A program made the translations under genes and the position numbers. Below, piece by piece: positions 1 to 64,000 of a DNA stretch of 64,000 bases (the first letter of the stretch is position 1; every line of letters begins with the position of its first letter). This DNA is from Chitinophaga pinensis (lineage in GTDB: Bacteria > Bacteroidota > Bacteroidia > UKL13-3): contig CAMBSD010000008.1 of the NCBI GenBank assembly GCA_945870425.1, forward strand, positions 1-64,000, in the 5' to 3' direction. The notes beneath the pieces were generated by a model. The model made no database searches. It was not told the DNA's origin and was given only the letters and a program-made list of their open reading frames with translations.

Positions 1-22
1 GTGGCGCGATTAATCGCGCCAC
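1..22. repeat. 22-bp perfect palindrome at the left edge
   Basis: Bases 1-22 equal their own reverse complement, with a GC-rich arm (GTGGCGCG) and an ATTAAT centre. The context to the left is not visible, so it could be the hairpin of a terminator for a gene outside the window or a dispersed palindromic element. No T-run follows on the plus strand within the window. Its design resembles the palindrome just upstream of radA (47535-47562). Confidence 0.6.
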
Positions 23-62
23 TACTCGTATAATTCGAAATGTTAGTTAAACCACCTAAAAC

Positions 63-97
63 AAAAAAGACTTCCAGGAAATCTGAAAGTCTTTTGT
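63..97 (-). terminator. Rho-independent terminator of tRNA-Val
   Basis: On the minus strand a 13-bp stem (83-95 with 65-77, one G-T wobble) closes a five-base loop and is followed by a run of six T (plus-strand A-run 63-68). It lies directly downstream of the tRNA-Val gene and fits its terminator. Confidence 0.8.
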
Positions 98-102
98 CTT
101 TG

Positions 103-177
103 TGGAGGCAACAGGGTTCGAACCTGTGACCCTCTGCTTGTAAGGCAGATGCTCTGAACCAGCTGAGCTATGCCTCC
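103..177 (-). tRNA. tRNA-Val (anticodon TAC)
   Basis: The minus strand folds into a full cloverleaf: acceptor GGAGGCA (171-177) pairs with TGCCTCC (104-110), the discriminator base is A, the anticodon loop reads CTTACAA giving anticodon UAC (Val, codons GUN), and the T-loop is GGTTCGAACC. The 3' CCA is not encoded. It stands alone, with its own Bacteroidota-type promoter at 190-219 and a terminator at 63-97. Confidence 0.95.
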
Positions 178-189
178 GTTTAGGGAGTG

Positions 190-219
190 CAAATATAGAA
201 TTAGCTTTATAATACACAA
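190..219 (-). promoter_or_regulatory. Promoter of tRNA-Val (-33 TTG, -7 TATATTTG)
   Basis: On the minus strand TTG (217-219), a 19-base spacer and TATATTTG (190-197) match the Bacteroidota consensus TTG-N19-TAnnTTTG exactly. The -7 box is followed by CACTCCC, a string also found at the same place in the tRNA-Asn promoter. It sits 12 bases before the mature tRNA 5' end. Confidence 0.75.
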
Positions 220-346
220 TATTTATAACAAAAAAAATCCATATTTCTGTTTAAATATTTAATTATCAAAGACAAACACGAGTAATGTTATACTTCATTC
301 TTCAAAATTTTTAACAACACTTGTATGTTATTAGCTATTCTATGCT

Positions 347-354
347 TACTTTTG
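347..354 (+). promoter_or_regulatory. -7 box upstream of alanine dehydrogenase
   Basis: TACTTTTG matches the Bacteroidota -7 consensus TAnnTTTG and lies 16 bases before the ald start. A TTG lies 23 bases upstream, longer than the usual 19-20 spacing, so the -33 element is uncertain. Confidence 0.5.
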
Positions 355-370
355 GGTTTCATTTCACATT

Positions 371-1597
371 ATGGAGCAACCTACTTTTGGATTTAGTGAA
401 TTGGCCAAACAGGCCAGTCTTCAACCCAAAGAAGCTTTGATTGACGCGGGAAACGGCAATAAAAGTTTGTTTATTGGGATACCCAAAGAAACAACTTTAC
501 AAGAGAAACGTGTACCGCTTACGCCCTCATCCGTTCAACTTTTGGTTAATAATGGTTCTGAAGTATGGGTAGAAACGGGTGCTGGAAAGCAAGCCAAGTT
601 CAGTGATAAAGAATATAGTGAAGCGGGTGCCAAAATAGTTTTTGATAAAAAGGAACTATTCAAAGCCGATATCATAGTGAAAGTAGAACCCCCTACTGAT
701 GAAGAAATAGAATTACTAACTCATAACCAATTGCTCATATCTGCCTTACAACATGGTGCTAAGTCCGAAACCTATGTGAAAAAGTTGATGGGTAAGAAAC
801 TGAATGCAATGGCTTTTGAATACTTAAAGGAAAATGACGGCCTTTATCCATTGGTAAGAAGTATGGGTGAGATTGCAGGATTAGCAGCCATTTCTATTGC
901 CAGCGATTTGTTAAATTCTGATAATGGTGGAAAAGGAGAAATGTTGGGTGGCATAACAGGGATACCTCCCACAGAAGTAGTAATTATTGGTGCTGGTACA
1001 GTGGGTGAATATGCAGCTAAAGCCGCTCTTGGCAAAGGCGCAACCGTAAAAGTATTTGACCAATCTTTATCTAAGTTGAGAAGGCTGCAAAACAATTTAG
1101 GCAATACGCATCTTTATACATCCTTGCTTCACCCTAAAATACTTATGAAGGCACTTCAAACTGCCGATGTAGCCATTGGTTGCCAAAGGAATGAAGAGGG
1201 TAGAAGCCTTGTTTTGGTAACTGAGGAAATGGTAAGCATGATGAAACCTCTGTCTGTTATCATTGATATTAGCATCGACCAAGGGGGAGTTTTTGAAACC
1301 TCCGAGCTTACTAACCATCAGAACCCAACCTTTGTGAAACATGATGTGATACATTATTGCGTGCCCAATATAACATCGCTTGTTTGCCGTACTGCTAGTT
1401 ATGCATTGAGCAATGTATTGGCACCTCTATTACTAAAACTTGCTGATGCAAAAGACTTGGCTGATTTTTTATACTACAATGTGGGTGCTCGAAACGGGAT
1501 GTATATTTATAAAGGTCACTTAACTAACAAATACTTAGGCAAAAGGCTCAATATTTATCACAAAGAGATTGACTTGCTATTAGCAGCACACATGTAA
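371..1597 (+). CDS. ald: Alanine dehydrogenase
   Basis: NAD-dependent alanine dehydrogenase, converting L-alanine to pyruvate and ammonia in the cytoplasm. The N-terminal domain carries GIPKET (about residue 36) and the substrate-site string EKRVPLTP (about 45-52). The C-terminal domain has a Rossmann dinucleotide motif, VVIIGAGTVGEY (about 203-214), and the family tail VPNITSLVCRTASYALSN. At 408 residues it is longer than the classical ~370-residue enzyme because of a 30-residue N-terminal extension, common in Bacteroidota homologues. The family is related to the transhydrogenase alpha subunit PntAA, but the protein is full-length and has no membrane segments, so alanine dehydrogenase is preferred. 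It is a single gene, 224 bases before parA. Confidence 0.88.
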   Translation: MEQPTFGFSELAKQASLQPKEALIDAGNGNKSLFIGIPKETTLQEKRVPLTPSSVQLLVNNGSEVWVETGAGKQAKFSDKEYSEAGAKIVFDKKELFKADIIVKVEPPTDEEIELLTHNQLLISALQHGAKSETYVKKLMGKKLNAMAFEYLKENDGLYPLVRSMGEIAGLAAISIASDLLNSDNGGKGEMLGGITGIPPTEVVIIGAGTVGEYAAKAALGKGATVKVFDQSLSKLRRLQNNLGNTHLYTSLLHPKILMKALQTADVAIGCQRNEEGRSLVLVTEEMVSMMKPLSVIIDISIDQGGVFETSELTNHQNPTFVKHDVIHYCVPNITSLVCRTASYALSNVLAPLLLKLADAKDLADFLYYNVGARNGMYIYKGHLTNKYLGKRLNIYHKEIDLLLAAHM

Positions 1598-1635
1598 ATT
1601 TATTTTCAAATGTTACTGGTTAACAGCACAAAAAA

Positions 1636-1657
1636 CTATCAACATACATGTTGATAG
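1636..1657. repeat. Hairpin-forming inverted repeat between ald and parA
   Basis: Nine-base arms (CTATCAACA / TGTTGATAG) flank a four-base loop, and an A-run precedes them. No T-run follows directly, so it is a weak terminator on the plus strand. On the minus strand the A-run becomes a T-tract after the stem. It does not resemble the canonical parS sequence (TGTTNCACGTGNAACA) although it is close to parAB. Confidence 0.5.
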
Positions 1658-1821
1658 AATGTATATTAGTTGCCTTTTTCATTCCATTAATTTGAAGAAA
1701 ATACATTTACTTTAAACTATCAGAATGCAAACCAGCTTTGGGTTTCGCTTTGTTCGGTTTTTGTGAAACATTTGCCAAAAAATAACACATTTTTATAGAT
1801 CAGTTTGAACCAAATAACAAT

Positions 1822-2628
1822 ATGACTAAAGTAATTTCGATAGTAAATCAAAAAGGAGGCGTAGGTAAAACAACAACAGCCATAAATTTAGCCGCAAGTC
1901 TCGCTGTGCTTGAGTTTAGAACCCTTTTGGTAGATGGTGATCCTCAAGCAAATTCTACTTCGGGAATTGGTCTTGACCCAAAAGATATACAAATTGGTCT
2001 TTATGAAGTGATGATTAATGAGATTCCTGCTAAGGATGCCATCATGAAAACGGATTTTAAATTCATGGACATTTTACCTTCAAGCATTGATTTGGTAGGA
2101 GCTGAAATTGAATTAATAAACCTCCCAAATCGTGAAAGTGTGATGAAGCATGCACTAAACAAAGTGAAAAGTGATTATGATTTTGTGATTATTGATTGTT
2201 CGCCTTCTTTAGGTTTAATCACCACAAATGCCTTGACGGCCAGTGATTCTGTTATTATTCCAGTTCAGTGTGAGTATTTTGCTTTAGAGGGCTTAGGTAA
2301 ATTATTGAATACTGTAAAAATTGTTCAACAAGGTTTAAACAAAGAATTGCAAATTGAAGGGCTTTTACTAACTATGTACGACATGCGTTTGAGACTGAGC
2401 AACCAAGTGGTGGAAGAGGTGAAAATGCACTTCCAACAATTGGTATTTGATACCATCATCCAAAGAAACACCAAATTGAGTGAAGCTCCTAGTTTTGGTA
2501 AACCGGTAATTACGCACGATGCTGAAAGCAGAGGGGCTATTAATTACTTGAACTTAGCCAAGGAATTATTGGCCAAAAACGGTTTAATCAAATTAAATCC
2601 ATTGCAAGAAGAATCTGCGATGAACTAA
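1822..2628 (+). CDS. parA: Chromosome partitioning ATPase ParA/Soj
   Basis: P-loop ATPase of the ParA/Soj family. With ParB bound at parS it drives origin segregation on the nucleoid. The deviant Walker A, KGGVGKTTTAINLA, is at residues 10-23 and carries the signature second lysine. Walker A' (VDGDPQANST) and Walker B (FVIIDCSPSLGLITTNAL) follow. The length (268 residues) is that of chromosomal Soj proteins, without the N-terminal HTH of plasmid ParA types. It is followed 53 bases later by parB, then DUF5683, dapB and lepB, a gene order commonly seen in Bacteroidota chromosomes. This supports a chromosomal rather than plasmid origin. Confidence 0.95.
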   Translation: MTKVISIVNQKGGVGKTTTAINLAASLAVLEFRTLLVDGDPQANSTSGIGLDPKDIQIGLYEVMINEIPAKDAIMKTDFKFMDILPSSIDLVGAEIELINLPNRESVMKHALNKVKSDYDFVIIDCSPSLGLITTNALTASDSVIIPVQCEYFALEGLGKLLNTVKIVQQGLNKELQIEGLLLTMYDMRLRLSNQVVEEVKMHFQQLVFDTIIQRNTKLSEAPSFGKPVITHDAESRGAINYLNLAKELLAKNGLIKLNPLQEESAMN

Positions 2629-2681
2629 TATACAAACAATTTAATTGTCAACTTTAGCGTTGACCTATACACAAACACAAA

Positions 2682-3566
2682 ATGAGCAACCCACGAAGAA
2701 ACGCATTAGGAAGAGGATTGAGTGCATTGTTAGAAAATGCCACTACAGATATTACAACAAGCGAGGCAAAGCCTTTAAATTCGATTAGTGAAATTCCAAT
2801 TTCGCAAGTTGAGGCCAACCCATTTCAGCCTCGTACAGAGTTTAAAGAAGAAGAACTAAGAGAACTTTCGGAATCTATAAAAGTACACGGAGTTATTCAA
2901 CCCATTACAGTTCGTAAAATGGGATTTGATAGCTATCAATTGATTTCTGGTGAGCGAAGAACTAGGGCTTCACGCCTTGCGGGTTTAACACATATTCCAG
3001 CATACATAAGACTTGCCAATGACCAAGAAATGCTTGAAATGGCATTGATTGAGAACATTCAACGTGAAGATTTAAACGCTATCGAGGTTGCTATTAGTTA
3101 CAAAAGATTGATGGACGAGTGCAGTTTAAACCAAGAGCAATTGGGCGATAGAGTTGGCAAAAACAGAAGCACAGTAAGTAATTATTTGAGATTGCTTAAC
3201 CTTCCAGATAATATTCAAGCAGCATTAAGAGATGATAAGATATCTATGGGTCACGCCCGTGCCATAATTGGAATAGATGATGCAGACGAACAACAATACC
3301 TTTTCGACCAAATGATTGAAAACAATCTTTCGGTAAGAGCGGTTGAAAGTCTTGTTAGAAAAGCATCTGAAGAGTCGTCACAAAAAGCGAAAGAAGGCAC
3401 ACGTAAGGAAAGCGAACCAAGCGAAACGTATGTTGATTTTCAAACCCAATTAAGTAGCAAGTTTGATGCAAAAATAAAAATCAAAGCAGATGATAGAGGG
3501 AGAGGTTCGATTACCATTCCATTTAAATCGCAACAAGACCTTCAACGTATATTAGATTTAATATAG
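2682..3566 (+). CDS. parB: Chromosome partitioning protein ParB
   Basis: DNA-binding CTP-dependent clamp that loads at parS and stimulates ParA. The N-terminus has the basic segment RRNALGRGLSALL that contacts ParA. The ParB/Srx CTP-binding domain contains NPFQPRTEF and the GERRTRASR box (about 86-94). A helix-turn-helix follows (LGDRVGKNRSTVSNYLRLL, about 151-169). The C-terminal dimerisation segment ends at residue 294. The length is normal for chromosomal ParB. I looked for a parS-like palindrome (TGTTNCACGTGNAACA) across the window and saw no good match, so the binding sites probably lie elsewhere. Confidence 0.95.
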   Translation: MSNPRRNALGRGLSALLENATTDITTSEAKPLNSISEIPISQVEANPFQPRTEFKEEELRELSESIKVHGVIQPITVRKMGFDSYQLISGERRTRASRLAGLTHIPAYIRLANDQEMLEMALIENIQREDLNAIEVAISYKRLMDECSLNQEQLGDRVGKNRSTVSNYLRLLNLPDNIQAALRDDKISMGHARAIIGIDDADEQQYLFDQMIENNLSVRAVESLVRKASEESSQKAKEGTRKESEPSETYVDFQTQLSSKFDAKIKIKADDRGRGSITIPFKSQQDLQRILDLI

Positions 3567-3568
3567 TT

Positions 3569-4165
3569 TTGTTAAAACCATTCTGTATCATAATCGCAAT
3601 CCTGTTTTTGTTGCATTCGCCCGCATATAGTCAGTTACAATCGGGTGATAGTAGCACAAATGTAAAGAGTAGTAAACCAGATACGGTTAGTATCATGCGT
3701 AAGCCAATGACTCCCGCAAAAAAGGCGAGCATCTTATCTGCGGTTTGCCCTGGTGCAGGACAAATTTATAACAAAAAATATTGGAAGTTACCTATTTTAT
3801 ATGGTGGAATTGCGGCATTGGTTTATTCAGTTTATTTCTATCAAAATGAGTACGACCGATTTAGACAAGCATTAATTGACACAAGAGATTCGTCTGCAGG
3901 CTTTAAGCCCAAAGACCCAGAATTGCGAAATGTGCCTGCTCAATATTTATTAAATATTAGAGAAAGTTATAGAGAAAGCAGAGACCTTTCAGCCATCAGT
4001 ATTGTAGGTCTATATGCCATAAACATTATTGACGCGGCTGTAGATGCTCACTTAAAAGGGTTTGATGTAAATGAAAACCTAAGTATGCGAATTGCACCCG
4101 ATGTGCGAATGACATCTTTTAATACCGCTTATACGGGAATAAGTATTAGTTTACACTTTAAATAA
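3569..4165 (+). CDS. DUF5683 envelope protein
   Basis: Protein of 198 residues with an N-terminal signal peptide (hydrophobic IIIAILFLLHS, cleavage near AYS-Q). It has the DUF5683 core SAVCPGAGQIYNKKYWKLPI followed by a hydrophobic segment and an NEYDRFRQA motif. DUF5683 is found almost only in Bacteroidota, commonly between parB and dapB as here; its function is unknown. The start is TTG three bases after the parB stop, because no ATG in frame precedes the signal peptide. This tight spacing implies translational coupling with parB. A role linking cell-cycle genes to the envelope is only a guess from position. Confidence 0.8.
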   Translation: MLKPFCIIIAILFLLHSPAYSQLQSGDSSTNVKSSKPDTVSIMRKPMTPAKKASILSAVCPGAGQIYNKKYWKLPILYGGIAALVYSVYFYQNEYDRFRQALIDTRDSSAGFKPKDPELRNVPAQYLLNIRESYRESRDLSAISIVGLYAINIIDAAVDAHLKGFDVNENLSMRIAPDVRMTSFNTAYTGISISLHFK

Positions 4166-4229
4166 ATTTTCATAAATTGTACCCTCATTAGATTGTTGTT
4201 TTATTAATTTTTTTTAAACTCAAACCATT

Positions 4230-4973
4230 ATGAAAATTGCATTACTAGGATATGGAAAAATGGGTAAGGCTATTGAGAAAATAGCTGAAGCCAAAGGCCA
4301 TGAAATTGTGTATCGCGTGGACATGGATAATTCTTTTGATTTTATGCCTGTGAGCCTGCAAAATGTAGATGTGGCAATAGATTTCAGCATGCCCACTTCA
4401 GCAGTAGATAATATAAATAAATGCTTTGATGCGGGTGTACCCATTGTAGTAGGAACTACGGGTTGGTATGAGCATTTTGATGGTATTAAACAAAGATGCA
4501 TTGACGAAAAACAGTCGATGGTATATTCAACCAATTTTAGTATTGGCGTTAATATTTTTTATAAAATCAATAAAATTTTGGCTGAAATAATGGCCAAAAC
4601 GGATGATTATGATGTAATGATTGAGGAAATTCATCATACCCAAAAGAAAGACCACCCAAGCGGAACGGCCTTGTCGTTGGCCAAACAAATTATGTCTGAG
4701 ATAAGCTCAAAAGAGAAAATTAAAGACCGCTTATTATTTGACAGAAACCAACCTGCGCAGAGCACCAAGCCCAATGAACTGTTAATTGAAAGCATCAGAG
4801 AAGGAGATGTGACAGGGGTTCATACAGTGAGGTACGAAAACGTGATTGATACCATTGAAATTACCCATGCTGCCAAAAGCAGGTATGGCTTTGCCCGCGG
4901 AGCTTTGCTCGCTGCTGAGTGGATTGTCGGTAAAGAGGGTATATACACCATGGAAGATATTTTAGAAATTTAA
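4230..4973 (+). CDS. dapB: 4-hydroxy-tetrahydrodipicolinate reductase DapB
   Basis: Reduces 4-hydroxy-tetrahydrodipicolinate with NAD(P)H in the diaminopimelate/lysine pathway, feeding peptidoglycan and lysine synthesis. The N-terminal Rossmann motif is LGYGKMGKAIEKIA (from residue 6). VGTTGW marks the hinge, and the catalytic and substrate segment is EEIHHTQKKDHPSGTALSLA (about 132-151). The length of 247 residues is slightly short compared with the 270-residue E. coli enzyme but typical for Bacteroidota. It lies between DUF5683 and lepB in the conserved block. Confidence 0.95.
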   Translation: MKIALLGYGKMGKAIEKIAEAKGHEIVYRVDMDNSFDFMPVSLQNVDVAIDFSMPTSAVDNINKCFDAGVPIVVGTTGWYEHFDGIKQRCIDEKQSMVYSTNFSIGVNIFYKINKILAEIMAKTDDYDVMIEEIHHTQKKDHPSGTALSLAKQIMSEISSKEKIKDRLLFDRNQPAQSTKPNELLIESIREGDVTGVHTVRYENVIDTIEITHAAKSRYGFARGALLAAEWIVGKEGIYTMEDILEI

Positions 4974-5051
4974 TCATCTTTGTTTTAACCCATTTATCAT
5001 AATCTATTTATAATACCAATAAAGCAACGTTATCAACGCAAAATCAATCCA

Positions 5052-6500
5052 ATGAATTTTTCTGAAACATTTAAATATTTCTACCGCAGCCCAAAAACAT
5101 TTAGCACCAAACAATGGACAGTCATAGCCATTTGGAGCTTATTGAACATTGTTTTAATGTTTTTATATGTAAGCGCTGGTGCAGGTGTTTTTACAGCACT
5201 TATCAATAGCCTTTATGGCATAGCTTTGATATTTTTATATTTCACACGTTTGCTTGCATTGGCTGTGTCACCTATTATTTGGACCGTTCTTCAGGTGCTT
5301 TCAATCATTCGTTTTGTGCGCAAGCCAGATGTAGCATTGGTATACGAATGGAGTGATGCATTGTGGTTTGCTACCCTTGCAGCTACTGTAATCCGTTCAT
5401 ACTTTATTGAGGCATATACCATTCCAACTTCTTCCATGGAAAAGAGCCTATTGGTTGGTGATTTCCTTTTTGTTAGTAAGGTTAACTACGGTTCAAGGTT
5501 GCCAATGACTCCTTTGGCATTTCCATTTACGCACAACAAAATGCCATTTAGCGATAATGCCGATTCATATTTAGAATGGTTGAAAATGCCTTATTGCAGA
5601 ATGTTTTCTTTCCAAACCATTAAAAACAATGATGTAGTGGTGTTTAATTACCCAGCCCGACCAGGTGAGCCTGACGACAAAAGACCCGTTGACAAGAAGG
5701 AGAATTATATCAAACGTTGTGTGGGTATTGCAGGTGATAGTTTGAAAATAGTGAGAGGCCAACTATTTGTGAATGGCAAACAAATACCATTGGCTGAAAC
5801 AGGTATGTTTAGTTATTCAGTTAAAACAAATGAAACGCCAATACATCAACAAAAGAAATTGAAGAATGGTGGCATTTTTATTTCTATGGAAAAGTTCAGA
5901 GAAATCGGCTTGTCGGCACTTGATATTACAAGCGAAGAAGGTAATATGCAAAACATCCAAAATGGAGATGTTGCCCTCAATGGATCGGATAGTTATATCA
6001 TGCGATTAAACAGCGAAACCTTGTCTAAAATCAAGGCACTACCCAATGTGGTGGAAGTAGATACGTTATTATCTCAGGAAAATGAAGTAGACCATATGGG
6101 TGACAGGTGCTACCCTGATAACCCAACGCTTACATGGAACAAAGAATATTACGGAACCATTTATATTCCAAGAAAAGGTGATGTGATTAAGTTAGATTCA
6201 TTCAATTACTACATGTACAAACGTGTTATTACGGCTTATGAAGGTAGCAGCAGTTTCGAAATGCGTGATGGAAAATTCTATAGCGAAGGTAAAGAAATTA
6301 CTAGCTACCAATTTAAAGATAACTATTACTTTATGATGGGTGATAACCGCCACAATTCATTGGATAGCCGCTTTTGGGGTTTTGTACCTGAGACTCATAT
6401 TGTGGGAAAAGCCTTGTTTATTTGGATGAGTTTAGATGCCTATGAAAGCAATCCTTTAAAAAAGATTCGTTGGAGTAGAATATTTAATGGTATTCATTAA
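5052..6500 (+). CDS. lepB: Signal peptidase I LepB (long form)
   Basis: Membrane serine protease that removes signal peptides from Sec substrates in the periplasm. Several hydrophobic segments (residues about 22-42, 50-85 and 103-118) precede the S26 catalytic domain. The nucleophile is Ser128 in PTSSMEKSL and the general base is Lys221 in NYIKRCVGIAGD. The closing box MGDNRHNSLDSRFWGFVPE is at about 427-445. At 482 residues it is much longer than E. coli LepB, with an insertion of roughly 200 residues between the lysine box and the final box, as in other Bacteroidota. It serves the same export pathway as SecDF at 51-54 kb. Confidence 0.95.
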   Translation: MNFSETFKYFYRSPKTFSTKQWTVIAIWSLLNIVLMFLYVSAGAGVFTALINSLYGIALIFLYFTRLLALAVSPIIWTVLQVLSIIRFVRKPDVALVYEWSDALWFATLAATVIRSYFIEAYTIPTSSMEKSLLVGDFLFVSKVNYGSRLPMTPLAFPFTHNKMPFSDNADSYLEWLKMPYCRMFSFQTIKNNDVVVFNYPARPGEPDDKRPVDKKENYIKRCVGIAGDSLKIVRGQLFVNGKQIPLAETGMFSYSVKTNETPIHQQKKLKNGGIFISMEKFREIGLSALDITSEEGNMQNIQNGDVALNGSDSYIMRLNSETLSKIKALPNVVEVDTLLSQENEVDHMGDRCYPDNPTLTWNKEYYGTIYIPRKGDVIKLDSFNYYMYKRVITAYEGSSSFEMRDGKFYSEGKEITSYQFKDNYYFMMGDNRHNSLDSRFWGFVPETHIVGKALFIWMSLDAYESNPLKKIRWSRIFNGIH

Positions 6501-6542
6501 CCACAGATTTCACGGATAATACATATTATACAGAAACACTTT

Positions 6543-6920
6543 ATGAAAAACACCCTACTTCTTTTGGTATTGGCAAGCACGCTTTTTGCTTGCTCTAAGT
6601 CTGATTCATCCAATCCTTCTCAAACCATTATTACCAGCGATAGCTCACAGTATTCGGGACGATTAAAAGTAATTGTATTGGATGGAACAAATGGAAATAG
6701 TAACATCAATGGGGCACAAGTATTTTTGTACCCAAGCTATGAAGACCTGAAAAGAAATTACTATTTGAATATAGTAAACACAGCGAGTGGTGCAGCGGAC
6801 TTTGGCTTTATCTTACAAGGTAACTATTACCTAAGGGCACAAAGCGGTAACAAAGGAGATACCAATGTGGTGCAGGTAATGGGTCAAAAAACCATTACAC
6901 GTACTATGATTGTTAGATAA
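6543..6920 (+). CDS. Small lipoprotein with transthyretin-like domain
   Basis: Protein of 125 residues. It starts with a lipoprotein signal peptide (LLLLVLASTLFAC, lipid-modified Cys17) followed by a serine-rich linker. The rest resembles the small carboxypeptidase-regulatory/transthyretin-like beta sandwich (LKVIVLDGTNGNSNINGAQV, then GNYYLRAQSG). Such domains are common in Bacteroidota surface lipoproteins. It begins 42 bases after lepB and may be co-transcribed. The specific function is unknown. Confidence 0.7.
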   Translation: MKNTLLLLVLASTLFACSKSDSSNPSQTIITSDSSQYSGRLKVIVLDGTNGNSNINGAQVFLYPSYEDLKRNYYLNIVNTASGAADFGFILQGNYYLRAQSGNKGDTNVVQVMGQKTITRTMIVR

Positions 6921-6922
6921 TA

Positions 6923-7186
6923 TTAAGCACTAACTACATTGCTTTTATAGTCTTTCCAAAAGCCACCGTTCATACACTCTATTCCTAACTTTTTAGAAAA
7001 TTGCCAGCACGGTTGCTTTTTGCACCATTTGACGAGCAAATAACAATAGGCTTTAGCAATTGCATCATATCCTCTAATGTTCAGTATGGGAATATTTATA
7101 CTACCTAGTTTTTTCCCTTCTAAAAATTCAGTAGAACTTCTTTCATCTATAATGTTAGGATGTAGGTCGCTTGATATGATCTTGCC
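6923..7186 (-). pseudogene. Decayed single-domain rhodanese
   Basis: Directly after the stop of the heavy-metal-binding gene the minus strand encodes clear rhodanese pieces in shifting frames: PNIIDERSSTEFLEG, GSINIPI, then (other frame) PIVICSSNGAKSNRAGNFLK, then (first frame again) KLGIECMNGGFW. A +1 shift lies near 7074-7076 and a -1 shift in the run at 6990-6994. The usual DVR is DER, and no start codon is visible upstream; the reading frame is closed by the neighbour's stop. Restoring the frame gives a protein like the rhodanese at 26794-27049, including the closing GIEC(L/M)NGG motif. It is probably a dead paralogue; two sequencing errors are the alternative but would not explain the missing start. 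Confidence 0.75.
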
Positions 7187-7471
7187 TTAGTTGTGGTTCA
7201 GGTTGTGAATCCTACCTATCATACAACTCGCATAGCTTTTCACTTGAAGCAACAAGCCATTTTCTTCGGTTGCCTCTGGATAGCCTAAAGAAAGTAGTTT
7301 ATTGATGATAACGGCTCTGTCCAAATGCTCATCGTATGAGATTTTTACCAAATCTTCTTCATTTCGGACTTCTGCATTTTCAACTCCCGTAATCTTTAAC
7401 AATTCGTTTTTGATAGTGGTGGCGCAACCTTCACATTTGATGTTGGCTAAAATAATCTCTTCTGTTTTCAT
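7187..7471 (-). CDS. Heavy-metal-associated (HMA) domain protein
   Basis: Protein of 94 residues with one HMA/copper-chaperone fold. The metal-binding motif is KCEGCATTI (Cys14, Cys17), followed by the typical ITGVENAEV and VKISYDE strands and a LGYPEATE turn. Residues 72-94 form a tail with a third cysteine (ASCMIG). It lies 14 bases downstream of the persulfide dioxygenase gene on the same strand and is probably translated from the same mRNA. HMA proteins usually deliver Cu(I); next to a persulfide enzyme, handling metal or thiol under sulfide stress is a reasonable inference. The partner is unknown. Confidence 0.8.
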   Translation of the reverse strand: MKTEEIILANIKCEGCATTIKNELLKITGVENAEVRNEEDLVKISYDEHLDRAVIINKLLSLGYPEATEENGLLLQVKSYASCMIGRIHNLNHN

Positions 7472-7485
7472 GGCGATATTGGTTT

Positions 7486-8910
7486 TTATAACATACTTGT
7501 TGGACAGGTATAATCAGTAACTTTAAATTTTTTAGAAGCTTTAATAGCAGATAGCCCGCCTTCTACACCAATCAATTTATCGTATCCACGTGCTTTAAGA
7601 ATGGATACAAAAACCATAGAGCGGTATCCGCCTGCACAATGCACATAATAAGTTTTGTTTTTATCTATCAAGTGCATGCTTTCGTTTATATAATCCAGTG
7701 GAATATTGATGGTGTTTTCCATTTGCTCTGAAAAGTGTTCGCTTTTCTTTCTCACATCCAAAACTTCTATGGTATTATCAGCATCTTTTATTTCGGCAAA
7801 TTCATCTACACTTATTGATTTTATTTTATCAATGGTTATTCCTGCGTTTTTCCATGTATCAAAACCGCCTTGTAAAAAACCAAGTGCTTGGTCGTAACCC
7901 ACCCTTGCCAGTCTTATGACTGCTTCTTGTTCTTTGCCCTCTTCTGTAACCAATACAATCTTTTGTTTGATATCAGGAATGAGGGTTCCAACCCAAGTGG
8001 CAAAGCTACCATTGATGCCAATGTTTATTGAACCTGGAACAAAGCCTTCAGCAAATACCTTAGCTGCGCGCGTATCAATAATTAATACATCATTTTCGTT
8101 TCTTATCGTTTCAAATTCATTAAGTGCAAGAGCTCTTGCACCTCTGTTTAATACCTCATCAATGCTATCATGGCCTTTGATGTTCATTAATACATTTTTT
8201 GGAAAATAGCCCGGAGGTGGCATCAATCCTGTAAGAATTTCCTTAATAAAAGCCTCTTTGCTTAGATGTGTTTGCAGCGCATAATTAGTTTCTTTTTGGT
8301 GACCTAAAGTGTCAGAAGTTTCTTTGCTTAGGTTTTTGCCACAAGCGCTTCCTGCGCCATGGGCAGGATACACGATGATATCATCAGCCAATGGCATGAT
8401 TTTATTTCTAAGCGAATCATACAAATGACCCGCAAGTTTTTCTTCAGTCAGGTCGGCAATCACATGCTGCGCCAAATCTGGGCGACCTACATCACCAATA
8501 AACAAAGTATCTCCCGTGAAGATGGCAGTATCTTTTCCTTGTTCGTTTTTTAACAAATAGCAACTGCTTTCCATGGTATGTCCTGGCGTATGCAACAATT
8601 GAATTTGTATATTACCTAGATTGAAAATTTGTCCATCTGTAGCTTGAATAAAATCAAAACCTGTTTTCATCTCTGTTGGTCCATACACGATACTCGCACC
8701 TGTTTTCTTAGCCAAGTCAATATGTCCTGAAACAAAGTCGGCATGAAAGTGTGTTTCGAAAATATATTTGATGCTATCACCTCGCATATTGGCCATTTCA
8801 ATGTAGGGCTTCACTTCTCTCAATGGGTCAATGATGGCCGCTTCTCCACCACTTTCAATATAGTATGCACCATGCGCCAAACAGCCTGTATATATTTGTT
8901 CTACCTTCAT
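7486..8910 (-). CDS. Persulfide dioxygenase fused to two rhodanese domains
   Basis: ETHE1-like metallo-beta-lactamase-fold protein that oxidises glutathione or low-molecular-weight persulfide to sulfite; close relatives are called Blh or PRF. The N-terminal domain (about 1-235) has the iron-binding motif THFHADFVSGH (53-63), LHTPGHTMES and the metal-binding TGDTLFIGDVGRPD. Two rhodanese domains follow: the first (about 255-355) has VTEEGKE where the catalytic cysteine loop should be and looks inactive; the second (about 370-460) has VLDVR and the active loop HCAGGYRS. It is followed by the HMA gene and a decayed rhodanese. A near-FNR palindrome lies upstream (8988-9001). Confidence 0.9.
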   Translation of the reverse strand: MKVEQIYTGCLAHGAYYIESGGEAAIIDPLREVKPYIEMANMRGDSIKYIFETHFHADFVSGHIDLAKKTGASIVYGPTEMKTGFDFIQATDGQIFNLGNIQIQLLHTPGHTMESSCYLLKNEQGKDTAIFTGDTLFIGDVGRPDLAQHVIADLTEEKLAGHLYDSLRNKIMPLADDIIVYPAHGAGSACGKNLSKETSDTLGHQKETNYALQTHLSKEAFIKEILTGLMPPPGYFPKNVLMNIKGHDSIDEVLNRGARALALNEFETIRNENDVLIIDTRAAKVFAEGFVPGSINIGINGSFATWVGTLIPDIKQKIVLVTEEGKEQEAVIRLARVGYDQALGFLQGGFDTWKNAGITIDKIKSISVDEFAEIKDADNTIEVLDVRKKSEHFSEQMENTINIPLDYINESMHLIDKNKTYYVHCAGGYRSMVFVSILKARGYDKLIGVEGGLSAIKASKKFKVTDYTCPTSML

Positions 8911-8987
8911 CCAATTTTATTATTTATTGCACCTGTAAAACAACAAAACAATGAACCGATATAGTATGATGAATGACATAAATAATC

Positions 8988-9001
8988 TTGATATATCTCA
9001 A
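8988..9001. promoter_or_regulatory. FNR-box-like palindrome upstream of the persulfide dioxygenase
   Basis: TTGATATATCTCAA differs from the FNR consensus TTGATnnnnATCAA at one position. It is 78-91 bases before the persulfide dioxygenase start on the minus strand. The window encodes a Crp/Fnr-family regulator beside another sulfur operon (27202-27822), which could bind here; that link is inference. Confidence 0.35.
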
Positions 9002-9044
9002 AACAATTAATGCTAAGCAGAATGATTATTTCTTGAATACTACA

Positions 9045-9074
9045 AAAAAGGCCACCCTTTTGAGGCAGCCTTTC
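9045..9074 (-). terminator. Terminator of the secreted deiminase gene
   Basis: On the minus strand AAAGGC and GCCTTT arms close an imperfect stem, followed by TTTTTTGTAG. It lies 24-53 bases after the stop of the gene at 9098 and fits a Rho-independent terminator. Confidence 0.65.
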
Positions 9075-9097
9075 TATTGAAAATGGTTGACGTAGGT

Positions 9098-10957
9098 TTA
9101 GTCTAAAACAACTAGTTTTTTAGTGCCAATCAAGGTATCGTTTGATTTGATGGTACAGAAGTACATACCCCTAATAAACCCATTTAGGTTGATGCTTTCT
9201 TCGTTATCACCCGCACTAGCTGATATTGTTTTGTTATAAACTTCTTTGCCAGATAGGTCACAAATTACAATTTGAATGTTTTCTTTTTCACTTGATTTGT
9301 ATCTGATGTTTACGATTTGTTTAGCAGGATTTGGGTACAAATCAAAATTAGCATTTTGATTGTCTTGAACATCATTAACAGCCAAAGTTGCTTTGAAATA
9401 AACTTTGTAGAAACCGTCAGGTGCAGTGATTGGTTTGGTGGCTACCTTACCGTTTTTGCTAGTAGCTTTTAAATAGTACTGAACGCTATCGCCTAGAGCA
9501 AAATTTGTATTAGGAATATCTCCTATAAAATAACCTGCACTATCGGTTAAACTCAATTCATTCCAAGTACTTGCATCATTCTTTTTCCAAAAGCATTTGG
9601 CGTTATCAATACCACTGCGGTTGGTTATTTTTGATACGATTCTGTATTTAGGTTGAAGCAATTGTGTTTTTTCTAAAGAAGGATGCCAAAAACGCAAGGG
9701 GTTTTCTACTGGTATTTGCATGGCAATGCAATGAATAGCTCCACCCATTGGAGTTAGGTCTCTGCTATCAATTGGAACCATTTTGTATCCTGGCATAACG
9801 CTTTGCAAATAGTCTTTCATGATTTTATGCTCAGCAGCATTTCCCGTTTTGCCATCATAATACGATGGATAGATAAAGGTCTTGTTTACTGTAATACCAT
9901 TTACAAAAGTTCTTGCGTCCCGGTCAAGCTGATTACAAGTTTTACGACTGTATTTTCCAGCATCATCTGTAGGCAAATCTAACAATACCACTTTATATGG
10001 ACGATTGTAAGTGCTTTTCAGGCCTTGTAATATCAACTTGTTGCTCTCAATTACTTTTCTATCACTTGCTGTAATGACTGGGTTATAAACACCTAATAAG
10101 ATGGTCTCTTCATCCAACAATTTGGTGTACATATCAATGTGACCTGTACCACCATCGCATGTAAGGGTTGGAAGGTTTACCAGTTTTGACAAATTGAATA
10201 CATTTTTAATGGTGTCCAATGTTTGTTGATTAGTCCATGCCGGTTCGTGATTAAAAGTATCAGCGTTTTGAAGGCCAATCATGGTACTAAAAAACATGGT
10301 ACCAAATCCATCTGCCATCAAGTTTCCACCTTCAGCGTTTAGTTCAGTTTCCCAGTTTTTATAACCCATGGCATCCGCCAATTGTTGGGGGAAAGCGTTA
10401 TCATAATCTCTACCTTCATAATATTTCATATCAACAAAACCGATGCTATCGTCTTTACCATAATAAAAAGCCATAGGGCCGTAATCGCGTGTCCACCAAT
10501 CATCTCCAAGTTGTACAATAAATTTGTAATTGTACAAAGGAGTTCCTGCGTGTGTCATATAGGCTTTGATAATGTTGCTATCGTTTGGCTCGTTTATTCT
10601 AATCCAAACAGTGCATTCGGGTTGAATGGCATCGCACAATTGTTTTGAGATATAACCATAAGGAGCAGTGGTATCAACCCCAATAATATCGCCATTATTA
10701 TTATAGTTAAACGACCATGATATGGCCACAGATTGAGATTCTTCAAACTCGCCAGGTACTACAAACTGAGAAGGAAATGCCTTATTAAGTTGTGTTTTTT
10801 GTGCTCTTTTTGAAATGCTTCTTGCAGCTTTTTCGGCTGCTGTTTGATAAGCTGGCTTACGAAATTTTGCATTGTTACTTTGCTGTCCATAGACCACGCT
10901 TACAGTCATAAAAAGCAAGCCCAAACAAAGCGTTATATTTTTTATCTGTGTCTTCAT
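9098..10957 (-). CDS. Secreted agmatine deiminase-family protein with T9SS tail
   Basis: Pentein-fold guanidine hydrolase of the agmatine deiminase / Porphyromonas-type peptidyl-arginine deiminase family (PF04371). A signal peptide (residues 1-25, ending VYG-Q) is followed by the catalytic domain with the expected residues visible: WTRDYGP (Asp158), AEGGNLMADG (Glu209), GTGHIDMY (His273) and GGAIHC (Cys410). A beta-sandwich linker (about 440-530) and a type A T9SS sorting domain (DLYPNPAKQIVNIRY to the end) follow. It is therefore probably exported by the type IX system and acts outside the cell on agmatine or arginine residues. It is divergent from a second pentein enzyme at 10986. Confidence 0.88.
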   Translation of the reverse strand: MKTQIKNITLCLGLLFMTVSVVYGQQSNNAKFRKPAYQTAAEKAARSISKRAQKTQLNKAFPSQFVVPGEFEESQSVAISWSFNYNNNGDIIGVDTTAPYGYISKQLCDAIQPECTVWIRINEPNDSNIIKAYMTHAGTPLYNYKFIVQLGDDWWTRDYGPMAFYYGKDDSIGFVDMKYYEGRDYDNAFPQQLADAMGYKNWETELNAEGGNLMADGFGTMFFSTMIGLQNADTFNHEPAWTNQQTLDTIKNVFNLSKLVNLPTLTCDGGTGHIDMYTKLLDEETILLGVYNPVITASDRKVIESNKLILQGLKSTYNRPYKVVLLDLPTDDAGKYSRKTCNQLDRDARTFVNGITVNKTFIYPSYYDGKTGNAAEHKIMKDYLQSVMPGYKMVPIDSRDLTPMGGAIHCIAMQIPVENPLRFWHPSLEKTQLLQPKYRIVSKITNRSGIDNAKCFWKKNDASTWNELSLTDSAGYFIGDIPNTNFALGDSVQYYLKATSKNGKVATKPITAPDGFYKVYFKATLAVNDVQDNQNANFDLYPNPAKQIVNIRYKSSEKENIQIVICDLSGKEVYNKTISASAGDNEESINLNGFIRGMYFCTIKSNDTLIGTKKLVVLD

Positions 10958-10985
10958 AGATTTGCAATCTATAAAAATATCAAGT

Positions 10986-11906
10986 ATGTCAATGGAAACC
11001 GCGATTAAAAATTACAATTCAGAATATAATAACATTCAATTAACTAACATTGAGTCAAGACCTGAGCCCTTGAAAGTGCTTATGTGTAGCCCAACTTATT
11101 TTGACATAATTGATGTAAAAAACACGCACATGTTGGGCCAAAGTGGTAATCTGAATAAAGATTTAGCTAGGCAACAATGGCAAGATTTGCATGATATTTA
11201 CCTACAATTAAAAGCTGAAGGTGTGGTAGAAGAAGTGATGCTGATTGATGGTGCCGAAGGTTGTGAGGACATGGTTTTTTGTGCCAATCAAACTTTTCCC
11301 TGGATAGACAAAAGGGTAGTGATAAGCAAAATGCGTCATCCATCACGTCAAAAAGAAGTACCTTTTTTTGAAGAATACTTTAAGGCTTTGGGATACCAAG
11401 CTATTCATTTAAAAGAGGCTACTATGTTTGAGGGCATGGGAGATACCATCCCACATCCACATAAAAAATTATTATATGGTGGCTTTGGTCACCGCAGCGA
11501 CCCCAAAGCGTATGTTGAAATATCAAAAACTTTACAAGTGCCTATCATCAGATTGGAACTTCCTAATCCCAATTTTTATCATTTGGATACTTGCGTTGTA
11601 CCTTTAAGTGAAACAGAAGTAATGCTCTGCCGAGAAGCCTTTACAGCTGAAGGATTGTCAATCATTGAAAGTATGTTTTCAAAAGTTTTTTACATACCTG
11701 AAAGTGAAGCCATCAGTAGTTTTTGTTTAAATGCACATGTCATACACAATGATAAGAATGGAAAGAAAGCAGCTATCCTACAAAAGGGAAGTGTTCATGC
11801 CTTAGAAGCTCTGAAGCAATGTGGATACACCATTTACGAAACCACCACCAGCGAATTTATGAAATCGGGAGGCAGTGTGTTTTGTATGAAGATGATGGTG
11901 TATTAA
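10986..11906 (+). CDS. Amidinotransferase/DDAH-family guanidine hydrolase
   Basis: Cytoplasmic pentein-fold protein of the amidinotransferase / dimethylarginine dimethylaminohydrolase group. Visible active-site strings are EDMVFCANQTF, FEGMGDTI, YHLDTCVVPL (catalytic His region) and the C-terminal SGGSVFC (nucleophile Cys, seven residues from the end). Substrate (arginine, methylarginine or ornithine-type) cannot be told from motifs alone. The open frame extends to a TTG at 10962, but that is only four bases from the start codon of the divergent deiminase; ATG at 10986 or 10992 is more likely. Sharing a promoter region with the secreted deiminase suggests linked use of guanidino compounds. 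Confidence 0.8.
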   Translation: MSMETAIKNYNSEYNNIQLTNIESRPEPLKVLMCSPTYFDIIDVKNTHMLGQSGNLNKDLARQQWQDLHDIYLQLKAEGVVEEVMLIDGAEGCEDMVFCANQTFPWIDKRVVISKMRHPSRQKEVPFFEEYFKALGYQAIHLKEATMFEGMGDTIPHPHKKLLYGGFGHRSDPKAYVEISKTLQVPIIRLELPNPNFYHLDTCVVPLSETEVMLCREAFTAEGLSIIESMFSKVFYIPESEAISSFCLNAHVIHNDKNGKKAAILQKGSVHALEALKQCGYTIYETTTSEFMKSGGSVFCMKMMVY

Positions 11907-11954
11907 GAATAACAGGTTATCTAAAGTCCGTTTGAAAGGTAATACGAAATTTTA

Positions 11955-12662
11955 TTAGAACAAGAAACCCATTGATATCCCTGCCCTTATTCCGTAACCT
12001 TTAACAATTAAATCTTGTAAGCCACCCCTGTTTGTGTTTTCTGATGCTTTAGAGGGACGATTGCTTGAGGGGTTGATTTGAATAGCATAAACGGGTCCAG
12101 CGTAAATATCAAATCCCAATTTGTTCTTAACAGTATTTTGCACCCCTAATAAAAAGCCTAAACCTGCTGATAAACAACTTTCATTATAACTACCTTTATC
12201 TGTTACCGATTGATTGGTGTTATTGTTTGAATATTTAGCAGTGGCACTTGCATTGATGAATCGTGTAAAAGGTTGTATGTAGGTTCCATTGGCATGGCTA
12301 CCTTTTAATAAGTAGCGATATTCAAGGGTAAGTGCTTGGCCATTTAATACCCTGTCTTGGCTAGTATAATTGAAGTCAGTCATTATAGATGCACCAAATT
12401 GTAGAGCAGTTTCTTTGTCTAAATATTTTGTATAAAAAACTGTAAGAATATTAAAAAACGGGCTAATTAGATTCGCTTTAAGTGAGTTTTTTTTATCGAA
12501 TTTGTAACCATTATAACTACTATAATTTGTTTTCCCTGTTGTTGATGAATTTGTATCTTGAATATTTTCTAATTTACGCTTATAAATACTCTGAGCATGC
12601 GAAACAGTCAGGATACTTGTTAAAAGCCAAACAATTAAGGATAAAAATAATCTTATTTTCAT
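11955..12662 (-). CDS. Probable outer-membrane beta-barrel protein
   Basis: Protein of 235 residues with a signal peptide (MKIRLFLSLIVWLLTSILTVSHA-Q). The rest alternates polar and hydrophobic residues with many Tyr/Gly strands (LTLEYRYLL, GLGFLLGVQN, FDIYAGPVYAIQINP) and ends with an aromatic residue (GISMGFLF), the usual pattern for an outer-membrane barrel. The open frame starts ten codons earlier, but the signal peptide begins at the ATG at 12662. No family is recognised. It is divergent from another small exported protein at 12743. Confidence 0.6.
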   Translation of the reverse strand: MKIRLFLSLIVWLLTSILTVSHAQSIYKRKLENIQDTNSSTTGKTNYSSYNGYKFDKKNSLKANLISPFFNILTVFYTKYLDKETALQFGASIMTDFNYTSQDRVLNGQALTLEYRYLLKGSHANGTYIQPFTRFINASATAKYSNNNTNQSVTDKGSYNESCLSAGLGFLLGVQNTVKNKLGFDIYAGPVYAIQINPSSNRPSKASENTNRGGLQDLIVKGYGIRAGISMGFLF

Positions 12663-12742
12663 AGTCTTTACTTTGTTATATTTTTTATGCAAGTAAATAT
12701 TATTATTGAAAATTCATATAAAAAATTTTATCACTTGTATTT

Positions 12743-13291
12743 ATGAAAACAGTCATATTCAGTATTTTGTTTATTCTAAATTGTTTATTGCTAAAGGCAC
12801 AAACAGAAAACAGATTGGTTCTTCGAAATGTGTCAAATAATTATACGACTAGTAAATTTAAACTAATTGAATTGCCGCAACAAATGATGGTAAATTGGTA
12901 TGATACTTTTGGTATTGAACACAATGATGATAAGGTACTTTTATATGTCGTAAAGGACACATTGTTTTTTGATGTACCAAATAATGATACCTTAGTTGAA
13001 GCTTTAGCTTACAATCAAATTGAATCCATAAAAATCTTCAGTGTTGGTAAAATTTTATTGAAACCAGTCGCGCTGACTAGCTCTGTTTTCTGTGCTTATG
13101 GAGCTGCTGGAACAATAGCACTTTTGGGTTATGGATTATCTAGCAATTATTCAAGTGAACGATTCTTTTTTGTTCTTGCAGGCTTGTTGGTAGCAGGTAT
13201 CGATGTTCCTCTGTTTTTTATTTCTAAAGCATTATGGACAAGTTCCAATATGACCTACAAAACCGAAAAGTGGAAGCAAATAAAACAGTAG
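12743..13291 (+). CDS. Hypothetical exported protein with membrane segments
   Basis: Protein of 182 residues, not recognised. It has a signal peptide (FSILFILNCLLLKA-Q), a middle part rich in beta-type sequence, and two hydrophobic segments near residues 112-132 and 142-161 (AYGAAGTIALLGYGL, FFFVLAGLLVAGIDVPLFFI). The C-terminus is basic (KTEKWKQIKQ). It stands 80 bases from the divergent barrel protein at 12662, and the two could form a small envelope unit; there is no direct evidence. Confidence 0.55.
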   Translation: MKTVIFSILFILNCLLLKAQTENRLVLRNVSNNYTTSKFKLIELPQQMMVNWYDTFGIEHNDDKVLLYVVKDTLFFDVPNNDTLVEALAYNQIESIKIFSVGKILLKPVALTSSVFCAYGAAGTIALLGYGLSSNYSSERFFFVLAGLLVAGIDVPLFFISKALWTSSNMTYKTEKWKQIKQ

Positions 13292-13472
13292 TATATTTTT
13301 TAATTTAAAACCATTAGAAGAGCCCTCTCAACTTTGCTAGATTTCATTTCAACTGTTTCATTATAATGGGAGTTCTCACTCCTAAACAATATCTAACATT
13401 CAAGTTAGAAACCTTATTTTCTAGTTCGTTCCACTTATTATCAATTCTGTATGCTTAAAAATAGTTTTCCTT

Positions 13473-13916
13473 TTAGCTCGTATGATCTAAAACAATCAAC
13501 CATTTACCCCCTATTCTTTTAAACCATAGGCTAAAATATCCTTCACTGGTTTTATTGGCAATTACCTTCCATTTTCCTGTCACCAATGCATTCTCTTTAT
13601 TTAGCAATTCTGTGGATACAATATCAAACACCAGTTCACCCATTTTTTCTTTGGTATCATAGTTTTTTTTGTAGTTATCAGTAACAGCCTGCCATCCATA
13701 ACGCACACCATTTTTGCTTAAAAACCTAAGCTCTGGAGAGTTCCAATATCCTAGCATAAAGCTATCAATATCCCCTTTGTTCCAAGCAGCTTGTTGTTTT
13801 TTTAACACTTGCAAAATAGCTGCTTTGTCAGGGTTATGATGCTTTTGTGAAAAGGCAAAAGGAGTAGCTAATAACATACAAATGGCTATTATCAAAATAC
13901 GAACATTGTTTTTCAT
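13473..13916 (-). CDS. Secreted DUF4440 / SnoaL-like protein
   Basis: Protein of 147 residues with a signal peptide (IAICMLLATPFAFS-Q, about 1-23) and an NTF2-like fold of the DUF4440 type. It shows the helix with QQAAWNKGDIDSFMLGYW, the strand FLSKNGVRYGWQAVTDNYKKNY, and the closing SLWFKRIGGKWLIVLDHTS. DUF4440 proteins are usually small ligand-binding or isomerase-like domains; exported versions are frequent in Bacteroidota and mostly uncharacterised. It stands alone. Confidence 0.75.
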   Translation of the reverse strand: MKNNVRILIIAICMLLATPFAFSQKHHNPDKAAILQVLKKQQAAWNKGDIDSFMLGYWNSPELRFLSKNGVRYGWQAVTDNYKKNYDTKEKMGELVFDIVSTELLNKENALVTGKWKVIANKTSEGYFSLWFKRIGGKWLIVLDHTS

Positions 13917-14034
13917 AATTTCTTTTATTTAAACAATAATAGTTTTTTTATACAAGCAAATAAAATGTAGATAAACAATGCTGCAACTATTTGAGGAATG
14001 TTTTATGATTGAAGAAATATTTAAAACCTAAGTT

Positions 14035-14343
14035 ATGATAATATACAATGTAACCATAAATGTTGAGGACGAGATTGCTACTGATTGGCTTCAATGGATG
14101 AAAGAAACCCACTTGCCAGATGTGATGAAAACAGGCATGTTTGAATACTATAAATTTTTGAAACTGCACACCCGCCAAGAAGATGAAGTTGGTCAAACCT
14201 TTGCTGTACAATACTATGCGAGCCATATGGACAATTACGAAAAGTATGTAAATGAATACGCTCCTGCGCTTAAAGCCGACTCTTTTAACAGATGGGGAAA
14301 TAAGTTTATTGCTTTCCGCACCTTGCTTGAGGAGTTGGATTGA
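14035..14343 (+). CDS. DUF4286 family protein
   Basis: Protein of 102 residues matching the Bacteroidota DUF4286 family: it begins MIIYNVTINVEDEIATDWLQ, then KETHLPDVMKTGMF, then FAVQYYASHMDNYEKYVNEY, a ferredoxin-like ABM-type alpha-beta pattern. No signal peptide, so it is cytoplasmic. The function is unknown. It is followed by a glycosyltransferase after 113 bases. Confidence 0.75.
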   Translation: MIIYNVTINVEDEIATDWLQWMKETHLPDVMKTGMFEYYKFLKLHTRQEDEVGQTFAVQYYASHMDNYEKYVNEYAPALKADSFNRWGNKFIAFRTLLEELD

Positions 14344-14456
14344 GTGTAATAATAGATAATAAACCCGCTTGTATTGATAAGTATTAACCCTACATCCGCT
14401 TGTGATTGACAAAAATCAAAGATACTTATACATATTTGCGCATATAACTATAAATC

Positions 14457-15662
14457 ATGGATTGGTTACTTGTTTTAAAAATTCTATTAGGAATCGTTGA
14501 GTTTCCTTTGGTCTATTATTTAATAATTCCTTTTGTTTTGGCTGCTTCATTGTGGACTATGAAGCATTTCAAGGAAGAAGAATTTATTACTGGTTTCAGC
14601 GGTAAGCTTTATGATTTTGCTGTAGTTGCCACTGCCCATCAGCAAGGCCTTTTTATCGAACCTTTGGTTGATTCGTTGAGAAAGCAAACGTATAAAAATT
14701 TTGTATTGTATGTAATTTGTGACGATGTGAAAGAAGACTTCTCTCACCTTGAGTCTGATTTCGTCAAAATTATTTATCCAAATCCACCCCTGCATGCCAA
14801 AACAAAATCAATAGGCTTGGCCATTGATAGCTTTATCAGAAAGCATGATAATATTATTGTTTTAGATGCCGATAACTTGATGCACCCTCGCTATCTTGAA
14901 GTAATGAACTATTACTTTAACAAAGGATATAAATGTGTGCAAGGAAGAATTAAAGCCAAAAACTTGAATACATCTGCTGCTCGAATGGATGCCGCTAATG
15001 AAATTTATTATAGCTTTATTGATAAATACAGTAGGGGTAAAGTAGGTCTTTCTTCTGCTATGTGGGGCCTTGGTTTTGCAATAGATTTAGAGGTTTTCAA
15101 GAAAATAAATTTTGATCATTATTTCTCTGGTTTTGACAAAAAACTTCAATCAGAAGTGATTCTATTGGTTGATAAAGTAGCTTATGCAAACTTTGCCATC
15201 ATATATGATGAAAAAACTTCAGATAAAGCTGATTTGGTAACCCAAAGAGCCAAGTGGTTGTTTGGTTATTTTAAATATTGCAAATTAGGTATGAAGGCTT
15301 TAAAACGAGGTATATTCTACCTAGATTTTGATAGATTTAACTATGGCTTAAACCACATGCGACCGCCTTTGGTACTTTTATTTCCAGCCAGTTTATTTTT
15401 TTTAACCATCAATTTCTTTTTATCACCGGTTTTGTTTTGGTCATTATTAGTATCAATGATAATATTCCTCATTGCATTCTTAATGATACAAGTGCGATAT
15501 GGTTATGATGACAGTGTATGGAAAACGCTACCACAATTGCCAATCTTTATGGTGCTTCAATTGTTTGCTTTGTTCCGCACCAAGAAAGCAAAACGTCATA
15601 CCCATACCAAACATACGCAAGCAGTTAATTTGGATGAGGTGATAAATATGTACAACGAATAA
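14457..15662 (+). CDS. Membrane GT2 glycosyltransferase
   Basis: Family 2 glycosyltransferase of 401 residues. An N-terminal membrane segment (about 1-33) leads into the GT-A domain: FAVVATAHQQGLFIEPLVDS, the repeated LRKQTYKNF, and the metal-binding DADN (in IIVLDADNLMHPRYLEVM). A QRAKWLFG motif resembling the QxxRW acceptor box of processive enzymes follows. Two to three membrane helices occur near 300-365, and a basic/His tail (KAKRHTHTKHTQ) near the end. A single base separates it from the polysaccharide deacetylase, so the two are coupled and likely build or modify a cell-surface polysaccharide or glycolipid. Confidence 0.85.
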   Translation: MDWLLVLKILLGIVEFPLVYYLIIPFVLAASLWTMKHFKEEEFITGFSGKLYDFAVVATAHQQGLFIEPLVDSLRKQTYKNFVLYVICDDVKEDFSHLESDFVKIIYPNPPLHAKTKSIGLAIDSFIRKHDNIIVLDADNLMHPRYLEVMNYYFNKGYKCVQGRIKAKNLNTSAARMDAANEIYYSFIDKYSRGKVGLSSAMWGLGFAIDLEVFKKINFDHYFSGFDKKLQSEVILLVDKVAYANFAIIYDEKTSDKADLVTQRAKWLFGYFKYCKLGMKALKRGIFYLDFDRFNYGLNHMRPPLVLLFPASLFFLTINFFLSPVLFWSLLVSMIIFLIAFLMIQVRYGYDDSVWKTLPQLPIFMVLQLFALFRTKKAKRHTHTKHTQAVNLDEVINMYNE

Positions 15663-15663
15663 G

Positions 15664-16701
15664 ATGGCACATTTAGCTAAGAAATTACTCTTAAACGCCT
15701 GCTCTCTTTTTCCCGTTAAACCCTTGTTACAACTTAACAAAGGAAACACCTTGTTCATACCCATTTACCATGCCATTACCGATGAAAAGCTATCGCATTT
15801 GGAGCACCTCATGCCTTATGGATCAAAAACTCCCAAGCAGTTTGAAAATGACTTAGACCATCTATTGAAACATCTTAAACCTATAAGCTTAGATACCTTA
15901 TATGATTGTGTGGTTAATAAAAAAGCCATACCTGAAAATTCCTTTATAGTTACTTTTGATGATGGTTTGAGACAAGTGTATGAGAATGCCATGCCTATTT
16001 TACTCCGTAAAGGTGTGCCCGCAGTTTTCTTTATTAATACTTCGGTTATTGATAATCAAGATTTGCTTTTCAGATATAAAAGCAGTTTGATTGTTGAACA
16101 AGTTTTGAGTTTTCAAAAAAGCGGTAAATCTTTGGATGCTGCAATGGCTGTGTTGAAGCAAAACAATGCTATTTTTGATGGTAATATTGTTTTTGCAGTT
16201 ATGAAAATTAGCTACAAGCAAAGCCATGTTTTGGATAGTTTGGCTTCAGTTTTAGATTTGTCATGGGTTGACTACTTAGCAAAAGAGAAACCATATATGA
16301 CAAGTGCCCAATTGCAAGATTTAAAAGCCAAAGGATTTTACTTGGGTGGTCACACTGTCCATCATCCTGAATTATGGAAACTAAGCAACGAGGAGGCGGT
16401 TTCAGAAACATACAGATCTGCTAAGTTTATCATGGACACTTATGGATTACCTTTTAGTAGTTTTGCTTTTCCATTCACGGATGTGCAAATAAAAAATCAA
16501 TTTTTTGAAGGGGTGCAACAAGCAGGAGGAATAGATTTGATGTTTGGCTCTCAGAAACTAAAAAGAGATATTCAACCCAATACCCTACAAAGGTTTGATG
16601 GCGATAACAGTTTGATAGAAATGGATGTTTATATCAAAGCATTATTGGCATTTCAATGGGTGAATAAACTTAGAGGCAAAACAATTTTTACAAGATCATA
16701 A
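15664..16701 (+). CDS. Polysaccharide deacetylase (NodB/CE4)
   Basis: CE4-type deacetylase-like protein of 345 residues. The catalytic core shows FIVTFDDGLRQVYENAMPIL (motif 1, the Asp pair), KGVPAVFFIN, the metal-binding histidine motif LGGHTVHHPEL (motif 2) and SSFAFPFTD (motif 3 region). A segment of about 90 residues inserted between motifs 1 and 2 (VLSFQKSGKSLDAAMAV and following) is not typical of small NodB domains but is seen in Bacteroidota polysaccharide deacetylases. There is no clear signal peptide. It is translationally coupled to the GT2 gene before it. Confidence 0.85.
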   Translation: MAHLAKKLLLNACSLFPVKPLLQLNKGNTLFIPIYHAITDEKLSHLEHLMPYGSKTPKQFENDLDHLLKHLKPISLDTLYDCVVNKKAIPENSFIVTFDDGLRQVYENAMPILLRKGVPAVFFINTSVIDNQDLLFRYKSSLIVEQVLSFQKSGKSLDAAMAVLKQNNAIFDGNIVFAVMKISYKQSHVLDSLASVLDLSWVDYLAKEKPYMTSAQLQDLKAKGFYLGGHTVHHPELWKLSNEEAVSETYRSAKFIMDTYGLPFSSFAFPFTDVQIKNQFFEGVQQAGGIDLMFGSQKLKRDIQPNTLQRFDGDNSLIEMDVYIKALLAFQWVNKLRGKTIFTRS

Positions 16702-16735
16702 TCACAAATTCACCAAACAAATTTATCATTACAAC

Positions 16736-17779
16736 ATGAAAAGAACGATATTTTATTCTTCGCTTTTCTTGATCATGTTATCTCTTCTAACCGCTTGTAA
16801 AAGTAGCTCAGGAAATAACTCGGACAGAAAACATGCTTTCTATTTTTGGACGGGTAATTTTATTTTTAATTCAACCGATTCCTTAAATTTAGCCAAAACC
16901 GATACCGAAAAGATTTATGTAAAACTCTTCGAAGTGGTGTTTGAAGATGGTAAGCCACAACCTTCTTCGGCTGTTTATTTCAACGATCCTGTTCCATTTC
17001 ATTTAGAAATGGTGCCCACGGTTTTTATTACCAATGAAACTTTCAAAGGTATTGATAGCACAGGTATTGATACACTTAGTCAAAATGTATTTTTGCGATT
17101 GAAATTGCAATTAACAGGTATGAAGTTGTGGAACAAAACAGAGGAGATTCAGTTTGACTGCGATTGGAATGAGTCTACAAGGGATAAGTATTTTTATTTT
17201 TTAAAGTTGATGAAAAATAAGATGAATAAAATTACCCTTTCATGCACCATCCGATTATACCAATATAAATATTATAAGAAAGCTGGTGTTCCCCCTGTTG
17301 ACAAGGGTTTGCTGATGTGCTATAATGTGAATGATTTAAGAAATCCTAATAATGAAAACTCTATTTTCAATAAAACCGATGTGATGAGTTATGTGAAAGA
17401 TATTTCATACCCATTGAATTTTGATTTGGCTCTTCCTGTTTTCAGTTGGGCTGTAAGGTTTAGAGAAGGCTATTTTGATGGCTTGATGAACCAATTTACC
17501 AATGCATATATAAAATCAGATACATCCTTTGTGAAACTTGATAAAGAGAACACTTATAAGTGCTTACATGATGGATATTACAAAGATTTTTATGTCCAAA
17601 AAGATGAGGTAATCAAAATTGAAGAACCCAATATTGATGATGTGATAGAGGTGAAGAACTATCTTGCCAATACCAATCCTGATAAGATGAAAGACATCAC
17701 CTTGTTTAGTTATAGCCAACAAACCATTGATAAATTAACTCATGAAAAGTTACTTGAAATATACCGTACTGATAAGTAG
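16736..17779 (+). CDS. Hypothetical lipoprotein, partner of the following gene
   Basis: Protein of 347 residues with a lipoprotein signal peptide (FLIMLSLLTAC, lipid-modified Cys about 21) and a Ser/Asn-rich linker. The body has no domain I recognise; it starts with KHAFYFWTGNFIFNSTDSL and ends with TLFSYSQQTIDKLTHEKLL. It begins 34 bases after the deacetylase, and its last 38 bases overlap the start of the 777-residue gene in another frame. The pair therefore probably works together at the envelope. Function unknown. Confidence 0.6.
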   Translation: MKRTIFYSSLFLIMLSLLTACKSSSGNNSDRKHAFYFWTGNFIFNSTDSLNLAKTDTEKIYVKLFEVVFEDGKPQPSSAVYFNDPVPFHLEMVPTVFITNETFKGIDSTGIDTLSQNVFLRLKLQLTGMKLWNKTEEIQFDCDWNESTRDKYFYFLKLMKNKMNKITLSCTIRLYQYKYYKKAGVPPVDKGLLMCYNVNDLRNPNNENSIFNKTDVMSYVKDISYPLNFDLALPVFSWAVRFREGYFDGLMNQFTNAYIKSDTSFVKLDKENTYKCLHDGYYKDFYVQKDEVIKIEEPNIDDVIEVKNYLANTNPDKMKDITLFSYSQQTIDKLTHEKLLEIYRTDK

Positions 17780-20075
17780 TATTTTATTACTTCTTTTGAG
17801 TAAAAAAATCGTTACTGCTTGTGCCGATTATTATGATTATTGGACTGAAAATACCTTAGGTGTTTTTCAACCCAATGCGGTTAACAACCATGAGAAAAAT
17901 GAAATCTATTATTTGACAGCAAATTTTTTGAATGGCGATGTCAATAATAACAATGATGGCAAAGAGCTAGAAGCGGCCTTTAACCAAAGCGTTGAGGATT
18001 GGTATTTGCATTTGAATAAGGCTGTTCAACGCGAGGCCATCGCTAAGTTCTTGAATGTGTCAAAGGCATTACCTATTGATTTTGAATTGAAGCCTGACAA
18101 TACCAATTTTATGGCTAGCTATTATGCTTCAGAGCCACTTGTTCAGTATTTGATTAAGCAGAATAGAATGGATGAACTTAATTATTTAATCATAGCCAAA
18201 TGTACTGAAGCCCCTGAAACAAAAGAGGAAAATCCTTGGACAAGTTTCTATTACGATTATTATAATTTAAATGAATCAACAGGTGCTAAGATAGATTCGG
18301 TGCAGCTTGTTAGTGCTATTGGCAAAGCACTAAAAAATGCTAAGGATGAATTCTTCATTCAGCGTTATGCTTTTCAGTTGATGCGCTATTACAGATACAA
18401 TGGTGGTTATACAAACACCATTGATTTATACAACCAGTATTTTGCCAATAAGCCTGATAGTTATTTGAGATATTGGGCCATGAATTATTTCTCGGATGCA
18501 TTGGTGGCTACCGAGAAATATGCCGAAGCATCCTACTATGCTAGTATTTTGTTTGACAAAGCTGCTGAGAAAAACAAAAGAGCTTATAGCAAATTCGCTG
18601 GTTATGAGAAATTGGAAGATGTATTAAAGTTTTGCAAAAATGACCACGAACGTGCCATGGTGCATGTCATATCAGCCTTTAAGGCTTTTCGACCAAGTGT
18701 TTCTGTGTTGCATAACATATATAAACTTGATCCTGAAAATAGCTTTTTACAAGATTTGATAGTAAGAGAAATCAATAAGCTTGATGGCGATTTGTTGCCA
18801 GAGCAAAATACTTATTTTTCTTATGATTATGATGATGCAGAAAAAGCAGCTAAAGAAAAAGGAAGTAAGTCGTTGATTGATTTTGTTAAAACCTTGTATG
18901 ATAAGAACGATGCACAAAGACCTTTTTATACGCTATGCATGGCGCATCTATCCTTGCTTTCTAAGAATTATGAAGCAACAAAAGGTTATTTGCAAGAAGT
19001 AAAAGGCAACAAAGATGTATGTTCGGCACAACAGCTTCAGTGGCTTATTACCCAAACTTTGCTCATGAGTCAAAATGAGGATTTGCGCACAGAAAATGGC
19101 AAAAATACCTTGGCAGAATGGTTAAGCAAATTGATAGAACAAAAGGCGGCTATCTACAATGAAGGGCGCACCATGGATGTGATGCATGCGGTTATTGCTA
19201 ATAAATTTATTTCGCAATTGGACAATGCCCATGCCTACTTATTCAGGTTGCAATTGAGAGATGATTGGTATGTACAAAGATTCCTGAATGAAAGCATCAG
19301 GCCTGAAGACATTGATACCATATTGGCCATTATCGAAAAGCCTAGCAATCGTTTAGATGTTATGTTGATGGGCTATGTATCTATTGACAAGGCGATGTTA
19401 AACAAAGTGCAAGGTTCACTGTATATGCGCCAAAACAAACCTGAACTTGCCTTGCAGAGTTTTGCAAAATTGAACGAGCCTAAAATCAATATGAATTTGG
19501 ATGCACTGCAAACCGAGCCTGATGGTCCTGCTTTCCATGTTTACAATTACACCGATACACCTTATAGTAAAAAGGCTTTACAGTATAGCAATTATGACTT
19601 TATAAACAATATTCTAAAGATAAAGGCCGATCTTAAAAACAACAGAGGCGACAAAGCAAGTAACTATTATAAATTGGCTAGCCTATACATGGAAATGAGT
19701 TTTTATGGCAGGGCTTATTCTATTCTGCAATATAATGGCAATTGGACTTGGTATGAATATGAAAACGTAGCTGAAGACAAGCAAAGAGGCACTTTTGCCG
19801 ACCATTATTATGGTTGTTTGTGGGCATTGCCATACTACAGATTGGCTTTAAAACATAGTCATAATAAAGAGTTATCTGCCAAGTGTACCTATGCTTTATA
19901 TAGAGCTAACCGCCATTGGCAGCGTTATGCCAAAAGCACATCTGAAAAAGACATAGACTACTTGTATCAATTGCATGATAAATACAAGAACACCGAGTAC
20001 TATAAGATTAAGGAATGTTGGGGTTTAAGTGCCTATGTGGCTGAGTTAAGAAACCCTGGGGCTAAGAAGGAATAA
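17742..20075 (+). CDS. Large hypothetical protein with helical repeats
   Basis: Protein of 777 residues. An N-terminal hydrophobic stretch (YTVLISSILLLLLSKKIVTAC) could be a signal anchor or a lipoprotein signal, the cysteine lying at about 27. The body is rich in alpha-helical, TPR-like sequence with many Tyr/Ala/Leu pairs (FIQRYAFQLMRYYRYNGGYTN, YAEASYYASILFDKAAEK, LYMRQNKPELALQSFAKL, YRLALKHSHNKELSAKC). I recognise no named family. The start ATG lies inside the preceding lipoprotein gene (38-base overlap), a strong sign of translational coupling. Likely a periplasmic or outer-membrane-attached scaffold, by inference. Confidence 0.6.
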   Translation: MKSYLKYTVLISSILLLLLSKKIVTACADYYDYWTENTLGVFQPNAVNNHEKNEIYYLTANFLNGDVNNNNDGKELEAAFNQSVEDWYLHLNKAVQREAIAKFLNVSKALPIDFELKPDNTNFMASYYASEPLVQYLIKQNRMDELNYLIIAKCTEAPETKEENPWTSFYYDYYNLNESTGAKIDSVQLVSAIGKALKNAKDEFFIQRYAFQLMRYYRYNGGYTNTIDLYNQYFANKPDSYLRYWAMNYFSDALVATEKYAEASYYASILFDKAAEKNKRAYSKFAGYEKLEDVLKFCKNDHERAMVHVISAFKAFRPSVSVLHNIYKLDPENSFLQDLIVREINKLDGDLLPEQNTYFSYDYDDAEKAAKEKGSKSLIDFVKTLYDKNDAQRPFYTLCMAHLSLLSKNYEATKGYLQEVKGNKDVCSAQQLQWLITQTLLMSQNEDLRTENGKNTLAEWLSKLIEQKAAIYNEGRTMDVMHAVIANKFISQLDNAHAYLFRLQLRDDWYVQRFLNESIRPEDIDTILAIIEKPSNRLDVMLMGYVSIDKAMLNKVQGSLYMRQNKPELALQSFAKLNEPKINMNLDALQTEPDGPAFHVYNYTDTPYSKKALQYSNYDFINNILKIKADLKNNRGDKASNYYKLASLYMEMSFYGRAYSILQYNGNWTWYEYENVAEDKQRGTFADHYYGCLWALPYYRLALKHSHNKELSAKCTYALYRANRHWQRYAKSTSEKDIDYLYQLHDKYKNTEYYKIKECWGLSAYVAELRNPGAKKE

Positions 20076-20124
20076 TAGGTTGAAGTAATATGTTGTGGTT
20101 TGGAGTTCCCTCCCAATCAGCACT

Positions 20125-20238
20125 CGCTCGCATCTTGCGAGTGAGGCTATTGATAAGCCTCTGGCTGGTAATTCAAATTACTTGATATTTATAAAAGGTC
20201 GAAACGCCTAATAAAAAAACACTCGCAAGATGCGAGCG
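20125..20238. repeat. 19-bp inverted repeat pair flanking 76 bases
   Basis: CGCTCGCATCTTGCGAGTG at 20125-20143 is repeated exactly in reverse complement at 20220-20238. Each copy is also an imperfect hairpin (arms CGCTCGCA / TGCGAGTG). The right copy forms the guaB terminator. The left copy is the same element in opposite orientation and may terminate transcription from the 777-residue gene, although no T-run follows it. Confidence 0.7.
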
Positions 20239-20243
20239 TTTTC
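20213..20243 (-). terminator. Rho-independent terminator of guaB
   Basis: On the minus strand a 12-bp stem (AAAACGCTCGCA / TGCGAGTGTTTT, one wobble) with a TCT loop is followed by seven T (plus-strand A-run 20213-20219). It starts 37 bases after the guaB stop. Confidence 0.85.
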
Positions 20244-20279
20244 AAAATCTAAATAAAAAGATAGACACGCAAGAAGAAT

Positions 20280-21749
20280 CTACCTACTGTAATTTGGAGC
20301 TTCTTTTGTAATGGTTACATCATGTGCATGGCTTTCTTTAGAGCCCGCAGGTGTTATCTTGATAAACTTGGCTTTTTGCAAGCTTTCAATATCAGGAGCA
20401 CCGCAATAACCCATACCTGCGCGCAATCCACCCACAAACTGGTATACCACTTCTTTTAATGTTCCTTTGTATGGCACAATACCTACAATACCTTCAGGCA
20501 CTAATTTAGAAATTTCATCTTCGGCATCTTGGAAGTAACGGTCTTTGCTGCCTTCTTTCATGGCTTCAATACTACCCATGCCTCGGTAAGATTTAAATTT
20601 ACGTCCCTCATAAATAATTGTTTCGCCCAAACTCTCTTCAACACCTGCAAAAATAGAACCTGACATCACAGTACTTGCGCCCGCTACCAATGCCTTCACA
20701 AGGTCGCCACTGTATCGAATACCACCATCTGCAATCACGGGAACACCTGAACCTTTTAGGGCCTTAGCCGCTTCATAAACAGCCGTTAATTGTGGTACTC
20801 CAATACCCGCAATGATACGAGTGGTACATATTGAACCCGGTCCTACGCCCACTTTCACACCATCAACACCCGCATCTAGCAAGGCCTTTGCTCCTTCTCC
20901 TGTGGCTACATTACCCGCAATGATATCAAGGTTGCTAAAGATGCTTTTCATACGTTTTACCTCTCCCAACACACCTTTGGAGTGCCCATGAGCGGTATCA
21001 ATGATAACTACGTCCACACCCGCTTTCACCAAGGCTGAGATGCGCTCTTCGGTATCAGCGGTAACACCCACAGCAGCACCCACGATAAGTCTTCCGTGCT
21101 TGTCTTTGCAAGCATTAGGGTGAGCTTTTATTTTAAGAATATCCTTATAAGTGATTAACCCTTTTAGCTTGCCGTCTTTATCAACTACAGGAAGCTTTTC
21201 GATTTTATATTGTTGTAAGATGGTTTCAGCCTGTGTTAGGCTTGTTCCTTCAGGAGCAGTAATCAAATTTTTTGAAGTCATTACCTCACTCACTTTGCGA
21301 CCCATGGCTTTTTCAAAACGTAAATCTCTATTGGTTAATACACCCACCAAAATACCATTTTCATTTATAATAGGAATGCCACCAATTTTGTTTTCGCTCA
21401 TCAGTTTATGAGCATCTTTTAAGGTAGCATTTTCATGAAGGGTTACGGGGTCAAGTATCATTCCGCTTTCGCTTCTTTTTACCCGTCTTACCTCGCTAGC
21501 TTGTCTTTCGATACTCATATTCTTATGTAGAATACCAATTCCACCTTCTTGTGCCAATGCAATCGCCAACCTCGATTCTGTAACAGTATCCATAGCTGCA
21601 GATAGCATAGGAATGTTAATGCGAATGTTTCGAGTCAGTAAAGTTGATGTAATTACATCGCGAGGAAGGATTTCTGAAAAAGAAGGAAGAACCAATACGT
21701 CATCGTATGTAAGGCCTTCACCAAAGAATTTATTGTTGTCGTGTATCAT
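20280..21749 (-). CDS. guaB: IMP dehydrogenase GuaB
   Basis: NAD-dependent IMP dehydrogenase, the first step from IMP to GMP. The 489-residue length is standard. The N-terminal barrel part has [18 protein letters not shown] and the substrate-binding [12 protein letters not shown]. Two CBS domains occupy about 95-205. The catalytic loop [18 protein letters not shown] carries the nucleophile cysteine. The flap ([11 protein letters not shown]) and the C-terminal [15 protein letters not shown] are present. It is a single-gene unit with its own promoter (21780-21808) and terminator. Confidence 0.97.
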
Positions 21750-21779
21750 GGCAAATAATTGCTTCTATTATTTGCGGTG

Positions 21780-21808
21780 CAAAAGTAGCCGAAATTTGCG
21801 GATTACAA
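21780..21808 (-). promoter_or_regulatory. guaB promoter (-33 TTG, -7 TACTTTTG)
   Basis: On the minus strand TTG (21806-21808), an 18-base spacer and TACTTTTG (21780-21787) match the Bacteroidota promoter consensus. The implied start of transcription leaves a leader of about 20-25 bases before the guaB ATG. I see no guanine riboswitch-like fold in so short a leader. Confidence 0.7.
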
Positions 21809-21999
21809 GATTTTTTTAGAAAATCTGATAAATTTATTTTGATTATTTGGCAAATGTTAAATCCGGATTTTTTTAGCTAAAAGATTATAAAACCAATTCT
21901 TATAGGATTCTTTAATAGAGATTTTTTCGAAGATATTCTAGTTTTTTGTATTGCTTATTTATTTAAAAATTATCCATTATTATTACCATTTTTGCAAGC

Positions 22000-23676
22000 G
22001 TGATTAACAAAATACAATTTAAAGATGTGAACCTTATTGGTTTATCTATAATTACATTTATCAGTTATATAGTAGGCTTTTTTATAACTCTTATTGATAT
22101 AGATGCGACCCAATATGCTGCTATTTCAAAGGAAATGGTATTAAATGGAAGCCTGTTGGAGGTGTTTTATAGAGGTAACGATTATTTAGATAAGCCGCCA
22201 ATGTTATTTTGGACGTCAGCCATTTCTTTCAAAATATTTGGAATTAACCACTTTGCATATCGATTGCCTTCATTTTTAATTTCCTTATTAGGGATTTATT
22301 CGGTGTATAGATTTTGTATAATATTCTACAACAAACAAATCGCAATGAGTGCGATTTTGATCACTGCCAATTGTCAAGCATTTTATCTAATGCACCATGA
22401 TGTAAGAACAGACTGTATGCTCACTGGTTTTGTAATGTTTTCGTTTTGGCAAATGGCAGCCTACATGAGCACAAAAAAGTGGAAACATTTGGTGTTTTTT
22501 TCATTTGCAGTAGCTTTTGCTATGATGACGAAAGGACCCATAGGGCTTATGATCATTATTATTGCTTTTGGCTCTCAATTTATAATTACGCGGAGTTGGC
22601 ATTACATTTTCAATTGGCATTATCTGATAGCAATTGGAATTATTGCTTTGCTACTTTTCCCTATGAGCTGGGGTTTATACCATCAGTTTGATTTGCATCC
22701 TGAAAAGTTTGTATATGGCTTGCAAGGTCCTTCGGGATTGAGATTTTTCTATTGGACACAAAGTTTTGGAAGGATAACGGGTGAGAGTAATTGGAGTAAT
22801 AATCCCGATACTTTTTTCTTGGTTCATAGCTTTTTGTGGAGTTTTTTACCTTGGAGTTTGTTGTTTGTTCCTGCTTTAGTTTGGGCTTTAAAAATTGCTT
22901 TCCAAAATATCAAAGATAGGATTTACACGAATGAGCATATAAGTTTATTCGGTTTTGTTTTAGTGTTTGTTTTCATGTCGTTATCAAGCTATCAGTTGCC
23001 ACATTATACTTTTGTTATTCATCCGCTGGCAGCTATTATGCTTGCCCGATATATGTCTCACTTGAAAGAGGCTAAGCAAAACAAAGTGTTTTTGGGCATT
23101 ATTATTTTTACACTTTTGTTGTTAATTGCAGTTGCCCTTTACCTTTCTTGTTATGCATTTAAGCAACATATCATGCTTTGCCTTTGTATTTTACTGTTAA
23201 CTTGTATAGGTTTATTCTTTATATTTAGTAATAAAAATCTAATACCTTTCAATAAAGTTTTATTTGCAGGAGCTTTCGGGATGGCATGTGTAAATCTAAT
23301 CCTGAATGCCAGTGTTTATCCACAAATATTAAAGTATCAAGCTTATTCTGAAATAGCATTTGATATTAACGACACAGATAAAAATGAACAAGGAAGATTG
23401 ATAGTTTTTGACAAAGATTATTGGTGTTCGTTAGATTTTTATTTGAATCATAATATCATTTTTTCAACCAATCAAAGTAGTTTAGATTCTCTATCAAAAG
23501 GCGAAAACACTTGGATACTTACTGACACCAGTCATTACAACCAAATAAAAGATTTGTTTCATTTCAAAAACGAGAAGATCTATTATCACTATCCCGTTTC
23601 TAATTTATCAATTGATTTTATTAATCCTGAAACGAGACCTCAAACATTGAGTCCATTTGTACTTGCTAAGTTTTAA
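22000..23676 (+). CDS. ArnT-like membrane glycosyltransferase (GT39/GT83)
   Basis: Integral membrane glycosyltransferase of 558 residues related to ArnT and dolichyl-phosphate mannosyltransferases, which transfer a sugar from a polyprenyl carrier on the periplasmic side. About twelve hydrophobic helices are visible. The first periplasmic loop carries the acidic pair in DIDATQYAAISKEMV, then the motif YRGNDYLDKPPMLFW, and later MMTKGPIGLMI, all typical for the family. The C-terminal 130 residues are a soluble tail. The start is GTG at 22000, five bases after a TTTG of a -7-like motif, suggesting a leaderless transcript. The acceptor (lipid A, glycolipid or protein) is not known. Confidence 0.85.
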   Translation: MINKIQFKDVNLIGLSIITFISYIVGFFITLIDIDATQYAAISKEMVLNGSLLEVFYRGNDYLDKPPMLFWTSAISFKIFGINHFAYRLPSFLISLLGIYSVYRFCIIFYNKQIAMSAILITANCQAFYLMHHDVRTDCMLTGFVMFSFWQMAAYMSTKKWKHLVFFSFAVAFAMMTKGPIGLMIIIIAFGSQFIITRSWHYIFNWHYLIAIGIIALLLFPMSWGLYHQFDLHPEKFVYGLQGPSGLRFFYWTQSFGRITGESNWSNNPDTFFLVHSFLWSFLPWSLLFVPALVWALKIAFQNIKDRIYTNEHISLFGFVLVFVFMSLSSYQLPHYTFVIHPLAAIMLARYMSHLKEAKQNKVFLGIIIFTLLLLIAVALYLSCYAFKQHIMLCLCILLLTCIGLFFIFSNKNLIPFNKVLFAGAFGMACVNLILNASVYPQILKYQAYSEIAFDINDTDKNEQGRLIVFDKDYWCSLDFYLNHNIIFSTNQSSLDSLSKGENTWILTDTSHYNQIKDLFHFKNEKIYYHYPVSNLSIDFINPETRPQTLSPFVLAKF

Positions 23677-24150
23677 ATAGTATTATTATTGAGTAAAAAG
23701 GATTGTGAGATTAATACTATTTAATAATGTTTGTTTTGGGAAACAGAAGATTGTAAATAATAAATGAGCATTAATAACTTTCAAGGTAAATATGAGATAC
23801 CTCTCATTGTTTTTGATGCAAAGTTAGAAAAAGGATTTGAGGCACTTCCTGATTTAAAAGTTAAGGCATCAAATTGATATTTGAATAGTCAATAATAATG
23901 AAATTCGAAGCGCCTGAACATAGCAGAAGAATTATTACTAATTGAAGGACACGCGATAAACCTTAATAAAAGCAATAGCATCTATTAGCTGAAGCTTCTG
24001 TTCTTCATCCATGTTGCTTTTGTGAATGTGATGTTCGCATTTTTATCTGTAATTAAATGGATTGAATATATTTGTTGATGAAGAAAGCCAAAATTGGCTT
24101 AATAAAAAAGCTTTTGCAAACTTCTTAGCTATTGCTTTGTTAATTTCATT
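23677..24150. other. Intergenic region with a possible short ORF
   Basis: This 474-base AT-rich gap lies between two plus-strand genes. The only thing I see is a 37-codon ORF at 23764-23877 (begins MSINNFQGKYEIPLIVF), without a clear ribosome-binding site and with no recognised relatives. It may be the remnant of a lost gene. The last 100 bases probably hold the promoter of the SOUL gene, but no perfect consensus is present. Confidence 0.4.
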
Positions 24151-24762
24151 ATGAAAACAGTTTACTTCATCACAATCGCCTTGGTTGCCTTGGTTTTTCT
24201 TTCCTTTAAAGCAGCACCCTTGTTCTTGTCAAAAGTGCCACAACAATCTTATACAGTGCTAGGGAGTCAAAACCAAGTGGAGTTTCGCTATTATCCATCT
24301 GCTGTCATGGCTTCTGTCATAACACCTGATACCACCTATGATAAGGCAGCCAGCAAAAGTTTTAGGACTTTGGCAGGGTATATTTTTGGTGGTAATCAAT
24401 CAAATGAAAAGATTGCCATGACTGCGCCCGTTCGCATGGACATGAGCCCAGATAAAACAACCATGAGCTTTGTTATGCCCGAGGGTTATACTTTAAGTAA
24501 TTTACCAAAACCTCAGTCGAGTCAAGTAATATTGAGTGTTTCGGCCTCTGAGTATGTGGCAGTGATTCGTTTTGGTGGTTGGGCGTCCGATACTAAAATT
24601 GCAGCCATGCGTGTGGAATTAAGTGATTGTTTGGCTCTGCTGCGCATTCCACATCAAAACAACTTTCGCTACTTGGGTTACAATGCACCTTGGGATGTAG
24701 TAAACAGACGTAACGAAATTGTAGTAGGTATAGATTCTATCTCGGTTCCAAAGGCACAATAA
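24151..24762 (+). CDS. SOUL heme-binding family protein
   Basis: Protein of 203 residues from the SOUL/HBP family. An N-terminal hydrophobic segment (about 5-20, FITIALVALVFLSFKAA) anchors or exports it. The family core is clear: QVEFRYYPSAVMASV, LAGYIFGGNQSNEKIAMTAPVRMD (the most conserved stretch), MSFVMPEGY, and FRYLGYNAPWDVVNRRNEIVV at the end. Animal members bind heme or tetrapyrroles; bacterial members are little studied. It stands alone on this strand. Confidence 0.88.
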   Translation: MKTVYFITIALVALVFLSFKAAPLFLSKVPQQSYTVLGSQNQVEFRYYPSAVMASVITPDTTYDKAASKSFRTLAGYIFGGNQSNEKIAMTAPVRMDMSPDKTTMSFVMPEGYTLSNLPKPQSSQVILSVSASEYVAVIRFGGWASDTKIAAMRVELSDCLALLRIPHQNNFRYLGYNAPWDVVNRRNEIVVGIDSISVPKAQ

Positions 24763-24844
24763 TACCTGTTTGAAGAGGAACAATACCTGGGGTTTATTTC
24801 TAAATCAAGCGTGTTTACTAGTTACCGCAATAAGTTACAAAAAA

Positions 24845-25120
24845 CTACGATTGGTTATATTGTTTTACATAGTAAATTTTAAAACATTTTAAGCATCGGT
24901 ATCTCTTCAGGTTTCTCATCGTTTGAATGAATGAAAAAAAGGAACTCTTTTGAAGTCTGTCTCTATCTGTTGATTGACATTTGGGACAAATGGGTTTGTT
25001 AACTACCCTCCATTTAAAAAGAAAATAAAACAGCAATAAGGCTGCAGAAAGCAGCATGATGTAGATGATTTGATCTTCAATATTTAGTGGATGCATTTGA
25101 TACAAAACTAAATATTCCAC
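24845..25120 (-). CDS. Small membrane protein with zinc-ribbon tail
   Basis: Protein of 91 residues (or 83 if translation starts at the second methionine, MHPLNIEDQ). A hydrophobic helix (IIYIMLLSAALLLFYFLF) is followed by two CxxC pairs, CPKCQS and CLKCFK, that can form a zinc ribbon. The spacer between them is basic and aromatic. I do not recognise a family. It precedes nothing obvious and is 71 bases downstream of the sulfur operon, possibly its last member. Confidence 0.5.
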   Translation of the reverse strand: MEYLVLYQMHPLNIEDQIIYIMLLSAALLLFYFLFKWRVVNKPICPKCQSTDRDRLQKSSFFSFIQTMRNLKRYRCLKCFKIYYVKQYNQS

Positions 25121-25191
25121 AAAAAAAAAAACACACTAGCTATAGGGATACACGTTATATTTCTGTTAAGTAATTAATACAAAAGCAAGGC

Positions 25192-25905
25192 TTACTCCAA
25201 GTTTTTTAGTACTTCTGCCTTTTCAATAAAACCCGTATTAGACCATGTTAACGATTTGTTTTTGTATACTTGAAGCGTAGGTAAAGCATCAATATGCATT
25301 TCTTTGCAAAGAGCTTGGTTATCATCTGCATTGATTCTTACCACCACCACTTTGTCTGCCATGTCTTTGGTTATTTCATCCAAATAAGGTTTCATCTTTT
25401 TGCAAGGGCCGCACCAATCAGCATAAAAATCTATCAGCACTATTTTGTCTGTTTGTAACAATGCATCAAACTGTACTTTGCTCATACCTGTTGAAGCGTT
25501 AGCCATTTCAGTGGTTTCAGGCAAATTAGCACCTCTCCATTTCATAATACCACCATTCAATTCATAAACGGTTTTGAACCCAGAGGCTCTTAGTTTACTG
25601 GCAGCAGCAGAGCTTCTACCTCCACTTAAGCAATAAACCAAAACAGGTTTTACTTTATCAAATGATGCCACTTGCTTGTCAAGGATATCTTCATACCAAT
25701 CAAAATTTTTGGCATTTTGAATATGTCCTTTACTAAATTCATCTGCTGTTCGCACATCTATAATGGGTGCATCAGGCAATTCTTTTATCTTTTGCGCAAA
25801 CTCTTCAGCTGATAAATTGGTTTTACCGTTTTGTGTTTGTCCATTGCTACAGCTGTATAAAAAAGCGGCTATGGTGATGAAGGTAATAGATAATACTTTT
25901 GTCAT
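25192..25905 (-). CDS. Rhodanese-thioredoxin fusion lipoprotein
   Basis: Exported protein of 237 residues. A lipoprotein signal peptide (ITIAAFLYSC, lipid Cys about 19) is followed by a rhodanese domain (PIIDVRTADEFSKGH, active loop CLSGGRSSAAA) and then a thioredoxin domain (IDFYADWCGPCKKMKPYL). Both active sites look intact. A periplasmic protein that can accept sulfane sulfur on the rhodanese cysteine and reduce it with the thioredoxin pair is a plausible reading. Its ATG directly abuts the stop of the upstream thioredoxin gene, so the two are coupled. Confidence 0.88.
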   Translation of the reverse strand: MTKVLSITFITIAAFLYSCSNGQTQNGKTNLSAEEFAQKIKELPDAPIIDVRTADEFSKGHIQNAKNFDWYEDILDKQVASFDKVKPVLVYCLSGGRSSAAASKLRASGFKTVYELNGGIMKWRGANLPETTEMANASTGMSKVQFDALLQTDKIVLIDFYADWCGPCKKMKPYLDEITKDMADKVVVVRINADDNQALCKEMHIDALPTLQVYKNKSLTWSNTGFIEKAEVLKNLE

Positions 25906-26208
25906 TTAGTTTGTATACTGTTTAATAATTTGTTCAAGCTTATTTGCCATCACCACTCCAGACTGTCGCCATACTACCTCACCATTTTTGAAAAGGATAA
26001 GTGTAGGCACACCTTGAATTTGATAAGCACTAGCCACATGAGGATTTTTGTCTACATCAATTTTTATGATGCTAGAACTTTCACCCACCTTGGATTTTAG
26101 ATCTTCAAGAATAGGTTTCATGGTTTTACATGGGCCACACCATTCAGCAAAAAAGTCTACTAATGTAGGCTTTTCACTTTTAATTAAATCAGAAAATTTT
26201 GCGTTCAT
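25906..26208 (-). CDS. Thioredoxin
   Basis: Classical single-domain thioredoxin of 100 residues without a signal peptide, so it is cytoplasmic. The active site is FFAEWCGPCKTMKP (Cys26, Cys29), the cis-proline loop is IQGVPTLILFKNGEVV. It lies between the DUF2892 gene (one base upstream) and the rhodanese-thioredoxin fusion (no gap), inside a sulfur operon. A role in reducing persulfidated rhodaneses is inferred from this position rather than general thiol reduction. Confidence 0.92.
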   Translation of the reverse strand: MNAKFSDLIKSEKPTLVDFFAEWCGPCKTMKPILEDLKSKVGESSSIIKIDVDKNPHVASAYQIQGVPTLILFKNGEVVWRQSGVVMANKLEQIIKQYTN

Positions 26209-26209
26209 C

Positions 26210-26467
26210 TTACTTTTTTTTTACTTCTTCAAAATCAACATCAATGGTATCTTCCGAAGGCTTTTGTGAATTAGACATTTTCCTAACCCCACCAAAACAT
26301 GAACCTGAAGCACAGCCAAAAGCAAATAAACCCATCGAAGCAAAATAACCGCCAAAAACAACACCCATCATTTGCTTCGCCATTAGCGATTGAACCATTA
26401 TGACTATTCCCATCAGCAGGTAAAGACCTCTAGTAAAAGTCCATCCTGTCATTACTCTTTCTTTCAT
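26210..26467 (-). CDS. DUF2892/YgaP-like membrane protein
   Basis: Protein of 85 residues with two hydrophobic helices (GLYLLMGIVIMVQSLMA and VVFGGYFASMGLFAFGC). A glycine/cysteine pair motif follows (ASGSCFGG) and a charged tail (DTIDVDFEEVKKK). This matches the small DUF2892-type membrane domain found in YgaP, where it is fused to a rhodanese. Here the rhodanese is a separate gene three bases upstream. Such modules are thought to handle sulfane sulfur or thiocyanate at the inner membrane. Confidence 0.75.
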   Translation of the reverse strand: MKERVMTGWTFTRGLYLLMGIVIMVQSLMAKQMMGVVFGGYFASMGLFAFGCASGSCFGGVRKMSNSQKPSEDTIDVDFEEVKKK

Positions 26468-26470
26468 CTT

Positions 26471-26785
26471 TTATAATTTGTTCTGTAAACTGCTCCAACC
26501 ACCACCATTGTATACTTGGGTATAACCATTTGATTTTAAAATGCCTTTTGCAGAAGCACTTCTCATACCTGAAGCACAACAGGTGATAATGGGTTTATTC
26601 TTATCTTTAAGCTTACTTAAATTGTTGCTAAGCGTATCAACTGAAATATTGATTGAACCTTTGATATGGCCACCTGCATATTCGCCTTTGCTTCTTACAT
26701 CTAATACAATGGCACCTTCTTTAACCAATTGGGCATAATCCACTTTGGGCCCCATTCCTAATAATTCTTTTAATGCTGCTATCAT
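26471..26785 (-). CDS. Single-domain rhodanese
   Basis: Sulfurtransferase of 104 residues without signal peptide. It shows AIVLDVRSKGEYAGGHIKGSINI and the active loop CCASGMRSASAKG with the persulfide-forming cysteine, closing with YNGGGW. The intact frame and close packing in the operon (three bases to the next gene) argue for a working protein, in contrast to the frameshifted neighbour upstream. Confidence 0.9.
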   Translation of the reverse strand: MIAALKELLGMGPKVDYAQLVKEGAIVLDVRSKGEYAGGHIKGSINISVDTLSNNLSKLKDKNKPIITCCASGMRSASAKGILKSNGYTQVYNGGGWSSLQNKL

Positions 26786-26793
26786 GTTTTATT

Positions 26794-27049
26794 TTAGTTG
26801 CTTAATGATTGATAATAATTTACGTCAAACCAAGAACCACCATTTAAGCATTCAATTCCTTGGTGACTTAAGTAGTTTGTTGCTTGTGTGCTTCTACCAC
26901 CCGATGCGCAGCATAATACCAATGGCTGTTCAAAGCTTTTCAACTCATCCAATCTATTTGGTATTTCTTGCAAAGGTATGTTAATTGATCCATTTACATT
27001 ACCACCCATGTATTCTCTAGGAGTGCGCACCAATGATTATGTATTTCAT
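26794..27049 (-). pseudogene. Rhodanese with a 2-base deletion near its start
   Basis: From the ATG at 27049 the frame reads MKYIIIGAHS and stops. The frame beginning VRTPREYMGGNVNGSINIPL, with an intact catalytic loop LCCASGGRST and the end GIECLNGGSW, is open from 27033 to 26794. Comparing with the family (IIDVRTP) shows that two bases (AT of GAT) are missing after ATT at about 27031-27034. It is the first gene of the operon. Either the gene is broken, or this is an assembly error, or translation starts at TTG 27033, which would lack the first beta strand. Confidence 0.75.
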
Positions 27050-27067
27050 TCTTCTCTAATTATGATG

Positions 27068-27075
27068 CAAAACTA
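27068..27075 (-). promoter_or_regulatory. -7 box of the rhodanese-thioredoxin operon
   Basis: TAGTTTTG on the minus strand matches TAnnTTTG and lies 19 bases before the first ATG (27049). No exact TTG is present at the -33 position, consistent with an activator-dependent promoter. Confidence 0.5.
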
Positions 27076-27096
27076 AAACTGGAAGAAATAGAAAAC

Positions 27097-27132
27097 GGTA
27101 ACAAATGTCACATATTGGCGATAGCTCCAATA
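27097..27132. promoter_or_regulatory. Two palindromic operator candidates before the sulfur operon
   Basis: GGTAACAAATGTCACA (27097-27112) is a two-fold symmetric Crp-like site. TATTGG and CCAATA (27113-27118 and 27127-27132) form a second inverted repeat around an eight-base spacer. Both lie just upstream of the -7 box at 27068-27075, and the next gene upstream is a Crp/Fnr regulator. Binding is inference. Confidence 0.4.
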
Positions 27133-27201
27133 AATCATTTTATGGATAGTCAAGATAAAACATTCCTCACTAAACCCTTTTCCCTATACCCTATTGTCTA
27201 A

Positions 27202-27822
27202 TTAGTGTAGTATGATTTTATTTCTACCCAGTGTTACCAAGCCTTCTTGTTCCATTTGTTTAAGTAGTCTAGAAACGACAACACGGGCTGTACCAAGCTC
27301 ATTGGCTATATGTTCGTGAGTAATAACAAGGGTATTGTTATCGTTGATTTGGCATTTCTTCTTGATAAAATCGAGCAGGCGTTCATCTAATTTTTTAAAG
27401 GCGATGGCATTCACTACATCAAGTAGTTCTTCAAATCTTTTGTGGTATAACCTAAAAATATAATCAAGCCATTCAGGGTAATCTTTAATAAGTAAGTTCA
27501 CCTTGTCAATAGGCACAAAAAGGATTTCAGTAGGCTCTTCAGCAATGGCTTTTACCTTGCTGGTATCATGGTGCATACCCCCTAAAAAGGACATAATACA
27601 GCTTTCGCCTGCTTTGATATAATACAATAGAATTTCTCTGTCGTCATCATCGGTACGCATCACTCTGATGCTACCGCTCATCACTATGGGAATTGCCTTG
27701 ATATAGGCATTTTCATTCAGTATCACATCTCCTTCAGCAAAGGTTTTAGTAAAGCCATAATCTATAAGCTTTTCGTTTATCTCAGGGGTATACTTAAACT
27801 CTAATATCTTATCCAATTCCAT
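27202..27822 (-). CDS. Crp/Fnr family transcriptional regulator
   Basis: Regulator of 206 residues. It has the cyclic-nucleotide-type beta roll (about 25-115, FAEGDVILNENAYIKAIPIVMSGSIRVMR), a dimerisation helix, and a C-terminal winged helix whose recognition helix is ELGTARVVVSRLLKQMEQEGLV. The Fnr iron-sulfur cysteine cluster is missing. A single cysteine sits at AGESCIMSF in the effector pocket region, a feature of many Bacteroidota Crp/Fnr genes near rhodaneses. It lies 153 bases upstream of the rhodanese-thioredoxin operon on the same strand and is the obvious candidate to control it. Confidence 0.88.
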   Translation of the reverse strand: MELDKILEFKYTPEINEKLIDYGFTKTFAEGDVILNENAYIKAIPIVMSGSIRVMRTDDDDREILLYYIKAGESCIMSFLGGMHHDTSKVKAIAEEPTEILFVPIDKVNLLIKDYPEWLDYIFRLYHKRFEELLDVVNAIAFKKLDERLLDFIKKKCQINDNNTLVITHEHIANELGTARVVVSRLLKQMEQEGLVTLGRNKIILH

Positions 27823-27876
27823 AAGGCGAATATAAAGGTAATGCTAAAGTAGTAGTAATAAATCTGCGTCTGGCAA

Positions 27877-29073
27877 TTAGCATTTTTCAAATACCAATGC
27901 CACACCCTGACCCACACCAATACACATCGTAGCAAGACCATAGCGAACATTGCGTTTTTGCATTTCGTGTATCAAGGTAGTTGAAATCCTTGCACCACTG
28001 CCTCCTAGCGGATGACCAATGGCTATAGCGCCTCCATTTACATTTATAATGCTTGGGTCTATGGCTAAGTCGCGCATACAAGCAATACTTTGACTGGCAA
28101 AAGCTTCATTCAATTCAACCAAACCTAAATCGCTGGCTTTTAAACCTGCGCGTTTAAGGGCTTTCTGTGAGGCTGGCACAGGACCAATACCCATGATAGC
28201 GGGGTCAACACCTGCTACACCTCTACTTACCACACGGGCTAGTGGTGTTAAGTTATATTTTTTCAAAGCATCTTCACTTACCAACATCAGTGCAGCTGCA
28301 CCATCATTGATACCGCTTGAATTTCCTGCTGTTACGGAACCCTCTTTTTTGAAAGCGGGTTTTAGTTTAGATAAGTCTTCCATGCTCGACATGCGAGGAT
28401 GCTCGTCTTTATTGAAAATAATAGGATCCCCTTTCTTTTGAGGAATATGAACAGGTACTATTTCGTTTGAGAATTTTCCAGCAGCATGAGCCGCTTGGTA
28501 TTTTTCTTGCGATTGAAAAGCAAATGTATCTTGCTCTTCACGGCTAATGTTCCACCTTTCAGCAACGTTTTCAGCTGTTTCTCCCATGGCATAAGGGTGA
28601 TACATAGCTGCCAATTTTTTATTTGTAAAACGCCATCCAATGGTGGTATCATAAATTTCAGGTGTGCGGCTATAAGCTGTTTCGGCTTTTGCCATTACAA
28701 AAGGGGCTCGGGTCATGCTCTCAGTTCCTCCCGATATGTATATCTCTCCATCACCACATTGAATGGCTCTGCTTGCATCCACAATGCTTTGTAGGCCAGA
28801 GGCACACAAGCGGTTTACGGTATTTCCACCAACAGAAATAGGCAAACCTGCAAGCAATGCCGACATACGTGCTACGTTTCTATTGTCTTCGCCTGCTTGG
28901 TTAGCGGCACCAAAAATCACATCTTCAATTTCGTTTACATCCAAATTAGGATTTCTATCTATCAATGCTTTAATGACGATGGCACCCAAATCATCAGGAC
29001 GAACAGAACTGAGGGTTCCTGAGAATTTACCAACTGCCGTGCGCACCGCGTCAACTATATATACTTGCTTCAT
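27877..29073 (-). CDS. Acetyl-CoA acyltransferase (thiolase, PcaF/PaaJ-like)
   Basis: Thiolase of 398 residues catalysing CoA-dependent cleavage or formation of 3-oxoacyl-CoA. The nucleophile is Cys90 in NRLCASGLQS. The catalytic His is in GHPLGGSGAR and the second cysteine is in TMCIGVGQG. The string GAANQAGEDNRNVARMS resembles 3-oxoadipyl-CoA thiolases (PcaF/PaaJ) and related degradative thiolases more than biosynthetic AtoB, but substrate cannot be fixed from sequence by eye. No beta-oxidation genes lie nearby. It is 54 bases upstream of the Crp/Fnr gene on the same strand. Confidence 0.88.
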   Translation of the reverse strand: MKQVYIVDAVRTAVGKFSGTLSSVRPDDLGAIVIKALIDRNPNLDVNEIEDVIFGAANQAGEDNRNVARMSALLAGLPISVGGNTVNRLCASGLQSIVDASRAIQCGDGEIYISGGTESMTRAPFVMAKAETAYSRTPEIYDTTIGWRFTNKKLAAMYHPYAMGETAENVAERWNISREEQDTFAFQSQEKYQAAHAAGKFSNEIVPVHIPQKKGDPIIFNKDEHPRMSSMEDLSKLKPAFKKEGSVTAGNSSGINDGAAALMLVSEDALKKYNLTPLARVVSRGVAGVDPAIMGIGPVPASQKALKRAGLKASDLGLVELNEAFASQSIACMRDLAIDPSIINVNGGAIAIGHPLGGSGARISTTLIHEMQKRNVRYGLATMCIGVGQGVALVFEKC

Positions 29074-29422
29074 GATTGTTATAATTTGCTCGGCAAATGT
29101 GGGGTTTTTAAATCAAATATTGAAAAGAAATGTGGGTGGATAGTATAACCACATAGGCACATAGGAAATGCCATACAAATGATATGGAGAATTATTTGCT
29201 TGCGGCTAATATTATGATTGGTGTGGCTGCGCTATACACCTAACATAGGCAAAACCCCAAGGTTTGAGTATATGTAATTCACTTTGCGTTTGAAAAAGAT
29301 TAGAATGTTCTCACAAATACAATAAAATACGCTTTTAAGGTATAAATAAAATCATCATCATCATGTTTGATTCTATCCCAAATCCTAATTACACAAATCT
29401 CAGTAAAACCTTATAATACATA
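29074..29422. other. Intergenic region without recognised genes
   Basis: This 349-base gap separates the thiolase start from the end of the giant secreted protein gene, both on the minus strand. It includes a short tandem CACATAGG repeat near 29151-29166. It should also hold the promoter of the thiolase gene. I see no strong hairpin and no RNA gene. Confidence 0.4.
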
Positions 29423-32400
29423 CTAGGGTCTTATAGCAACAATACCATTGTTCGAATTGATATCCAAAATCGGATAGTCGTTAAAATCAACTGAAGCATC
29501 CCCGTTCAAATCTGTTGGCAAATAACCTATATCACCATTGTTGCTTCCAATATCTAATGGAGGATAATCATTGAAATCAACAGACCCATCTTGGTTTATA
29601 TCACCATTAAATATTAGAAATACCCCAGCACCATTGTTTTTTAGATTATCTCCTAACGCTTTGTTTTGTGCATTCGTAAAATTGTAAACAATAGCATTAT
29701 CTAACATCACTGGATTAGCCGACCAAGTCTCAATGCTTCCTCTATGGGTTACACCAATTGATAAACGGGTATTCGCAATATAATAAGGTATTATAATTTC
29801 GCAAAAGCCAGCTGTGTCAATGATTTTTTTTGATGAATAAATAGCACTTTGTGAACTGCTATCATAAAAAAGTATATGTATACTGTCGCATAGATTTAAT
29901 GGACTTATTCCATCTACATTGTTTAATACACTTCTCAGTTTTCCATTTTCATAGTAGTCTTCAAAGTATATTTTCATTCGAACTTTCACATCTACATATA
30001 CCGTAACACTGTCCATGCATGAATTGATTCCATTGCTTACAGTGCAATAATAATTGGTGGTTTTTGTTGGACTAACAATATTGTTTTTTGTATTTGTGCC
30101 ATTGCTCCAAACAAAAGTTAATGGGCTTGATAGAACTCCGGTAGGAGAGGGGTTTATGCTGATGATACTTCCTGCCACAATATTGGTATCAGGGTTATTA
30201 ATGCCCACATTTATCATGCTCAGCAAAACACTATCTGTAGCAGAACATTTGCCATTACTAACCGTAACTTTATACCAACCCGATTGAATAGGATTAATTA
30301 TTTGCGAGGCAGAGCCGGTGTTCCATAGATAACTGCTGTATCCATTACCTGCATTTAATTGATAAGAGCTTCCACATACCCGCAATGTATCAGCAAAAGC
30401 ATTATAGGGCAATGGGCTAATAGTTAAGTTAAGTGTTACGATGCTATCGCAACCCCATTTAGCAGCACCAAAAAGGGTTTTGTTATAGGAACCACTGCTG
30501 CTATAAGTTAAGCCATTCCATGTATAAGCTGAGCATGAAGTAACATTGATACTTGATGCGCCTTGAGGGCAAACCGCAGTTACTTGCACATTATCTAAAG
30601 ATATTTTAGGTCTTGATCCCGTAGTTCCACCCACTCCATTGTAGCAATAAAACCTTAACCTACATGTGGATACATTATGAAAAGAGTTTGGTAGTTTTAC
30701 TCTGATATTGGCGCTTCCGGCTACATTGTTTGTGGCAGTATAAGGCAAATTATTTCCGGTTAATTCCGTAAAATTAATTCCATCTATAGATGCAAATACT
30801 TTTAGCACTTCGGCTCTGTTTCCAGTGCTGTTGATCACTGTAGCTACATCAAAAAATAAACTGTCTGCATTTCTATTGGTATAATCAAGTAATAAATCTA
30901 TGGCACAGGCAGTGGTATTGTTTGTACTATTAGTGCTAAGCAAAACAATAGTTCCTGCTACATTTCCACTCAAACTTCCTCTTTGCACCCCCGAGGCCGA
31001 TGAAGAGGTTTGAAAGCTGCTTGTGGCCGTTGTAATTGCTGTTGCATTAGGAATGGTTCCTGCTCCTGTTGCCACGCCTGTCCATCTTCCTGCTCCAAGT
31101 CCAGCTGCAAATCCATTGGTCCAATTAGCAATGTCTGTAAAGTTTTCAGTATAGCTTAGGTTACTTCTGTATCGCATCTTTACCGGCCCTGTCTCACTAA
31201 TAGTAATAAGGCTTCCTGCGTTTGCAGGGTTGTTACCAGTTACACTTGTAGTACCACTAAAAGTAAAACTACTAAAGGGTACAGTTGCCATGCCAAGTGT
31301 ATTGCTTGGTGTGGCGGCAATGGCAATATCTGCAGTTAATAAAATATACCATGTACCAATACTTAAGGATTGAGATAATCCCGAAACCGAAACGGTTCCT
31401 CCTGAGCTAACTACGGCTTGTGAACTGCCCAATTGCGTTGCCCCCGACAAAGTATTGGCATTGTTTATCCAAAATTTAAAACCATTGCTTTGTATATCCG
31501 CTGGTGTATAGCTTCCCGCTGTTGTTAAACTTATACTTGTAAGTGTGGCAATTTCTAATGAATCTACTAATTGAATACTCCCTATTATTGTATTGGGATT
31601 ATTGGTTGAAACAATTGTATTTCCTATGCTTGCAGTGGATATACCCACCGTAGGTGATTGAATGGCATAGTTCTTACAAAGGGTGTCATTTGTGGGTATG
31701 GTATCACCTGATGTTTTTACCCAAGTACACAGTTTATAACTACCCAAACCATTTATATTTAATGGGCTTGCAAAGGTGTATGTATAGAGTGAGGTTGTAT
31801 CTATATTCAAACCAGTAAGCGAAACACTTACAGCGGCATTGTTATTCAATCTATAAGAAAACGTGGCTGTATCTATTTTACGTGTGCCTGTGTTTTTGAT
31901 ACGAATCGCAACTGTATCAAGACCATTAACTAAGGTTTGTGGTTTTACAATTGCATCTAATTTTAGGTCTTTGTATTTTGCTGCAGTTATTGTTGGAGTT
32001 ACACTGTCTTTTATAGCAAGCCATATAGTAGCATTCATAATTAATTTTTGGTGATTGCCTCCGGCATCACCTAGCCAACCATCATATAACACATCGCCAT
32101 TATCGCCACTTCCATCATCACATGGAGAGCTATCTCCAATGGCTGCTATTTTTCCTCTGCCATAGCGCGCATATGCAACCATCACATTGTTATTACCAAA
32201 TGAAGAACCTGTATTATAAATTACACCCTTCACCGTTGTATTCACACTTGGGTTGATGGTCATGGTGGTACCATTGCTATATTTTACTTGCGTTACATTT
32301 CCCATAGGTCCATTTAATATGGAATCATTCGGAAGATTGCGAACATTGCTGCTCGTTACAGAAATATTAGCCAAGTTAAATGTCATACCAAATGGGTTGT

Positions 32401-32959
32401 TTTGAACGGAGTTATTGCCCATCAAATCATTGAGTATCTCGGGTGAATCGTATGAGTCGTTGTTTCTATCTGAAATGGTATGATCGGCAACCATAAAAAG
32501 TCCTCCACCATTTTGAACGAAATTAATGATGGCTGTTTTTTCGACAGCCGTAAACATGATATTAGGTTCACACAAAATAAATACTTTGTAATTGCTTAAG
32601 TCTTGTGGGTTAGATGTATTGCCATAAGTAATGGCGCCATTGTAGGGAAGTGATTCAACGTAGTATCCCTTTTTAACACAATCTATACCCCAAGCGGAAA
32701 GCCCGCCTTTCCAATAGCTTTGAGGGGTGCTAGCTGTTATTCCTGATTGTGCAGGCGTGGGTATGCGTTGGGCATTGCCTTCGCTGCCTCCAAGGCTCGC
32801 ACCCGGATTCCACCTTAGGTTATTCAAATCTTCATCAATCACCCAATCAGCATTACCGGCTGTTTCAGCTTTGGTAGCATCAAACAAAATTTTTATGCTT
32901 TGTGCTGGCAAATACCATGAACAAAAACATAAAACAAACAAAAACACGCACTTCTTCAT
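29423..32959 (-). CDS. Very large secreted multidomain protein with dockerin-like tail
   Basis: Protein of 1178 residues with a signal peptide (CVFLFVLCFCSWYLPA-Q). Residues about 20-310 form a domain with an amidotransferase/ThuA-like feel (VFILCEPNIMFTAVEKTAIINFVQNGGGLFMVADHT). Repeated beta-sandwich and discoidin-type segments follow. The last 60 residues contain two EF-hand-like repeats (DINQDGSVDFNDYP and DLNGDASVDFNDYP), ending VAIRP. This dockerin-like tail is found on many Bacteroidota surface proteins. It does not look like a standard T9SS type A domain. Exported, probably surface-attached or released; the function is unknown. Confidence 0.7.
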   Translation of the reverse strand: MKKCVFLFVLCFCSWYLPAQSIKILFDATKAETAGNADWVIDEDLNNLRWNPGASLGGSEGNAQRIPTPAQSGITASTPQSYWKGGLSAWGIDCVKKGYYVESLPYNGAITYGNTSNPQDLSNYKVFILCEPNIMFTAVEKTAIINFVQNGGGLFMVADHTISDRNNDSYDSPEILNDLMGNNSVQNNPFGMTFNLANISVTSSNVRNLPNDSILNGPMGNVTQVKYSNGTTMTINPSVNTTVKGVIYNTGSSFGNNNVMVAYARYGRGKIAAIGDSSPCDDGSGDNGDVLYDGWLGDAGGNHQKLIMNATIWLAIKDSVTPTITAAKYKDLKLDAIVKPQTLVNGLDTVAIRIKNTGTRKIDTATFSYRLNNNAAVSVSLTGLNIDTTSLYTYTFASPLNINGLGSYKLCTWVKTSGDTIPTNDTLCKNYAIQSPTVGISTASIGNTIVSTNNPNTIIGSIQLVDSLEIATLTSISLTTAGSYTPADIQSNGFKFWINNANTLSGATQLGSSQAVVSSGGTVSVSGLSQSLSIGTWYILLTADIAIAATPSNTLGMATVPFSSFTFSGTTSVTGNNPANAGSLITISETGPVKMRYRSNLSYTENFTDIANWTNGFAAGLGAGRWTGVATGAGTIPNATAITTATSSFQTSSSASGVQRGSLSGNVAGTIVLLSTNSTNNTTACAIDLLLDYTNRNADSLFFDVATVINSTGNRAEVLKVFASIDGINFTELTGNNLPYTATNNVAGSANIRVKLPNSFHNVSTCRLRFYCYNGVGGTTGSRPKISLDNVQVTAVCPQGASSINVTSCSAYTWNGLTYSSSGSYNKTLFGAAKWGCDSIVTLNLTISPLPYNAFADTLRVCGSSYQLNAGNGYSSYLWNTGSASQIINPIQSGWYKVTVSNGKCSATDSVLLSMINVGINNPDTNIVAGSIISINPSPTGVLSSPLTFVWSNGTNTKNNIVSPTKTTNYYCTVSNGINSCMDSVTVYVDVKVRMKIYFEDYYENGKLRSVLNNVDGISPLNLCDSIHILFYDSSSQSAIYSSKKIIDTAGFCEIIIPYYIANTRLSIGVTHRGSIETWSANPVMLDNAIVYNFTNAQNKALGDNLKNNGAGVFLIFNGDINQDGSVDFNDYPPLDIGSNNGDIGYLPTDLNGDASVDFNDYPILDINSNNGIVAIRP

Positions 32960-33416
32960 TAGCTATCAAAAATACAAATATTTGGTTAATTCTTAACGCC
33001 CCTTCTGCTGATTTAGCAAGAGGCTATTCAGAGAAAGGCGAAAGACGGATATTGAAAGTACTGTACCTATTTTTTTATTTACTAATTGATTGGTGAGAAT
33101 TCTCTTGTTCTATTTATTGTAACATTATTTATTACTATAGAATTGATATGGTATCACCGTTCACTGCGTTACTTCCTGTAACCTCATAAATAAAATTTGG
33201 ATTCCATCTGACTTTAACAAAATATTTATTTTATTTTTTGAGAGCGTTTTTGCTAATGGGCTTATAAAGTTTTGAATCTATAATTTATTGGTGATTTGTC
33301 AATATGAACTTCCATATTTGAATATGTTGTCTGCAATTTATACTCCTTGGATGAGTATGGGGCTGTTATATTTTTAGCCAATTCCAACATTTTTTCATAT
33401 TATCGTGGGTTAAGAA
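32960..33416. other. Intergenic region between divergent genes
   Basis: This 457-base AT-rich gap separates the giant secreted protein gene (minus) and cdaA (plus) and should contain both promoters. I see no RNA gene, no long inverted repeat and no conserved ORF. The cdaA leader shows no motif that would mark a known c-di-AMP riboswitch. Confidence 0.4.
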
Positions 33417-34220
33417 ATGGAAATTTTAAGTTATAAATTTACGCTTATCAACTTGATAGATGTGCTGTTGGTGCTGGTGCTATCATGGCAACTTTTTAAG
33501 CGCCTAAAAGGCAGTTTAGCCTTTAACATCCTCATAGGGCTTATTACCATTTATATATTTTGGTTGTTGGTAAAATACTTCGAAATGCCTTTGCTTGAAA
33601 AGATTTTGGGGCAATTTACTCAAGTAGGTATTATCGCAGTTCTAATCGTTTTTCAACAAGAAATTCGGAAATTCTTACTCATTATAGGTCGTACTTCATT
33701 TTTGGCAGAGAATAAAAACTGGTGGAATATTTTTCCTTGGAAATGGAAGATTGAAGAAAGTTTTTCAAACAACTACGAAGACATAGTGGATGCTTGCATA
33801 GCCTTGGCTGAAACGAATTCGGGGGCCATCATCGTATTACCAAAAACGAGCGAGATGCGAATGATTGCTGCCACAGGTGAGATTATTGAAGGTGAAGTAA
33901 CAAAGCGCTTGCTCTTAGCTATTTTTAACAAAACCAGTCCTTTGCATGATGGTGCTGTCATTATTAGCAAAGGTAAAATTAAAGCTGCCAATTGTGTTCT
34001 TCCGGTAAGCGATAACCCTGACTTGCTTAATAAATATGGCCTTAGGCATTTATCGGCTATTGGTATTACCGAACAAACAGATGCGGTGGTTCTTGTAGTG
34101 AGTGAGGAGCGCGGTACCGTTTCATTTGTTAAAGAAGGAAAGATTACGGAAAACCTAAGAACAGACCACTTGGTAGAGTTGCTTAATGCAGAATTTGCCA
34201 AAGAAATGTTGAACATATAA
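33417..34220 (+). CDS. cdaA: Diadenylate cyclase CdaA
   Basis: Membrane diadenylate cyclase of 267 residues making c-di-AMP from two ATP. Three hydrophobic helices (about 10-90) precede the DAC domain. The DGA metal/ATP motif is intact (PLHDGAVII, 178-180). The second signature, normally RHR, reads RHL here (GLRHLSAIGI, 210-212). The rest (EQTDAVVLVVSEERGTVSF) is standard. No ybbR-type gene (cdaR) follows, as usual in Bacteroidota. c-di-AMP normally controls potassium and turgor, and an antiporter with a UspA partner occurs at 56.8 kb, though no direct link is visible. Confidence 0.9.
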   Translation: MEILSYKFTLINLIDVLLVLVLSWQLFKRLKGSLAFNILIGLITIYIFWLLVKYFEMPLLEKILGQFTQVGIIAVLIVFQQEIRKFLLIIGRTSFLAENKNWWNIFPWKWKIEESFSNNYEDIVDACIALAETNSGAIIVLPKTSEMRMIAATGEIIEGEVTKRLLLAIFNKTSPLHDGAVIISKGKIKAANCVLPVSDNPDLLNKYGLRHLSAIGITEQTDAVVLVVSEERGTVSFVKEGKITENLRTDHLVELLNAEFAKEMLNI

Positions 34221-34316
34221 AATTCATGTATTTTCATTGTTTGAATTAAGAGATTAAATTCAAAAAACTTTCCCACAAAATTTTATTAATCAAACAAATT
34301 TTTGAAATTTGCCATC

Positions 34317-34685
34317 ATGGAGATTAAAGGAAAAGCAATTCAAATGTTGCCATTGGTTACAGGACAAGGTAAAAATGGCGAATGGCGCAAGCAAGAGTTT
34401 ATTATTGAAACTGGCGACCAATACCCTAAAAAAATATGTTTAAGTCTTTGGGGTGATAAAATTACCCAAAACCCGTTTTCAATGGGTGAAGAAATAACAG
34501 TGTTTTTTGATGCTGAAAGTCGCGAATATAATGGACGATGGTTTACAGAATTAAAAGCTTGGAAAGTGCAAACTGGACAAGCTGCGGCACCTCCAAGAAC
34601 AGCAAATCCATCACCTGCATCAAACCCAAATTTCGAGCCTGCTACATTTACTGAAGAATCGGCTTCTGATGATTTGCCGTTTTAA
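34317..34685 (+). CDS. DUF3127 protein with SSB-like C-terminal tip
   Basis: Protein of 122 residues, family DUF3127, nearly restricted to Bacteroidota. The core is an OB-like beta barrel (MEIKGKAIQMLP, QEFIIETGDQYPKKICLSLWGD, EEITVFFDAESREYNGRWFTEL). A Pro/Ala linker then leads to an acidic end, SASDDLPF, that looks like the DDDIPF tip by which SSB recruits repair proteins. The ATG at 34317 is preferred over the TTG at 34302: it begins the conserved core and is five bases after the TTTG of a -7-like motif (possible leaderless mRNA). The stop is followed without a gap by folA. Confidence 0.75.
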   Translation: MEIKGKAIQMLPLVTGQGKNGEWRKQEFIIETGDQYPKKICLSLWGDKITQNPFSMGEEITVFFDAESREYNGRWFTELKAWKVQTGQAAAPPRTANPSPASNPNFEPATFTEESASDDLPF

Positions 34686-35174
34686 ATGAAAATATCAAGC
34701 ATAGTGGCGGCAGATGAATCGAATGGAATTGGAAAAAACAACCAATTGCTTTGTCACCTGCCTGCCGATCTAAAATATTTTAAAAACCTTACGACCCATC
34801 ATGCCATATTGATGGGTCGTAAAACTTTTGAAAGTATAGGAAAACCTCTTCCTAATAGAACTAACATTATTATCTCGCGAAGTGAATTGAATATTGAAGG
34901 TACCTATTGTTTCAAGAGTATTGATGAAGGCATTTCTTTTGCCAAATCACAAAACGAATCAGAACTTTTTATCATTGGAGGAGATAGCATCTATAAGCAA
35001 TCCATGGATATACTTGATGCTGTTTATCTCACCCGCATACACCATAGCTTTGATGCTGATGCTTTTTTTCCTGCTTTGCAAGAAGAGTATTGGCAATTAA
35101 ATCAAAACGAGTTTCATGCTGCTGACGAGAAAAATAAATTTGATTTTTCTTTTCAGACATACAATCGAAAATAA
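34686..35174 (+). CDS. folA: Dihydrofolate reductase
   Basis: NADPH-dependent dihydrofolate reductase of 162 residues, regenerating tetrahydrofolate for purine and thymidylate synthesis. It shows ISSIVAADESNGIGKNNQLLCHLPADLKYFK (active-site region), the NADPH-binding MGRKTFESIGKPLPNR, IIGGDSIYKQ and the closing FDFSFQTYNRK. The length is standard. The ATG begins at the base following the DUF3127 stop, so the two are coupled; purH follows 65 bases later with its own -7 box. The acidic Asp of the active site (DLKYF) is present. Confidence 0.95.
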   Translation: MKISSIVAADESNGIGKNNQLLCHLPADLKYFKNLTTHHAILMGRKTFESIGKPLPNRTNIIISRSELNIEGTYCFKSIDEGISFAKSQNESELFIIGGDSIYKQSMDILDAVYLTRIHHSFDADAFFPALQEEYWQLNQNEFHAADEKNKFDFSFQTYNRK

Positions 35175-35210
35175 ATTCAATATTATCTCGTTTTTCGACT
35201 TTCAAAATTC

Positions 35211-35218
35211 TACTTTTG
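35211..35218 (+). promoter_or_regulatory. -7 box of purH
   Basis: TACTTTTG matches the Bacteroidota -7 consensus, 22 bases before the purH ATG. It overlaps the TTG where the open frame could begin (35216), which makes the later ATG (35240) the true start. No clear TTG is seen at -33. Confidence 0.5.
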
Positions 35219-35239
35219 CGGCTCAAAAATTTCACACTT

Positions 35240-36769
35240 ATGCAAGAAGCCCGCAATATTCAAAATGCCCTTATTTCTGTATTTTATAAAGATGGTTTAG
35301 AGCCTATCGTTGAACTACTTAGCAAAATGGGAGTTAATATCTACTCTACTGGAGGTACCCAAGATTTTATTGAAAAATTAGGTATTAAAGTAAACAGAGT
35401 AGAGGATTTAACTAATTATCCAAGCATACTAGGTGGCAGGGTTAAGACACTTCATCCAAAAGTTTTTGGAGGTATTTTGGCTAGACGAAGCAATACCCAA
35501 GACCAATCAGAAGTAAAAGAGTTTGAAATTCCATTTTTCGACCTAGTAATTGTTGACTTATATCCTTTTGAAGAGACTTTAAAATCTACAAACGAGGAAT
35601 CAAAAATTATTGAAAAGATTGACATTGGTGGTGTATCACTAATTAGAGCTGCTGCCAAAAATTATAATGATGTTACCATTGTTTGTGACAAAAATGATTA
35701 TGTCGAACTTCATAGCCTATTGAGCGCCCAAGAAGGAATTACCGATTTATCACAAAGAAGGGCTTTTGCTACAAAGGCATTTGAAGTGACTTCAAAATAT
35801 GATACACTAATTCATCATTATTTTTCAACTGAGAATTCAAATCAAAAAACAGAAGCCATTCAATTGGGAGAGGCAGTTATATTGAGATATGGTGAAAACC
35901 CACATCAACAAGGATTTTTCCATGGCAACTTAAATGAGCTGTTGGAAAAATTGCATGGCAAGGAACTTTCATATAATAATTTGTTGGATATAGATGCTGC
36001 AGTTAATTTAATAGAAGACTTTACTGAGCCTACTGTTGCTATTATCAAGCATAATAATCCTTGTGGTTTATCCTCTCTCGACACCATTTCAAATGCGTGG
36101 AAAGATGCTTTGGCGGGAGACCCTGTTTCTGCTTTTGGTGGAGTTATTGTTTTAAACAAAACGGTGGATGAAGCTACTGCCTCTGAAATGGATAAAATAT
36201 TTTTTGAAGTAGTAATTGCCCCTGATTATTCAGCCGAAGCATTAGCTATACTTCAAAACAAGAAGAACAGAATCATATTAAAGCTAAAAGGAAAATTACC
36301 TAAAACTCAATTGTACCGTTCTGTTCTTAATGGTTTGATTAAGCAAGATAAAGATTCGGTTATACTAAAGGCAAGCGACCTAAAACAAGTAACTGAGATG
36401 GCAGCTACTGAAAGCGAAATCAGCGACTTGTTATTTGCAGATATCATATGCAAACATGCCAAGTCAAACACCATTGTATTGGTTAAAAACAAGCAATTGG
36501 TTGGCATTGGTTGTGGACAAACCAGCCGTATAGATGCTTTGAAACAAGCTATTAGCAAAGCTAAAGGTTTTGAGTTCGATTTGAATGGCACTGTAATGAG
36601 CAGTGATGCATTCTTCCCATTCCCAGATTGTGTTGAAATAGCCAATAATGAAGGAATAAAGACAGTCATTCAACCAGGAGGTTCCATTAAAGATGATGCT
36701 TCTATTACTTATTGTAATGCAAACAAAATGACCATGTATTTTAGTGGTATCAGACATTTTAAACACTAA
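35240..36769 (+). CDS. purH: Bifunctional AICAR transformylase/IMP cyclohydrolase
   Basis: Performs the last two steps of IMP synthesis. The N-terminal cyclohydrolase (MGS-like) domain has NALISVFYKDGLEPIV, the phosphate loop YSTGGTQDFI and GGRVKTLHPKVFGGIL. The C-terminal AICAR transformylase domain has RYGENPHQQGFFHG, the catalytic KHNNPCG and DPVSAFGGVI, and ends with SDAFFPFPDCVEIA and QPGGSIKDD. The 509-residue length from 35240 is standard. The ATG at 35240 is used rather than the TTG at 35216. It feeds guaB at 20.3 kb. It is convergent with recQ across a shared terminator. Confidence 0.96.
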   Translation: MQEARNIQNALISVFYKDGLEPIVELLSKMGVNIYSTGGTQDFIEKLGIKVNRVEDLTNYPSILGGRVKTLHPKVFGGILARRSNTQDQSEVKEFEIPFFDLVIVDLYPFEETLKSTNEESKIIEKIDIGGVSLIRAAAKNYNDVTIVCDKNDYVELHSLLSAQEGITDLSQRRAFATKAFEVTSKYDTLIHHYFSTENSNQKTEAIQLGEAVILRYGENPHQQGFFHGNLNELLEKLHGKELSYNNLLDIDAAVNLIEDFTEPTVAIIKHNNPCGLSSLDTISNAWKDALAGDPVSAFGGVIVLNKTVDEATASEMDKIFFEVVIAPDYSAEALAILQNKKNRIILKLKGKLPKTQLYRSVLNGLIKQDKDSVILKASDLKQVTEMAATESEISDLLFADIICKHAKSNTIVLVKNKQLVGIGCGQTSRIDALKQAISKAKGFEFDLNGTVMSSDAFFPFPDCVEIANNEGIKTVIQPGGSIKDDASITYCNANKMTMYFSGIRHFKH

Positions 36770-36787
36770 AAATTACTTGAATAAAAA

Positions 36788-36819
36788 CGAAAAAAGGCTT
36801 CTCAAGAAGCCTTTTTGTG
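36788..36819. terminator. Bidirectional terminator between purH and recQ
   Basis: AAAAAGGCTTC and GAAGCCTTTTT (36791-36816) form an 11-bp stem with a four-base loop. A-rich and T-rich flanks serve both strands. The convergent genes purH and recQ end within 25 bases on either side. Confidence 0.85.
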
Positions 36820-36836
36820 TCAATAATATTTAGCTA

Positions 36837-39155
36837 TTAATTACCCATTTCGCTTACAAAATGTATTAGCATTAGGTGTAAATCATCTTTACTAAACTCA
36901 TCACCAAACTCACTCATGGCAGCATCAATCATGTTTTCAGGAGTTGTTCTAAAGAAATCCATCACATAACCAATTGTTTCTTCATCAGCCAAGTCGTGTA
37001 GGTATCTTTTCAAATTTAGCTTGGTACCAGAATACACGATATTCTCAATCTCATTCAGCAATTCTTCTTTGCTCATATTCTGACTACGAGCTATATCATC
37101 TAAACCTATTTTTTTATCAATATTGGTGATGATGGCAATTTTCTTAGCCGATTTGTTTACCAAAGATTTGATGATAATATCGTTTGATTTCTCGATATTA
37201 TTATCTTTAACATACTTGGCAATGGCTTCAACAAATGGCTTTCCGAATTTGCTTGCTTTACCCGGACTTACACCAGGTATTTTCTGCAATTCTTCCATAT
37301 CTGTTGGGTAACGGAATGCCATTTCTTGTAAAGTTCCATCTTGGAAAATGATATAAGGAGGAAGATTCTTTTCTTTGGCAACCTTTTTCACCAAAACCTT
37401 TAAATCGTTGTATAAGTCCTCATCATACACATTCTCCACTTGAGAATTATCTTCATCATCATCGTAAAATTTCTCAAAAGTACGATCAATTGAAACTTCA
37501 ATTTTGACAGGTTTCTTTAACCACTCTTCACCTTTTTCATTGACACTTAACAACCCATAATTTTCGATGTTTTTGGTTATATATCCATTCAGCAAAACAA
37601 CCCTAACTACTGATTTCCAATAATTCTCATCCTTGTCTTTGCCTTTTCCAAATTGAGGAAGTGTTTCATGGCCACTTAATGTAACTTCATGTGATTTTTT
37701 ACCTACGATAATCTCACAAATGGTTTTGATGATATGTTTTCCTTTAACAGCGTTGATAGTTTCCAATACCAATTTAGCTGCATCTGTTGCGTCCTCTTTT
37801 TCTTTCGGATGGCGGTGGTTATCACACATACCTTGGCATTTGTTTTCGTCAAACTCTTCCCCAAAATAATGTAATAAGAATTTACGTCTACATGCTGAGG
37901 TTTCAGCAAAGGCCTGTGTTTCAAAAATCAACAACTCGCCTATTTCTCTCTCGGCAACAGGTTTGTCTTTTAAAAATTTCTCTAATTTATCTACATCAGC
38001 AGGATTATAGTAAAGTACACACTCACCCTCTAATCCATCTCTACCTGCGCGACCAGTTTCTTGGTAGTACCCTTCAATACTTTTTGGAATATCGTAGTGA
38101 ATAACAAAACGTACGTCTGGTTTGTCAATACCCATCCCAAATGCGATGGTAGCAACAATCACGTCAGCATCTTCCATCAAAAACTTATCTTGATGATCCG
38201 CTCTCACCTTGGCATCAAGACCCGCATGGTATGGTAATGCCTTAATTCCGTTGGCTACCAACATACTCGAAATTTCTTCTACCTTTTTACGGCTTAAGCA
38301 ATAAATAATTCCAGATTTATGTTTTTTAGGTTTTATATAGGCAATGATATCCTTAATGGCATCACCTTTCTTTCCTTTTGACCTAACTTCGTAATATAGA
38401 TTAGATCTATTGAATGAAGATTTATAGACCTTTGCGTCCAACATCTGTAAGTTTTTCTGAATATCTGCTTGCACCTTTGGTGTAGCAGTAGCAGTTAAGG
38501 CAATAACCGGAACATCTTCTATTTCCTTAATCATGGCTTTAATTCTGCGGTATTCAGGTCTAAAATCATGACCCCATTCTGAAATACAATGGGCTTCGTC
38601 AACAGCCACAAAAGAAATTTTAATTGATTTAAGGAAATCAATTGTTTCATCTTTTTTAAGTGTTTCAGGGGCTATATACAGCATTTTTGTGTGCCCAGCA
38701 CTGATGTCATTTTTAACTTGGGCAATTTCGGTTTTATTTAATGATGAGTTTAAAAAATGAGCCACATTTTCATTTCCAAGTGATCTAATTTGATCTACTT
38801 GGTTCTTCATCAGAGCAATAAGGGGTGAAATGATAATTGCTGTACCTTGACTAATTAATGCAGGCAACTGGTAACACATAGATTTTCCACCACCAGTTGG
38901 CATAATAACAAAAATGTCTTGTCCTTCTAATAGATTGCGTATAATTTTCTCCTGTTCATCTTTAAACGAATCGAACCCAAAATACTCTTGGAGTGCCTTT
39001 TTTAGGTCTAAAACACCAATAGTAGGTACCTTAGGTTTTACAGCACGGCTTACTATTTCTGTTGGTTCAGCGATCACAACTTCCGTAGTAACAGACGTAG
39101 TAACTTTTACAGTTTTGGTAGACTTTGTTTCTTTTTTTTGCTTAACATCCTTCAT
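36837..39155 (-). CDS. recQ: ATP-dependent DNA helicase RecQ (long form)
   Basis: 3'-5' DNA helicase of the RecQ family acting in recombination and replication repair. The helicase core shows the Q motif and FGFDSFKDEQEKIIRNLL, Walker A MPTGGGKSMCYQLP, the DEAH box VDEAHCISEWGHDFRPEYR and motif VI QETGRAGRDG. Zinc cysteines are visible (CRRKFLLHYFGE, CQGMCDNH), followed by winged helix and an HRDC domain (about 600-680, IPGVSPGKASKFG). At 772 residues it exceeds E. coli RecQ (609) because of an additional C-terminal helical extension. A 40-residue charged N-terminal leader (KKETKSTKTVKVTTSV) precedes the core. Confidence 0.95.
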   Translation of the reverse strand: MKDVKQKKETKSTKTVKVTTSVTTEVVIAEPTEIVSRAVKPKVPTIGVLDLKKALQEYFGFDSFKDEQEKIIRNLLEGQDIFVIMPTGGGKSMCYQLPALISQGTAIIISPLIALMKNQVDQIRSLGNENVAHFLNSSLNKTEIAQVKNDISAGHTKMLYIAPETLKKDETIDFLKSIKISFVAVDEAHCISEWGHDFRPEYRRIKAMIKEIEDVPVIALTATATPKVQADIQKNLQMLDAKVYKSSFNRSNLYYEVRSKGKKGDAIKDIIAYIKPKKHKSGIIYCLSRKKVEEISSMLVANGIKALPYHAGLDAKVRADHQDKFLMEDADVIVATIAFGMGIDKPDVRFVIHYDIPKSIEGYYQETGRAGRDGLEGECVLYYNPADVDKLEKFLKDKPVAEREIGELLIFETQAFAETSACRRKFLLHYFGEEFDENKCQGMCDNHRHPKEKEDATDAAKLVLETINAVKGKHIIKTICEIIVGKKSHEVTLSGHETLPQFGKGKDKDENYWKSVVRVVLLNGYITKNIENYGLLSVNEKGEEWLKKPVKIEVSIDRTFEKFYDDDEDNSQVENVYDEDLYNDLKVLVKKVAKEKNLPPYIIFQDGTLQEMAFRYPTDMEELQKIPGVSPGKASKFGKPFVEAIAKYVKDNNIEKSNDIIIKSLVNKSAKKIAIITNIDKKIGLDDIARSQNMSKEELLNEIENIVYSGTKLNLKRYLHDLADEETIGYVMDFFRTTPENMIDAAMSEFGDEFSKDDLHLMLIHFVSEMGN

Positions 39156-39308
39156 ATCAATACTTTTTCATAAAAAAAGGAATACGAATGTAGTGTATAA
39201 ATACAGTTTTTAAAAATAAAGGTTTAGGTATTTATTTGCGGTACATAAGTTCAGTCAATAATAATACTTTGTTTGGTATTTTTTTGTTAAGATTGATAAA
39301 AATTATAC

Positions 39309-40406
39309 ATGGAAAAAAACAAGAATAATTATGCCATTATTATGGCCGGAGGAGTTGGTAGTAGGTTTTGGCCTGCAAGTAGAAGTCATTATCCAAAACA
39401 ATTTATAGATATATTGGGAATTGGAAAATCACTATTACAACAAACATATGATAGGTTTTTAGAAAGTTTTTTACCAGAGAATATTTTTATTATAACAAAT
39501 GTTGCTTATGTAAATTTGGTTAAAGAACAATTGCCAAATATGCCTGATAGTTGCATTCTTGGCGAACCAACTGCCAAAAACACTGCTGCTTGTATCGCAT
39601 ATACATGCGCTAAAATCTATAAGATTAATACCCATGCAATTTGTATTGTGGCGCCAAGCGACCATCTTATCTTAGACAGTCAGAAGTTCTTAGATTATGT
39701 TGAACTTGGAATGAATTATGCGCAAAAAAATCATGCTTTGGTAACTTTGGGTATTCGGCCAAGTAGACCCGATACAGGATATGGATATATACAATTCATA
39801 GAAAACGAACCAGTGCCTGGGATCCATAAAGTAAAAACCTTTACGGAAAAACCAAGTATCGAAATTGCCAAGATGTTTGTTGAAACGGGTGAGTTTTTAT
39901 GGAATGCAGGCATTTTTATTTGGGGTGTTTCAAGTATTAGAAAAGCCTTTAAACAATATTTACCAGAGCAATATGATTTGTTTGATGAAAAGTTAGATTC
40001 GCTAAATACACCAGACGAAACTGAAACTGTAAGAAAATTCTATGAAGAATGTAAATCCATTTCAATTGACTATGGTATTATGGAAAAAGCTGATAATGTA
40101 TTTGTTATTCCTAGCGAGTTTGGTTGGAGTGATTTAGGTACTTGGACTTCTTTATTCGATATTTCTAATAAGGATGAAAGTAATAATGCCATACAAGGTA
40201 AAAACATTTTTACCTACGAAGTTGAAAATTGCCTTATCAATAAATCCAAATCAGAAGATAATAAGGTATTGGTAGTAAAAGGTCTTAACAATATTATAGT
40301 GGTTGACACCCCTGATGCCTTAATTATTTGCGATAAAGAGAGGGAACAAGAGGTAAAACAAATCGTTACTGATTTGAAAATCAAGTTTAATGATAAATAT
40401 ACTTAA
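39309..40406 (+). CDS. manC: Mannose-1-phosphate guanylyltransferase
   Basis: Nucleotidyltransferase making GDP-mannose from mannose-1-phosphate and GTP. The N-terminal pyrophosphorylase motif is MAGGVGSRFWPASRSHYPKQ, followed by the LGEPTAKNTAACI string, the FTEKPS box and GEFLWNAGIFIW. Length 365 residues, without the C-terminal phosphomannose isomerase domain of long ManC proteins. In Bacteroidota, GDP-mannose feeds capsule, O-glycan and lipoglycan synthesis, which matches the glycosyltransferases at 14.5 and 22 kb. It is followed by an LD-carboxypeptidase 13 bases later. Confidence 0.9.
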   Translation: MEKNKNNYAIIMAGGVGSRFWPASRSHYPKQFIDILGIGKSLLQQTYDRFLESFLPENIFIITNVAYVNLVKEQLPNMPDSCILGEPTAKNTAACIAYTCAKIYKINTHAICIVAPSDHLILDSQKFLDYVELGMNYAQKNHALVTLGIRPSRPDTGYGYIQFIENEPVPGIHKVKTFTEKPSIEIAKMFVETGEFLWNAGIFIWGVSSIRKAFKQYLPEQYDLFDEKLDSLNTPDETETVRKFYEECKSISIDYGIMEKADNVFVIPSEFGWSDLGTWTSLFDISNKDESNNAIQGKNIFTYEVENCLINKSKSEDNKVLVVKGLNNIIVVDTPDALIICDKEREQEVKQIVTDLKIKFNDKYT

Positions 40407-40419
40407 GCTCCTTTAAAAC

Positions 40420-41316
40420 ATGCATGCCCCATATCTTAATGTTGGTGATACCATTGCTATTGTAGCTACTGCAAGACATGTGGATCAAAACATCATTTTT
40501 CCTGCCGTGAAAATTTTTGAATCATGGGGATTAAAAGTCGTGTTAAGCGATAGTATTTATGAAAGGAAAGATGCCCTAGCAGGTAGTGACCAAATAAGGT
40601 CTATGGCTTTTCAAAAGTTATTAGATGATGAATCTATAAAGGCTATCATTGGAGCTAGAGGAGGTTATGGCACGGTAAGAATGATAGACTTACTGGATTT
40701 TAGTCATTTTAGTAAAAACCCAAAATGGTTATGTGGGTTTAGCGATATAACCGTTTTGCATTCTCATATTCAAAACAATTTTGCAATTCAAACCCTTCAT
40801 TCCTGCATGCCTGTTACTATGGGCCTTGATGCTAAAAGTGATGATAGTCTAAAAGAAGCACTATTTGGCTCCTCCATTAATTATTCCTTTCCAATACATA
40901 CCCTCAATAGAAATGCGTACTGCGAAGGAACTGTTATTGGTGGTAACCTTTCTGTATTATGTAGCATATTGGGAAGCAAAAGCGATATGGATTGGGGTAA
41001 CAAAATTCTCTTTATTGAAGACGTAGGAGAATATTATTACCATATAGATAGAATGATGCAAGCATTAAAACGCTCTGGTAAACTAAAAAATCTCAAGGCA
41101 TTATTGGTAGGGGGGATGACAAAAATGAACGAGAATGATGCCCCATTTGCCTTTAACAAAACATGTGAAGAGATAATTTCTGATACATTATCAGAATACA
41201 ACTACCCTCTATTTTTTAATTTTCCTTCAGGCCATCAAAATGAAAATTTGACTATAAAATTGGGATGTGAAGCACAAGTAATAGTGCAAGGTAATAACAT
41301 ACTCTTCAAGCAGTAG
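40420..41316 (+). CDS. ldcA: LD-carboxypeptidase (MccF/LdcA family)
   Basis: Serine peptidase of family S66 that removes the terminal D-alanine from murein tetrapeptides during recycling; relatives (MccF) confer microcin C immunity. The nucleophile is the serine in LCGFSDITVLHSH. The catalytic glutamate is in LFIEDVGEYYYHIDRM and the histidine in NFPSGHQNENLTI. GARGGYGTVRMIDLLDF is the conserved oxyanion region. The 298-residue length is standard; no signal peptide, so cytoplasmic. It follows manC by 13 bases and could share its mRNA. Confidence 0.9.
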   Translation: MHAPYLNVGDTIAIVATARHVDQNIIFPAVKIFESWGLKVVLSDSIYERKDALAGSDQIRSMAFQKLLDDESIKAIIGARGGYGTVRMIDLLDFSHFSKNPKWLCGFSDITVLHSHIQNNFAIQTLHSCMPVTMGLDAKSDDSLKEALFGSSINYSFPIHTLNRNAYCEGTVIGGNLSVLCSILGSKSDMDWGNKILFIEDVGEYYYHIDRMMQALKRSGKLKNLKALLVGGMTKMNENDAPFAFNKTCEEIISDTLSEYNYPLFFNFPSGHQNENLTIKLGCEAQVIVQGNNILFKQ

Positions 41317-41377
41317 CCCACTCAAATTACTAAACACCTAAATAGCAAAACTTTAATTAGTAATAAGGCGAGCGGGA

Positions 41378-41397
41378 TTGCTCCCTGACCTGGACTC
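41378..41397 (-). repeat. Duplicated 3' end of tRNA-Asn
   Basis: TTGCTCCCTGACCTGGACTC at 41378-41397 equals 41507-41526, the acceptor and T-arm end of tRNA-Asn plus flanking bases, in direct orientation 129 bases apart. Such tRNA 3'-end duplications are the scar (attR/attL) left by site-specific integration of a mobile element; here nothing but 109 bases lie between the copies. CCCGAT and ATCGGG near the two ends of this spacer form a small inverted repeat. Confidence 0.65.
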
Positions 41398-41474
41398 CCC
41401 GATAGCATATCTTTTGCTCATACTTCGCACAGCTATTGCATCGGGATAAACTTCTTGTCCAAAATTAATACCAT

Positions 41475-41500
41475 AAAAAAAGCCACCTGTTGGTGGCTTT
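41475..41500 (-). terminator. Terminator of tRNA-Asn
   Basis: On the minus strand AAAGCCACC and GGTGGCTTT form a nine-bp stem with an AACA loop, followed by a T-run. It lies just downstream of tRNA-Asn. Confidence 0.85.
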
Positions 41501-41509
41501 CTTATTTTG

Positions 41510-41583
41510 CTCCCTGACCTGGACTCGAACCAGGGACCTAGTGATTAACAGTCACTCGCTCTAACCAGCTGAGCTATCAAGGA
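41510..41583 (-). tRNA. tRNA-Asn (anticodon GTT)
   Basis: The minus strand folds into a cloverleaf. Acceptor TCCTTGA (41577-41583) pairs with TCAGGGA (41511-41517) including two G-T pairs, and the discriminator is G. The anticodon loop reads CTGTTAA giving GUU (Asn), and the T-loop is GGTTCGAGTCC. CCA is not encoded. It has its own promoter (41603-41633) and terminator. Confidence 0.95.
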
Positions 41584-41602
41584 ATTTTCCTTTTTGGGAG
41601 TG

Positions 41603-41633
41603 CAATTATAGGTTTATAGAATTAAATACGCAA
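41603..41633 (-). promoter_or_regulatory. Promoter of tRNA-Asn (-33 TTG, -7 TATAATTG)
   Basis: On the minus strand TTG (41631-41633), a 20-base spacer and TATAATTG (41603-41610) match the Bacteroidota promoter with one change (A for T in TTTG). CACTCCC follows directly, as in the tRNA-Val promoter. Confidence 0.65.
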
Positions 41634-41666
41634 TATTTGTAGCGAAAAAATAAAAAAAATATTTCT

Positions 41667-42581
41667 ATGAGTTTATTAGTAGTTGGTAGTGTGGCATTTG
41701 ATGCTATTGAAACCCCCTTTGGCAAAACCGATAAGATAGTAGGTGGGGCCGCTTCTTACATCGCCTTAGCATCTTCTTACTTTACACAGAATGTAAATTT
41801 AGTAGCTGTTGTGGGTGATGATTTTCCAAATGAGTTTATTGCTCATTTGAACGTACATGGTGTAAACACAGAAGGTTTACAAGTGAAAAAAGGTGAAAAA
41901 TCATTCTTTTGGAGTGGTAAATATCACACTGATATGAATTCTAGGGACACCATAACTACAGAGTTAAATGTATTAGGTGATTTTGACCCAATTATTCCGG
42001 ATGCTTATCAAAACTGTGATTATTTAATGCTAGGTAATTTAACACCTAAGGTTCAACAAACGGTAATTGAAAGATTAACCAAGCGCCCAAAATTAATTGT
42101 TATGGATACTATGAACTTTTGGATGGAGATAGCTATGGATGATTTGCGCAGGACCATCAGCATGGTTGATGTGTTGACCATCAACGATGAGGAGGCTAGA
42201 CAATTGTCTGGTGAGTATTCTTTGGTGAAAGCAGCCGCTAAAATACAAGAAATGGGCCCTAAATATCTAATTATTAAAAAGGGAGAAAATGGAGCATTAT
42301 TATTTCATGGCAAACAAATATTCTTTGCCCCTGCGCTTCCTTTAGAGGAAGTATTTGACCCAACAGGAGCTGGTGATACCTTTGCAGGCGGATTTATTGG
42401 TTATCTTGCAAAAACCAATGATATTAGCTTCGACAATATGAAGAATGCAATTATATATGGTTCGGCTATGGCGAGTTTCTGTGTTGAAAGATTTGGAACA
42501 GAAAGGATAGTAAATTTAAATAACGATGAATTGAAAAACAGAATTTCTGAATTTAAGCATTTGGTTAAATTCGATCTATAA
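41667..42581 (+). CDS. PfkB family carbohydrate kinase
   Basis: Sugar or nucleoside kinase of the ribokinase/PfkB fold, 304 residues. It shows the N-terminal glycine pair KIVGGAASYIALASSYF, the LTINDEEARQL motif and the ATP/anion hole FDPTGAGDTFAGGFIGYL with the catalytic Asp. The exact substrate (ribose, adenosine, fructose or another sugar) cannot be told by eye. It stands alone, ending in a very strong terminator at 42600-42640. Confidence 0.85.
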   Translation: MSLLVVGSVAFDAIETPFGKTDKIVGGAASYIALASSYFTQNVNLVAVVGDDFPNEFIAHLNVHGVNTEGLQVKKGEKSFFWSGKYHTDMNSRDTITTELNVLGDFDPIIPDAYQNCDYLMLGNLTPKVQQTVIERLTKRPKLIVMDTMNFWMEIAMDDLRRTISMVDVLTINDEEARQLSGEYSLVKAAAKIQEMGPKYLIIKKGENGALLFHGKQIFFAPALPLEEVFDPTGAGDTFAGGFIGYLAKTNDISFDNMKNAIIYGSAMASFCVERFGTERIVNLNNDELKNRISEFKHLVKFDL

Positions 42582-42599
42582 TCATAAATTAGTTTTAAC

Positions 42600-42640
42600 A
42601 AAAGAGGCGCGCAGCATTGCTGCGCGCCTCTTTTGTTTTT
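42600..42640 (+). terminator. Strong terminator after the PfkB kinase gene
   Basis: AAAAGAGGCGCGCAGCA and its exact reverse complement (17-bp arms, one base between) cover 42600-42634, followed by TTTTGTTTTT. It is one of the longest hairpins in the window and could work on both strands, since A-runs flank it on the left. Confidence 0.9.
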
Positions 42641-43014
42641 CATGCACCTTTTTTTATATTATTTTGTTTAATTGGAACCATTCAGCTTCATTTTTATCAA
42701 TTTGGCTAACATGAAAGTAAATATTTCAAAAAAAAGACAGCTGATTCATAAAAAATCAATAATTTTAATTTAAAAAAGTGGATTTTATTTAAAAATCAAG
42801 ATCTAAATAATCATATTTTACAAAATGATTATCTAAAATCAGAATTTATTAGTTTAATTTACCAACGAAAGTTCCAATCTTTTATATTTTTATACAGTTT
42901 CATGAAATAATTATTATGTTTTGTCATTTTTAGGAATAAAAAAGTAATTTTTTTATAAGATATGTTACATTTGTCTCGAAAAACAGATAAGATAACCCAC
43001 TAAAATACAAAAAT
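42641..43014. promoter_or_regulatory. Long AT-rich leader and promoter region of glnN
   Basis: A stretch of about 370 bases, strongly A+T-rich, without any ORF. TACATTTG at 42966-42973 matches the -7 consensus TAnnTTTG and lies 41 bases before the glnN start. No TTG at -33 is visible. The length and composition suggest a regulated promoter, as expected for nitrogen-controlled glutamine synthetase, but I see no named operator. Confidence 0.45.
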
Positions 43015-45198
43015 ATGTCGTTAGTTCGAAATCAAGCCCTACAAACAGCACTTAATAGAGTGCCAATTTCAGTATTACCACCATCTGTAAAGGTGTCTGA
43101 CTATTATAACATCAATGTGTTTAATGATAACGCGATGAAAAGCTACTTGTCTAAATCTGCTTACAAAGCAGTAAGCAATGCAATCATTAAAGGTGAAAAA
43201 ATTGACCGTGCAGTGGCAGAAGAAGTTGCTGCTGGAATGAAAAGTTGGGCCATAAACAGAGGTGCCACACATTACACGCATTGGTTTCAACCATTAACAG
43301 GGGCAACTGCCGAAAAGCATGACGCTTTTTTTGAACCAACAGAAGATGGACGTTCAATGGAGATTTTTTCAGGAAATGCCTTGGTACAGCAAGAACCAGA
43401 TGCATCTAGTTTTCCAAATGGTGGTATAAGAAACACCTTTGAAGCCAGAGGTTACACTGCTTGGGATCCATCATCACCTGCTTTTATTATGGAAGGCAAT
43501 AATGGCAAAACCTTGTGTATTCCTACCATATTTGTTTCATATACTGGCGAGGCTCTTGACTACAAAGCCCCTTTGTTAAAAGCACTTCATGCGGTTGAGA
43601 AAGCGGTTGTTTCGGTTTGTTCAAACTACTTTGATAAAAATGTTACCAAAGCCTATGCTTCATTAGGTATCGAACAAGAGTATTTCTTGGTTGATGAGGC
43701 GCTATTCTACGCTCGCCCTGATTTAATGTTAACCGGAAGAACCTTACTGGGTCAATCTCCAGAAAAAGGCCAACAATTAGAAGATCATTATTTTGGATCC
43801 ATTCCTCCGCGGGTTCATGACTTCATGGTGGATTTAGAAACAGAATCATATAAATTGGGAATTCCTTTAAAAACCCGTCACAATGAAGTTGCTCCATCGC
43901 AATTTGAGTGTGCTCCTAATTTTGAAGAAGCCAATTTGGCTATCGACCACAACCAATTATTAATGGATTTGATGGAGAAAGTTGGTAAGAAACATGGCTT
44001 CAAAGTGTTATTGCACGAAAAACCATTTTCTGGAATCAATGGAAGTGGCAAACACAACAATTGGAGTTTAATAACCAATACAGGCGTTAACTTATTAGCA
44101 CCCACTAAAAATCCAGAAACCAATTTGCAGTTCCTTACTTTCTTTGTAAATGTCATAAAAGGAGTTTTTGACAATGCGGATTTGTTGCGCGCATCTATTG
44201 CTAGCGCAGGTAACGACCACCGATTAGGGGCAAACGAAGCACCTCCAGCAATCATGTCAATCTTTATAGGCTCACAAATGACTCATATCCTTGAATCATT
44301 ATTAGGAGGTAAAACGGCAGCCAAATCTAAAAAGGCTTTGTCTATTGATGTGATTAAAATACCTGAAATCTTATTAGACAACACTGATAGAAACAGAACT
44401 TCACCATTTGCCTTTACCGGAAACAAATTTGAATTCCGTGCAGTGGGATCGAGTGCCAATTGTGCCAATGCCAATATCGTGCTTAACACAGTTATGGCAA
44501 GCCAATTGAATAAGTTCCAAGCAGACGTAAATGCATTGGTTAAAAAAGGCAGAAAGCAAGAAAAAGCCATTCTTGAAGTATTGAAAACATACTACAATGC
44601 ATCAAAAAGTATTCTGTTCGAGGGAAATGGCTATGGCGATGAATGGGTAAAAGAAGCAGAAAAACGAGGATTAAGCAATGTTAAAACTACACCAGAAGCT
44701 TTAAATGCTTATGTGAGTCAAAAATCAAAAGATTTGTTTGTTAAAAACAATATTTTCAACGCGGTTGAATTGGATGCACGTTATGAAATCATGCAAGAAA
44801 TCTATGTGAAGAAAATAGATATTGAAGCTAAAATTTTAGCTCAATTGGCCACTTCACACATTATTCCTTCGGCAATCGAATACCAAGGAAAATTGGCAAG
44901 CAACGTAGCATCGTTAAAAGCTGCAGGTTTATCTAAATCTCTGTATGATGTACAAGTAAACTCAATCACGGAAATCGCTAAACATGTAAAAGTTATTAGC
45001 GATTCGGTAACTAAATTAATCAACGAAAGTGACAAAGCTCACCACATTGAAGATACCCATAAAAAAGCTATTTCAATGTGTCACAAAGTGAAACCTTTGT
45101 TTGATACTATCAGAAAGTCGAGCGATGCTCTGGAATTTATGATTGAAGACGATTTGTGGAAACTTCCAAAATACCGCGAATTATTATTCGTGAAATAG
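43015..45198 (+). CDS. glnN: Glutamine synthetase type III
   Basis: Large GSIII enzyme that makes glutamine from glutamate and ammonia with ATP. At 727 residues it has the size typical of GlnN in Bacteroidota and cyanobacteria. The N-terminal GSIII-specific part includes THYTHWFQPLTGATAEKHDAF. The catalytic barrel shows IEQEYFLVDE, EVAPSQFECAP, HEKPFSGINGSGKHNNWS and RLGANEAPPAI. The C-terminal 200 residues are mainly helical (AKHVKVISDSVTKLI). A single-gene unit with a long upstream region and a terminator. Confidence 0.96.
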   Translation: MSLVRNQALQTALNRVPISVLPPSVKVSDYYNINVFNDNAMKSYLSKSAYKAVSNAIIKGEKIDRAVAEEVAAGMKSWAINRGATHYTHWFQPLTGATAEKHDAFFEPTEDGRSMEIFSGNALVQQEPDASSFPNGGIRNTFEARGYTAWDPSSPAFIMEGNNGKTLCIPTIFVSYTGEALDYKAPLLKALHAVEKAVVSVCSNYFDKNVTKAYASLGIEQEYFLVDEALFYARPDLMLTGRTLLGQSPEKGQQLEDHYFGSIPPRVHDFMVDLETESYKLGIPLKTRHNEVAPSQFECAPNFEEANLAIDHNQLLMDLMEKVGKKHGFKVLLHEKPFSGINGSGKHNNWSLITNTGVNLLAPTKNPETNLQFLTFFVNVIKGVFDNADLLRASIASAGNDHRLGANEAPPAIMSIFIGSQMTHILESLLGGKTAAKSKKALSIDVIKIPEILLDNTDRNRTSPFAFTGNKFEFRAVGSSANCANANIVLNTVMASQLNKFQADVNALVKKGRKQEKAILEVLKTYYNASKSILFEGNGYGDEWVKEAEKRGLSNVKTTPEALNAYVSQKSKDLFVKNNIFNAVELDARYEIMQEIYVKKIDIEAKILAQLATSHIIPSAIEYQGKLASNVASLKAAGLSKSLYDVQVNSITEIAKHVKVISDSVTKLINESDKAHHIEDTHKKAISMCHKVKPLFDTIRKSSDALEFMIEDDLWKLPKYRELLFVK

Positions 45199-45218
45199 AA
45201 AAATTAACCTAAAAACAG

Positions 45219-45251
45219 ACCCTCTTTACTAATGTAAAGGGGGTTTTTTTG
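45219..45251 (+). terminator. Terminator of glnN
   Basis: ACCCTCTTTAC and GTAAAGGGGGT form an 11-bp stem (one T-G wobble) with a TAAT loop, followed by a run of T. It begins 20 bases after the glnN stop. Confidence 0.85.
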
Positions 45252-45337
45252 TGAAAATGACAAAAAATATTAAAATCATTAAGCGAAATATTGATAAACT
45301 TACGTTTTATTGTATTATTGAAACAAACTTTTAGCAA

Positions 45338-47473
45338 ATGAATAAAATCTTTTCCACTTCATTATTTGTATTGGCAATAGTAGCCACCATGCTAAGTGCT
45401 GGCTGCAAAAGTAAAGGCAGTATTGTAAGTGCACGCGAGCATTACAAAAAGAAAGAATATTTCCTTTCGAGCGAGGATTATAAAGCAGTATACAGCAAAA
45501 CCAAAGTTAAAGAAGAAAAACTTGAAGCAGTTTTCAAAACGGCAGAATGCTATCGTTTGATGAATGATATTAAAAGTGCAGAAAGCTGGTATGCTAAAAC
45601 GGTTAAAGCTGACCCTAAAAATGCAGAAGCTCAGTTGAGATATGCTTTGGCTCTTAAAAACAATGCCAGCGCAGATGTTACCAAGTATTCATCCGCTATC
45701 ATCGAATTTAATAAATATAAAAAATTAGGTGATGCATCCTGCTATGATGAGGCAGCCATCGATCGTGAAATCAAAGGATGTGAGTATGCTTTGAAGTGGA
45801 AAAACGAAAAATCTCGCTATGTAGTTGAAAACATCAGAGGTATCAATACAAAATGGGAGGATTTTGCACCACAGCAGTATAAAAAAGATCAGTTATTCTT
45901 CACTTCAGATAGGGAAAAAGGTGTGAGTGGAACACAATATGGCTGGACTGGCAATGGACATACAGACGTTTACGTTTCTACATTTAAAGTAAATAAAAAG
46001 AATCCAAATGACGTAAGCTATGGATTACCTAACCTTTTAGACAAAGACAAAGTAAACACCAAGTACAATGATGGTGTGGTTTGTTTTGATAGCAAATTTA
46101 CCACCATGTATGTTACACAATGTAATTCAGTAGATGGAAAAGGTAATCGTTGTCGTTTGTATGTATCTAAATTAAACGGAACTGAGTGGTCTAAACCAGA
46201 ACCACTTCCTTTTAGCACAGATTCTTTCAGTTGTGGTCATCCAAGTTTAAGCAAAGATGGACAAATACTATACTTTGCATCTGATATGCCAGGTAGCACA
46301 CCAAAATTAACTTGTGCTGACAATCCTGAAGGAACCGTGTTAAGTAAAGATTTATGGATGGTTACTTACACCAAACGTAGTAATACTTGGGGTGATCCTG
46401 TTAACTTAGGACCCACCATCAATACACCGGGTGATGAAATGTATCCTTATATACACGAAGATGGGACTTTATATTTCTCATCTACTGGTCATCCAAGCCT
46501 AGGAGGCAGTGATATATATTTTACCAAAGGTGAAGCTTCAGATTGGAGTTCACCAGTAAACATGAAGTCGCCAATTAATTCATCAGGTGATGACTTTGCG
46601 ATGCAAATGTTTAAAGACAAAGAAGGTAATCACAGTGGATACTTCAGTTCAAACCGTGATGGTGGTAAAGGTTCAGATGATGTTTACCGATTCTACATGA
46701 ACCCTCTAATTTTCAACCTAAGCGGTGTAGCAAGAAATGCAAAAACCAGAGAATTATTACCTAACACGCTAATAACCATTACAAGTAGTAATGATACGGG
46801 AAAAATCATTTTAAGAACGGATGCTACTGGATCGTATAGACTTAAAATTAAAGCAAAAACAGATTATGAATTATTTGCTGCAAAAGAAGATTACTATGAT
46901 AGTAAGTTGATGTTTCAAACAACTAAACCCTACGATCAATCAACTGATTTGTTTCAAGATTTTGATTTAGTTCCATTTAATTTTGACTCATTAATTGTAT
47001 TACAAGGTATTTACTACGATTTAGACAAAGCAGATTTGCGTCCTTTATCACGTTTGATTTTAGACACATTGGTACAAACGCTTAACAAATACCCAAGAGT
47101 AAGGGTTGAGCTTGGCTCGCATACAGACTGTAGAGCGGATTCAATATATAATGTTGGTTTATCGCAAAGACGTGCGGATTCAGCTGTTGCCTACATTTTA
47201 TCTCAAGGAATTGATTCATTAAGAATATTTGCTAAAGGATATGGTGAAAACAGACTTGCGGTAACCAAATGTAAATGCGAAGGGCCAGATGAAAGAAGCC
47301 AAGGGCAAAAATGTACAGAAGAAGAGCATCAGTTGAACAGAAGAACAACTGTTCAATTTTTAGATAATAATTATGTTAGAAAGCCGAAAGTAGTACCTGT
47401 AGATCCTAAAAAACCTGTATTGCCTCAAGGCAGACAAAGAGGAGGAACTACAGCACCAGCTCCTCGAAGGTAA
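45338..47473 (+). CDS. PorE-like OmpA/PD40/TPR lipoprotein
   Basis: Outer-membrane lipoprotein of 711 residues. Order of parts: lipoprotein signal (VATMLSAGC, Cys about 23), TPR helices (30-150), a PD40 beta-propeller (about 170-460, repeats such as FSCGHPSLSKDGQILYFASD and MYPYIHEDGTLYFSSTGHPS), a carboxypeptidase-regulatory domain (about 465-540) and an OmpA/Pal peptidoglycan-binding domain (about 555-690, GIYYDLDKADLRP and LSQRRADSAVAYI). This is the architecture of PorE (P. gingivalis), which anchors the type IX secretion machinery to peptidoglycan. Paralogues with the same order exist in Bacteroidota, so PorE identity is likely but not proven. Confidence 0.82.
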   Translation: MNKIFSTSLFVLAIVATMLSAGCKSKGSIVSAREHYKKKEYFLSSEDYKAVYSKTKVKEEKLEAVFKTAECYRLMNDIKSAESWYAKTVKADPKNAEAQLRYALALKNNASADVTKYSSAIIEFNKYKKLGDASCYDEAAIDREIKGCEYALKWKNEKSRYVVENIRGINTKWEDFAPQQYKKDQLFFTSDREKGVSGTQYGWTGNGHTDVYVSTFKVNKKNPNDVSYGLPNLLDKDKVNTKYNDGVVCFDSKFTTMYVTQCNSVDGKGNRCRLYVSKLNGTEWSKPEPLPFSTDSFSCGHPSLSKDGQILYFASDMPGSTPKLTCADNPEGTVLSKDLWMVTYTKRSNTWGDPVNLGPTINTPGDEMYPYIHEDGTLYFSSTGHPSLGGSDIYFTKGEASDWSSPVNMKSPINSSGDDFAMQMFKDKEGNHSGYFSSNRDGGKGSDDVYRFYMNPLIFNLSGVARNAKTRELLPNTLITITSSNDTGKIILRTDATGSYRLKIKAKTDYELFAAKEDYYDSKLMFQTTKPYDQSTDLFQDFDLVPFNFDSLIVLQGIYYDLDKADLRPLSRLILDTLVQTLNKYPRVRVELGSHTDCRADSIYNVGLSQRRADSAVAYILSQGIDSLRIFAKGYGENRLAVTKCKCEGPDERSQGQKCTEEEHQLNRRTTVQFLDNNYVRKPKVVPVDPKKPVLPQGRQRGGTTAPAPRR

Positions 47474-47498
47474 AGCAGAAAGAAATATTTTATTAATT

Positions 47499-47533
47499 AA
47501 ATCCCCCAAATGATACATTTGGGGGATTTTTAT
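47499..47533 (+). terminator. Terminator after the PorE-like gene
   Basis: AATCCCCCAAATG and CATTTGGGGGATT form a 13-bp stem with an ATA loop, followed by TTTT. It is 26 bases after the stop. Confidence 0.88.
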
Positions 47534-47534
47534 T

Positions 47535-47562
47535 GTTGAGACGTTTAATTAAACGTCTCAAC
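47535..47562. repeat. 28-bp perfect palindrome before radA
   Basis: Bases 47535-47562 equal their own reverse complement; arms start GTTGAGACG and the centre is TTTAATTAAA. It lies directly after the preceding terminator and 18 bases before the radA start. Palindromes with GAGACG arms occur as dispersed elements in Bacteroidota; no other copy is present in this window. It could also be a protein-binding site for radA. Confidence 0.8.
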
Positions 47563-47580
47563 CTACATTAATGATTAATT

Positions 47581-48948
47581 ATGGCAAAAACATCGACTTC
47601 CTTTTTTTGTAAAAACTGTGGTGCTTCATCAGCTAAATGGGTGGGCAAATGTCCTAGTTGTGGCGAATGGAATTCTTTTGTTGAGGAGGTAATTCACAAA
47701 GAAAAAGAAGAATTTAAAAGTACTTGGAAAGAATCAAATAAGGGACGCTCAAATAAACCCATTGCAATTAAGGATGTAGAAGAAGGAAATGAAATTCGTA
47801 TCCAAATACAAGATAAAGAACTGAGTAGGGTTTTGGGCGGAGGTATAGTGCCGGGAAGTGTAGTTTTAATTGGCGGAGAGCCTGGTATTGGAAAATCAAC
47901 TTTATTACTACAAATAGCTCTTCAATTTAAGGATTTAAAGGTATTGTATATAAGCGGAGAGGAAAGCGAAGCACAAATAAAAATGCGTGCAGAGAGAATT
48001 CCCTTTAGCAACGACAATTGCTATTTATATACAGAAACATCCACCCAAAAAATTGGAAAAGCATTGAAAGAAGCGGAGCCCGATATTGTGGTAGTAGATT
48101 CAATTCAAACCTTACAAAGTGATTTAATAGATTCAACACCTGGAAGCATTTCTCAAATAAAGGAAACCGCTGGCGATATGATTCGTTTTGCCAAAGAAAC
48201 GGGGGTTCCTGTCTTTCTGATAGGCCATATTACCAAAGATGGAACATTAGCCGGGCCTAAATTGCTAGAGCATATGGTAGATACCGTATTGCAGTTTGAA
48301 GGAGATAGACACCATGTATACAGAATATTGCGTAGCACTAAAAATCGTTTTGGCAGTACCAACGAAATAGGCATATATGAAATGCAAAGTGCCGGATTGA
48401 GGGAGGTTAGCAATCCTAGTGAAATATTAATTTCGCAAAGAGATGAAGCCCTTAGTGGAGTAACCATTTCAGCCACGCTTGAAGGAATGAGACCCTTATT
48501 GATAGAAACCCAAGCCCTTGTAAGTGCTGCTGTTTATGGCACGCCACAACGAAACTCAAATGGTTATGATGCAAAAAGGTTAAATATGCTTCTTGCAATA
48601 TTAGAAAAAAAGTGCGGTTTAAAAATGGGATTGCAAGATGTATTCATAAACATTGCAGGAGGATTAAGAATAGAAGATCCAGGAATAGACTTGGGCATAG
48701 TGGCAGCCATTGTCTCCAGCTACGAAAACGTTTCCGTAGATAGCAAAATTGCCTTTATTGGAGAAGTGGGTTTGAGTGGTGAAATTAGGGCAGTAAACCG
48801 AATAGAGCAAAGAATTGCAGAAGCAGAAAAACTAGGGTTTAAAACCGTTTATTTATCCAAATTTAATAAACTCCCTTCTAGCAATCAGAAAATAAAAATC
48901 ATCCAAGTGAGCAAACTAGATGAAATGTTGAGCTACTTATTTGGATAA
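47581..48948 (+). CDS. radA: DNA repair protein RadA
   Basis: RecA-like ATPase that promotes branch migration in recombination and repair. The N-terminal zinc finger is CKNCGASSAKWVGKCPSCGEW (Cys10, 13, 24, 27). The Walker A motif is GGEPGIGKST (98-107). The RadA-specific KNRFG motif is at 254-258. A C-terminal Lon-like domain (VFINIAGGLRIEDPGIDLG, IGEVGLSGEIR) completes the protein. The 455-residue length is standard. A perfect palindrome (47535-47562) lies immediately upstream. Confidence 0.97.
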   Translation: MAKTSTSFFCKNCGASSAKWVGKCPSCGEWNSFVEEVIHKEKEEFKSTWKESNKGRSNKPIAIKDVEEGNEIRIQIQDKELSRVLGGGIVPGSVVLIGGEPGIGKSTLLLQIALQFKDLKVLYISGEESEAQIKMRAERIPFSNDNCYLYTETSTQKIGKALKEAEPDIVVVDSIQTLQSDLIDSTPGSISQIKETAGDMIRFAKETGVPVFLIGHITKDGTLAGPKLLEHMVDTVLQFEGDRHHVYRILRSTKNRFGSTNEIGIYEMQSAGLREVSNPSEILISQRDEALSGVTISATLEGMRPLLIETQALVSAAVYGTPQRNSNGYDAKRLNMLLAILEKKCGLKMGLQDVFINIAGGLRIEDPGIDLGIVAAIVSSYENVSVDSKIAFIGEVGLSGEIRAVNRIEQRIAEAEKLGFKTVYLSKFNKLPSSNQKIKIIQVSKLDEMLSYLFG

Positions 48949-49000
48949 AAAAAATCACCCAAGGATTTAACCTATCAAAAAAAAGAGTTTATTTGCCCTT

Positions 49001-49627
49001 GTGAAAGTAACAAAGCCATACTTAGTAGGTATTTCTGGTGGTAGCGCCATGGGTAAAACGCTTTTTTTAAACGAATTGAGAGAGCTTTTTTCAGTTGATC
49101 AGGTTTGTATTGTATCTCAAGATAATTACTATAAACTGGCTTTTGAACATGGCCTTGACGAAAATGGACATATCAATTATGATTTACCAGAGTGCATCGA
49201 TTTGGAAGCTTTTGCAAAAGATATAAATGCACTTCATAATGGTGAAACCATCTATCGAAATGAGTATTTGTTCCAACATGAAAACCAATTAGGACCTTTG
49301 CTTGAATTTAAACCTGCTCCTATCGTGGTTTGTGAGGGTTTGTTTATATATTATCATGAAGACCTTTTCAAGCAATTTGACTTAAAAGTTTTCATCAATG
49401 CTGAAGAAGACATTGCTTTGCAGAGAAGGTTAAAAAGAGATGTGGCCGAAAGAAATATTCCTGAAGATTTTGTTACGTATCAATGGAAAAATCACGTGAT
49501 GCCTGCGTATCACAAATACTTAGTTCCTTTTATAAAGCAGGCCGACATGATTATCAATAACAACAGCCACTTTAACAATAGCTTAAAAGTGATTGAAAGT
49601 CATTTTAGGGAAAAATTAGGTAGCTAA
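49001..49627 (+). CDS. udk: Uridine kinase-like P-loop kinase
   Basis: Nucleoside kinase of 208 residues in the uridine/phosphoribulokinase fold. The Walker A is GISGGSAMGKTLFL, where typical uridine kinases have GGSASGKTT: Met and Leu replace Ser and Thr, though the GxxxxGKT frame stays. SQDNYYK, the substrate DLPECIDLEAF, VCEGLFIYY and RRLKRDVAERN motifs follow the family. The start is GTG at 49001, five bases after TTTATTTG (a near -7 box), and no ribosome-binding site is visible, so the mRNA may be leaderless. The gene is compact with radA upstream. Confidence 0.85.
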   Translation: MKVTKPYLVGISGGSAMGKTLFLNELRELFSVDQVCIVSQDNYYKLAFEHGLDENGHINYDLPECIDLEAFAKDINALHNGETIYRNEYLFQHENQLGPLLEFKPAPIVVCEGLFIYYHEDLFKQFDLKVFINAEEDIALQRRLKRDVAERNIPEDFVTYQWKNHVMPAYHKYLVPFIKQADMIINNNSHFNNSLKVIESHFREKLGS

Positions 49628-49633
49628 TAATGA

Positions 49634-50032
49634 CTATTTTGTGAATTGAGTTGCCATTACCACTCTCACCTTAAGCTTTGTTCCGGTAGCTAAAATATCA
49701 ACCAAATCTTGAATATTTAATTCCGCGTCCATTCGCAACACAATTGTTGGGTCGGGCATTGAAGAGGTCTCTCGCTTAATAGCATTTTCCAAATCAGCAG
49801 GCACAATCAATTTATTGTTTAGGTAATATTCTTTCTCTTTGTTAACAGTAAGTGTTACTTGTTGTTTGTTGAATGCTACATTGTTTTTAGCTTTTGGAAG
49901 CAAAACCTTTATAACACTTGGATTGGCTAAGGTAGATACGATAAGAAAAAACAGCAACAAGAAGAACATAATGTCGTTCAACGAGGATGTTGCTACTTCT
50001 GCCTCAAATCTTTTTTTACGTCTAAATTTCAT
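49634..50032 (-). CDS. exbD: ExbD/TolR biopolymer transport protein
   Basis: Inner-membrane protein of 132 residues of the proton-driven TonB/Tol energising complex. After a basic leader (KFRRKKRFEAEVATSSL) comes the single helix with the functional aspartate (LNDIMFFLLLFFLIVST), then a periplasmic domain (VTLTVNKEKEYYLNNK and VVMATQ). It lies 57 bases downstream of exbB. Together they power uptake through TonB-dependent outer-membrane receptors or Tol-type envelope constriction. The stop is six bases from the convergent uridine kinase gene. Confidence 0.9.
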   Translation of the reverse strand: MKFRRKKRFEAEVATSSLNDIMFFLLLFFLIVSTLANPSVIKVLLPKAKNNVAFNKQQVTLTVNKEKEYYLNNKLIVPADLENAIKRETSSMPDPTIVLRMDAELNIQDLVDILATGTKLKVRVVMATQFTK

Positions 50033-50089
50033 TCTTTTTTATTTTTATGTTTTTAATAAAATCGGGTAAACCGAATTCAGAAAAAAAAT

Positions 50090-50710
50090 TTAGCTGTCTA
50101 ACATATCTACAAAGTCAACCGCAGTTTGTTCCATTCTGTGACTGAATCTATCAATCATGCTGTTTAAAATATGGTAACCCACATAAGCCATCACACCCAC
50201 AATAAGACCTGCACATGAGGTAATCATTTTTTGGTATAAACCATTGGCAATAACACTGATATCAAAGTTATTACTAACTGATATATCATAGAAAATTTTA
50301 ATTACACCTAAAATGGTTCCAATAAATCCTAACATGGGGGCAATACCCGCTGTAATACCTAAAAACGTAAGGTTTTTTTCAAGTTTCGACATTTCAAGAG
50401 AAGCCATGCTTTCCATCGCACTTTCAATATCTTTAATGGGTTTACCTAAGCGCATGACTCCTTTTTCAACCACTCGACTTATAGGAGAGTTTACCCTTTG
50501 GCAATAGGCAATAGATGCCTTTACATCACCTTTTGCTAAAAGGTCTTTTAGGTTGTGTAGAAAATTATTTTCATGTTTACCAGCGTTTCTGATATACACA
50601 AATCTTTCAATTATAAAGTATATACTGAGCATAGAAAGCAGACCTATAGGGTACATGATAATACCCCCTTTTCCTAACATATCTAATAAACTTAAACTCT
50701 GGTTTTCCAT
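50090..50710 (-). CDS. exbB: MotA/TolQ/ExbB proton channel protein
   Basis: Inner-membrane proton channel subunit of 206 residues. Three hydrophobic helices are visible: about 13-33 (GGIIMYPIGLLSMLSIYFII), 115-140 (ITAGIAPMLGFIGTILGVIKIF) and 158-183 (MITSCAGLIVGVMAYVGYHIL). The cytoplasmic part contains the typical ARV/SMASLEMSKLEKNL stretch before the conserved proline-glycine motif. It is upstream of exbD on the same strand and forms the ExbBD pair. Confidence 0.92.
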   Translation of the reverse strand: MENQSLSLLDMLGKGGIIMYPIGLLSMLSIYFIIERFVYIRNAGKHENNFLHNLKDLLAKGDVKASIAYCQRVNSPISRVVEKGVMRLGKPIKDIESAMESMASLEMSKLEKNLTFLGITAGIAPMLGFIGTILGVIKIFYDISVSNNFDISVIANGLYQKMITSCAGLIVGVMAYVGYHILNSMIDRFSHRMEQTAVDFVDMLDS

Positions 50711-50914
50711 ATGGTTAATTATAGTGATTTTAACAAAAACGAAACTAACAGGGCGAATGGTATAAAATTTTTGCAGTTACAAACACATTGTTTAAAGCAA
50801 ACCCCATTTTTCTAATAAATTGAGCAAAAACAAATGCCAAATATGGGCACTTGGGTTTTGCAAAAAACTTGAAATCATAAGATAATATACTGATTTTCTG
50901 AATATTTAAAAACT

Positions 50915-50945
50915 TTGCTTTTCGAGATGTCAACTCCTATATTTG
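50915..50945 (+). promoter_or_regulatory. secDF promoter (-33 TTG, -7 TATATTTG)
   Basis: TTG (50915-50917), a 20-base spacer and TATATTTG (50938-50945) match the Bacteroidota consensus. It lies 47 bases before the secDF start. Confidence 0.65.
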
Positions 50946-50991
50946 CCGTCCTTAGAAAAATTAGGAATTATTAACAGAACACACACATAAA

Positions 50992-53970
50992 ATGAAAAGT
51001 AAAGGAGCCGTTAAATTTTTTGCCATTGCCCTTGCGGTAGTTAGCATTTTTCAGCTGTCGTTTACATGGGTAACGTACCGTGCTGAACAAAAAGCTAAAG
51101 ATTTTGCCAATGGTGATTTAGTAAAAGAAAGGTATTATTTAGACTCAATCAGCCGCGATGTTATTTACAACATAGGCTTTGCTAAATATACTTATTTGCA
51201 ATGTAAAGAGCGTGAACTAAACTTAGGACTTGACCTACAAGGAGGTATGAACGTTACCCTTGAAGTTAGCTTAAGTGATTTAGTGAAAGCTTTAGCAAAC
51301 AACAACCCTGATGCTGCTTTCAACAGAGCTGTTGAGGCCGCAAAGGAGAAACAAAAAACCAGTACAAAGGATTATATCACTCTATTCAATGAGTCATATA
51401 ACGAAATTGCTCCCGGTGGAAAGTTGTCTGCTATTTTTGCAAATCCATCAAACAAGGAAAAAATCAAATTAACATCCTCAAATGATGAGGTAATTAAATA
51501 TGTGCGCGATGAGGCAAATGGCGCAATCGATCGTTCGTTCCAAATTCTTCGTTCACGTATTGATAAATTTGGTGTAACTCAACCGAACATTCAAAAATTA
51601 GAAGGTTCTGGTCGTATTTTGGTTGAATTACCTGGTGTTGATAATCCTAACCGTGTACGTAAGTTATTACAAGGTTCTGCTAAACTTGAGTTCTACGAAA
51701 CTTTTGACAATCCAGAAGGATTTAAATATTTATCAGCGGCTAATGATATTTTGAAAAAATTAAATATTGCTGAAGTAAAAACTGATACCAGTGCCACAGC
51801 AGATGTAGCTGCAGATACTACCAAAAGTGCTTTGGCTAGCCTCGGTGGAAGCAAAGCAGAGCCTGTGAAAACAGATTCAGCCAAAGCTAAAAAAGATACC
51901 GCTGCTGCTGCACAAGCCAAGAGCTTCGAGGAGTTCTCTAAAGAAAATCCATTGTTTGCTTACTTGCGTCCTTATGCAGATGACAAAGGTACATTGGTTG
52001 AAAAAGGTTCATCAGTTGGTACTGCTGCCATCAGAGATACAGCTCGTATCAATGATATGTTGAATCGTCCTGAAGTTAGGTTAGCATTACCAAACAATAT
52101 CAAATTTGCATGGGAATACAAAGCTATTGGCGAAAACGGTGTGGCTGTTATTATGCATGCCTTGAAAACAGGTCGTGATGGCGGTGCCTCATTAACTGGA
52201 GATAAAGTGGTTGATGCTCGTAGAGATATTTCTCAAACAGGTCAAGTTGAAGTAAGTATGACCATGAATGGTGAAGGTGCTAAAATCTGGAAAAACTTAA
52301 CCAAAGCGAATATTGGACATTCCATCGCAATCGTTTTAGATGATGTAGTTTACTCATCTCCAAATGTACAAAACGAGATTCCAAACGGACGTTCTTCTAT
52401 CACTGGAAGCTACACACAAGAAGAAGCGGGTGACTTAGCAAATATTTTGAAAAGTGGTAAATTACCTGCTCCTACAAGAATCGTAGGTGAGGCAGTTGTA
52501 GGACCAACTTTAGGAAAAGAAGCCATCACATCTGGTTTAATTTCATTTGTAATTGCTTTGATCGCTATCTTATTATTTATGGGATTCTATTACAACAAAG
52601 CGGGTTGGGTTGCCGATTTAGCTTTGTTTGCTAACGTATTCTTTGTGGTTGGTGTACTAACTTCTTTAGGTGCTGTATTAACCTTACCTGGTATTGCTGG
52701 TATCGTTCTTACCATTGGTATGTCGGTGGATGCAAACATTCTAATCTTTGAGCGTGTGCGAGAAGAATTACATCATGGTGGTAAAAACATTAAAAATGGT
52801 ATTGCAGATGGTTTCTCACATGCCATGTCATCTATCTTAGACTCTAACATCACAACCTTGTTATTAGGCATAATCCTTTATATTTTCGGTACTGGACCAA
52901 TCCAAGGTTTTGCTACAACCCTTATCATTGGTATTATCTCTTCAATGTTCTGTGCCATCTTCATCACTCGTTTGATGTTTGATTATTTATTAGAGAAAAA
53001 CAGTGTAATCACTTTCTGGACAAAAGCTACGGAAAACACTTTCAAAAATATCAATATCAATTTTGTTGGTAACCGTATGAGATACTATATGTTCTCAGGT
53101 GTTATAATCGCTATGGGTGTGGTATTCTTCTTTATAAACCATGGTTTCCATTTTGGTGTTGATTTCAAAGGTGGTCGTATGTATGTTGTAAGATTTGAAA
53201 AAGCGATGGAAACAGAAACCATCAAAACAAACTTACGTGAATCATTAGGTGATGCTCCAGATGTGAAAACTTATGGTAGCGACTTTGATCAAAAAATTAC
53301 TACTTCATACTTAATCGAAGACCAAGCTGAAGATGCTGAGCAAAAAGTACAAGCAGCTTTAAAAGCAGGTTTGGATAAAACAGGCGTTAAATACGAAATC
53401 ATTAGCTCAAACAAAGTGGGTGAAACAGTTTCAGCTGATATCAAATCAAAAGCATTGTATGCGATTATTTTCTCATGTATCTTGATGTTCGTTTACATCT
53501 TAGTACGTTTCAAAAAATGGCAATATGGCTTAGGTGCGGTAGCTGCTTTGGTGCATGACGTATTGGTAGTATTAAGTTGCTACGTAATTTTCGAAAACAT
53601 CATGCCTTTCTCATTAGAGATTAACCAAGACTTTATCGCGGCTATCTTAACGGTTATGGGTTACTCAATGACTGATACCGTGGTGGTATTTGACCGTATT
53701 CGTGAGTACTTAACCATTAGAAACAAAACAGAATTAGATCCTGAAGAAAGAAATGAGGTAATTAATAATGCATTGAATACTACTTTAAGTCGTACCATCA
53801 ATACATCTTTAACCATTTTCTTTGTAATCCTTTCTATCTTCATCTTTGGTGGAGATACAATAAGAGGATTCTCTTTTGCCTTATTGATTGGTATCGTAAT
53901 CGGTACTTATTCATCAATCTGTATTGCAACTCCTATTGTAATTGATTTTGATAAAACAAGCAAGAAATAA
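50992..53970 (+). CDS. secDF: Protein translocase subunit SecDF (fusion)
   Basis: Proton-driven accessory of the Sec translocon, SecD and SecF joined in one chain of 992 residues. The SecD half has an N-terminal helix, GLDLQGGMNVTLEV, a large periplasmic domain with a variable low-complexity insert (about 255-310, rich in Thr/Ala/Lys: ADVAADTTKSALA) and six helices with TIGMSVDANILIFERVREE. The SecF half begins near 690 (NFVGNRMRYYMFSGVII) with GVDFKGGRMYVVRF and TVMGYSMTDTVVVFDRIRE. The fusion is usual in Bacteroidota. It exports the LepB substrates. A terminator follows at 53989-54018. Confidence 0.97.
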   Translation: MKSKGAVKFFAIALAVVSIFQLSFTWVTYRAEQKAKDFANGDLVKERYYLDSISRDVIYNIGFAKYTYLQCKERELNLGLDLQGGMNVTLEVSLSDLVKALANNNPDAAFNRAVEAAKEKQKTSTKDYITLFNESYNEIAPGGKLSAIFANPSNKEKIKLTSSNDEVIKYVRDEANGAIDRSFQILRSRIDKFGVTQPNIQKLEGSGRILVELPGVDNPNRVRKLLQGSAKLEFYETFDNPEGFKYLSAANDILKKLNIAEVKTDTSATADVAADTTKSALASLGGSKAEPVKTDSAKAKKDTAAAAQAKSFEEFSKENPLFAYLRPYADDKGTLVEKGSSVGTAAIRDTARINDMLNRPEVRLALPNNIKFAWEYKAIGENGVAVIMHALKTGRDGGASLTGDKVVDARRDISQTGQVEVSMTMNGEGAKIWKNLTKANIGHSIAIVLDDVVYSSPNVQNEIPNGRSSITGSYTQEEAGDLANILKSGKLPAPTRIVGEAVVGPTLGKEAITSGLISFVIALIAILLFMGFYYNKAGWVADLALFANVFFVVGVLTSLGAVLTLPGIAGIVLTIGMSVDANILIFERVREELHHGGKNIKNGIADGFSHAMSSILDSNITTLLLGIILYIFGTGPIQGFATTLIIGIISSMFCAIFITRLMFDYLLEKNSVITFWTKATENTFKNININFVGNRMRYYMFSGVIIAMGVVFFFINHGFHFGVDFKGGRMYVVRFEKAMETETIKTNLRESLGDAPDVKTYGSDFDQKITTSYLIEDQAEDAEQKVQAALKAGLDKTGVKYEIISSNKVGETVSADIKSKALYAIIFSCILMFVYILVRFKKWQYGLGAVAALVHDVLVVLSCYVIFENIMPFSLEINQDFIAAILTVMGYSMTDTVVVFDRIREYLTIRNKTELDPEERNEVINNALNTTLSRTINTSLTIFFVILSIFIFGGDTIRGFSFALLIGIVIGTYSSICIATPIVIDFDKTSKK

Positions 53971-53988
53971 TTCGTATTACATATTTAG

Positions 53989-54018
53989 AAAAGCCCTCAG
54001 GTATCTGGGGGCTTTTTC
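53989..54018 (+). terminator. Terminator of secDF
   Basis: AAAAGCCCTCAG and CTGGGGGCTTTT form a 12-bp stem (one wobble) with a GTAT loop, followed by T-rich sequence. It is 19 bases after the stop. Confidence 0.8.
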
Positions 54019-54101
54019 TTTTCAGGAACTTTCTATGTTTAACGCTTTTTATACATCGTGTAAATCATAAAATAATTTAAATGTAATCTGTAGCATTTTA
54101 C

Positions 54102-54109
54102 CATATTTG
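54102..54109 (+). promoter_or_regulatory. Near-consensus -7 box before icd
   Basis: CATATTTG differs from TAnnTTTG at its first base and lies 30 bases before the icd start. It is followed by CCGTGC, similar to the CCGTCC after the secDF -7 box. Confidence 0.4.
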
Positions 54110-54138
54110 CCGTGCAAAACAATTAACACAAACACTAT

Positions 54139-55368
54139 ATGACAAAAATTAAAGTTGCCAATCCAGTTGTAGAGCTTGATGGCGATGAAATGACCCGTAT
54201 TATTTGGAAGTTTATTAAAGATAAATTGATCCTTCCTTATTTGGATTTGGATATTAAATATTACGACCTTGGTATGGAGCATCGTGATGCCACCATCGAC
54301 CAAGTGACCATAGATGCTGCAGAGGCTATCAAAAAATACAATGTAGGTATTAAATGCGCTACCATTACTCCTGATGAGCAACGTGTAAAGGAATTTAACC
54401 TAAAACAAATGTGGAAGTCGCCAAACGGTACCATCCGTAATATATTGGATGGAACAGTGTTTCGTGAGCCAATTGTGTGTGCCAATGTGCCTCGTTTGGT
54501 TCCAAACTGGACTGCTCCCATTTGCATAGGCCGTCATGCTTTTGGCGACCAATACCGTGCTACCGATTTTGTTACCAAAGGAAAAGGTAAATTAACCATA
54601 AAATTTGAAGCTGAAGATGGTTCGGTAATAGAGCATGAGGTATACAATTTTAAAGGGGATGGTGTGGCTTTGGCTATGTACAATACCGATGAGTCAATCA
54701 TGGGTTTTGCGCGTTCATGTTTCAACCAAGCATTGACTAAAAAATGGCCTTTATACCTTTCAACCAAAAACACCATTTTGAAAAAATACGATGGCAGGTT
54801 TAAAGATATTTTTGAAGAGATATACCAAGCAGAATTTAAAGCTAAGTATACAGAAGCGGGCATCACATATGAGCATCGCTTAATTGACGACATGGTGGCC
54901 AGTGCCCTTAAATGGAATGGTAACTTTGTGTGGGCTTGTAAAAACTATGATGGTGATGTGCAATCAGACACTGTTGCCCAAGGATTTGGTTCATTGGGAT
55001 TGATGACTTCTGTATTGGTAACACCTGATGGTAAAACCATGGAAGCTGAAGCTGCCCACGGAACTGTAACCCGCCACTACCGAGACCACCAGGCAGGTAA
55101 ACCAACTAGCACCAACCCTATTGCGAGTATTTTTGCTTGGACACGTGGTTTGGAGTTTAGAGGCAAATTAGATGGCAACCAAGAATTGATTCATTTCTGC
55201 CAAGCATTGGAGCAAGTATGTGTTGAGACTGTTGAAAGCGGCAAAATGACCAAAGATTTAGCTGTTTGTATTCATGGAAATAACGTGAAATTAGGTGAAC
55301 ATTATCTTAATACCCAAGATTTCTTAGATGCTTTGGATAGCAACTTGAAAATTAAATTGGGTAAGTAA
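54139..55368 (+). CDS. icd: NADP-dependent isocitrate dehydrogenase
   Basis: TCA-cycle enzyme oxidising isocitrate to 2-oxoglutarate. At 409 residues it belongs to the eukaryote-like (type II) NADP-IDH group, not the 416-residue E. coli type. Signature strings are [31 protein letters not shown], the substrate loop [19 protein letters not shown], and the C-terminal [12 protein letters not shown] (cofactor) and [18 protein letters not shown]. It is a single-gene unit between secDF and a lipoprotein gene. 2-oxoglutarate links it to the glutamine synthetase upstream. Confidence 0.96.
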
Positions 55369-55388
55369 TATTATCTGAATTGTATAAA

Positions 55389-55420
55389 AATCCCGGAACG
55401 AAAGTTTCGGTTTTTTTTTG
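55389..55420 (+). terminator. Terminator of icd
   Basis: CCGGAAC and GTTTCGG form a seven-bp stem (one wobble) with a GAAA loop, followed by nine T. It begins 22 bases after the icd stop. Confidence 0.8.
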
Positions 55421-55683
55421 AAAAATCAATAAAGAATAGTACCTTTTACAATCCCTAATATCCGTAGACCGCGTCAAGCCATAGCTGAGGGGAATCCTAT
55501 GTTTGCAACTCGCTATATCTATATTTATTATTGAACCAATGTTTTTAACAACCCGTGTCGGAGACACTTCATTTCATTGTAAATCCTTAGAGCGCTTCGC
55601 TAACTCTAAGGATAGTGGGGCATATATATATGTAATTTAATAACTGATAGTAGTATAAAGAGCACTAAATTAATTATTGAATA
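55421..55683. repeat. Intergenic region with repeat-type hairpins
   Basis: The 263 bases hold no gene. GTGTCGGAGACAC (55555-55567) is a small hairpin and TCCTTAGAG / CTCTAAGGA (about 55585-55613) is a larger hairpin with nine-base arms around CGCTTCGCT. Such hairpin-rich segments look like dispersed repeat remnants. The rest probably holds the promoter of the following gene. Confidence 0.45.
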
Positions 55684-56676
55684 ATGAATTTTCTTTTAAA
55701 TATTAACATCCTTTCAAAAACTATAATATTGATTATAGTTTGCTCTTTAGTTGCCTGTGAAAAAGACAAACCGATTTCTAAAGTAAATGATGCTTATTGT
55801 CCTGCTTGCGACTCTTGTGCAAATTTTATTAAGGACACTTTAGGTGGTATTCCAAGAGATGCTTTTGAGTTATTTAATGAACAAAAAGCACCTTGTTATA
55901 ATCCTTTGGATGCTAATGAATTTGTTTTTATTAAAGAGCAAGATAGTAGCAGAAAAAGTTCCTTAGTTAAATACAATATGTTCACCCATAAAGAAACGAA
56001 TCTGCTAGAAAATATTATTATTAATGGTCAACCCAAATGGGGCAATAATGGATGGATTACTTTTATAAATAATTATCAGATATGTATAATAAAAGCTGAT
56101 GGTTCAGGTTTTAAAAGGTTGACTTCTTTTCCTTATTTCCAATTTCCTGATTGGAAAAATGATTCAATAATAGCTTGTTTGTTTACCAAAAATTTAAGCT
56201 ACCCAAATTATTATGGAGAATTGAATATCGTTTCAGGTAAACTTGACACATTAAGAAATAAATACTTTAACTTGGGAGTAATGAACAAATTAAATGAAAA
56301 AGCATATACACAATATAAAGGTGAACCAAATATTACAATAGAAAAAAAGGATACAACAATAAAATTATCAAATATTGAGTATGATGGTAAAAATGAAATT
56401 GTATCTATCTCATGGCATAACAATGACCAAGATATCTATTTTTCAAAAGTGGTTAATGGGATCTATAAAATAAACAAAAATTCATATGTGGAAAGCCTGA
56501 TTAAAAAAGGATGTAACAGCCGAAGCTACAATTTACTAAGTGTATCTCCAGATGGAAAAAAAATAATAGTTGAAAGGGTTGATGCAACACTAGAAAATAT
56601 AAAATTGATCTATTTTAAATCAGACATTTACATCATGGATATTGATGGCCGAAACGAAGAAAAAGTTTTTAAATAA
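55684..56676 (+). CDS. Lipoprotein with TolB/PD40-like propeller
   Basis: Lipoprotein of 330 residues. The signal peptide (TIILIIVCSLVAC, lipid Cys about 25) is followed by a short cysteine-rich segment (YCPACDSCANF, three Cys) and then repeated strand patterns like a TolB or PD40 propeller (EFVFIKEQDSSRKSSLVKYN, ICIIKADGSGFKRLTSFPYF, LLSVSPDGKKIIVERVD, IYIMDIDGRNEEKVF). The substrate is unknown. It ends with its own terminator (56676-56713). The CPACDSC motif could bind a metal, which is unusual for this type. Confidence 0.65.
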   Translation: MNFLLNINILSKTIILIIVCSLVACEKDKPISKVNDAYCPACDSCANFIKDTLGGIPRDAFELFNEQKAPCYNPLDANEFVFIKEQDSSRKSSLVKYNMFTHKETNLLENIIINGQPKWGNNGWITFINNYQICIIKADGSGFKRLTSFPYFQFPDWKNDSIIACLFTKNLSYPNYYGELNIVSGKLDTLRNKYFNLGVMNKLNEKAYTQYKGEPNITIEKKDTTIKLSNIEYDGKNEIVSISWHNNDQDIYFSKVVNGIYKINKNSYVESLIKKGCNSRSYNLLSVSPDGKKIIVERVDATLENIKLIYFKSDIYIMDIDGRNEEKVFK

Positions 56677-56713
56677 AAAAAATCCGAAACCAAAGGTTTC
56701 GGATTTTTTTTGA
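56676..56713 (+). terminator. Terminator after the propeller lipoprotein gene
   Basis: AAAAAAATCCGAAACC and GGTTTCGGATTTTTTT form a 16-bp stem with an AAA loop. Because A-runs and T-runs flank both sides it can act in both directions, but the next gene on the minus strand ends 105 bases further away. Confidence 0.88.
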
Positions 56714-56817
56714 AAAATACACAAACGCAGATTTTACCTTTTTGTGAAAACAGAATTATTTAAACTGACTAGTGCGCAGATAAGTATAGGAAACCCCAGA
56801 AAAACCCACTCTCAACT

Positions 56818-58077
56818 CTACTTATTCTCATTCGCCAAAACCTTTGGTTTTAGCTTTAGCAGCAAGGCCAAGGCTGGTCCTGCCATGATGCTGGTTACTA
56901 CCGCCATGATAACTATGGCTACAAACAACTGCTCTGAAATAAGTTTGGCTTGCAAAGCCAATAAGGCCAAGATAATTTCCATGGCTCCACGGGCATTCAT
57001 TCCAAAACCAACAGCCAATGCTTCGTTGGGTTTTAAACCTCCCCACAAAGCGCCTAAGCTTGCTCCTATCAGTTTGCAGGCAATGGCTAAACCTAGAACC
57101 AATGCGGTAATCTCAAGGTTGAAATTATTTACGAAGTTTACCTTAAAACCTATGGAAACAAAAAACAAAGGCGCAAAAATATTGGTCACAAATTGATTTA
57201 CTATCTCGCGGGTTTTGGGGGTTAAATGCACCGAATCGCCAAAGGCTATGCCCACAATGAAAGCACCAAATATAGCATGAATGCCGATGAACTCAGTAAA
57301 GGCTGCACCTAAAAATGCCAAGCCTAAGGATATGCTTAAGAAACCACCTGGCCAACTAAAGTTTTTCTGCGCCCAAGGAATGGCTTTGTTAATTAGAATT
57401 CTTCCCACTGTAAGCATAATGGCTGCATACAAAATGGTGAGGCCAAATGTGAAAATAAAATTATGTCCTACAGCCCCTTTCATCATGCCCAAAACCACTG
57501 AGAATAATATCCATCCCACCAAATCATCAAACATGGCTGCGGCAATAATGATCATGCCTATACGGGTTTTGAAAATGCCCAAATCCATAAGGGTACGGGC
57601 TATGACAGGCAATGCGGATATGGACATGGCTGTTCCAATAAACAAACTAAACACCAATACATCATTGGCATTGTTATCCCCAAAAAGGTTATAGAAATTG
57701 GATGCGAAAAAATAACCCAAAGCAAAAGGTATGATTAAACCCACGAAGCTTGTTTTTACGGCTGTGCTTCCCTGCGAGCGAATGAGAGATAAATCTACTT
57801 CCATACCCGCTACAAAAAGCAGCATGATAACTGAAATAGAAGTAATGCCACTCATGGCAATGGATACATTGGTGCCTGTGCTGAAAATAATTCCACTCAT
57901 CTCAGGGTAATATCTACCCAATAAGCTAGGACCTAAAAGCACGCCCGCAACCAATTCGCCAACCACCAAGGGCATACGAAACTTCCGAAACATCTCGCCA
58001 AACAAACGCGCGATAATTAGCATCATTCCTATGCTTAAAATCAAACTGATGACTTCGTTATGTGCAAGTTTGCTCAT
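56818..58077 (-). CDS. CPA2-type cation/proton antiporter
   Basis: Integral membrane protein of 419 residues with about twelve hydrophobic helices, of the Kef/NapA (CPA2, Na_H_Exchanger) family. Visible family strings are GELVAGVLLGPSLLG, the FVAGMEVDL pattern in TM3-4, ALPVIARTLMDLGI and AAMFDDLVGW with the acidic pair of the ion site, and NARGAMEIILALLAL. It has no TrkA-N/RCK domain, so ion (Na+ or K+) is open. Its ATG overlaps the UspA stop by one base (TAATG), so the two are translated together. UspA fusions and pairs are known for such transporters. Confidence 0.85.
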   Translation of the reverse strand: MSKLAHNEVISLILSIGMMLIIARLFGEMFRKFRMPLVVGELVAGVLLGPSLLGRYYPEMSGIIFSTGTNVSIAMSGITSISVIMLLFVAGMEVDLSLIRSQGSTAVKTSFVGLIIPFALGYFFASNFYNLFGDNNANDVLVFSLFIGTAMSISALPVIARTLMDLGIFKTRIGMIIIAAAMFDDLVGWILFSVVLGMMKGAVGHNFIFTFGLTILYAAIMLTVGRILINKAIPWAQKNFSWPGGFLSISLGLAFLGAAFTEFIGIHAIFGAFIVGIAFGDSVHLTPKTREIVNQFVTNIFAPLFFVSIGFKVNFVNNFNLEITALVLGLAIACKLIGASLGALWGGLKPNEALAVGFGMNARGAMEIILALLALQAKLISEQLFVAIVIMAVVTSIMAGPALALLLKLKPKVLANENK

Positions 58078-58967
58078 TAGGTTACGTTATCGTCCTCGTC
58101 TTTTTTAGGGTTTACTATTAATAAATTACAAGGTAAATCGGCCAAAGCATGTTCAATGTCGTGAGGGAAAACCCTATCAAGTATGTTCATTTTGCGATCG
58201 GGTGAATTTAATACCAATAAGTCTGCAGCGTTTTCACGAGCAAATTGGGTAATTACATAACCAGGTTTTCCTTCAATGCGTTTAAGTTTGATTTGAAGTT
58301 CACCACAATCGCTGCAACGTAATATCTCTTCTATCTTTTCGTCTTCTTCTTTTTGTATCTTGTCCTTGTGTTTCTCCACCTCATGTTCAAGTAATTCATC
58401 GCTGCGAATGATAGCTAGTTTTGAAGGGTCGGATTCTTGAATGATGCTTACCTCTTGTGCCCTATAAGCCTTGGCCAATGAAATGGCAACAGATATTGTG
58501 TTTTCGGTTTTAGGATGGTCCGTTCCTTCAACTACAATGTTTTTAAAGCCATTGGGTTTGATAGAAGGCTCGGTAAGCATTAACATAGAGCATTTAACCC
58601 TGCGGCTTAGTTTGCGGGCTACAGAACCCATTACGTATTTTAAAATACTTTCTTTCTCTAATGCCCCAGCCACAAGCAAATCCACTTGTTCTTTTTGACA
58701 AATGGCAAGGATGGCTTCTACGGGTTCACCACTGTCCCATACAATTTTGTTATGTGGTAAGTCGAGCCCAAATCGATGAATAAGATGTGTTAAGTATTGC
58801 TCTTGTTGTAATGTATGTTCACCCACATGGATGAATAATAAATGGCTGTTAAATATTTTTTGTAATTCTTTGGCTTGTGCAAGAATGGCTTCAATACGAG
58901 GCGAAAATGCCACAGCCACAGCTATTTTTTCAAACACCTGCTGTTTTTCTGTTTTGCTGTTTTCCAT
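58077..58967 (-). CDS. Tandem universal stress protein (UspA-like)
   Basis: Cytoplasmic protein of 296 residues from the ATG at 58967, with two Usp domains. The first holds KIAVAVAFSPRIEAILAQAKEL, LLFIHVGEH, VDLLVAGALEKESILKYVMGSVARKLSRRVKCSMLML (ATP-binding G-2x-G-9x-G-like end). The second ends with ADLLVLNSPDRKMNILDRVFPHDIEHALADLPCNLLIV. The open frame extends 30 codons further up, but those codons (hydrophobic, Cys/Phe-rich) are not typical and the ATG at MENSKTEKQQ fits. It overlaps the antiporter gene by one base and likely gates or senses ATP for it. Confidence 0.82.
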   Translation of the reverse strand: MENSKTEKQQVFEKIAVAVAFSPRIEAILAQAKELQKIFNSHLLFIHVGEHTLQQEQYLTHLIHRFGLDLPHNKIVWDSGEPVEAILAICQKEQVDLLVAGALEKESILKYVMGSVARKLSRRVKCSMLMLTEPSIKPNGFKNIVVEGTDHPKTENTISVAISLAKAYRAQEVSIIQESDPSKLAIIRSDELLEHEVEKHKDKIQKEEDEKIEEILRCSDCGELQIKLKRIEGKPGYVITQFARENAADLLVLNSPDRKMNILDRVFPHDIEHALADLPCNLLIVNPKKDEDDNVT

Positions 58968-59046
58968 GCTGTAAACATACGAAAGATTTTGTGCACGCAA
59001 GAAAAATTTAAGGCAAATGAAGCTCAGAATGCGGACTGTCAAAAAT

Positions 59047-59273
59047 GCGGAATACATGAGAAGTTGGATTTAGTTCATTAGTAATGAAATTAGTCTAATG
59101 GATTTATTTAGCTAGTATAACTTACATAATTACGAAACATCCCCCTAACCGTCTTCAAAGGGGGTATAGACAACCCGTAAAAATTTAATCATTACGGAAA
59201 TTTTGGTAAGAGAATTCGTAATGTGGAGTGATAATAGTGCGAAATACTTGAGAAATGGGATTTAGTTCTTTAC
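59047..59273. repeat. Imperfect 35-base direct repeat between divergent genes
   Basis: Segments 59047-59081 and 59239-59273 share 29 of 35 bases (both read GCG.AATAC.TGAGAA..GG then ATTTAGTTC). They lie between the UspA/antiporter pair (minus) and the LytS histidine kinase (plus). A CCCCCT/AGGGGG inverted repeat occurs between them (near 59141-59165). Confidence 0.5.
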
Positions 59274-59336
59274 CACATAATTTAAGGTCGATACTCATTT
59301 TTTTGAAAATTGCATTTTTTCACTTTACTTGTGTGT

Positions 59337-60371
59337 GTGAATGTAAAACCTAAAAAACCCTTACTGCATGCGCTTGCGTGGATTGTATTTATAGTTTTTC
59401 ATTTCCTAATTTTTCCGAGGCCAGAAGATTTTCATGATGCTCCTTCAGTAATAAATGGAGAGCTCATTATACCTTCATTTATTGAAATCAGCTTTTTGTT
59501 ATTATCGCTCATTAGCTTTTACTATTTCAATATTCTTTACCTCATTCCTCATTTGTTAGCAAAGCGTCAATATTGGCAATACTGTTCATCTGTCATCCTA
59601 ATCATTGCCTTTGTGTTGTTGGCAATAAGTCTGCCTCTATTTTTTACCGCAGGTTCATTCGTTACGCTTCCCTTCGGGTTTTATATCAATTCTTTGCTGT
59701 TGTTTTCGCTCATATTTATTGCCAGTAGTATGAGCAATATTGTAGGTCGATGGTTTACATCTGAAAATAATAAGAAAGATATAGAATATCAAAAAACTTT
59801 GGCTGAATTATCCTTCTTAAAAGCACAAATAAATCCTCATTTTTTGTTTAATACCCTAAATAATATTTATCTGCTGGCAATTAAAAAATCAGAGCAAACA
59901 CCTGAGGCTATTTTGAAACTTGCGAGCATGATGCGCTATGTGCTCAGTGATGCCAAAGAAGAAACAGTGCCTTTGGAAAAAGAAATTGAATACATTGGAA
60001 AATATATTGATTTGCAAAAGATGCGCCTAACAGAATCTGTAAAAACAGAGTACACCGTTTCAGGTTATTACCACAATTTGCAGATAGCGCCACTCATCTT
60101 GATTCCTTATATTGAAAATGCTTTCAAGTTTGGGATAAGTACTCATGGAGAATCACATATAGCTGTATCCATTGCTATTGCTGATAAGCAACTTGTACTT
60201 CGTACTTCAAATCTGATACACAACAAGGAAAATATTATTGTGGAGTCTAATGGAATAGGATTGGTGAATGCCCAACGCAGGTTGGATTTGTTTTATGAAA
60301 ACAAATATGAGCTCAAGATCGATGAAGACAATCAAAACTATGTGGTTTATTTAGAATTACAATTGGGATAA
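59337..60371 (+). CDS. LytS-type sensor histidine kinase
   Basis: Sensor kinase of the His_kinase (PF06580) / LytS type. Four N-terminal hydrophobic helices (within about 10-145) form the membrane part. The phospho-acceptor region is LSFLKAQINPHFLFNTLNNIYLLA with the histidine before FLFN. The ATPase domain has LILIPYIENAFKFG (N box) and SNGIGLVNAQRRL (G box). The open frame starts at TTG 59310, but a GTG (59331 or 59337) directly before NVKPKKPLLHALAW is more probable. It is the sensor for the response regulator with which it overlaps by one base. Confidence 0.85.
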   Translation: MNVKPKKPLLHALAWIVFIVFHFLIFPRPEDFHDAPSVINGELIIPSFIEISFLLLSLISFYYFNILYLIPHLLAKRQYWQYCSSVILIIAFVLLAISLPLFFTAGSFVTLPFGFYINSLLLFSLIFIASSMSNIVGRWFTSENNKKDIEYQKTLAELSFLKAQINPHFLFNTLNNIYLLAIKKSEQTPEAILKLASMMRYVLSDAKEETVPLEKEIEYIGKYIDLQKMRLTESVKTEYTVSGYYHNLQIAPLILIPYIENAFKFGISTHGESHIAVSIAIADKQLVLRTSNLIHNKENIIVESNGIGLVNAQRRLDLFYENKYELKIDEDNQNYVVYLELQLG

Positions 60372-61060
60372 TGCGCTGTATAATTATAGATGACGAACCT
60401 TTTGCCATAGAACTCATTACGTTTTATGTGCAGCAAACCCCTATGCTTAATTTGCTAGGCAGCTTTAGTGATGCAAACCATGCCATTGACTTTATTCAAA
60501 ACCATGAAATCGATTTGCTTTTTTTGGACATACAAATGCCTCATATCAATGGCATTCAATTATTGAAATCTTTGGACAAGCCACCTATGGTTATTTTTAG
60601 TACTGCCTTTAACGAATATGCCGTGGAGGGTTTTGAGTTGGAGGCTATCGACTATCTATTAAAACCATTTGATATCAAGCGTTTTCAAAAGGCAGTAAAA
60701 AAAGCAGATGAATTGTTTAGTTTGAAAAAAGCAGCTGAACCGCAGACAGTGCCATTTATATTTGTGAAAGCTGATTACCAAATGTTGAAGATTAACATTA
60801 GTAGTATTTTGTTTATTGAGGGTTGGGATGATTACATAAAAATTTATGTAAGCGATAAACCTATACTTACTTTGATGAGTTTAAAATCAATCATGGAGCA
60901 ACTGCCACATCAAGAATTTGTGAGGGTTCATAGAAGTTATATTGTTCCTATAAAAAAGATTGAAAGCGTAGGTAATAAAGTAATAAAAATAGCTTCAAAA
61001 GAAATTCCTGTTGGTTCTACCTACGCAGAGTCATTGTATCATTTAATGAATAAGAAGTAA
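60371..61060 (+). CDS. LytTR response regulator
   Basis: Two-domain regulator of 229 residues. The receiver domain has the acidic pocket IIDDEPFAIELI, the phospho-acceptor aspartate in LLFLDIQMPHINGIQLL and the conserved Lys in YLLKPFDIKRF. The LytTR DNA-binding domain is at about 128-225 (FVKADYQMLKINISSILFIEGWDDYIKIYV, VRVHRSYIVPIKKIESV). Its ATG overlaps the kinase stop by one base. Targets unknown; the neighbouring antiporter/UspA pair is one guess. Confidence 0.92.
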   Translation: MRCIIIDDEPFAIELITFYVQQTPMLNLLGSFSDANHAIDFIQNHEIDLLFLDIQMPHINGIQLLKSLDKPPMVIFSTAFNEYAVEGFELEAIDYLLKPFDIKRFQKAVKKADELFSLKKAAEPQTVPFIFVKADYQMLKINISSILFIEGWDDYIKIYVSDKPILTLMSLKSIMEQLPHQEFVRVHRSYIVPIKKIESVGNKVIKIASKEIPVGSTYAESLYHLMNKK

Positions 61061-61123
61061 GCTGAGGAATATTAATGAATTTACATAGCACTATTATTCT
61101 TTACTGACTTGTTCTGAAATAGG

Positions 61124-61139
61124 TTGACAGAAATGTCAA
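61124..61139. repeat. Short inverted repeat after the response regulator gene
   Basis: TTGACA and TGTCAA flank GAAA, a perfect six-base inverted repeat 63 bases after the regulator stop. No T-run follows. It may be a weak hairpin or a binding site; nothing more can be said. Confidence 0.35.
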
Positions 61140-61211
61140 ATTTATTTCATATAAACCACAATCAATAAGGAATTATAAAAATTTTAAACCTGTTTTTGTC
61201 CATTAATCGAC

Positions 61212-61243
61212 AAAAAAAAGCCGCATATAGCGGCTTTTTTTTG
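61212..61243. terminator. Bidirectional terminator between lytTR and menB
   Basis: AAAAAAAGCCGC and GCGGCTTTTTTT form a stem around ATATA with A-rich and T-rich flanks, between the convergent response-regulator and menB genes. Confidence 0.85.
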
Positions 61244-61260
61244 TAAGGATTATCTTAATT

Positions 61261-62085
61261 TTATGGAAACTTAGGGAATTTGCTAAAGTCAGGTTTGCGT
61301 TTTTCCAGGAAAGAGTTTTTACCTTCTTTAGCTTCATCACTCAGGTAATAAAGTAAGGTAGCATTACCTGCCAATTCTTGAATACCTGCTTGTCCATCAA
61401 GTTCGGCATTAAAGGCAGACTTAAGCATACGCAAAGCTACTGGGCTTTTGTCTATTATTTTATTACACCACTCAATGGTAGCATCTTCAAGCAATTCCAA
61501 TGGAACCACCTTGTTTACAAGTCCCATGTCTAATGCTTCTTGGGCATCGTATTGGTCGCATAAGAACCATATTTCACGTGCTTTCTTTTGTCCAACTATT
61601 CGGGCAAGATAGCTTGCACCAAAGCCTCCATCAAAACTGCCCACTTTGGGTCCTGTTTGTCCAAACTTTGCATTATCGGCAGCTATGGTTAAATCGCAGA
61701 TTATATGCAACACATGACCACCACCAATGGCATAGCCTGCCACCATAGCAATGACAGGTTTTGGTATCCTACGAATTTGCATTTGCAAGTCTAGTACATT
61801 CAAACGAGGTACGCCATCATCACCTATGTAGCCACCATGTCCACGAACGCTCTGGTCGCCACCACTGCAAAAGGCTCTTCCGCCTTCACCTGTAAGAATT
61901 ACAACCCTTACTTCAGGGTTCTGACGGGCTAATTCCATGGCCTCGCTCATTTCCTGCACCGTTAGGGGTGTAAACGCATTGTGTACCTCAGGTCTGTTAA
62001 TACTAATCTTAGCAATTCCATTGTAGTATTGGAATAAGATTTCTTTGTACTCTTTTAAAGTTGTCCAGTTATAATTTGATTTCAT
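61261..62085 (-). CDS. menB: 1,4-dihydroxy-2-naphthoyl-CoA synthase MenB
   Basis: Crotonase-fold enzyme closing the naphthoate ring in menaquinone synthesis. The 274-residue protein carries [15 protein letters not shown], the MenB-specific [17 protein letters not shown] loop, the oxyanion motif [16 protein letters not shown] and [20 protein letters not shown]. It stands downstream of menD on the same strand, but a frameshifted four-helix-bundle gene and repeat-rich DNA lie between them. Menaquinone is the usual Bacteroidota quinone, which fits. Confidence 0.97.
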
Positions 62086-62109
62086 GTTTTTATTGGTTCA
62101 CGATTGTTT

Positions 62110-62172
62110 AGTTCACGGTTCACAGTTTTTTATTTTGTTTGCAGTTTACTATGAACTGACAAACCGTGAACT
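62110..62172. repeat. AACCGTGAACT inverted repeats flanking the four-helix gene
   Basis: AGTTCACGGTT (62110-62120) and AACCGTGAACT (62162-62172) form an inverted repeat. A related copy, AACCGTGAACC, lies on the other side of the four-helix-bundle gene (62698-62708). The repeats frame the gene that splits menB from menD and look like parts of an inserted unit. Confidence 0.5.
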
Positions 62173-62184
62173 GAACTACTCGAG

Positions 62185-62539
62185 TTATCGTAATGTTTTT
62201 CGTAAAGCTTGAATAGATGTAATTAGTTTTTCCGTTTTGTTATAGTATAATTCAAATTGTTTTTCGTCAATTAGTTTTCTTCGCTTCGCAATATACAATG
62301 CAGAAATAATTTCTATACCTGATCTTAAACCATAACCTAAAAATCTTACAAATTCTGGCTTAGATTGTCCTGTTGAGCCTTCAGCAATATTTAAGGCAAT
62401 AGAGTCGGCTGCTCTTTTCATTTGTGTTGCTAAAACAAACTTTTCTTCAGAGGAAAAATGTTTTGATTAAATTATTAATATCTCCAGTCAATTCAACATC
62501 ATCTTGCCACACTCGCAATTTTTCAAAATTGAGAGCCAT
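62185..62539 (-). pseudogene. Frameshifted four-helix-bundle (S23/IVP-like) gene
   Basis: From the ATG at 62539 the minus strand reads MALNFEKLRVWQDDVELTGD, then IKTFFL and a stop. The rest (EEKFVLATQMKRAADSIALN, then IAEGSTGQSKPEFVRFLGYG) is in another frame from the run at 62454-62458 on. Removing one base from this five-base homopolymer restores a 117-residue protein of the four-helix-bundle family first seen in intervening sequences of 23S rRNA and related to Avd of retroelements. Loss of function or a sequencing error are both possible. It sits between menD and menB with AACCGTGAAC repeats on both sides. Confidence 0.78.
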
Positions 62540-62728
62540 ACTTATTTGTGTTATAGTTCACTGTTTTCAGTTCACCGATATTTGTTAATTAGATATTTTT
62601 TCCCTTAAATTCTTTCCCTACATTCGATAACTGTCTAGATGTATAACGTCCAACTGTGAACCTTCCAACCGTTATCTGTCTTACTTTAAATCGAAAAACC
62701 GTGAACCGAACCAATGTCAACTGCCAAG

Positions 62729-64000
62729 CTAAAGCTTGGCACTCTTAAACTCCCTAAAAACCCTAGAGTTTTCTGCAATATCAGAGCTTATTTCAACAAT
62801 TTTAGGTCTATCACTTGGCTCATAAAAGGTTTTCATTAATTCTTCTAGTTCGATTTGATTTTTGCAAAAGTAATAATCAAGCCCAAAATCTTCCGACATA
62901 TTTTTAGCCGTTTGATGATGTGTTGTTAAGAAGAAATTTTCCAACTCTGGTTGTGAGTTTGGGCCATCTATCAAATTAAAAATGCCTCCTCCATGGTTGT
63001 TTAATAAAACTATCCTTAAATGGTTGGGCACATATTTGTTCCAAAAGGCATTTCTATCATAAAAGAAAGCCAAATCACCAGTAATAAGCGTTACGATTTC
63101 ATTACTCATTAAGGCAGCACCAATGGCAGTGCTAGTGCAGCCATCTATGCCACTTGTACCTCGGTTGCAAAAGGCACTAAGTTTCTTTTCAGGAAGCCCT
63201 AAATAACTAACATACCTAATAGAAGAACTATTAGCAATTTGCAGCTGAGAGCTTGATGGAAGTGCTGATAAAATAGTGTTTACGGATAGCAATTCACTCT
63301 TAAGACCATGCTGATTGCAGTTAACAATAAACTTTTGAATGGCCTTCTGCGCCTTTTTTTCAAACTTACTCCATACTTGTTGGTAGCTTTCTGTTTGGAT
63401 GCTTTGGGATTCAATAATATTTTCAATAATACTTGCTAATTGATTGGTGCTAACATAATCTGTTACGTTCCCATAAGTATCTACTAGGATACTATCATCC
63501 TGCAAGCGTATATGCTTGATCGGCTTTTGTTTCTTTAACCAAAGTTTCAGAGCCTTTGAAAGCACGGGGCCACCCATGCTAATTAACACTTGTGGCTCAA
63601 GTTCTTTAAGACAATCTGAATCTGTTTGACTAACGATATAATCAAAATGTTTGATGCTTGTGCTATTGTGTTGGTTTGATACCACATCGGCCAACACCAC
63701 CACATTGCTTCGATTGGCAAGGGATTTGATTTGCTTCGTTATGGCTGCATTAGGCAAGCATTGACCAATCAACACCATTATTTTTTCTTGGTTTAAATGC
63801 CCAAGATAATAGGGTGATTTTGTTAAAAGCGGTTTTGCTTCAACCGTATGGTTTTGTTCTATAACAGAATCTTCTTGACTAATTTGATACAATGGTTCCT
63901 TCAAAGGAACATTGACATGCACAGGTCCCCAAACAGGGTATAAGCATCTGTTCAATATCTCTGATAGATGTCGATTACTTTCGGTAGCCAACTGCCAACT
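62729..64000 (-). CDS. menD: MenD, SEPHCHC synthase (partial)
   Basis: Thiamine-diphosphate enzyme joining isochorismate and 2-oxoglutarate in menaquinone synthesis. The visible 423 codons are the C-terminal part; the frame is open to the right edge and the missing N-terminus (roughly 130 residues) is outside. The first residues (LATESNRHLSEILNR, CLYPVWGPVHVNVPLKEPL) end the pyrimidine-binding domain. The C-terminal ThDP domain shows FCNRGTSGIDGCTSTAIGAA, then GDLAFFYDRNAFWN and NNHGGGIFNLIDG (metal/ThDP binding). It leads menB downstream on the same strand. Confidence 0.92.
   Translation of the reverse strand, partial: SWQLATESNRHLSEILNRCLYPVWGPVHVNVPLKEPLYQISQEDSVIEQNHTVEAKPLLTKSPYYLGHLNQEKIMVLIGQCLPNAAITKQIKSLANRSNVVVLADVVSNQHNSTSIKHFDYIVSQTDSDCLKELEPQVLISMGGPVLSKALKLWLKKQKPIKHIRLQDDSILVDTYGNVTDYVSTNQLASIIENIIESQSIQTESYQQVWSKFEKKAQKAIQKFIVNCNQHGLKSELLSVNTILSALPSSSQLQIANSSSIRYVSYLGLPEKKLSAFCNRGTSGIDGCTSTAIGAALMSNEIVTLITGDLAFFYDRNAFWNKYVPNHLRIVLLNNHGGGIFNLIDGPNSQPELENFFLTTHHQTAKNMSEDFGLDYYFCKNQIELEELMKTFYEPSDRPKIVEISSDIAENSRVFREFKSAKL

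Follow-up and report, generated by a model that had tools for sequence, protein, structure and literature searches.

The DUF3127 ORF of the 64,000-nt window (the whole stretch of DNA that was analysed) encoded a 122-residue protein running from MEIKGKAIQM to SASDDLPF, composed of a core, a linker, and a C-terminal tip (Table 1); an in-frame TTG at 34302 offered a possible alternative start, and the homologues begin at MEI. Residues 2-85 scored 111 bits with Pfam PF11325 (DUF3127), whose cut-off is 27, and a profile search of NCBIfam with the protein gave no match. The gene lay between a cdaA-type gene and folA, and its stop codon and the folA start formed a TAA|ATG junction with zero gap. Elsewhere in the window, the Rfam matches were two tRNA genes only, at 103-177 and 41510-41583 (-), and a 1178-aa secreted-like protein (29423-32959, minus strand; no Pfam match above its cut-off) carried at its C-terminus two DxNxDGxxDFND-type repeats, which we take to be reminiscent of dockerin calcium motifs.

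Table 1. Features of the DUF3127 locus, SSB genes of the same genome, and recombination genes near DUF3127 in phages
Feature	Location	Strand	Properties or evidence
DUF3127 ORF	34317-34685	+	ATG start at 34317, TAA stop (34683-34685), 122 aa
Predicted SSB-type OB-fold core	34317-34574	+	Residues 1-86; Pfam, AF2, Foldseek, VIA, aromatic columns
Disordered linker	34575-34667	+	Residues 87-117; Pro/Ala rich, low pLDDT, poor conservation
C-terminal tip DDLPF, SSB-Ct type	34668-34682	+	Conservation and genome-wide rarity
folA (dihydrofolate reductase)	34686-35174	+	DHFR_1, 197.8 bits
cdaA-type diadenylate cyclase	33417-34220	+	DAC and CdaA_N Pfam matches; 96 bp upstream of DUF3127 ORF
RecQ helicase with RQC and HRDC domains	36837-39155	-	Pfam DEAD, RQC, HRDC
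Canonical SSB of the genome	L003:1375-1815		147 aa, tailed (SDDLPF)
Second PF00436 protein of the genome	L002:1486-1827	+	113 aa, without acidic tail
Phage P12024L			Erf and exonuclease directly upstream of DUF3127
Phage 11b			Erf near DUF3127
Phage Nekkels_1			Exonuclease and NinG near DUF3127
Phage phi19:3			RecT near DUF3127
Phage Fpv5			RusA near DUF3127
Phage Panino			Erf and exonuclease VIII near DUF3127
Phage snork9-1			PF05766 recombination protein near DUF3127
Phage Harreka_1			Erf, RecE and NinG near DUF3127

The window genes folA, cdaA, purH, and recQ were used as tblastn queries against 119 other DUF3127 loci (109 bacterial, of which 29 had short flanks of about 1.5 kb and some others ended at a contig edge, and 10 phage), and none of the four was found beside DUF3127, nor was any in the 23 loci of the same GTDB family within flanks of about 1.5 kb. 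When the neighbouring ORFs were clustered, the commonest family occurred in at most 10 loci (6 within 400 bp), and hence no shared bacterial neighbour points to a pathway. A conserved operon around DUF3127 was thus rejected, the window neighbours being absent from the other loci and no family recurring widely. The zero-gap coupling to folA that had been pointed out from the sequence is real as a junction but local, and it was given no functional weight because it was seen at no other locus examined. The window RecQ is a possible partner of the SSB-type tip of the DUF3127 protein; a RecQ gene beside DUF3127 was not found by tblastn in the other 119 loci.

An AlphaFold2 (AF2) model was generated with the window protein aligned to 49 homologues. 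Blocks over residues 1-80 had pLDDT 89-95, the linker and tail were of low confidence, and the predicted elements (strands 2-10, 14-18, 21-32, and 39-45, short helix 48-51, and strands 59-71 and 74-86) followed the OB order. Foldseek against PDB gave 35 matches at E 0.001 or below, headed by Bacillus subtilis SsbA (E 2.8e-4), Streptomyces SSB, PriB, and mycobacterial SSB, and VIA comparison matched the model to yeast Rim1 (Z 12.1, 2.2 Å over 85), Salinibacter SSB (Z 11.3, 1.9 Å over 84), and Bordetella PriB 3klw (Z 11.1, 2.2 Å over 82). In a structure search of viral models, DUF3127 phage proteins ranked first and phage SSBs next. The sequence-only reading had proposed an OB-like core and suggested structure prediction against SSB and OB folds as its check; the prediction (pLDDT about 90, matches to solved SSBs and PriB at Z about 11-12) bore this out, in that the core was modelled as an SSB-type OB fold, which also answers to the PriB-type fold, and an unrelated fold was not seen.

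PriB ranked with SSB in both fold searches, and the fold scores do not separate the two since they are tied (Z 10.4-11.1 in PriB rows, 10.4-12.1 in SSB rows). PriB and DUF3127 share a compact OB domain, and the tail is found only in DUF3127. A PriB-like primosome factor, whose OB core would mainly bind PriA and ssDNA at forks with the tip strengthening this as in engineered PriB-SSBc, is nevertheless unlikely in our judgement: the window's genome has PriA and gave 0 matches at E up to 1 to PF22657 (PriB/SSB_1), a model that we take to cover PriB, and a 'primosomal protein' family recurred beside phage DUF3127 (4 of 147 ORFs), but PriB lacks an SSB-type tail and the phage surroundings are as much recombination as primosome. 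The available part of one source (PMC8509808) bears on both sides, describing a PriB-SSBc chimera that bound ssDNA better than PriB and stimulated PriA 22-fold (PriB, 15-fold; SSB, 4-fold), and reporting PriB only from beta- and some gamma-proteobacteria.

The tip was assessed in genomic homologues chosen by core-only profiles, which is the fairer test of the tail because selection by the whole protein favours tails. An acidic residue shortly upstream of x-Pro-Phe at the stop codon was present in 69 of 69 such homologues (29/29 of L004-L032 and 40/40 of L253-L292, the latter chosen to take in weak matches and varied families); the 80 homologues fetched with the whole protein (L033-L112), a set biased toward tails, all terminated in Pro-Phe. 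In the 50-row alignment the mean top-residue fraction was lowest in the linker (0.30), higher in the core (0.67), and highest in the five-residue tip (0.95), and the family linkers contained 21% P and 19% A. A scan of the 2.96-Mb genome for [DE]-[LIMVF]-P-F plus TRR returned 20 places, only two of which ended an ORF of at least 60 aa at its true stop, namely the canonical SSB (...NQSDDLPF) and the DUF3127 protein (...SASDDLPF), with the last six residues SDDLPF in common. The Pro/Ala/Ser linker and DDLPF end noted from the sequence were accordingly found again as a Pro/Ala-rich linker and an SSB-type tip, and the protein has the disordered linker and acidic tip ending in Pro-Phe of an SSB.

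The phage members were divided with respect to the tail. All nine phage DUF3127 ends read had the tip (DDLPF, DDVPF, DNLPF, or NDLPF), in proteins that share only about 27-33% identity with the window protein. The 80 IMG/VR loci comprised 46 with an acidic tip, 2 with another Pro-Phe end, 31 with neither, and 1 cut (by distinct protein, 34, 2, and 27 of 63, respectively). Many of the 31 belonged to a tail-less clade whose proteins are about 86 residues long and end in KAWKI or KCWKI, and a few others of the 31 had DDLPY or a tip extended by one residue (DDLPFD, DDLPFN). The expected conservation of the tail therefore held in the 69 genomic homologues chosen by core and failed in one phage clade: the sampled bacterial copies all keep the tip, which is dispensable in one phage lineage. 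The tail-less clade is a natural core-only version that lends itself to comparison with the tailed form. The model of one tail-less protein, L209, had pLDDT 84.4 with an uncertain last third (blocks 51-77), a best Foldseek E of 4.8e-3, and a best VIA Z of 7.7, a range where a match may reflect a common arrangement; its matches were again SSB, PriB, and RPA, lending weak support to a predicted SSB-like fold. The tail-less clade (e.g., L209:4926-5183; ends KAWKI, KCWKI, or RCWKI) lay near exonuclease/RecE, NinG, and primase genes, and further loci resembled it (L210, L211, L214-L217, L219, L220, L224-L228, L230, L231, L238-L241, and L243).

The core contained conserved positions that are candidates for ssDNA contact. 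Among 53 diverse members, W23 (98%), Y36 (100%), Y71 (100%), W75 (98%), F76 (100%), and W82 (96%) were aromatic, with W, Y, and F swapping at these positions, and K48, R69, R74, and K83 were basic in 85-91%. The base-stacking aromatics of Escherichia coli SSB are given as Trp40, Trp54, Phe60, and Trp88 in the accessible part of PMC3991886. Our own mapping by whole-alignment profile pairing placed residues at two of these four sites, W45 at Phe60 and Y71 at Trp88, W45 being aromatic in 60% of the 53 members. The positions also bear on the notion of a competitor that occupies the SSB-tip pockets of repair enzymes as a regulator and has little or no DNA binding of its own: it would fit a tip conserved better than the core, but the core aromatic and basic positions are strongly kept too, and a phage clade that persists with the core and no tail agrees with a core that functions by itself, so that we consider it extremely improbable.

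Sequence comparison with SSB gave less. The window protein had no match to PF00436 (bacterial SSB) at E up to 1, phmmer of the protein against PDB gave 0 matches, and the DUF3127 profile had 16 matches among PDB sequences up to E 10, with no SSB among them; one match, at E 0.66, was an archaeal replication factor A related protein. Profile-profile comparison with canonical SSB gave 88.9% over residues 41-90 with whole alignments, and core-only hhalign gave 1.8% and 5.4%. In 2 of 10 phages the DUF3127 gene itself gave a sub-threshold PF00436 match (E 1.9e-4 and 1.7e-3). The sequences thus did not prove kinship to SSB, the PDB searches being without SSB and core-only hhalign weak; homology to SSB is therefore proposed from fold and plan, with the two phage genes as one partial sequence bridge. 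Kinship at the sequence level is weak, and the predicted fold and architecture carry the case. The weak similarity, together with the many ligands that OB folds bind, would also suit an OB-fold protein whose ligand is RNA or a protein and whose tail docks repair enzymes or merely resembles the SSB tip; 49 of the 50 VIA rows among the matches listed were SSB or PriB and not general OB folds, the genes beside phage DUF3127 serve DNA recombination and replication (see below), and the tip always sits at the very C-terminus in the genomic homologues chosen by core, all of which argue against this reading and leave it quite improbable.

The phage relatives were found in a DNA-metabolic setting. A PHROG family named 'single strand DNA binding protein', phrog_4932, matched the whole window protein (82.5 bits, residues 1-122, profile 1-117 of 117), relatives were found in Bacteroidota phages, and RefSeq phage records likewise name DUF3127 relatives single strand DNA binding protein. 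A named recombination gene lay within 6 kb of DUF3127 in 8 of 10 annotated phage loci (Table 1), and none was annotated within that distance in LoVEphage and PF672P1. Around 26 viral DUF3127 loci, 161 PHROG families matched among 147 neighbour ORFs; 17 of the 25 commonest were named, all in DNA metabolism (helicases, exonucleases, RecE, primosomal, replication initiation, DnaB, Sak4, NinB/Orf, RecT, and Erf, together with methyltransferase and dUTPase). The phage genes thus sit in recombination modules, whereas the bacterial ones are chromosomal and without conserved neighbours. None of the 10 DUF3127 phages had an SSB above the PF00436 cut-off.

The statement of the sequence-only reading that DUF3127 has no assigned function holds for Pfam and for the bacterial records, in which the copies are still 'DUF3127 domain-containing protein' (plasmid records), but not for the phage branch, already labelled SSB by phrog_4932 and RefSeq, although this labelling of the phage members could itself derive from the same similarity between profiles. 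In a literature search with subscription papers and supplements outside its coverage, no study of bacterial copies and no paper with 'PF11325' was found, and 'DUF3127' occurred only in a paper on Pantoea phage AAS23, the available text of which describes gp25 as an SSB with a DUF3127 superfamily match (PMC8004638). The SSB idea is thus partly in circulation for the phage members, and the bacterial copies remain DUF3127.

Of the 197 class genomes, 185 had a DUF3127 match with E no higher than 0.001, and in 183 the match exceeded the cut-off; the gene was usually single-copy, with 2-4 copies in 8 of the class genomes among the tabulated matches. It was present in 24 of 25 genomes of the own GTDB family, the one miss being a 70%-complete genome, and in 171 of 296 genomes of the whole phylum sample; among 14 control genomes only Bacteroides ihuae had a match. 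A DUF3127 relative occurred in 6 of 72,556 plasmid records, and the titles of related records included Bacteroidales, Tannerellaceae, Muribaculaceae, and others. PF00436 was found in 59 of 60 phylum genomes. The ends of 32 canonical SSBs were read, 30 of them from the phylum sample and two from this genome, and all but one (31) were Leu-Pro-Phe.

The window's DUF3127 protein and bacterial SSB, represented by the canonical SSB of the same genome, shared the predicted SSB-type OB fold, the disordered linker, and an identical SDDLPF end, but DUF3127 differed in the missing PF00436 match, a smaller core (about 86 versus about 105 residues), the short helix 48-51, a shorter hairpin ahead of the last strand, and its occurrence beside SSB and not instead of it. 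The SSB-like plan described from the sequence is thus upheld for the predicted fold, the linker, and the conserved tip, with binding and recruitment remaining predictions. We propose, with a probability of roughly 0.8, that DUF3127 is a divergent SSB-like family with an ssDNA-binding OB core, a linker, and a partner-docking tip, serving as a specialised second SSB; ssDNA binding, partner docking, and the specialised role are what we infer, and most likely the protein is a hub of the SSB type, additional to the main SSB, that serves recombination or replication restart. The compact SSB/PriB-type OB domain would bind ssDNA via the conserved aromatic and basic residues, and the SSB-Ct tip on its disordered Pro/Ala linker would dock the same partners as canonical SSB. 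The E. coli SSB tip binds PriA, RecQ, and others. For the same tip, the available parts of two sources describe binding of RecO and recruitment of at least 17 partners (PMC7913777, PMC10018359). Since the cell keeps a normal SSB too, the DUF3127 protein is more likely a specialised second SSB, acting in recombination, repair, or replication restart, than a bulk coating protein; the copies of phages lie in their recombination/replication modules. A further-reaching scheme, speculative though conceivable, is a two-SSB system of a coating SSB plus a near-universal DUF3127 factor that, as a natural PriB-SSBc chimera with a PriB-sized OB core and an SSB tip, would load restart and recombination enzymes, the phage copies drawing the same enzymes to phage DNA.

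Two precedents are partly comparable. Enc34 ORF6 (DUF2815), an OB protein whose C-terminal segment is unstructured, turned out to be an ssDNA-binding phage SSB according to the accessible part of PMC5686142, and it is a precedent for a DUF shown to be an SSB, although it resembles the T7 gene 2.5 protein and belongs to a different OB branch. Anabaena All4779, a 'hypothetical' protein with an OB fold, linker, and acidic tail, likewise proved to be an SSB in the portion available of PMC3976300; All4779 was proposed as the major SSB of its organism, whereas the genome with DUF3127 also has a normal tailed SSB. A gene that nearly all genomes of a major bacterial class carry, usually in one copy, is at present annotated only as a DUF; if it encodes a second SSB, repair and restart in this group would involve a factor missing from current schemes, and phage SSB annotations would gain a cellular counterpart.

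Four of the 12 class genomes without a DUF3127 match fell in one genus (g184, family f82), of which 7 genomes were sampled, 4 without detectable DUF3127 and 3 with very weak matches (E 4.5e-6 to 9.5e-4), which suggests fast divergence or loss. A second DUF3127 subfamily (L255 and L256, both of genome G290, L257, and phage L113) had QDK or NDK in place of WGDK, and GREW/GRAW...KxYFN where others have SREYNGRWFT; genome G290 carried one DUF3127 copy of each subfamily type.
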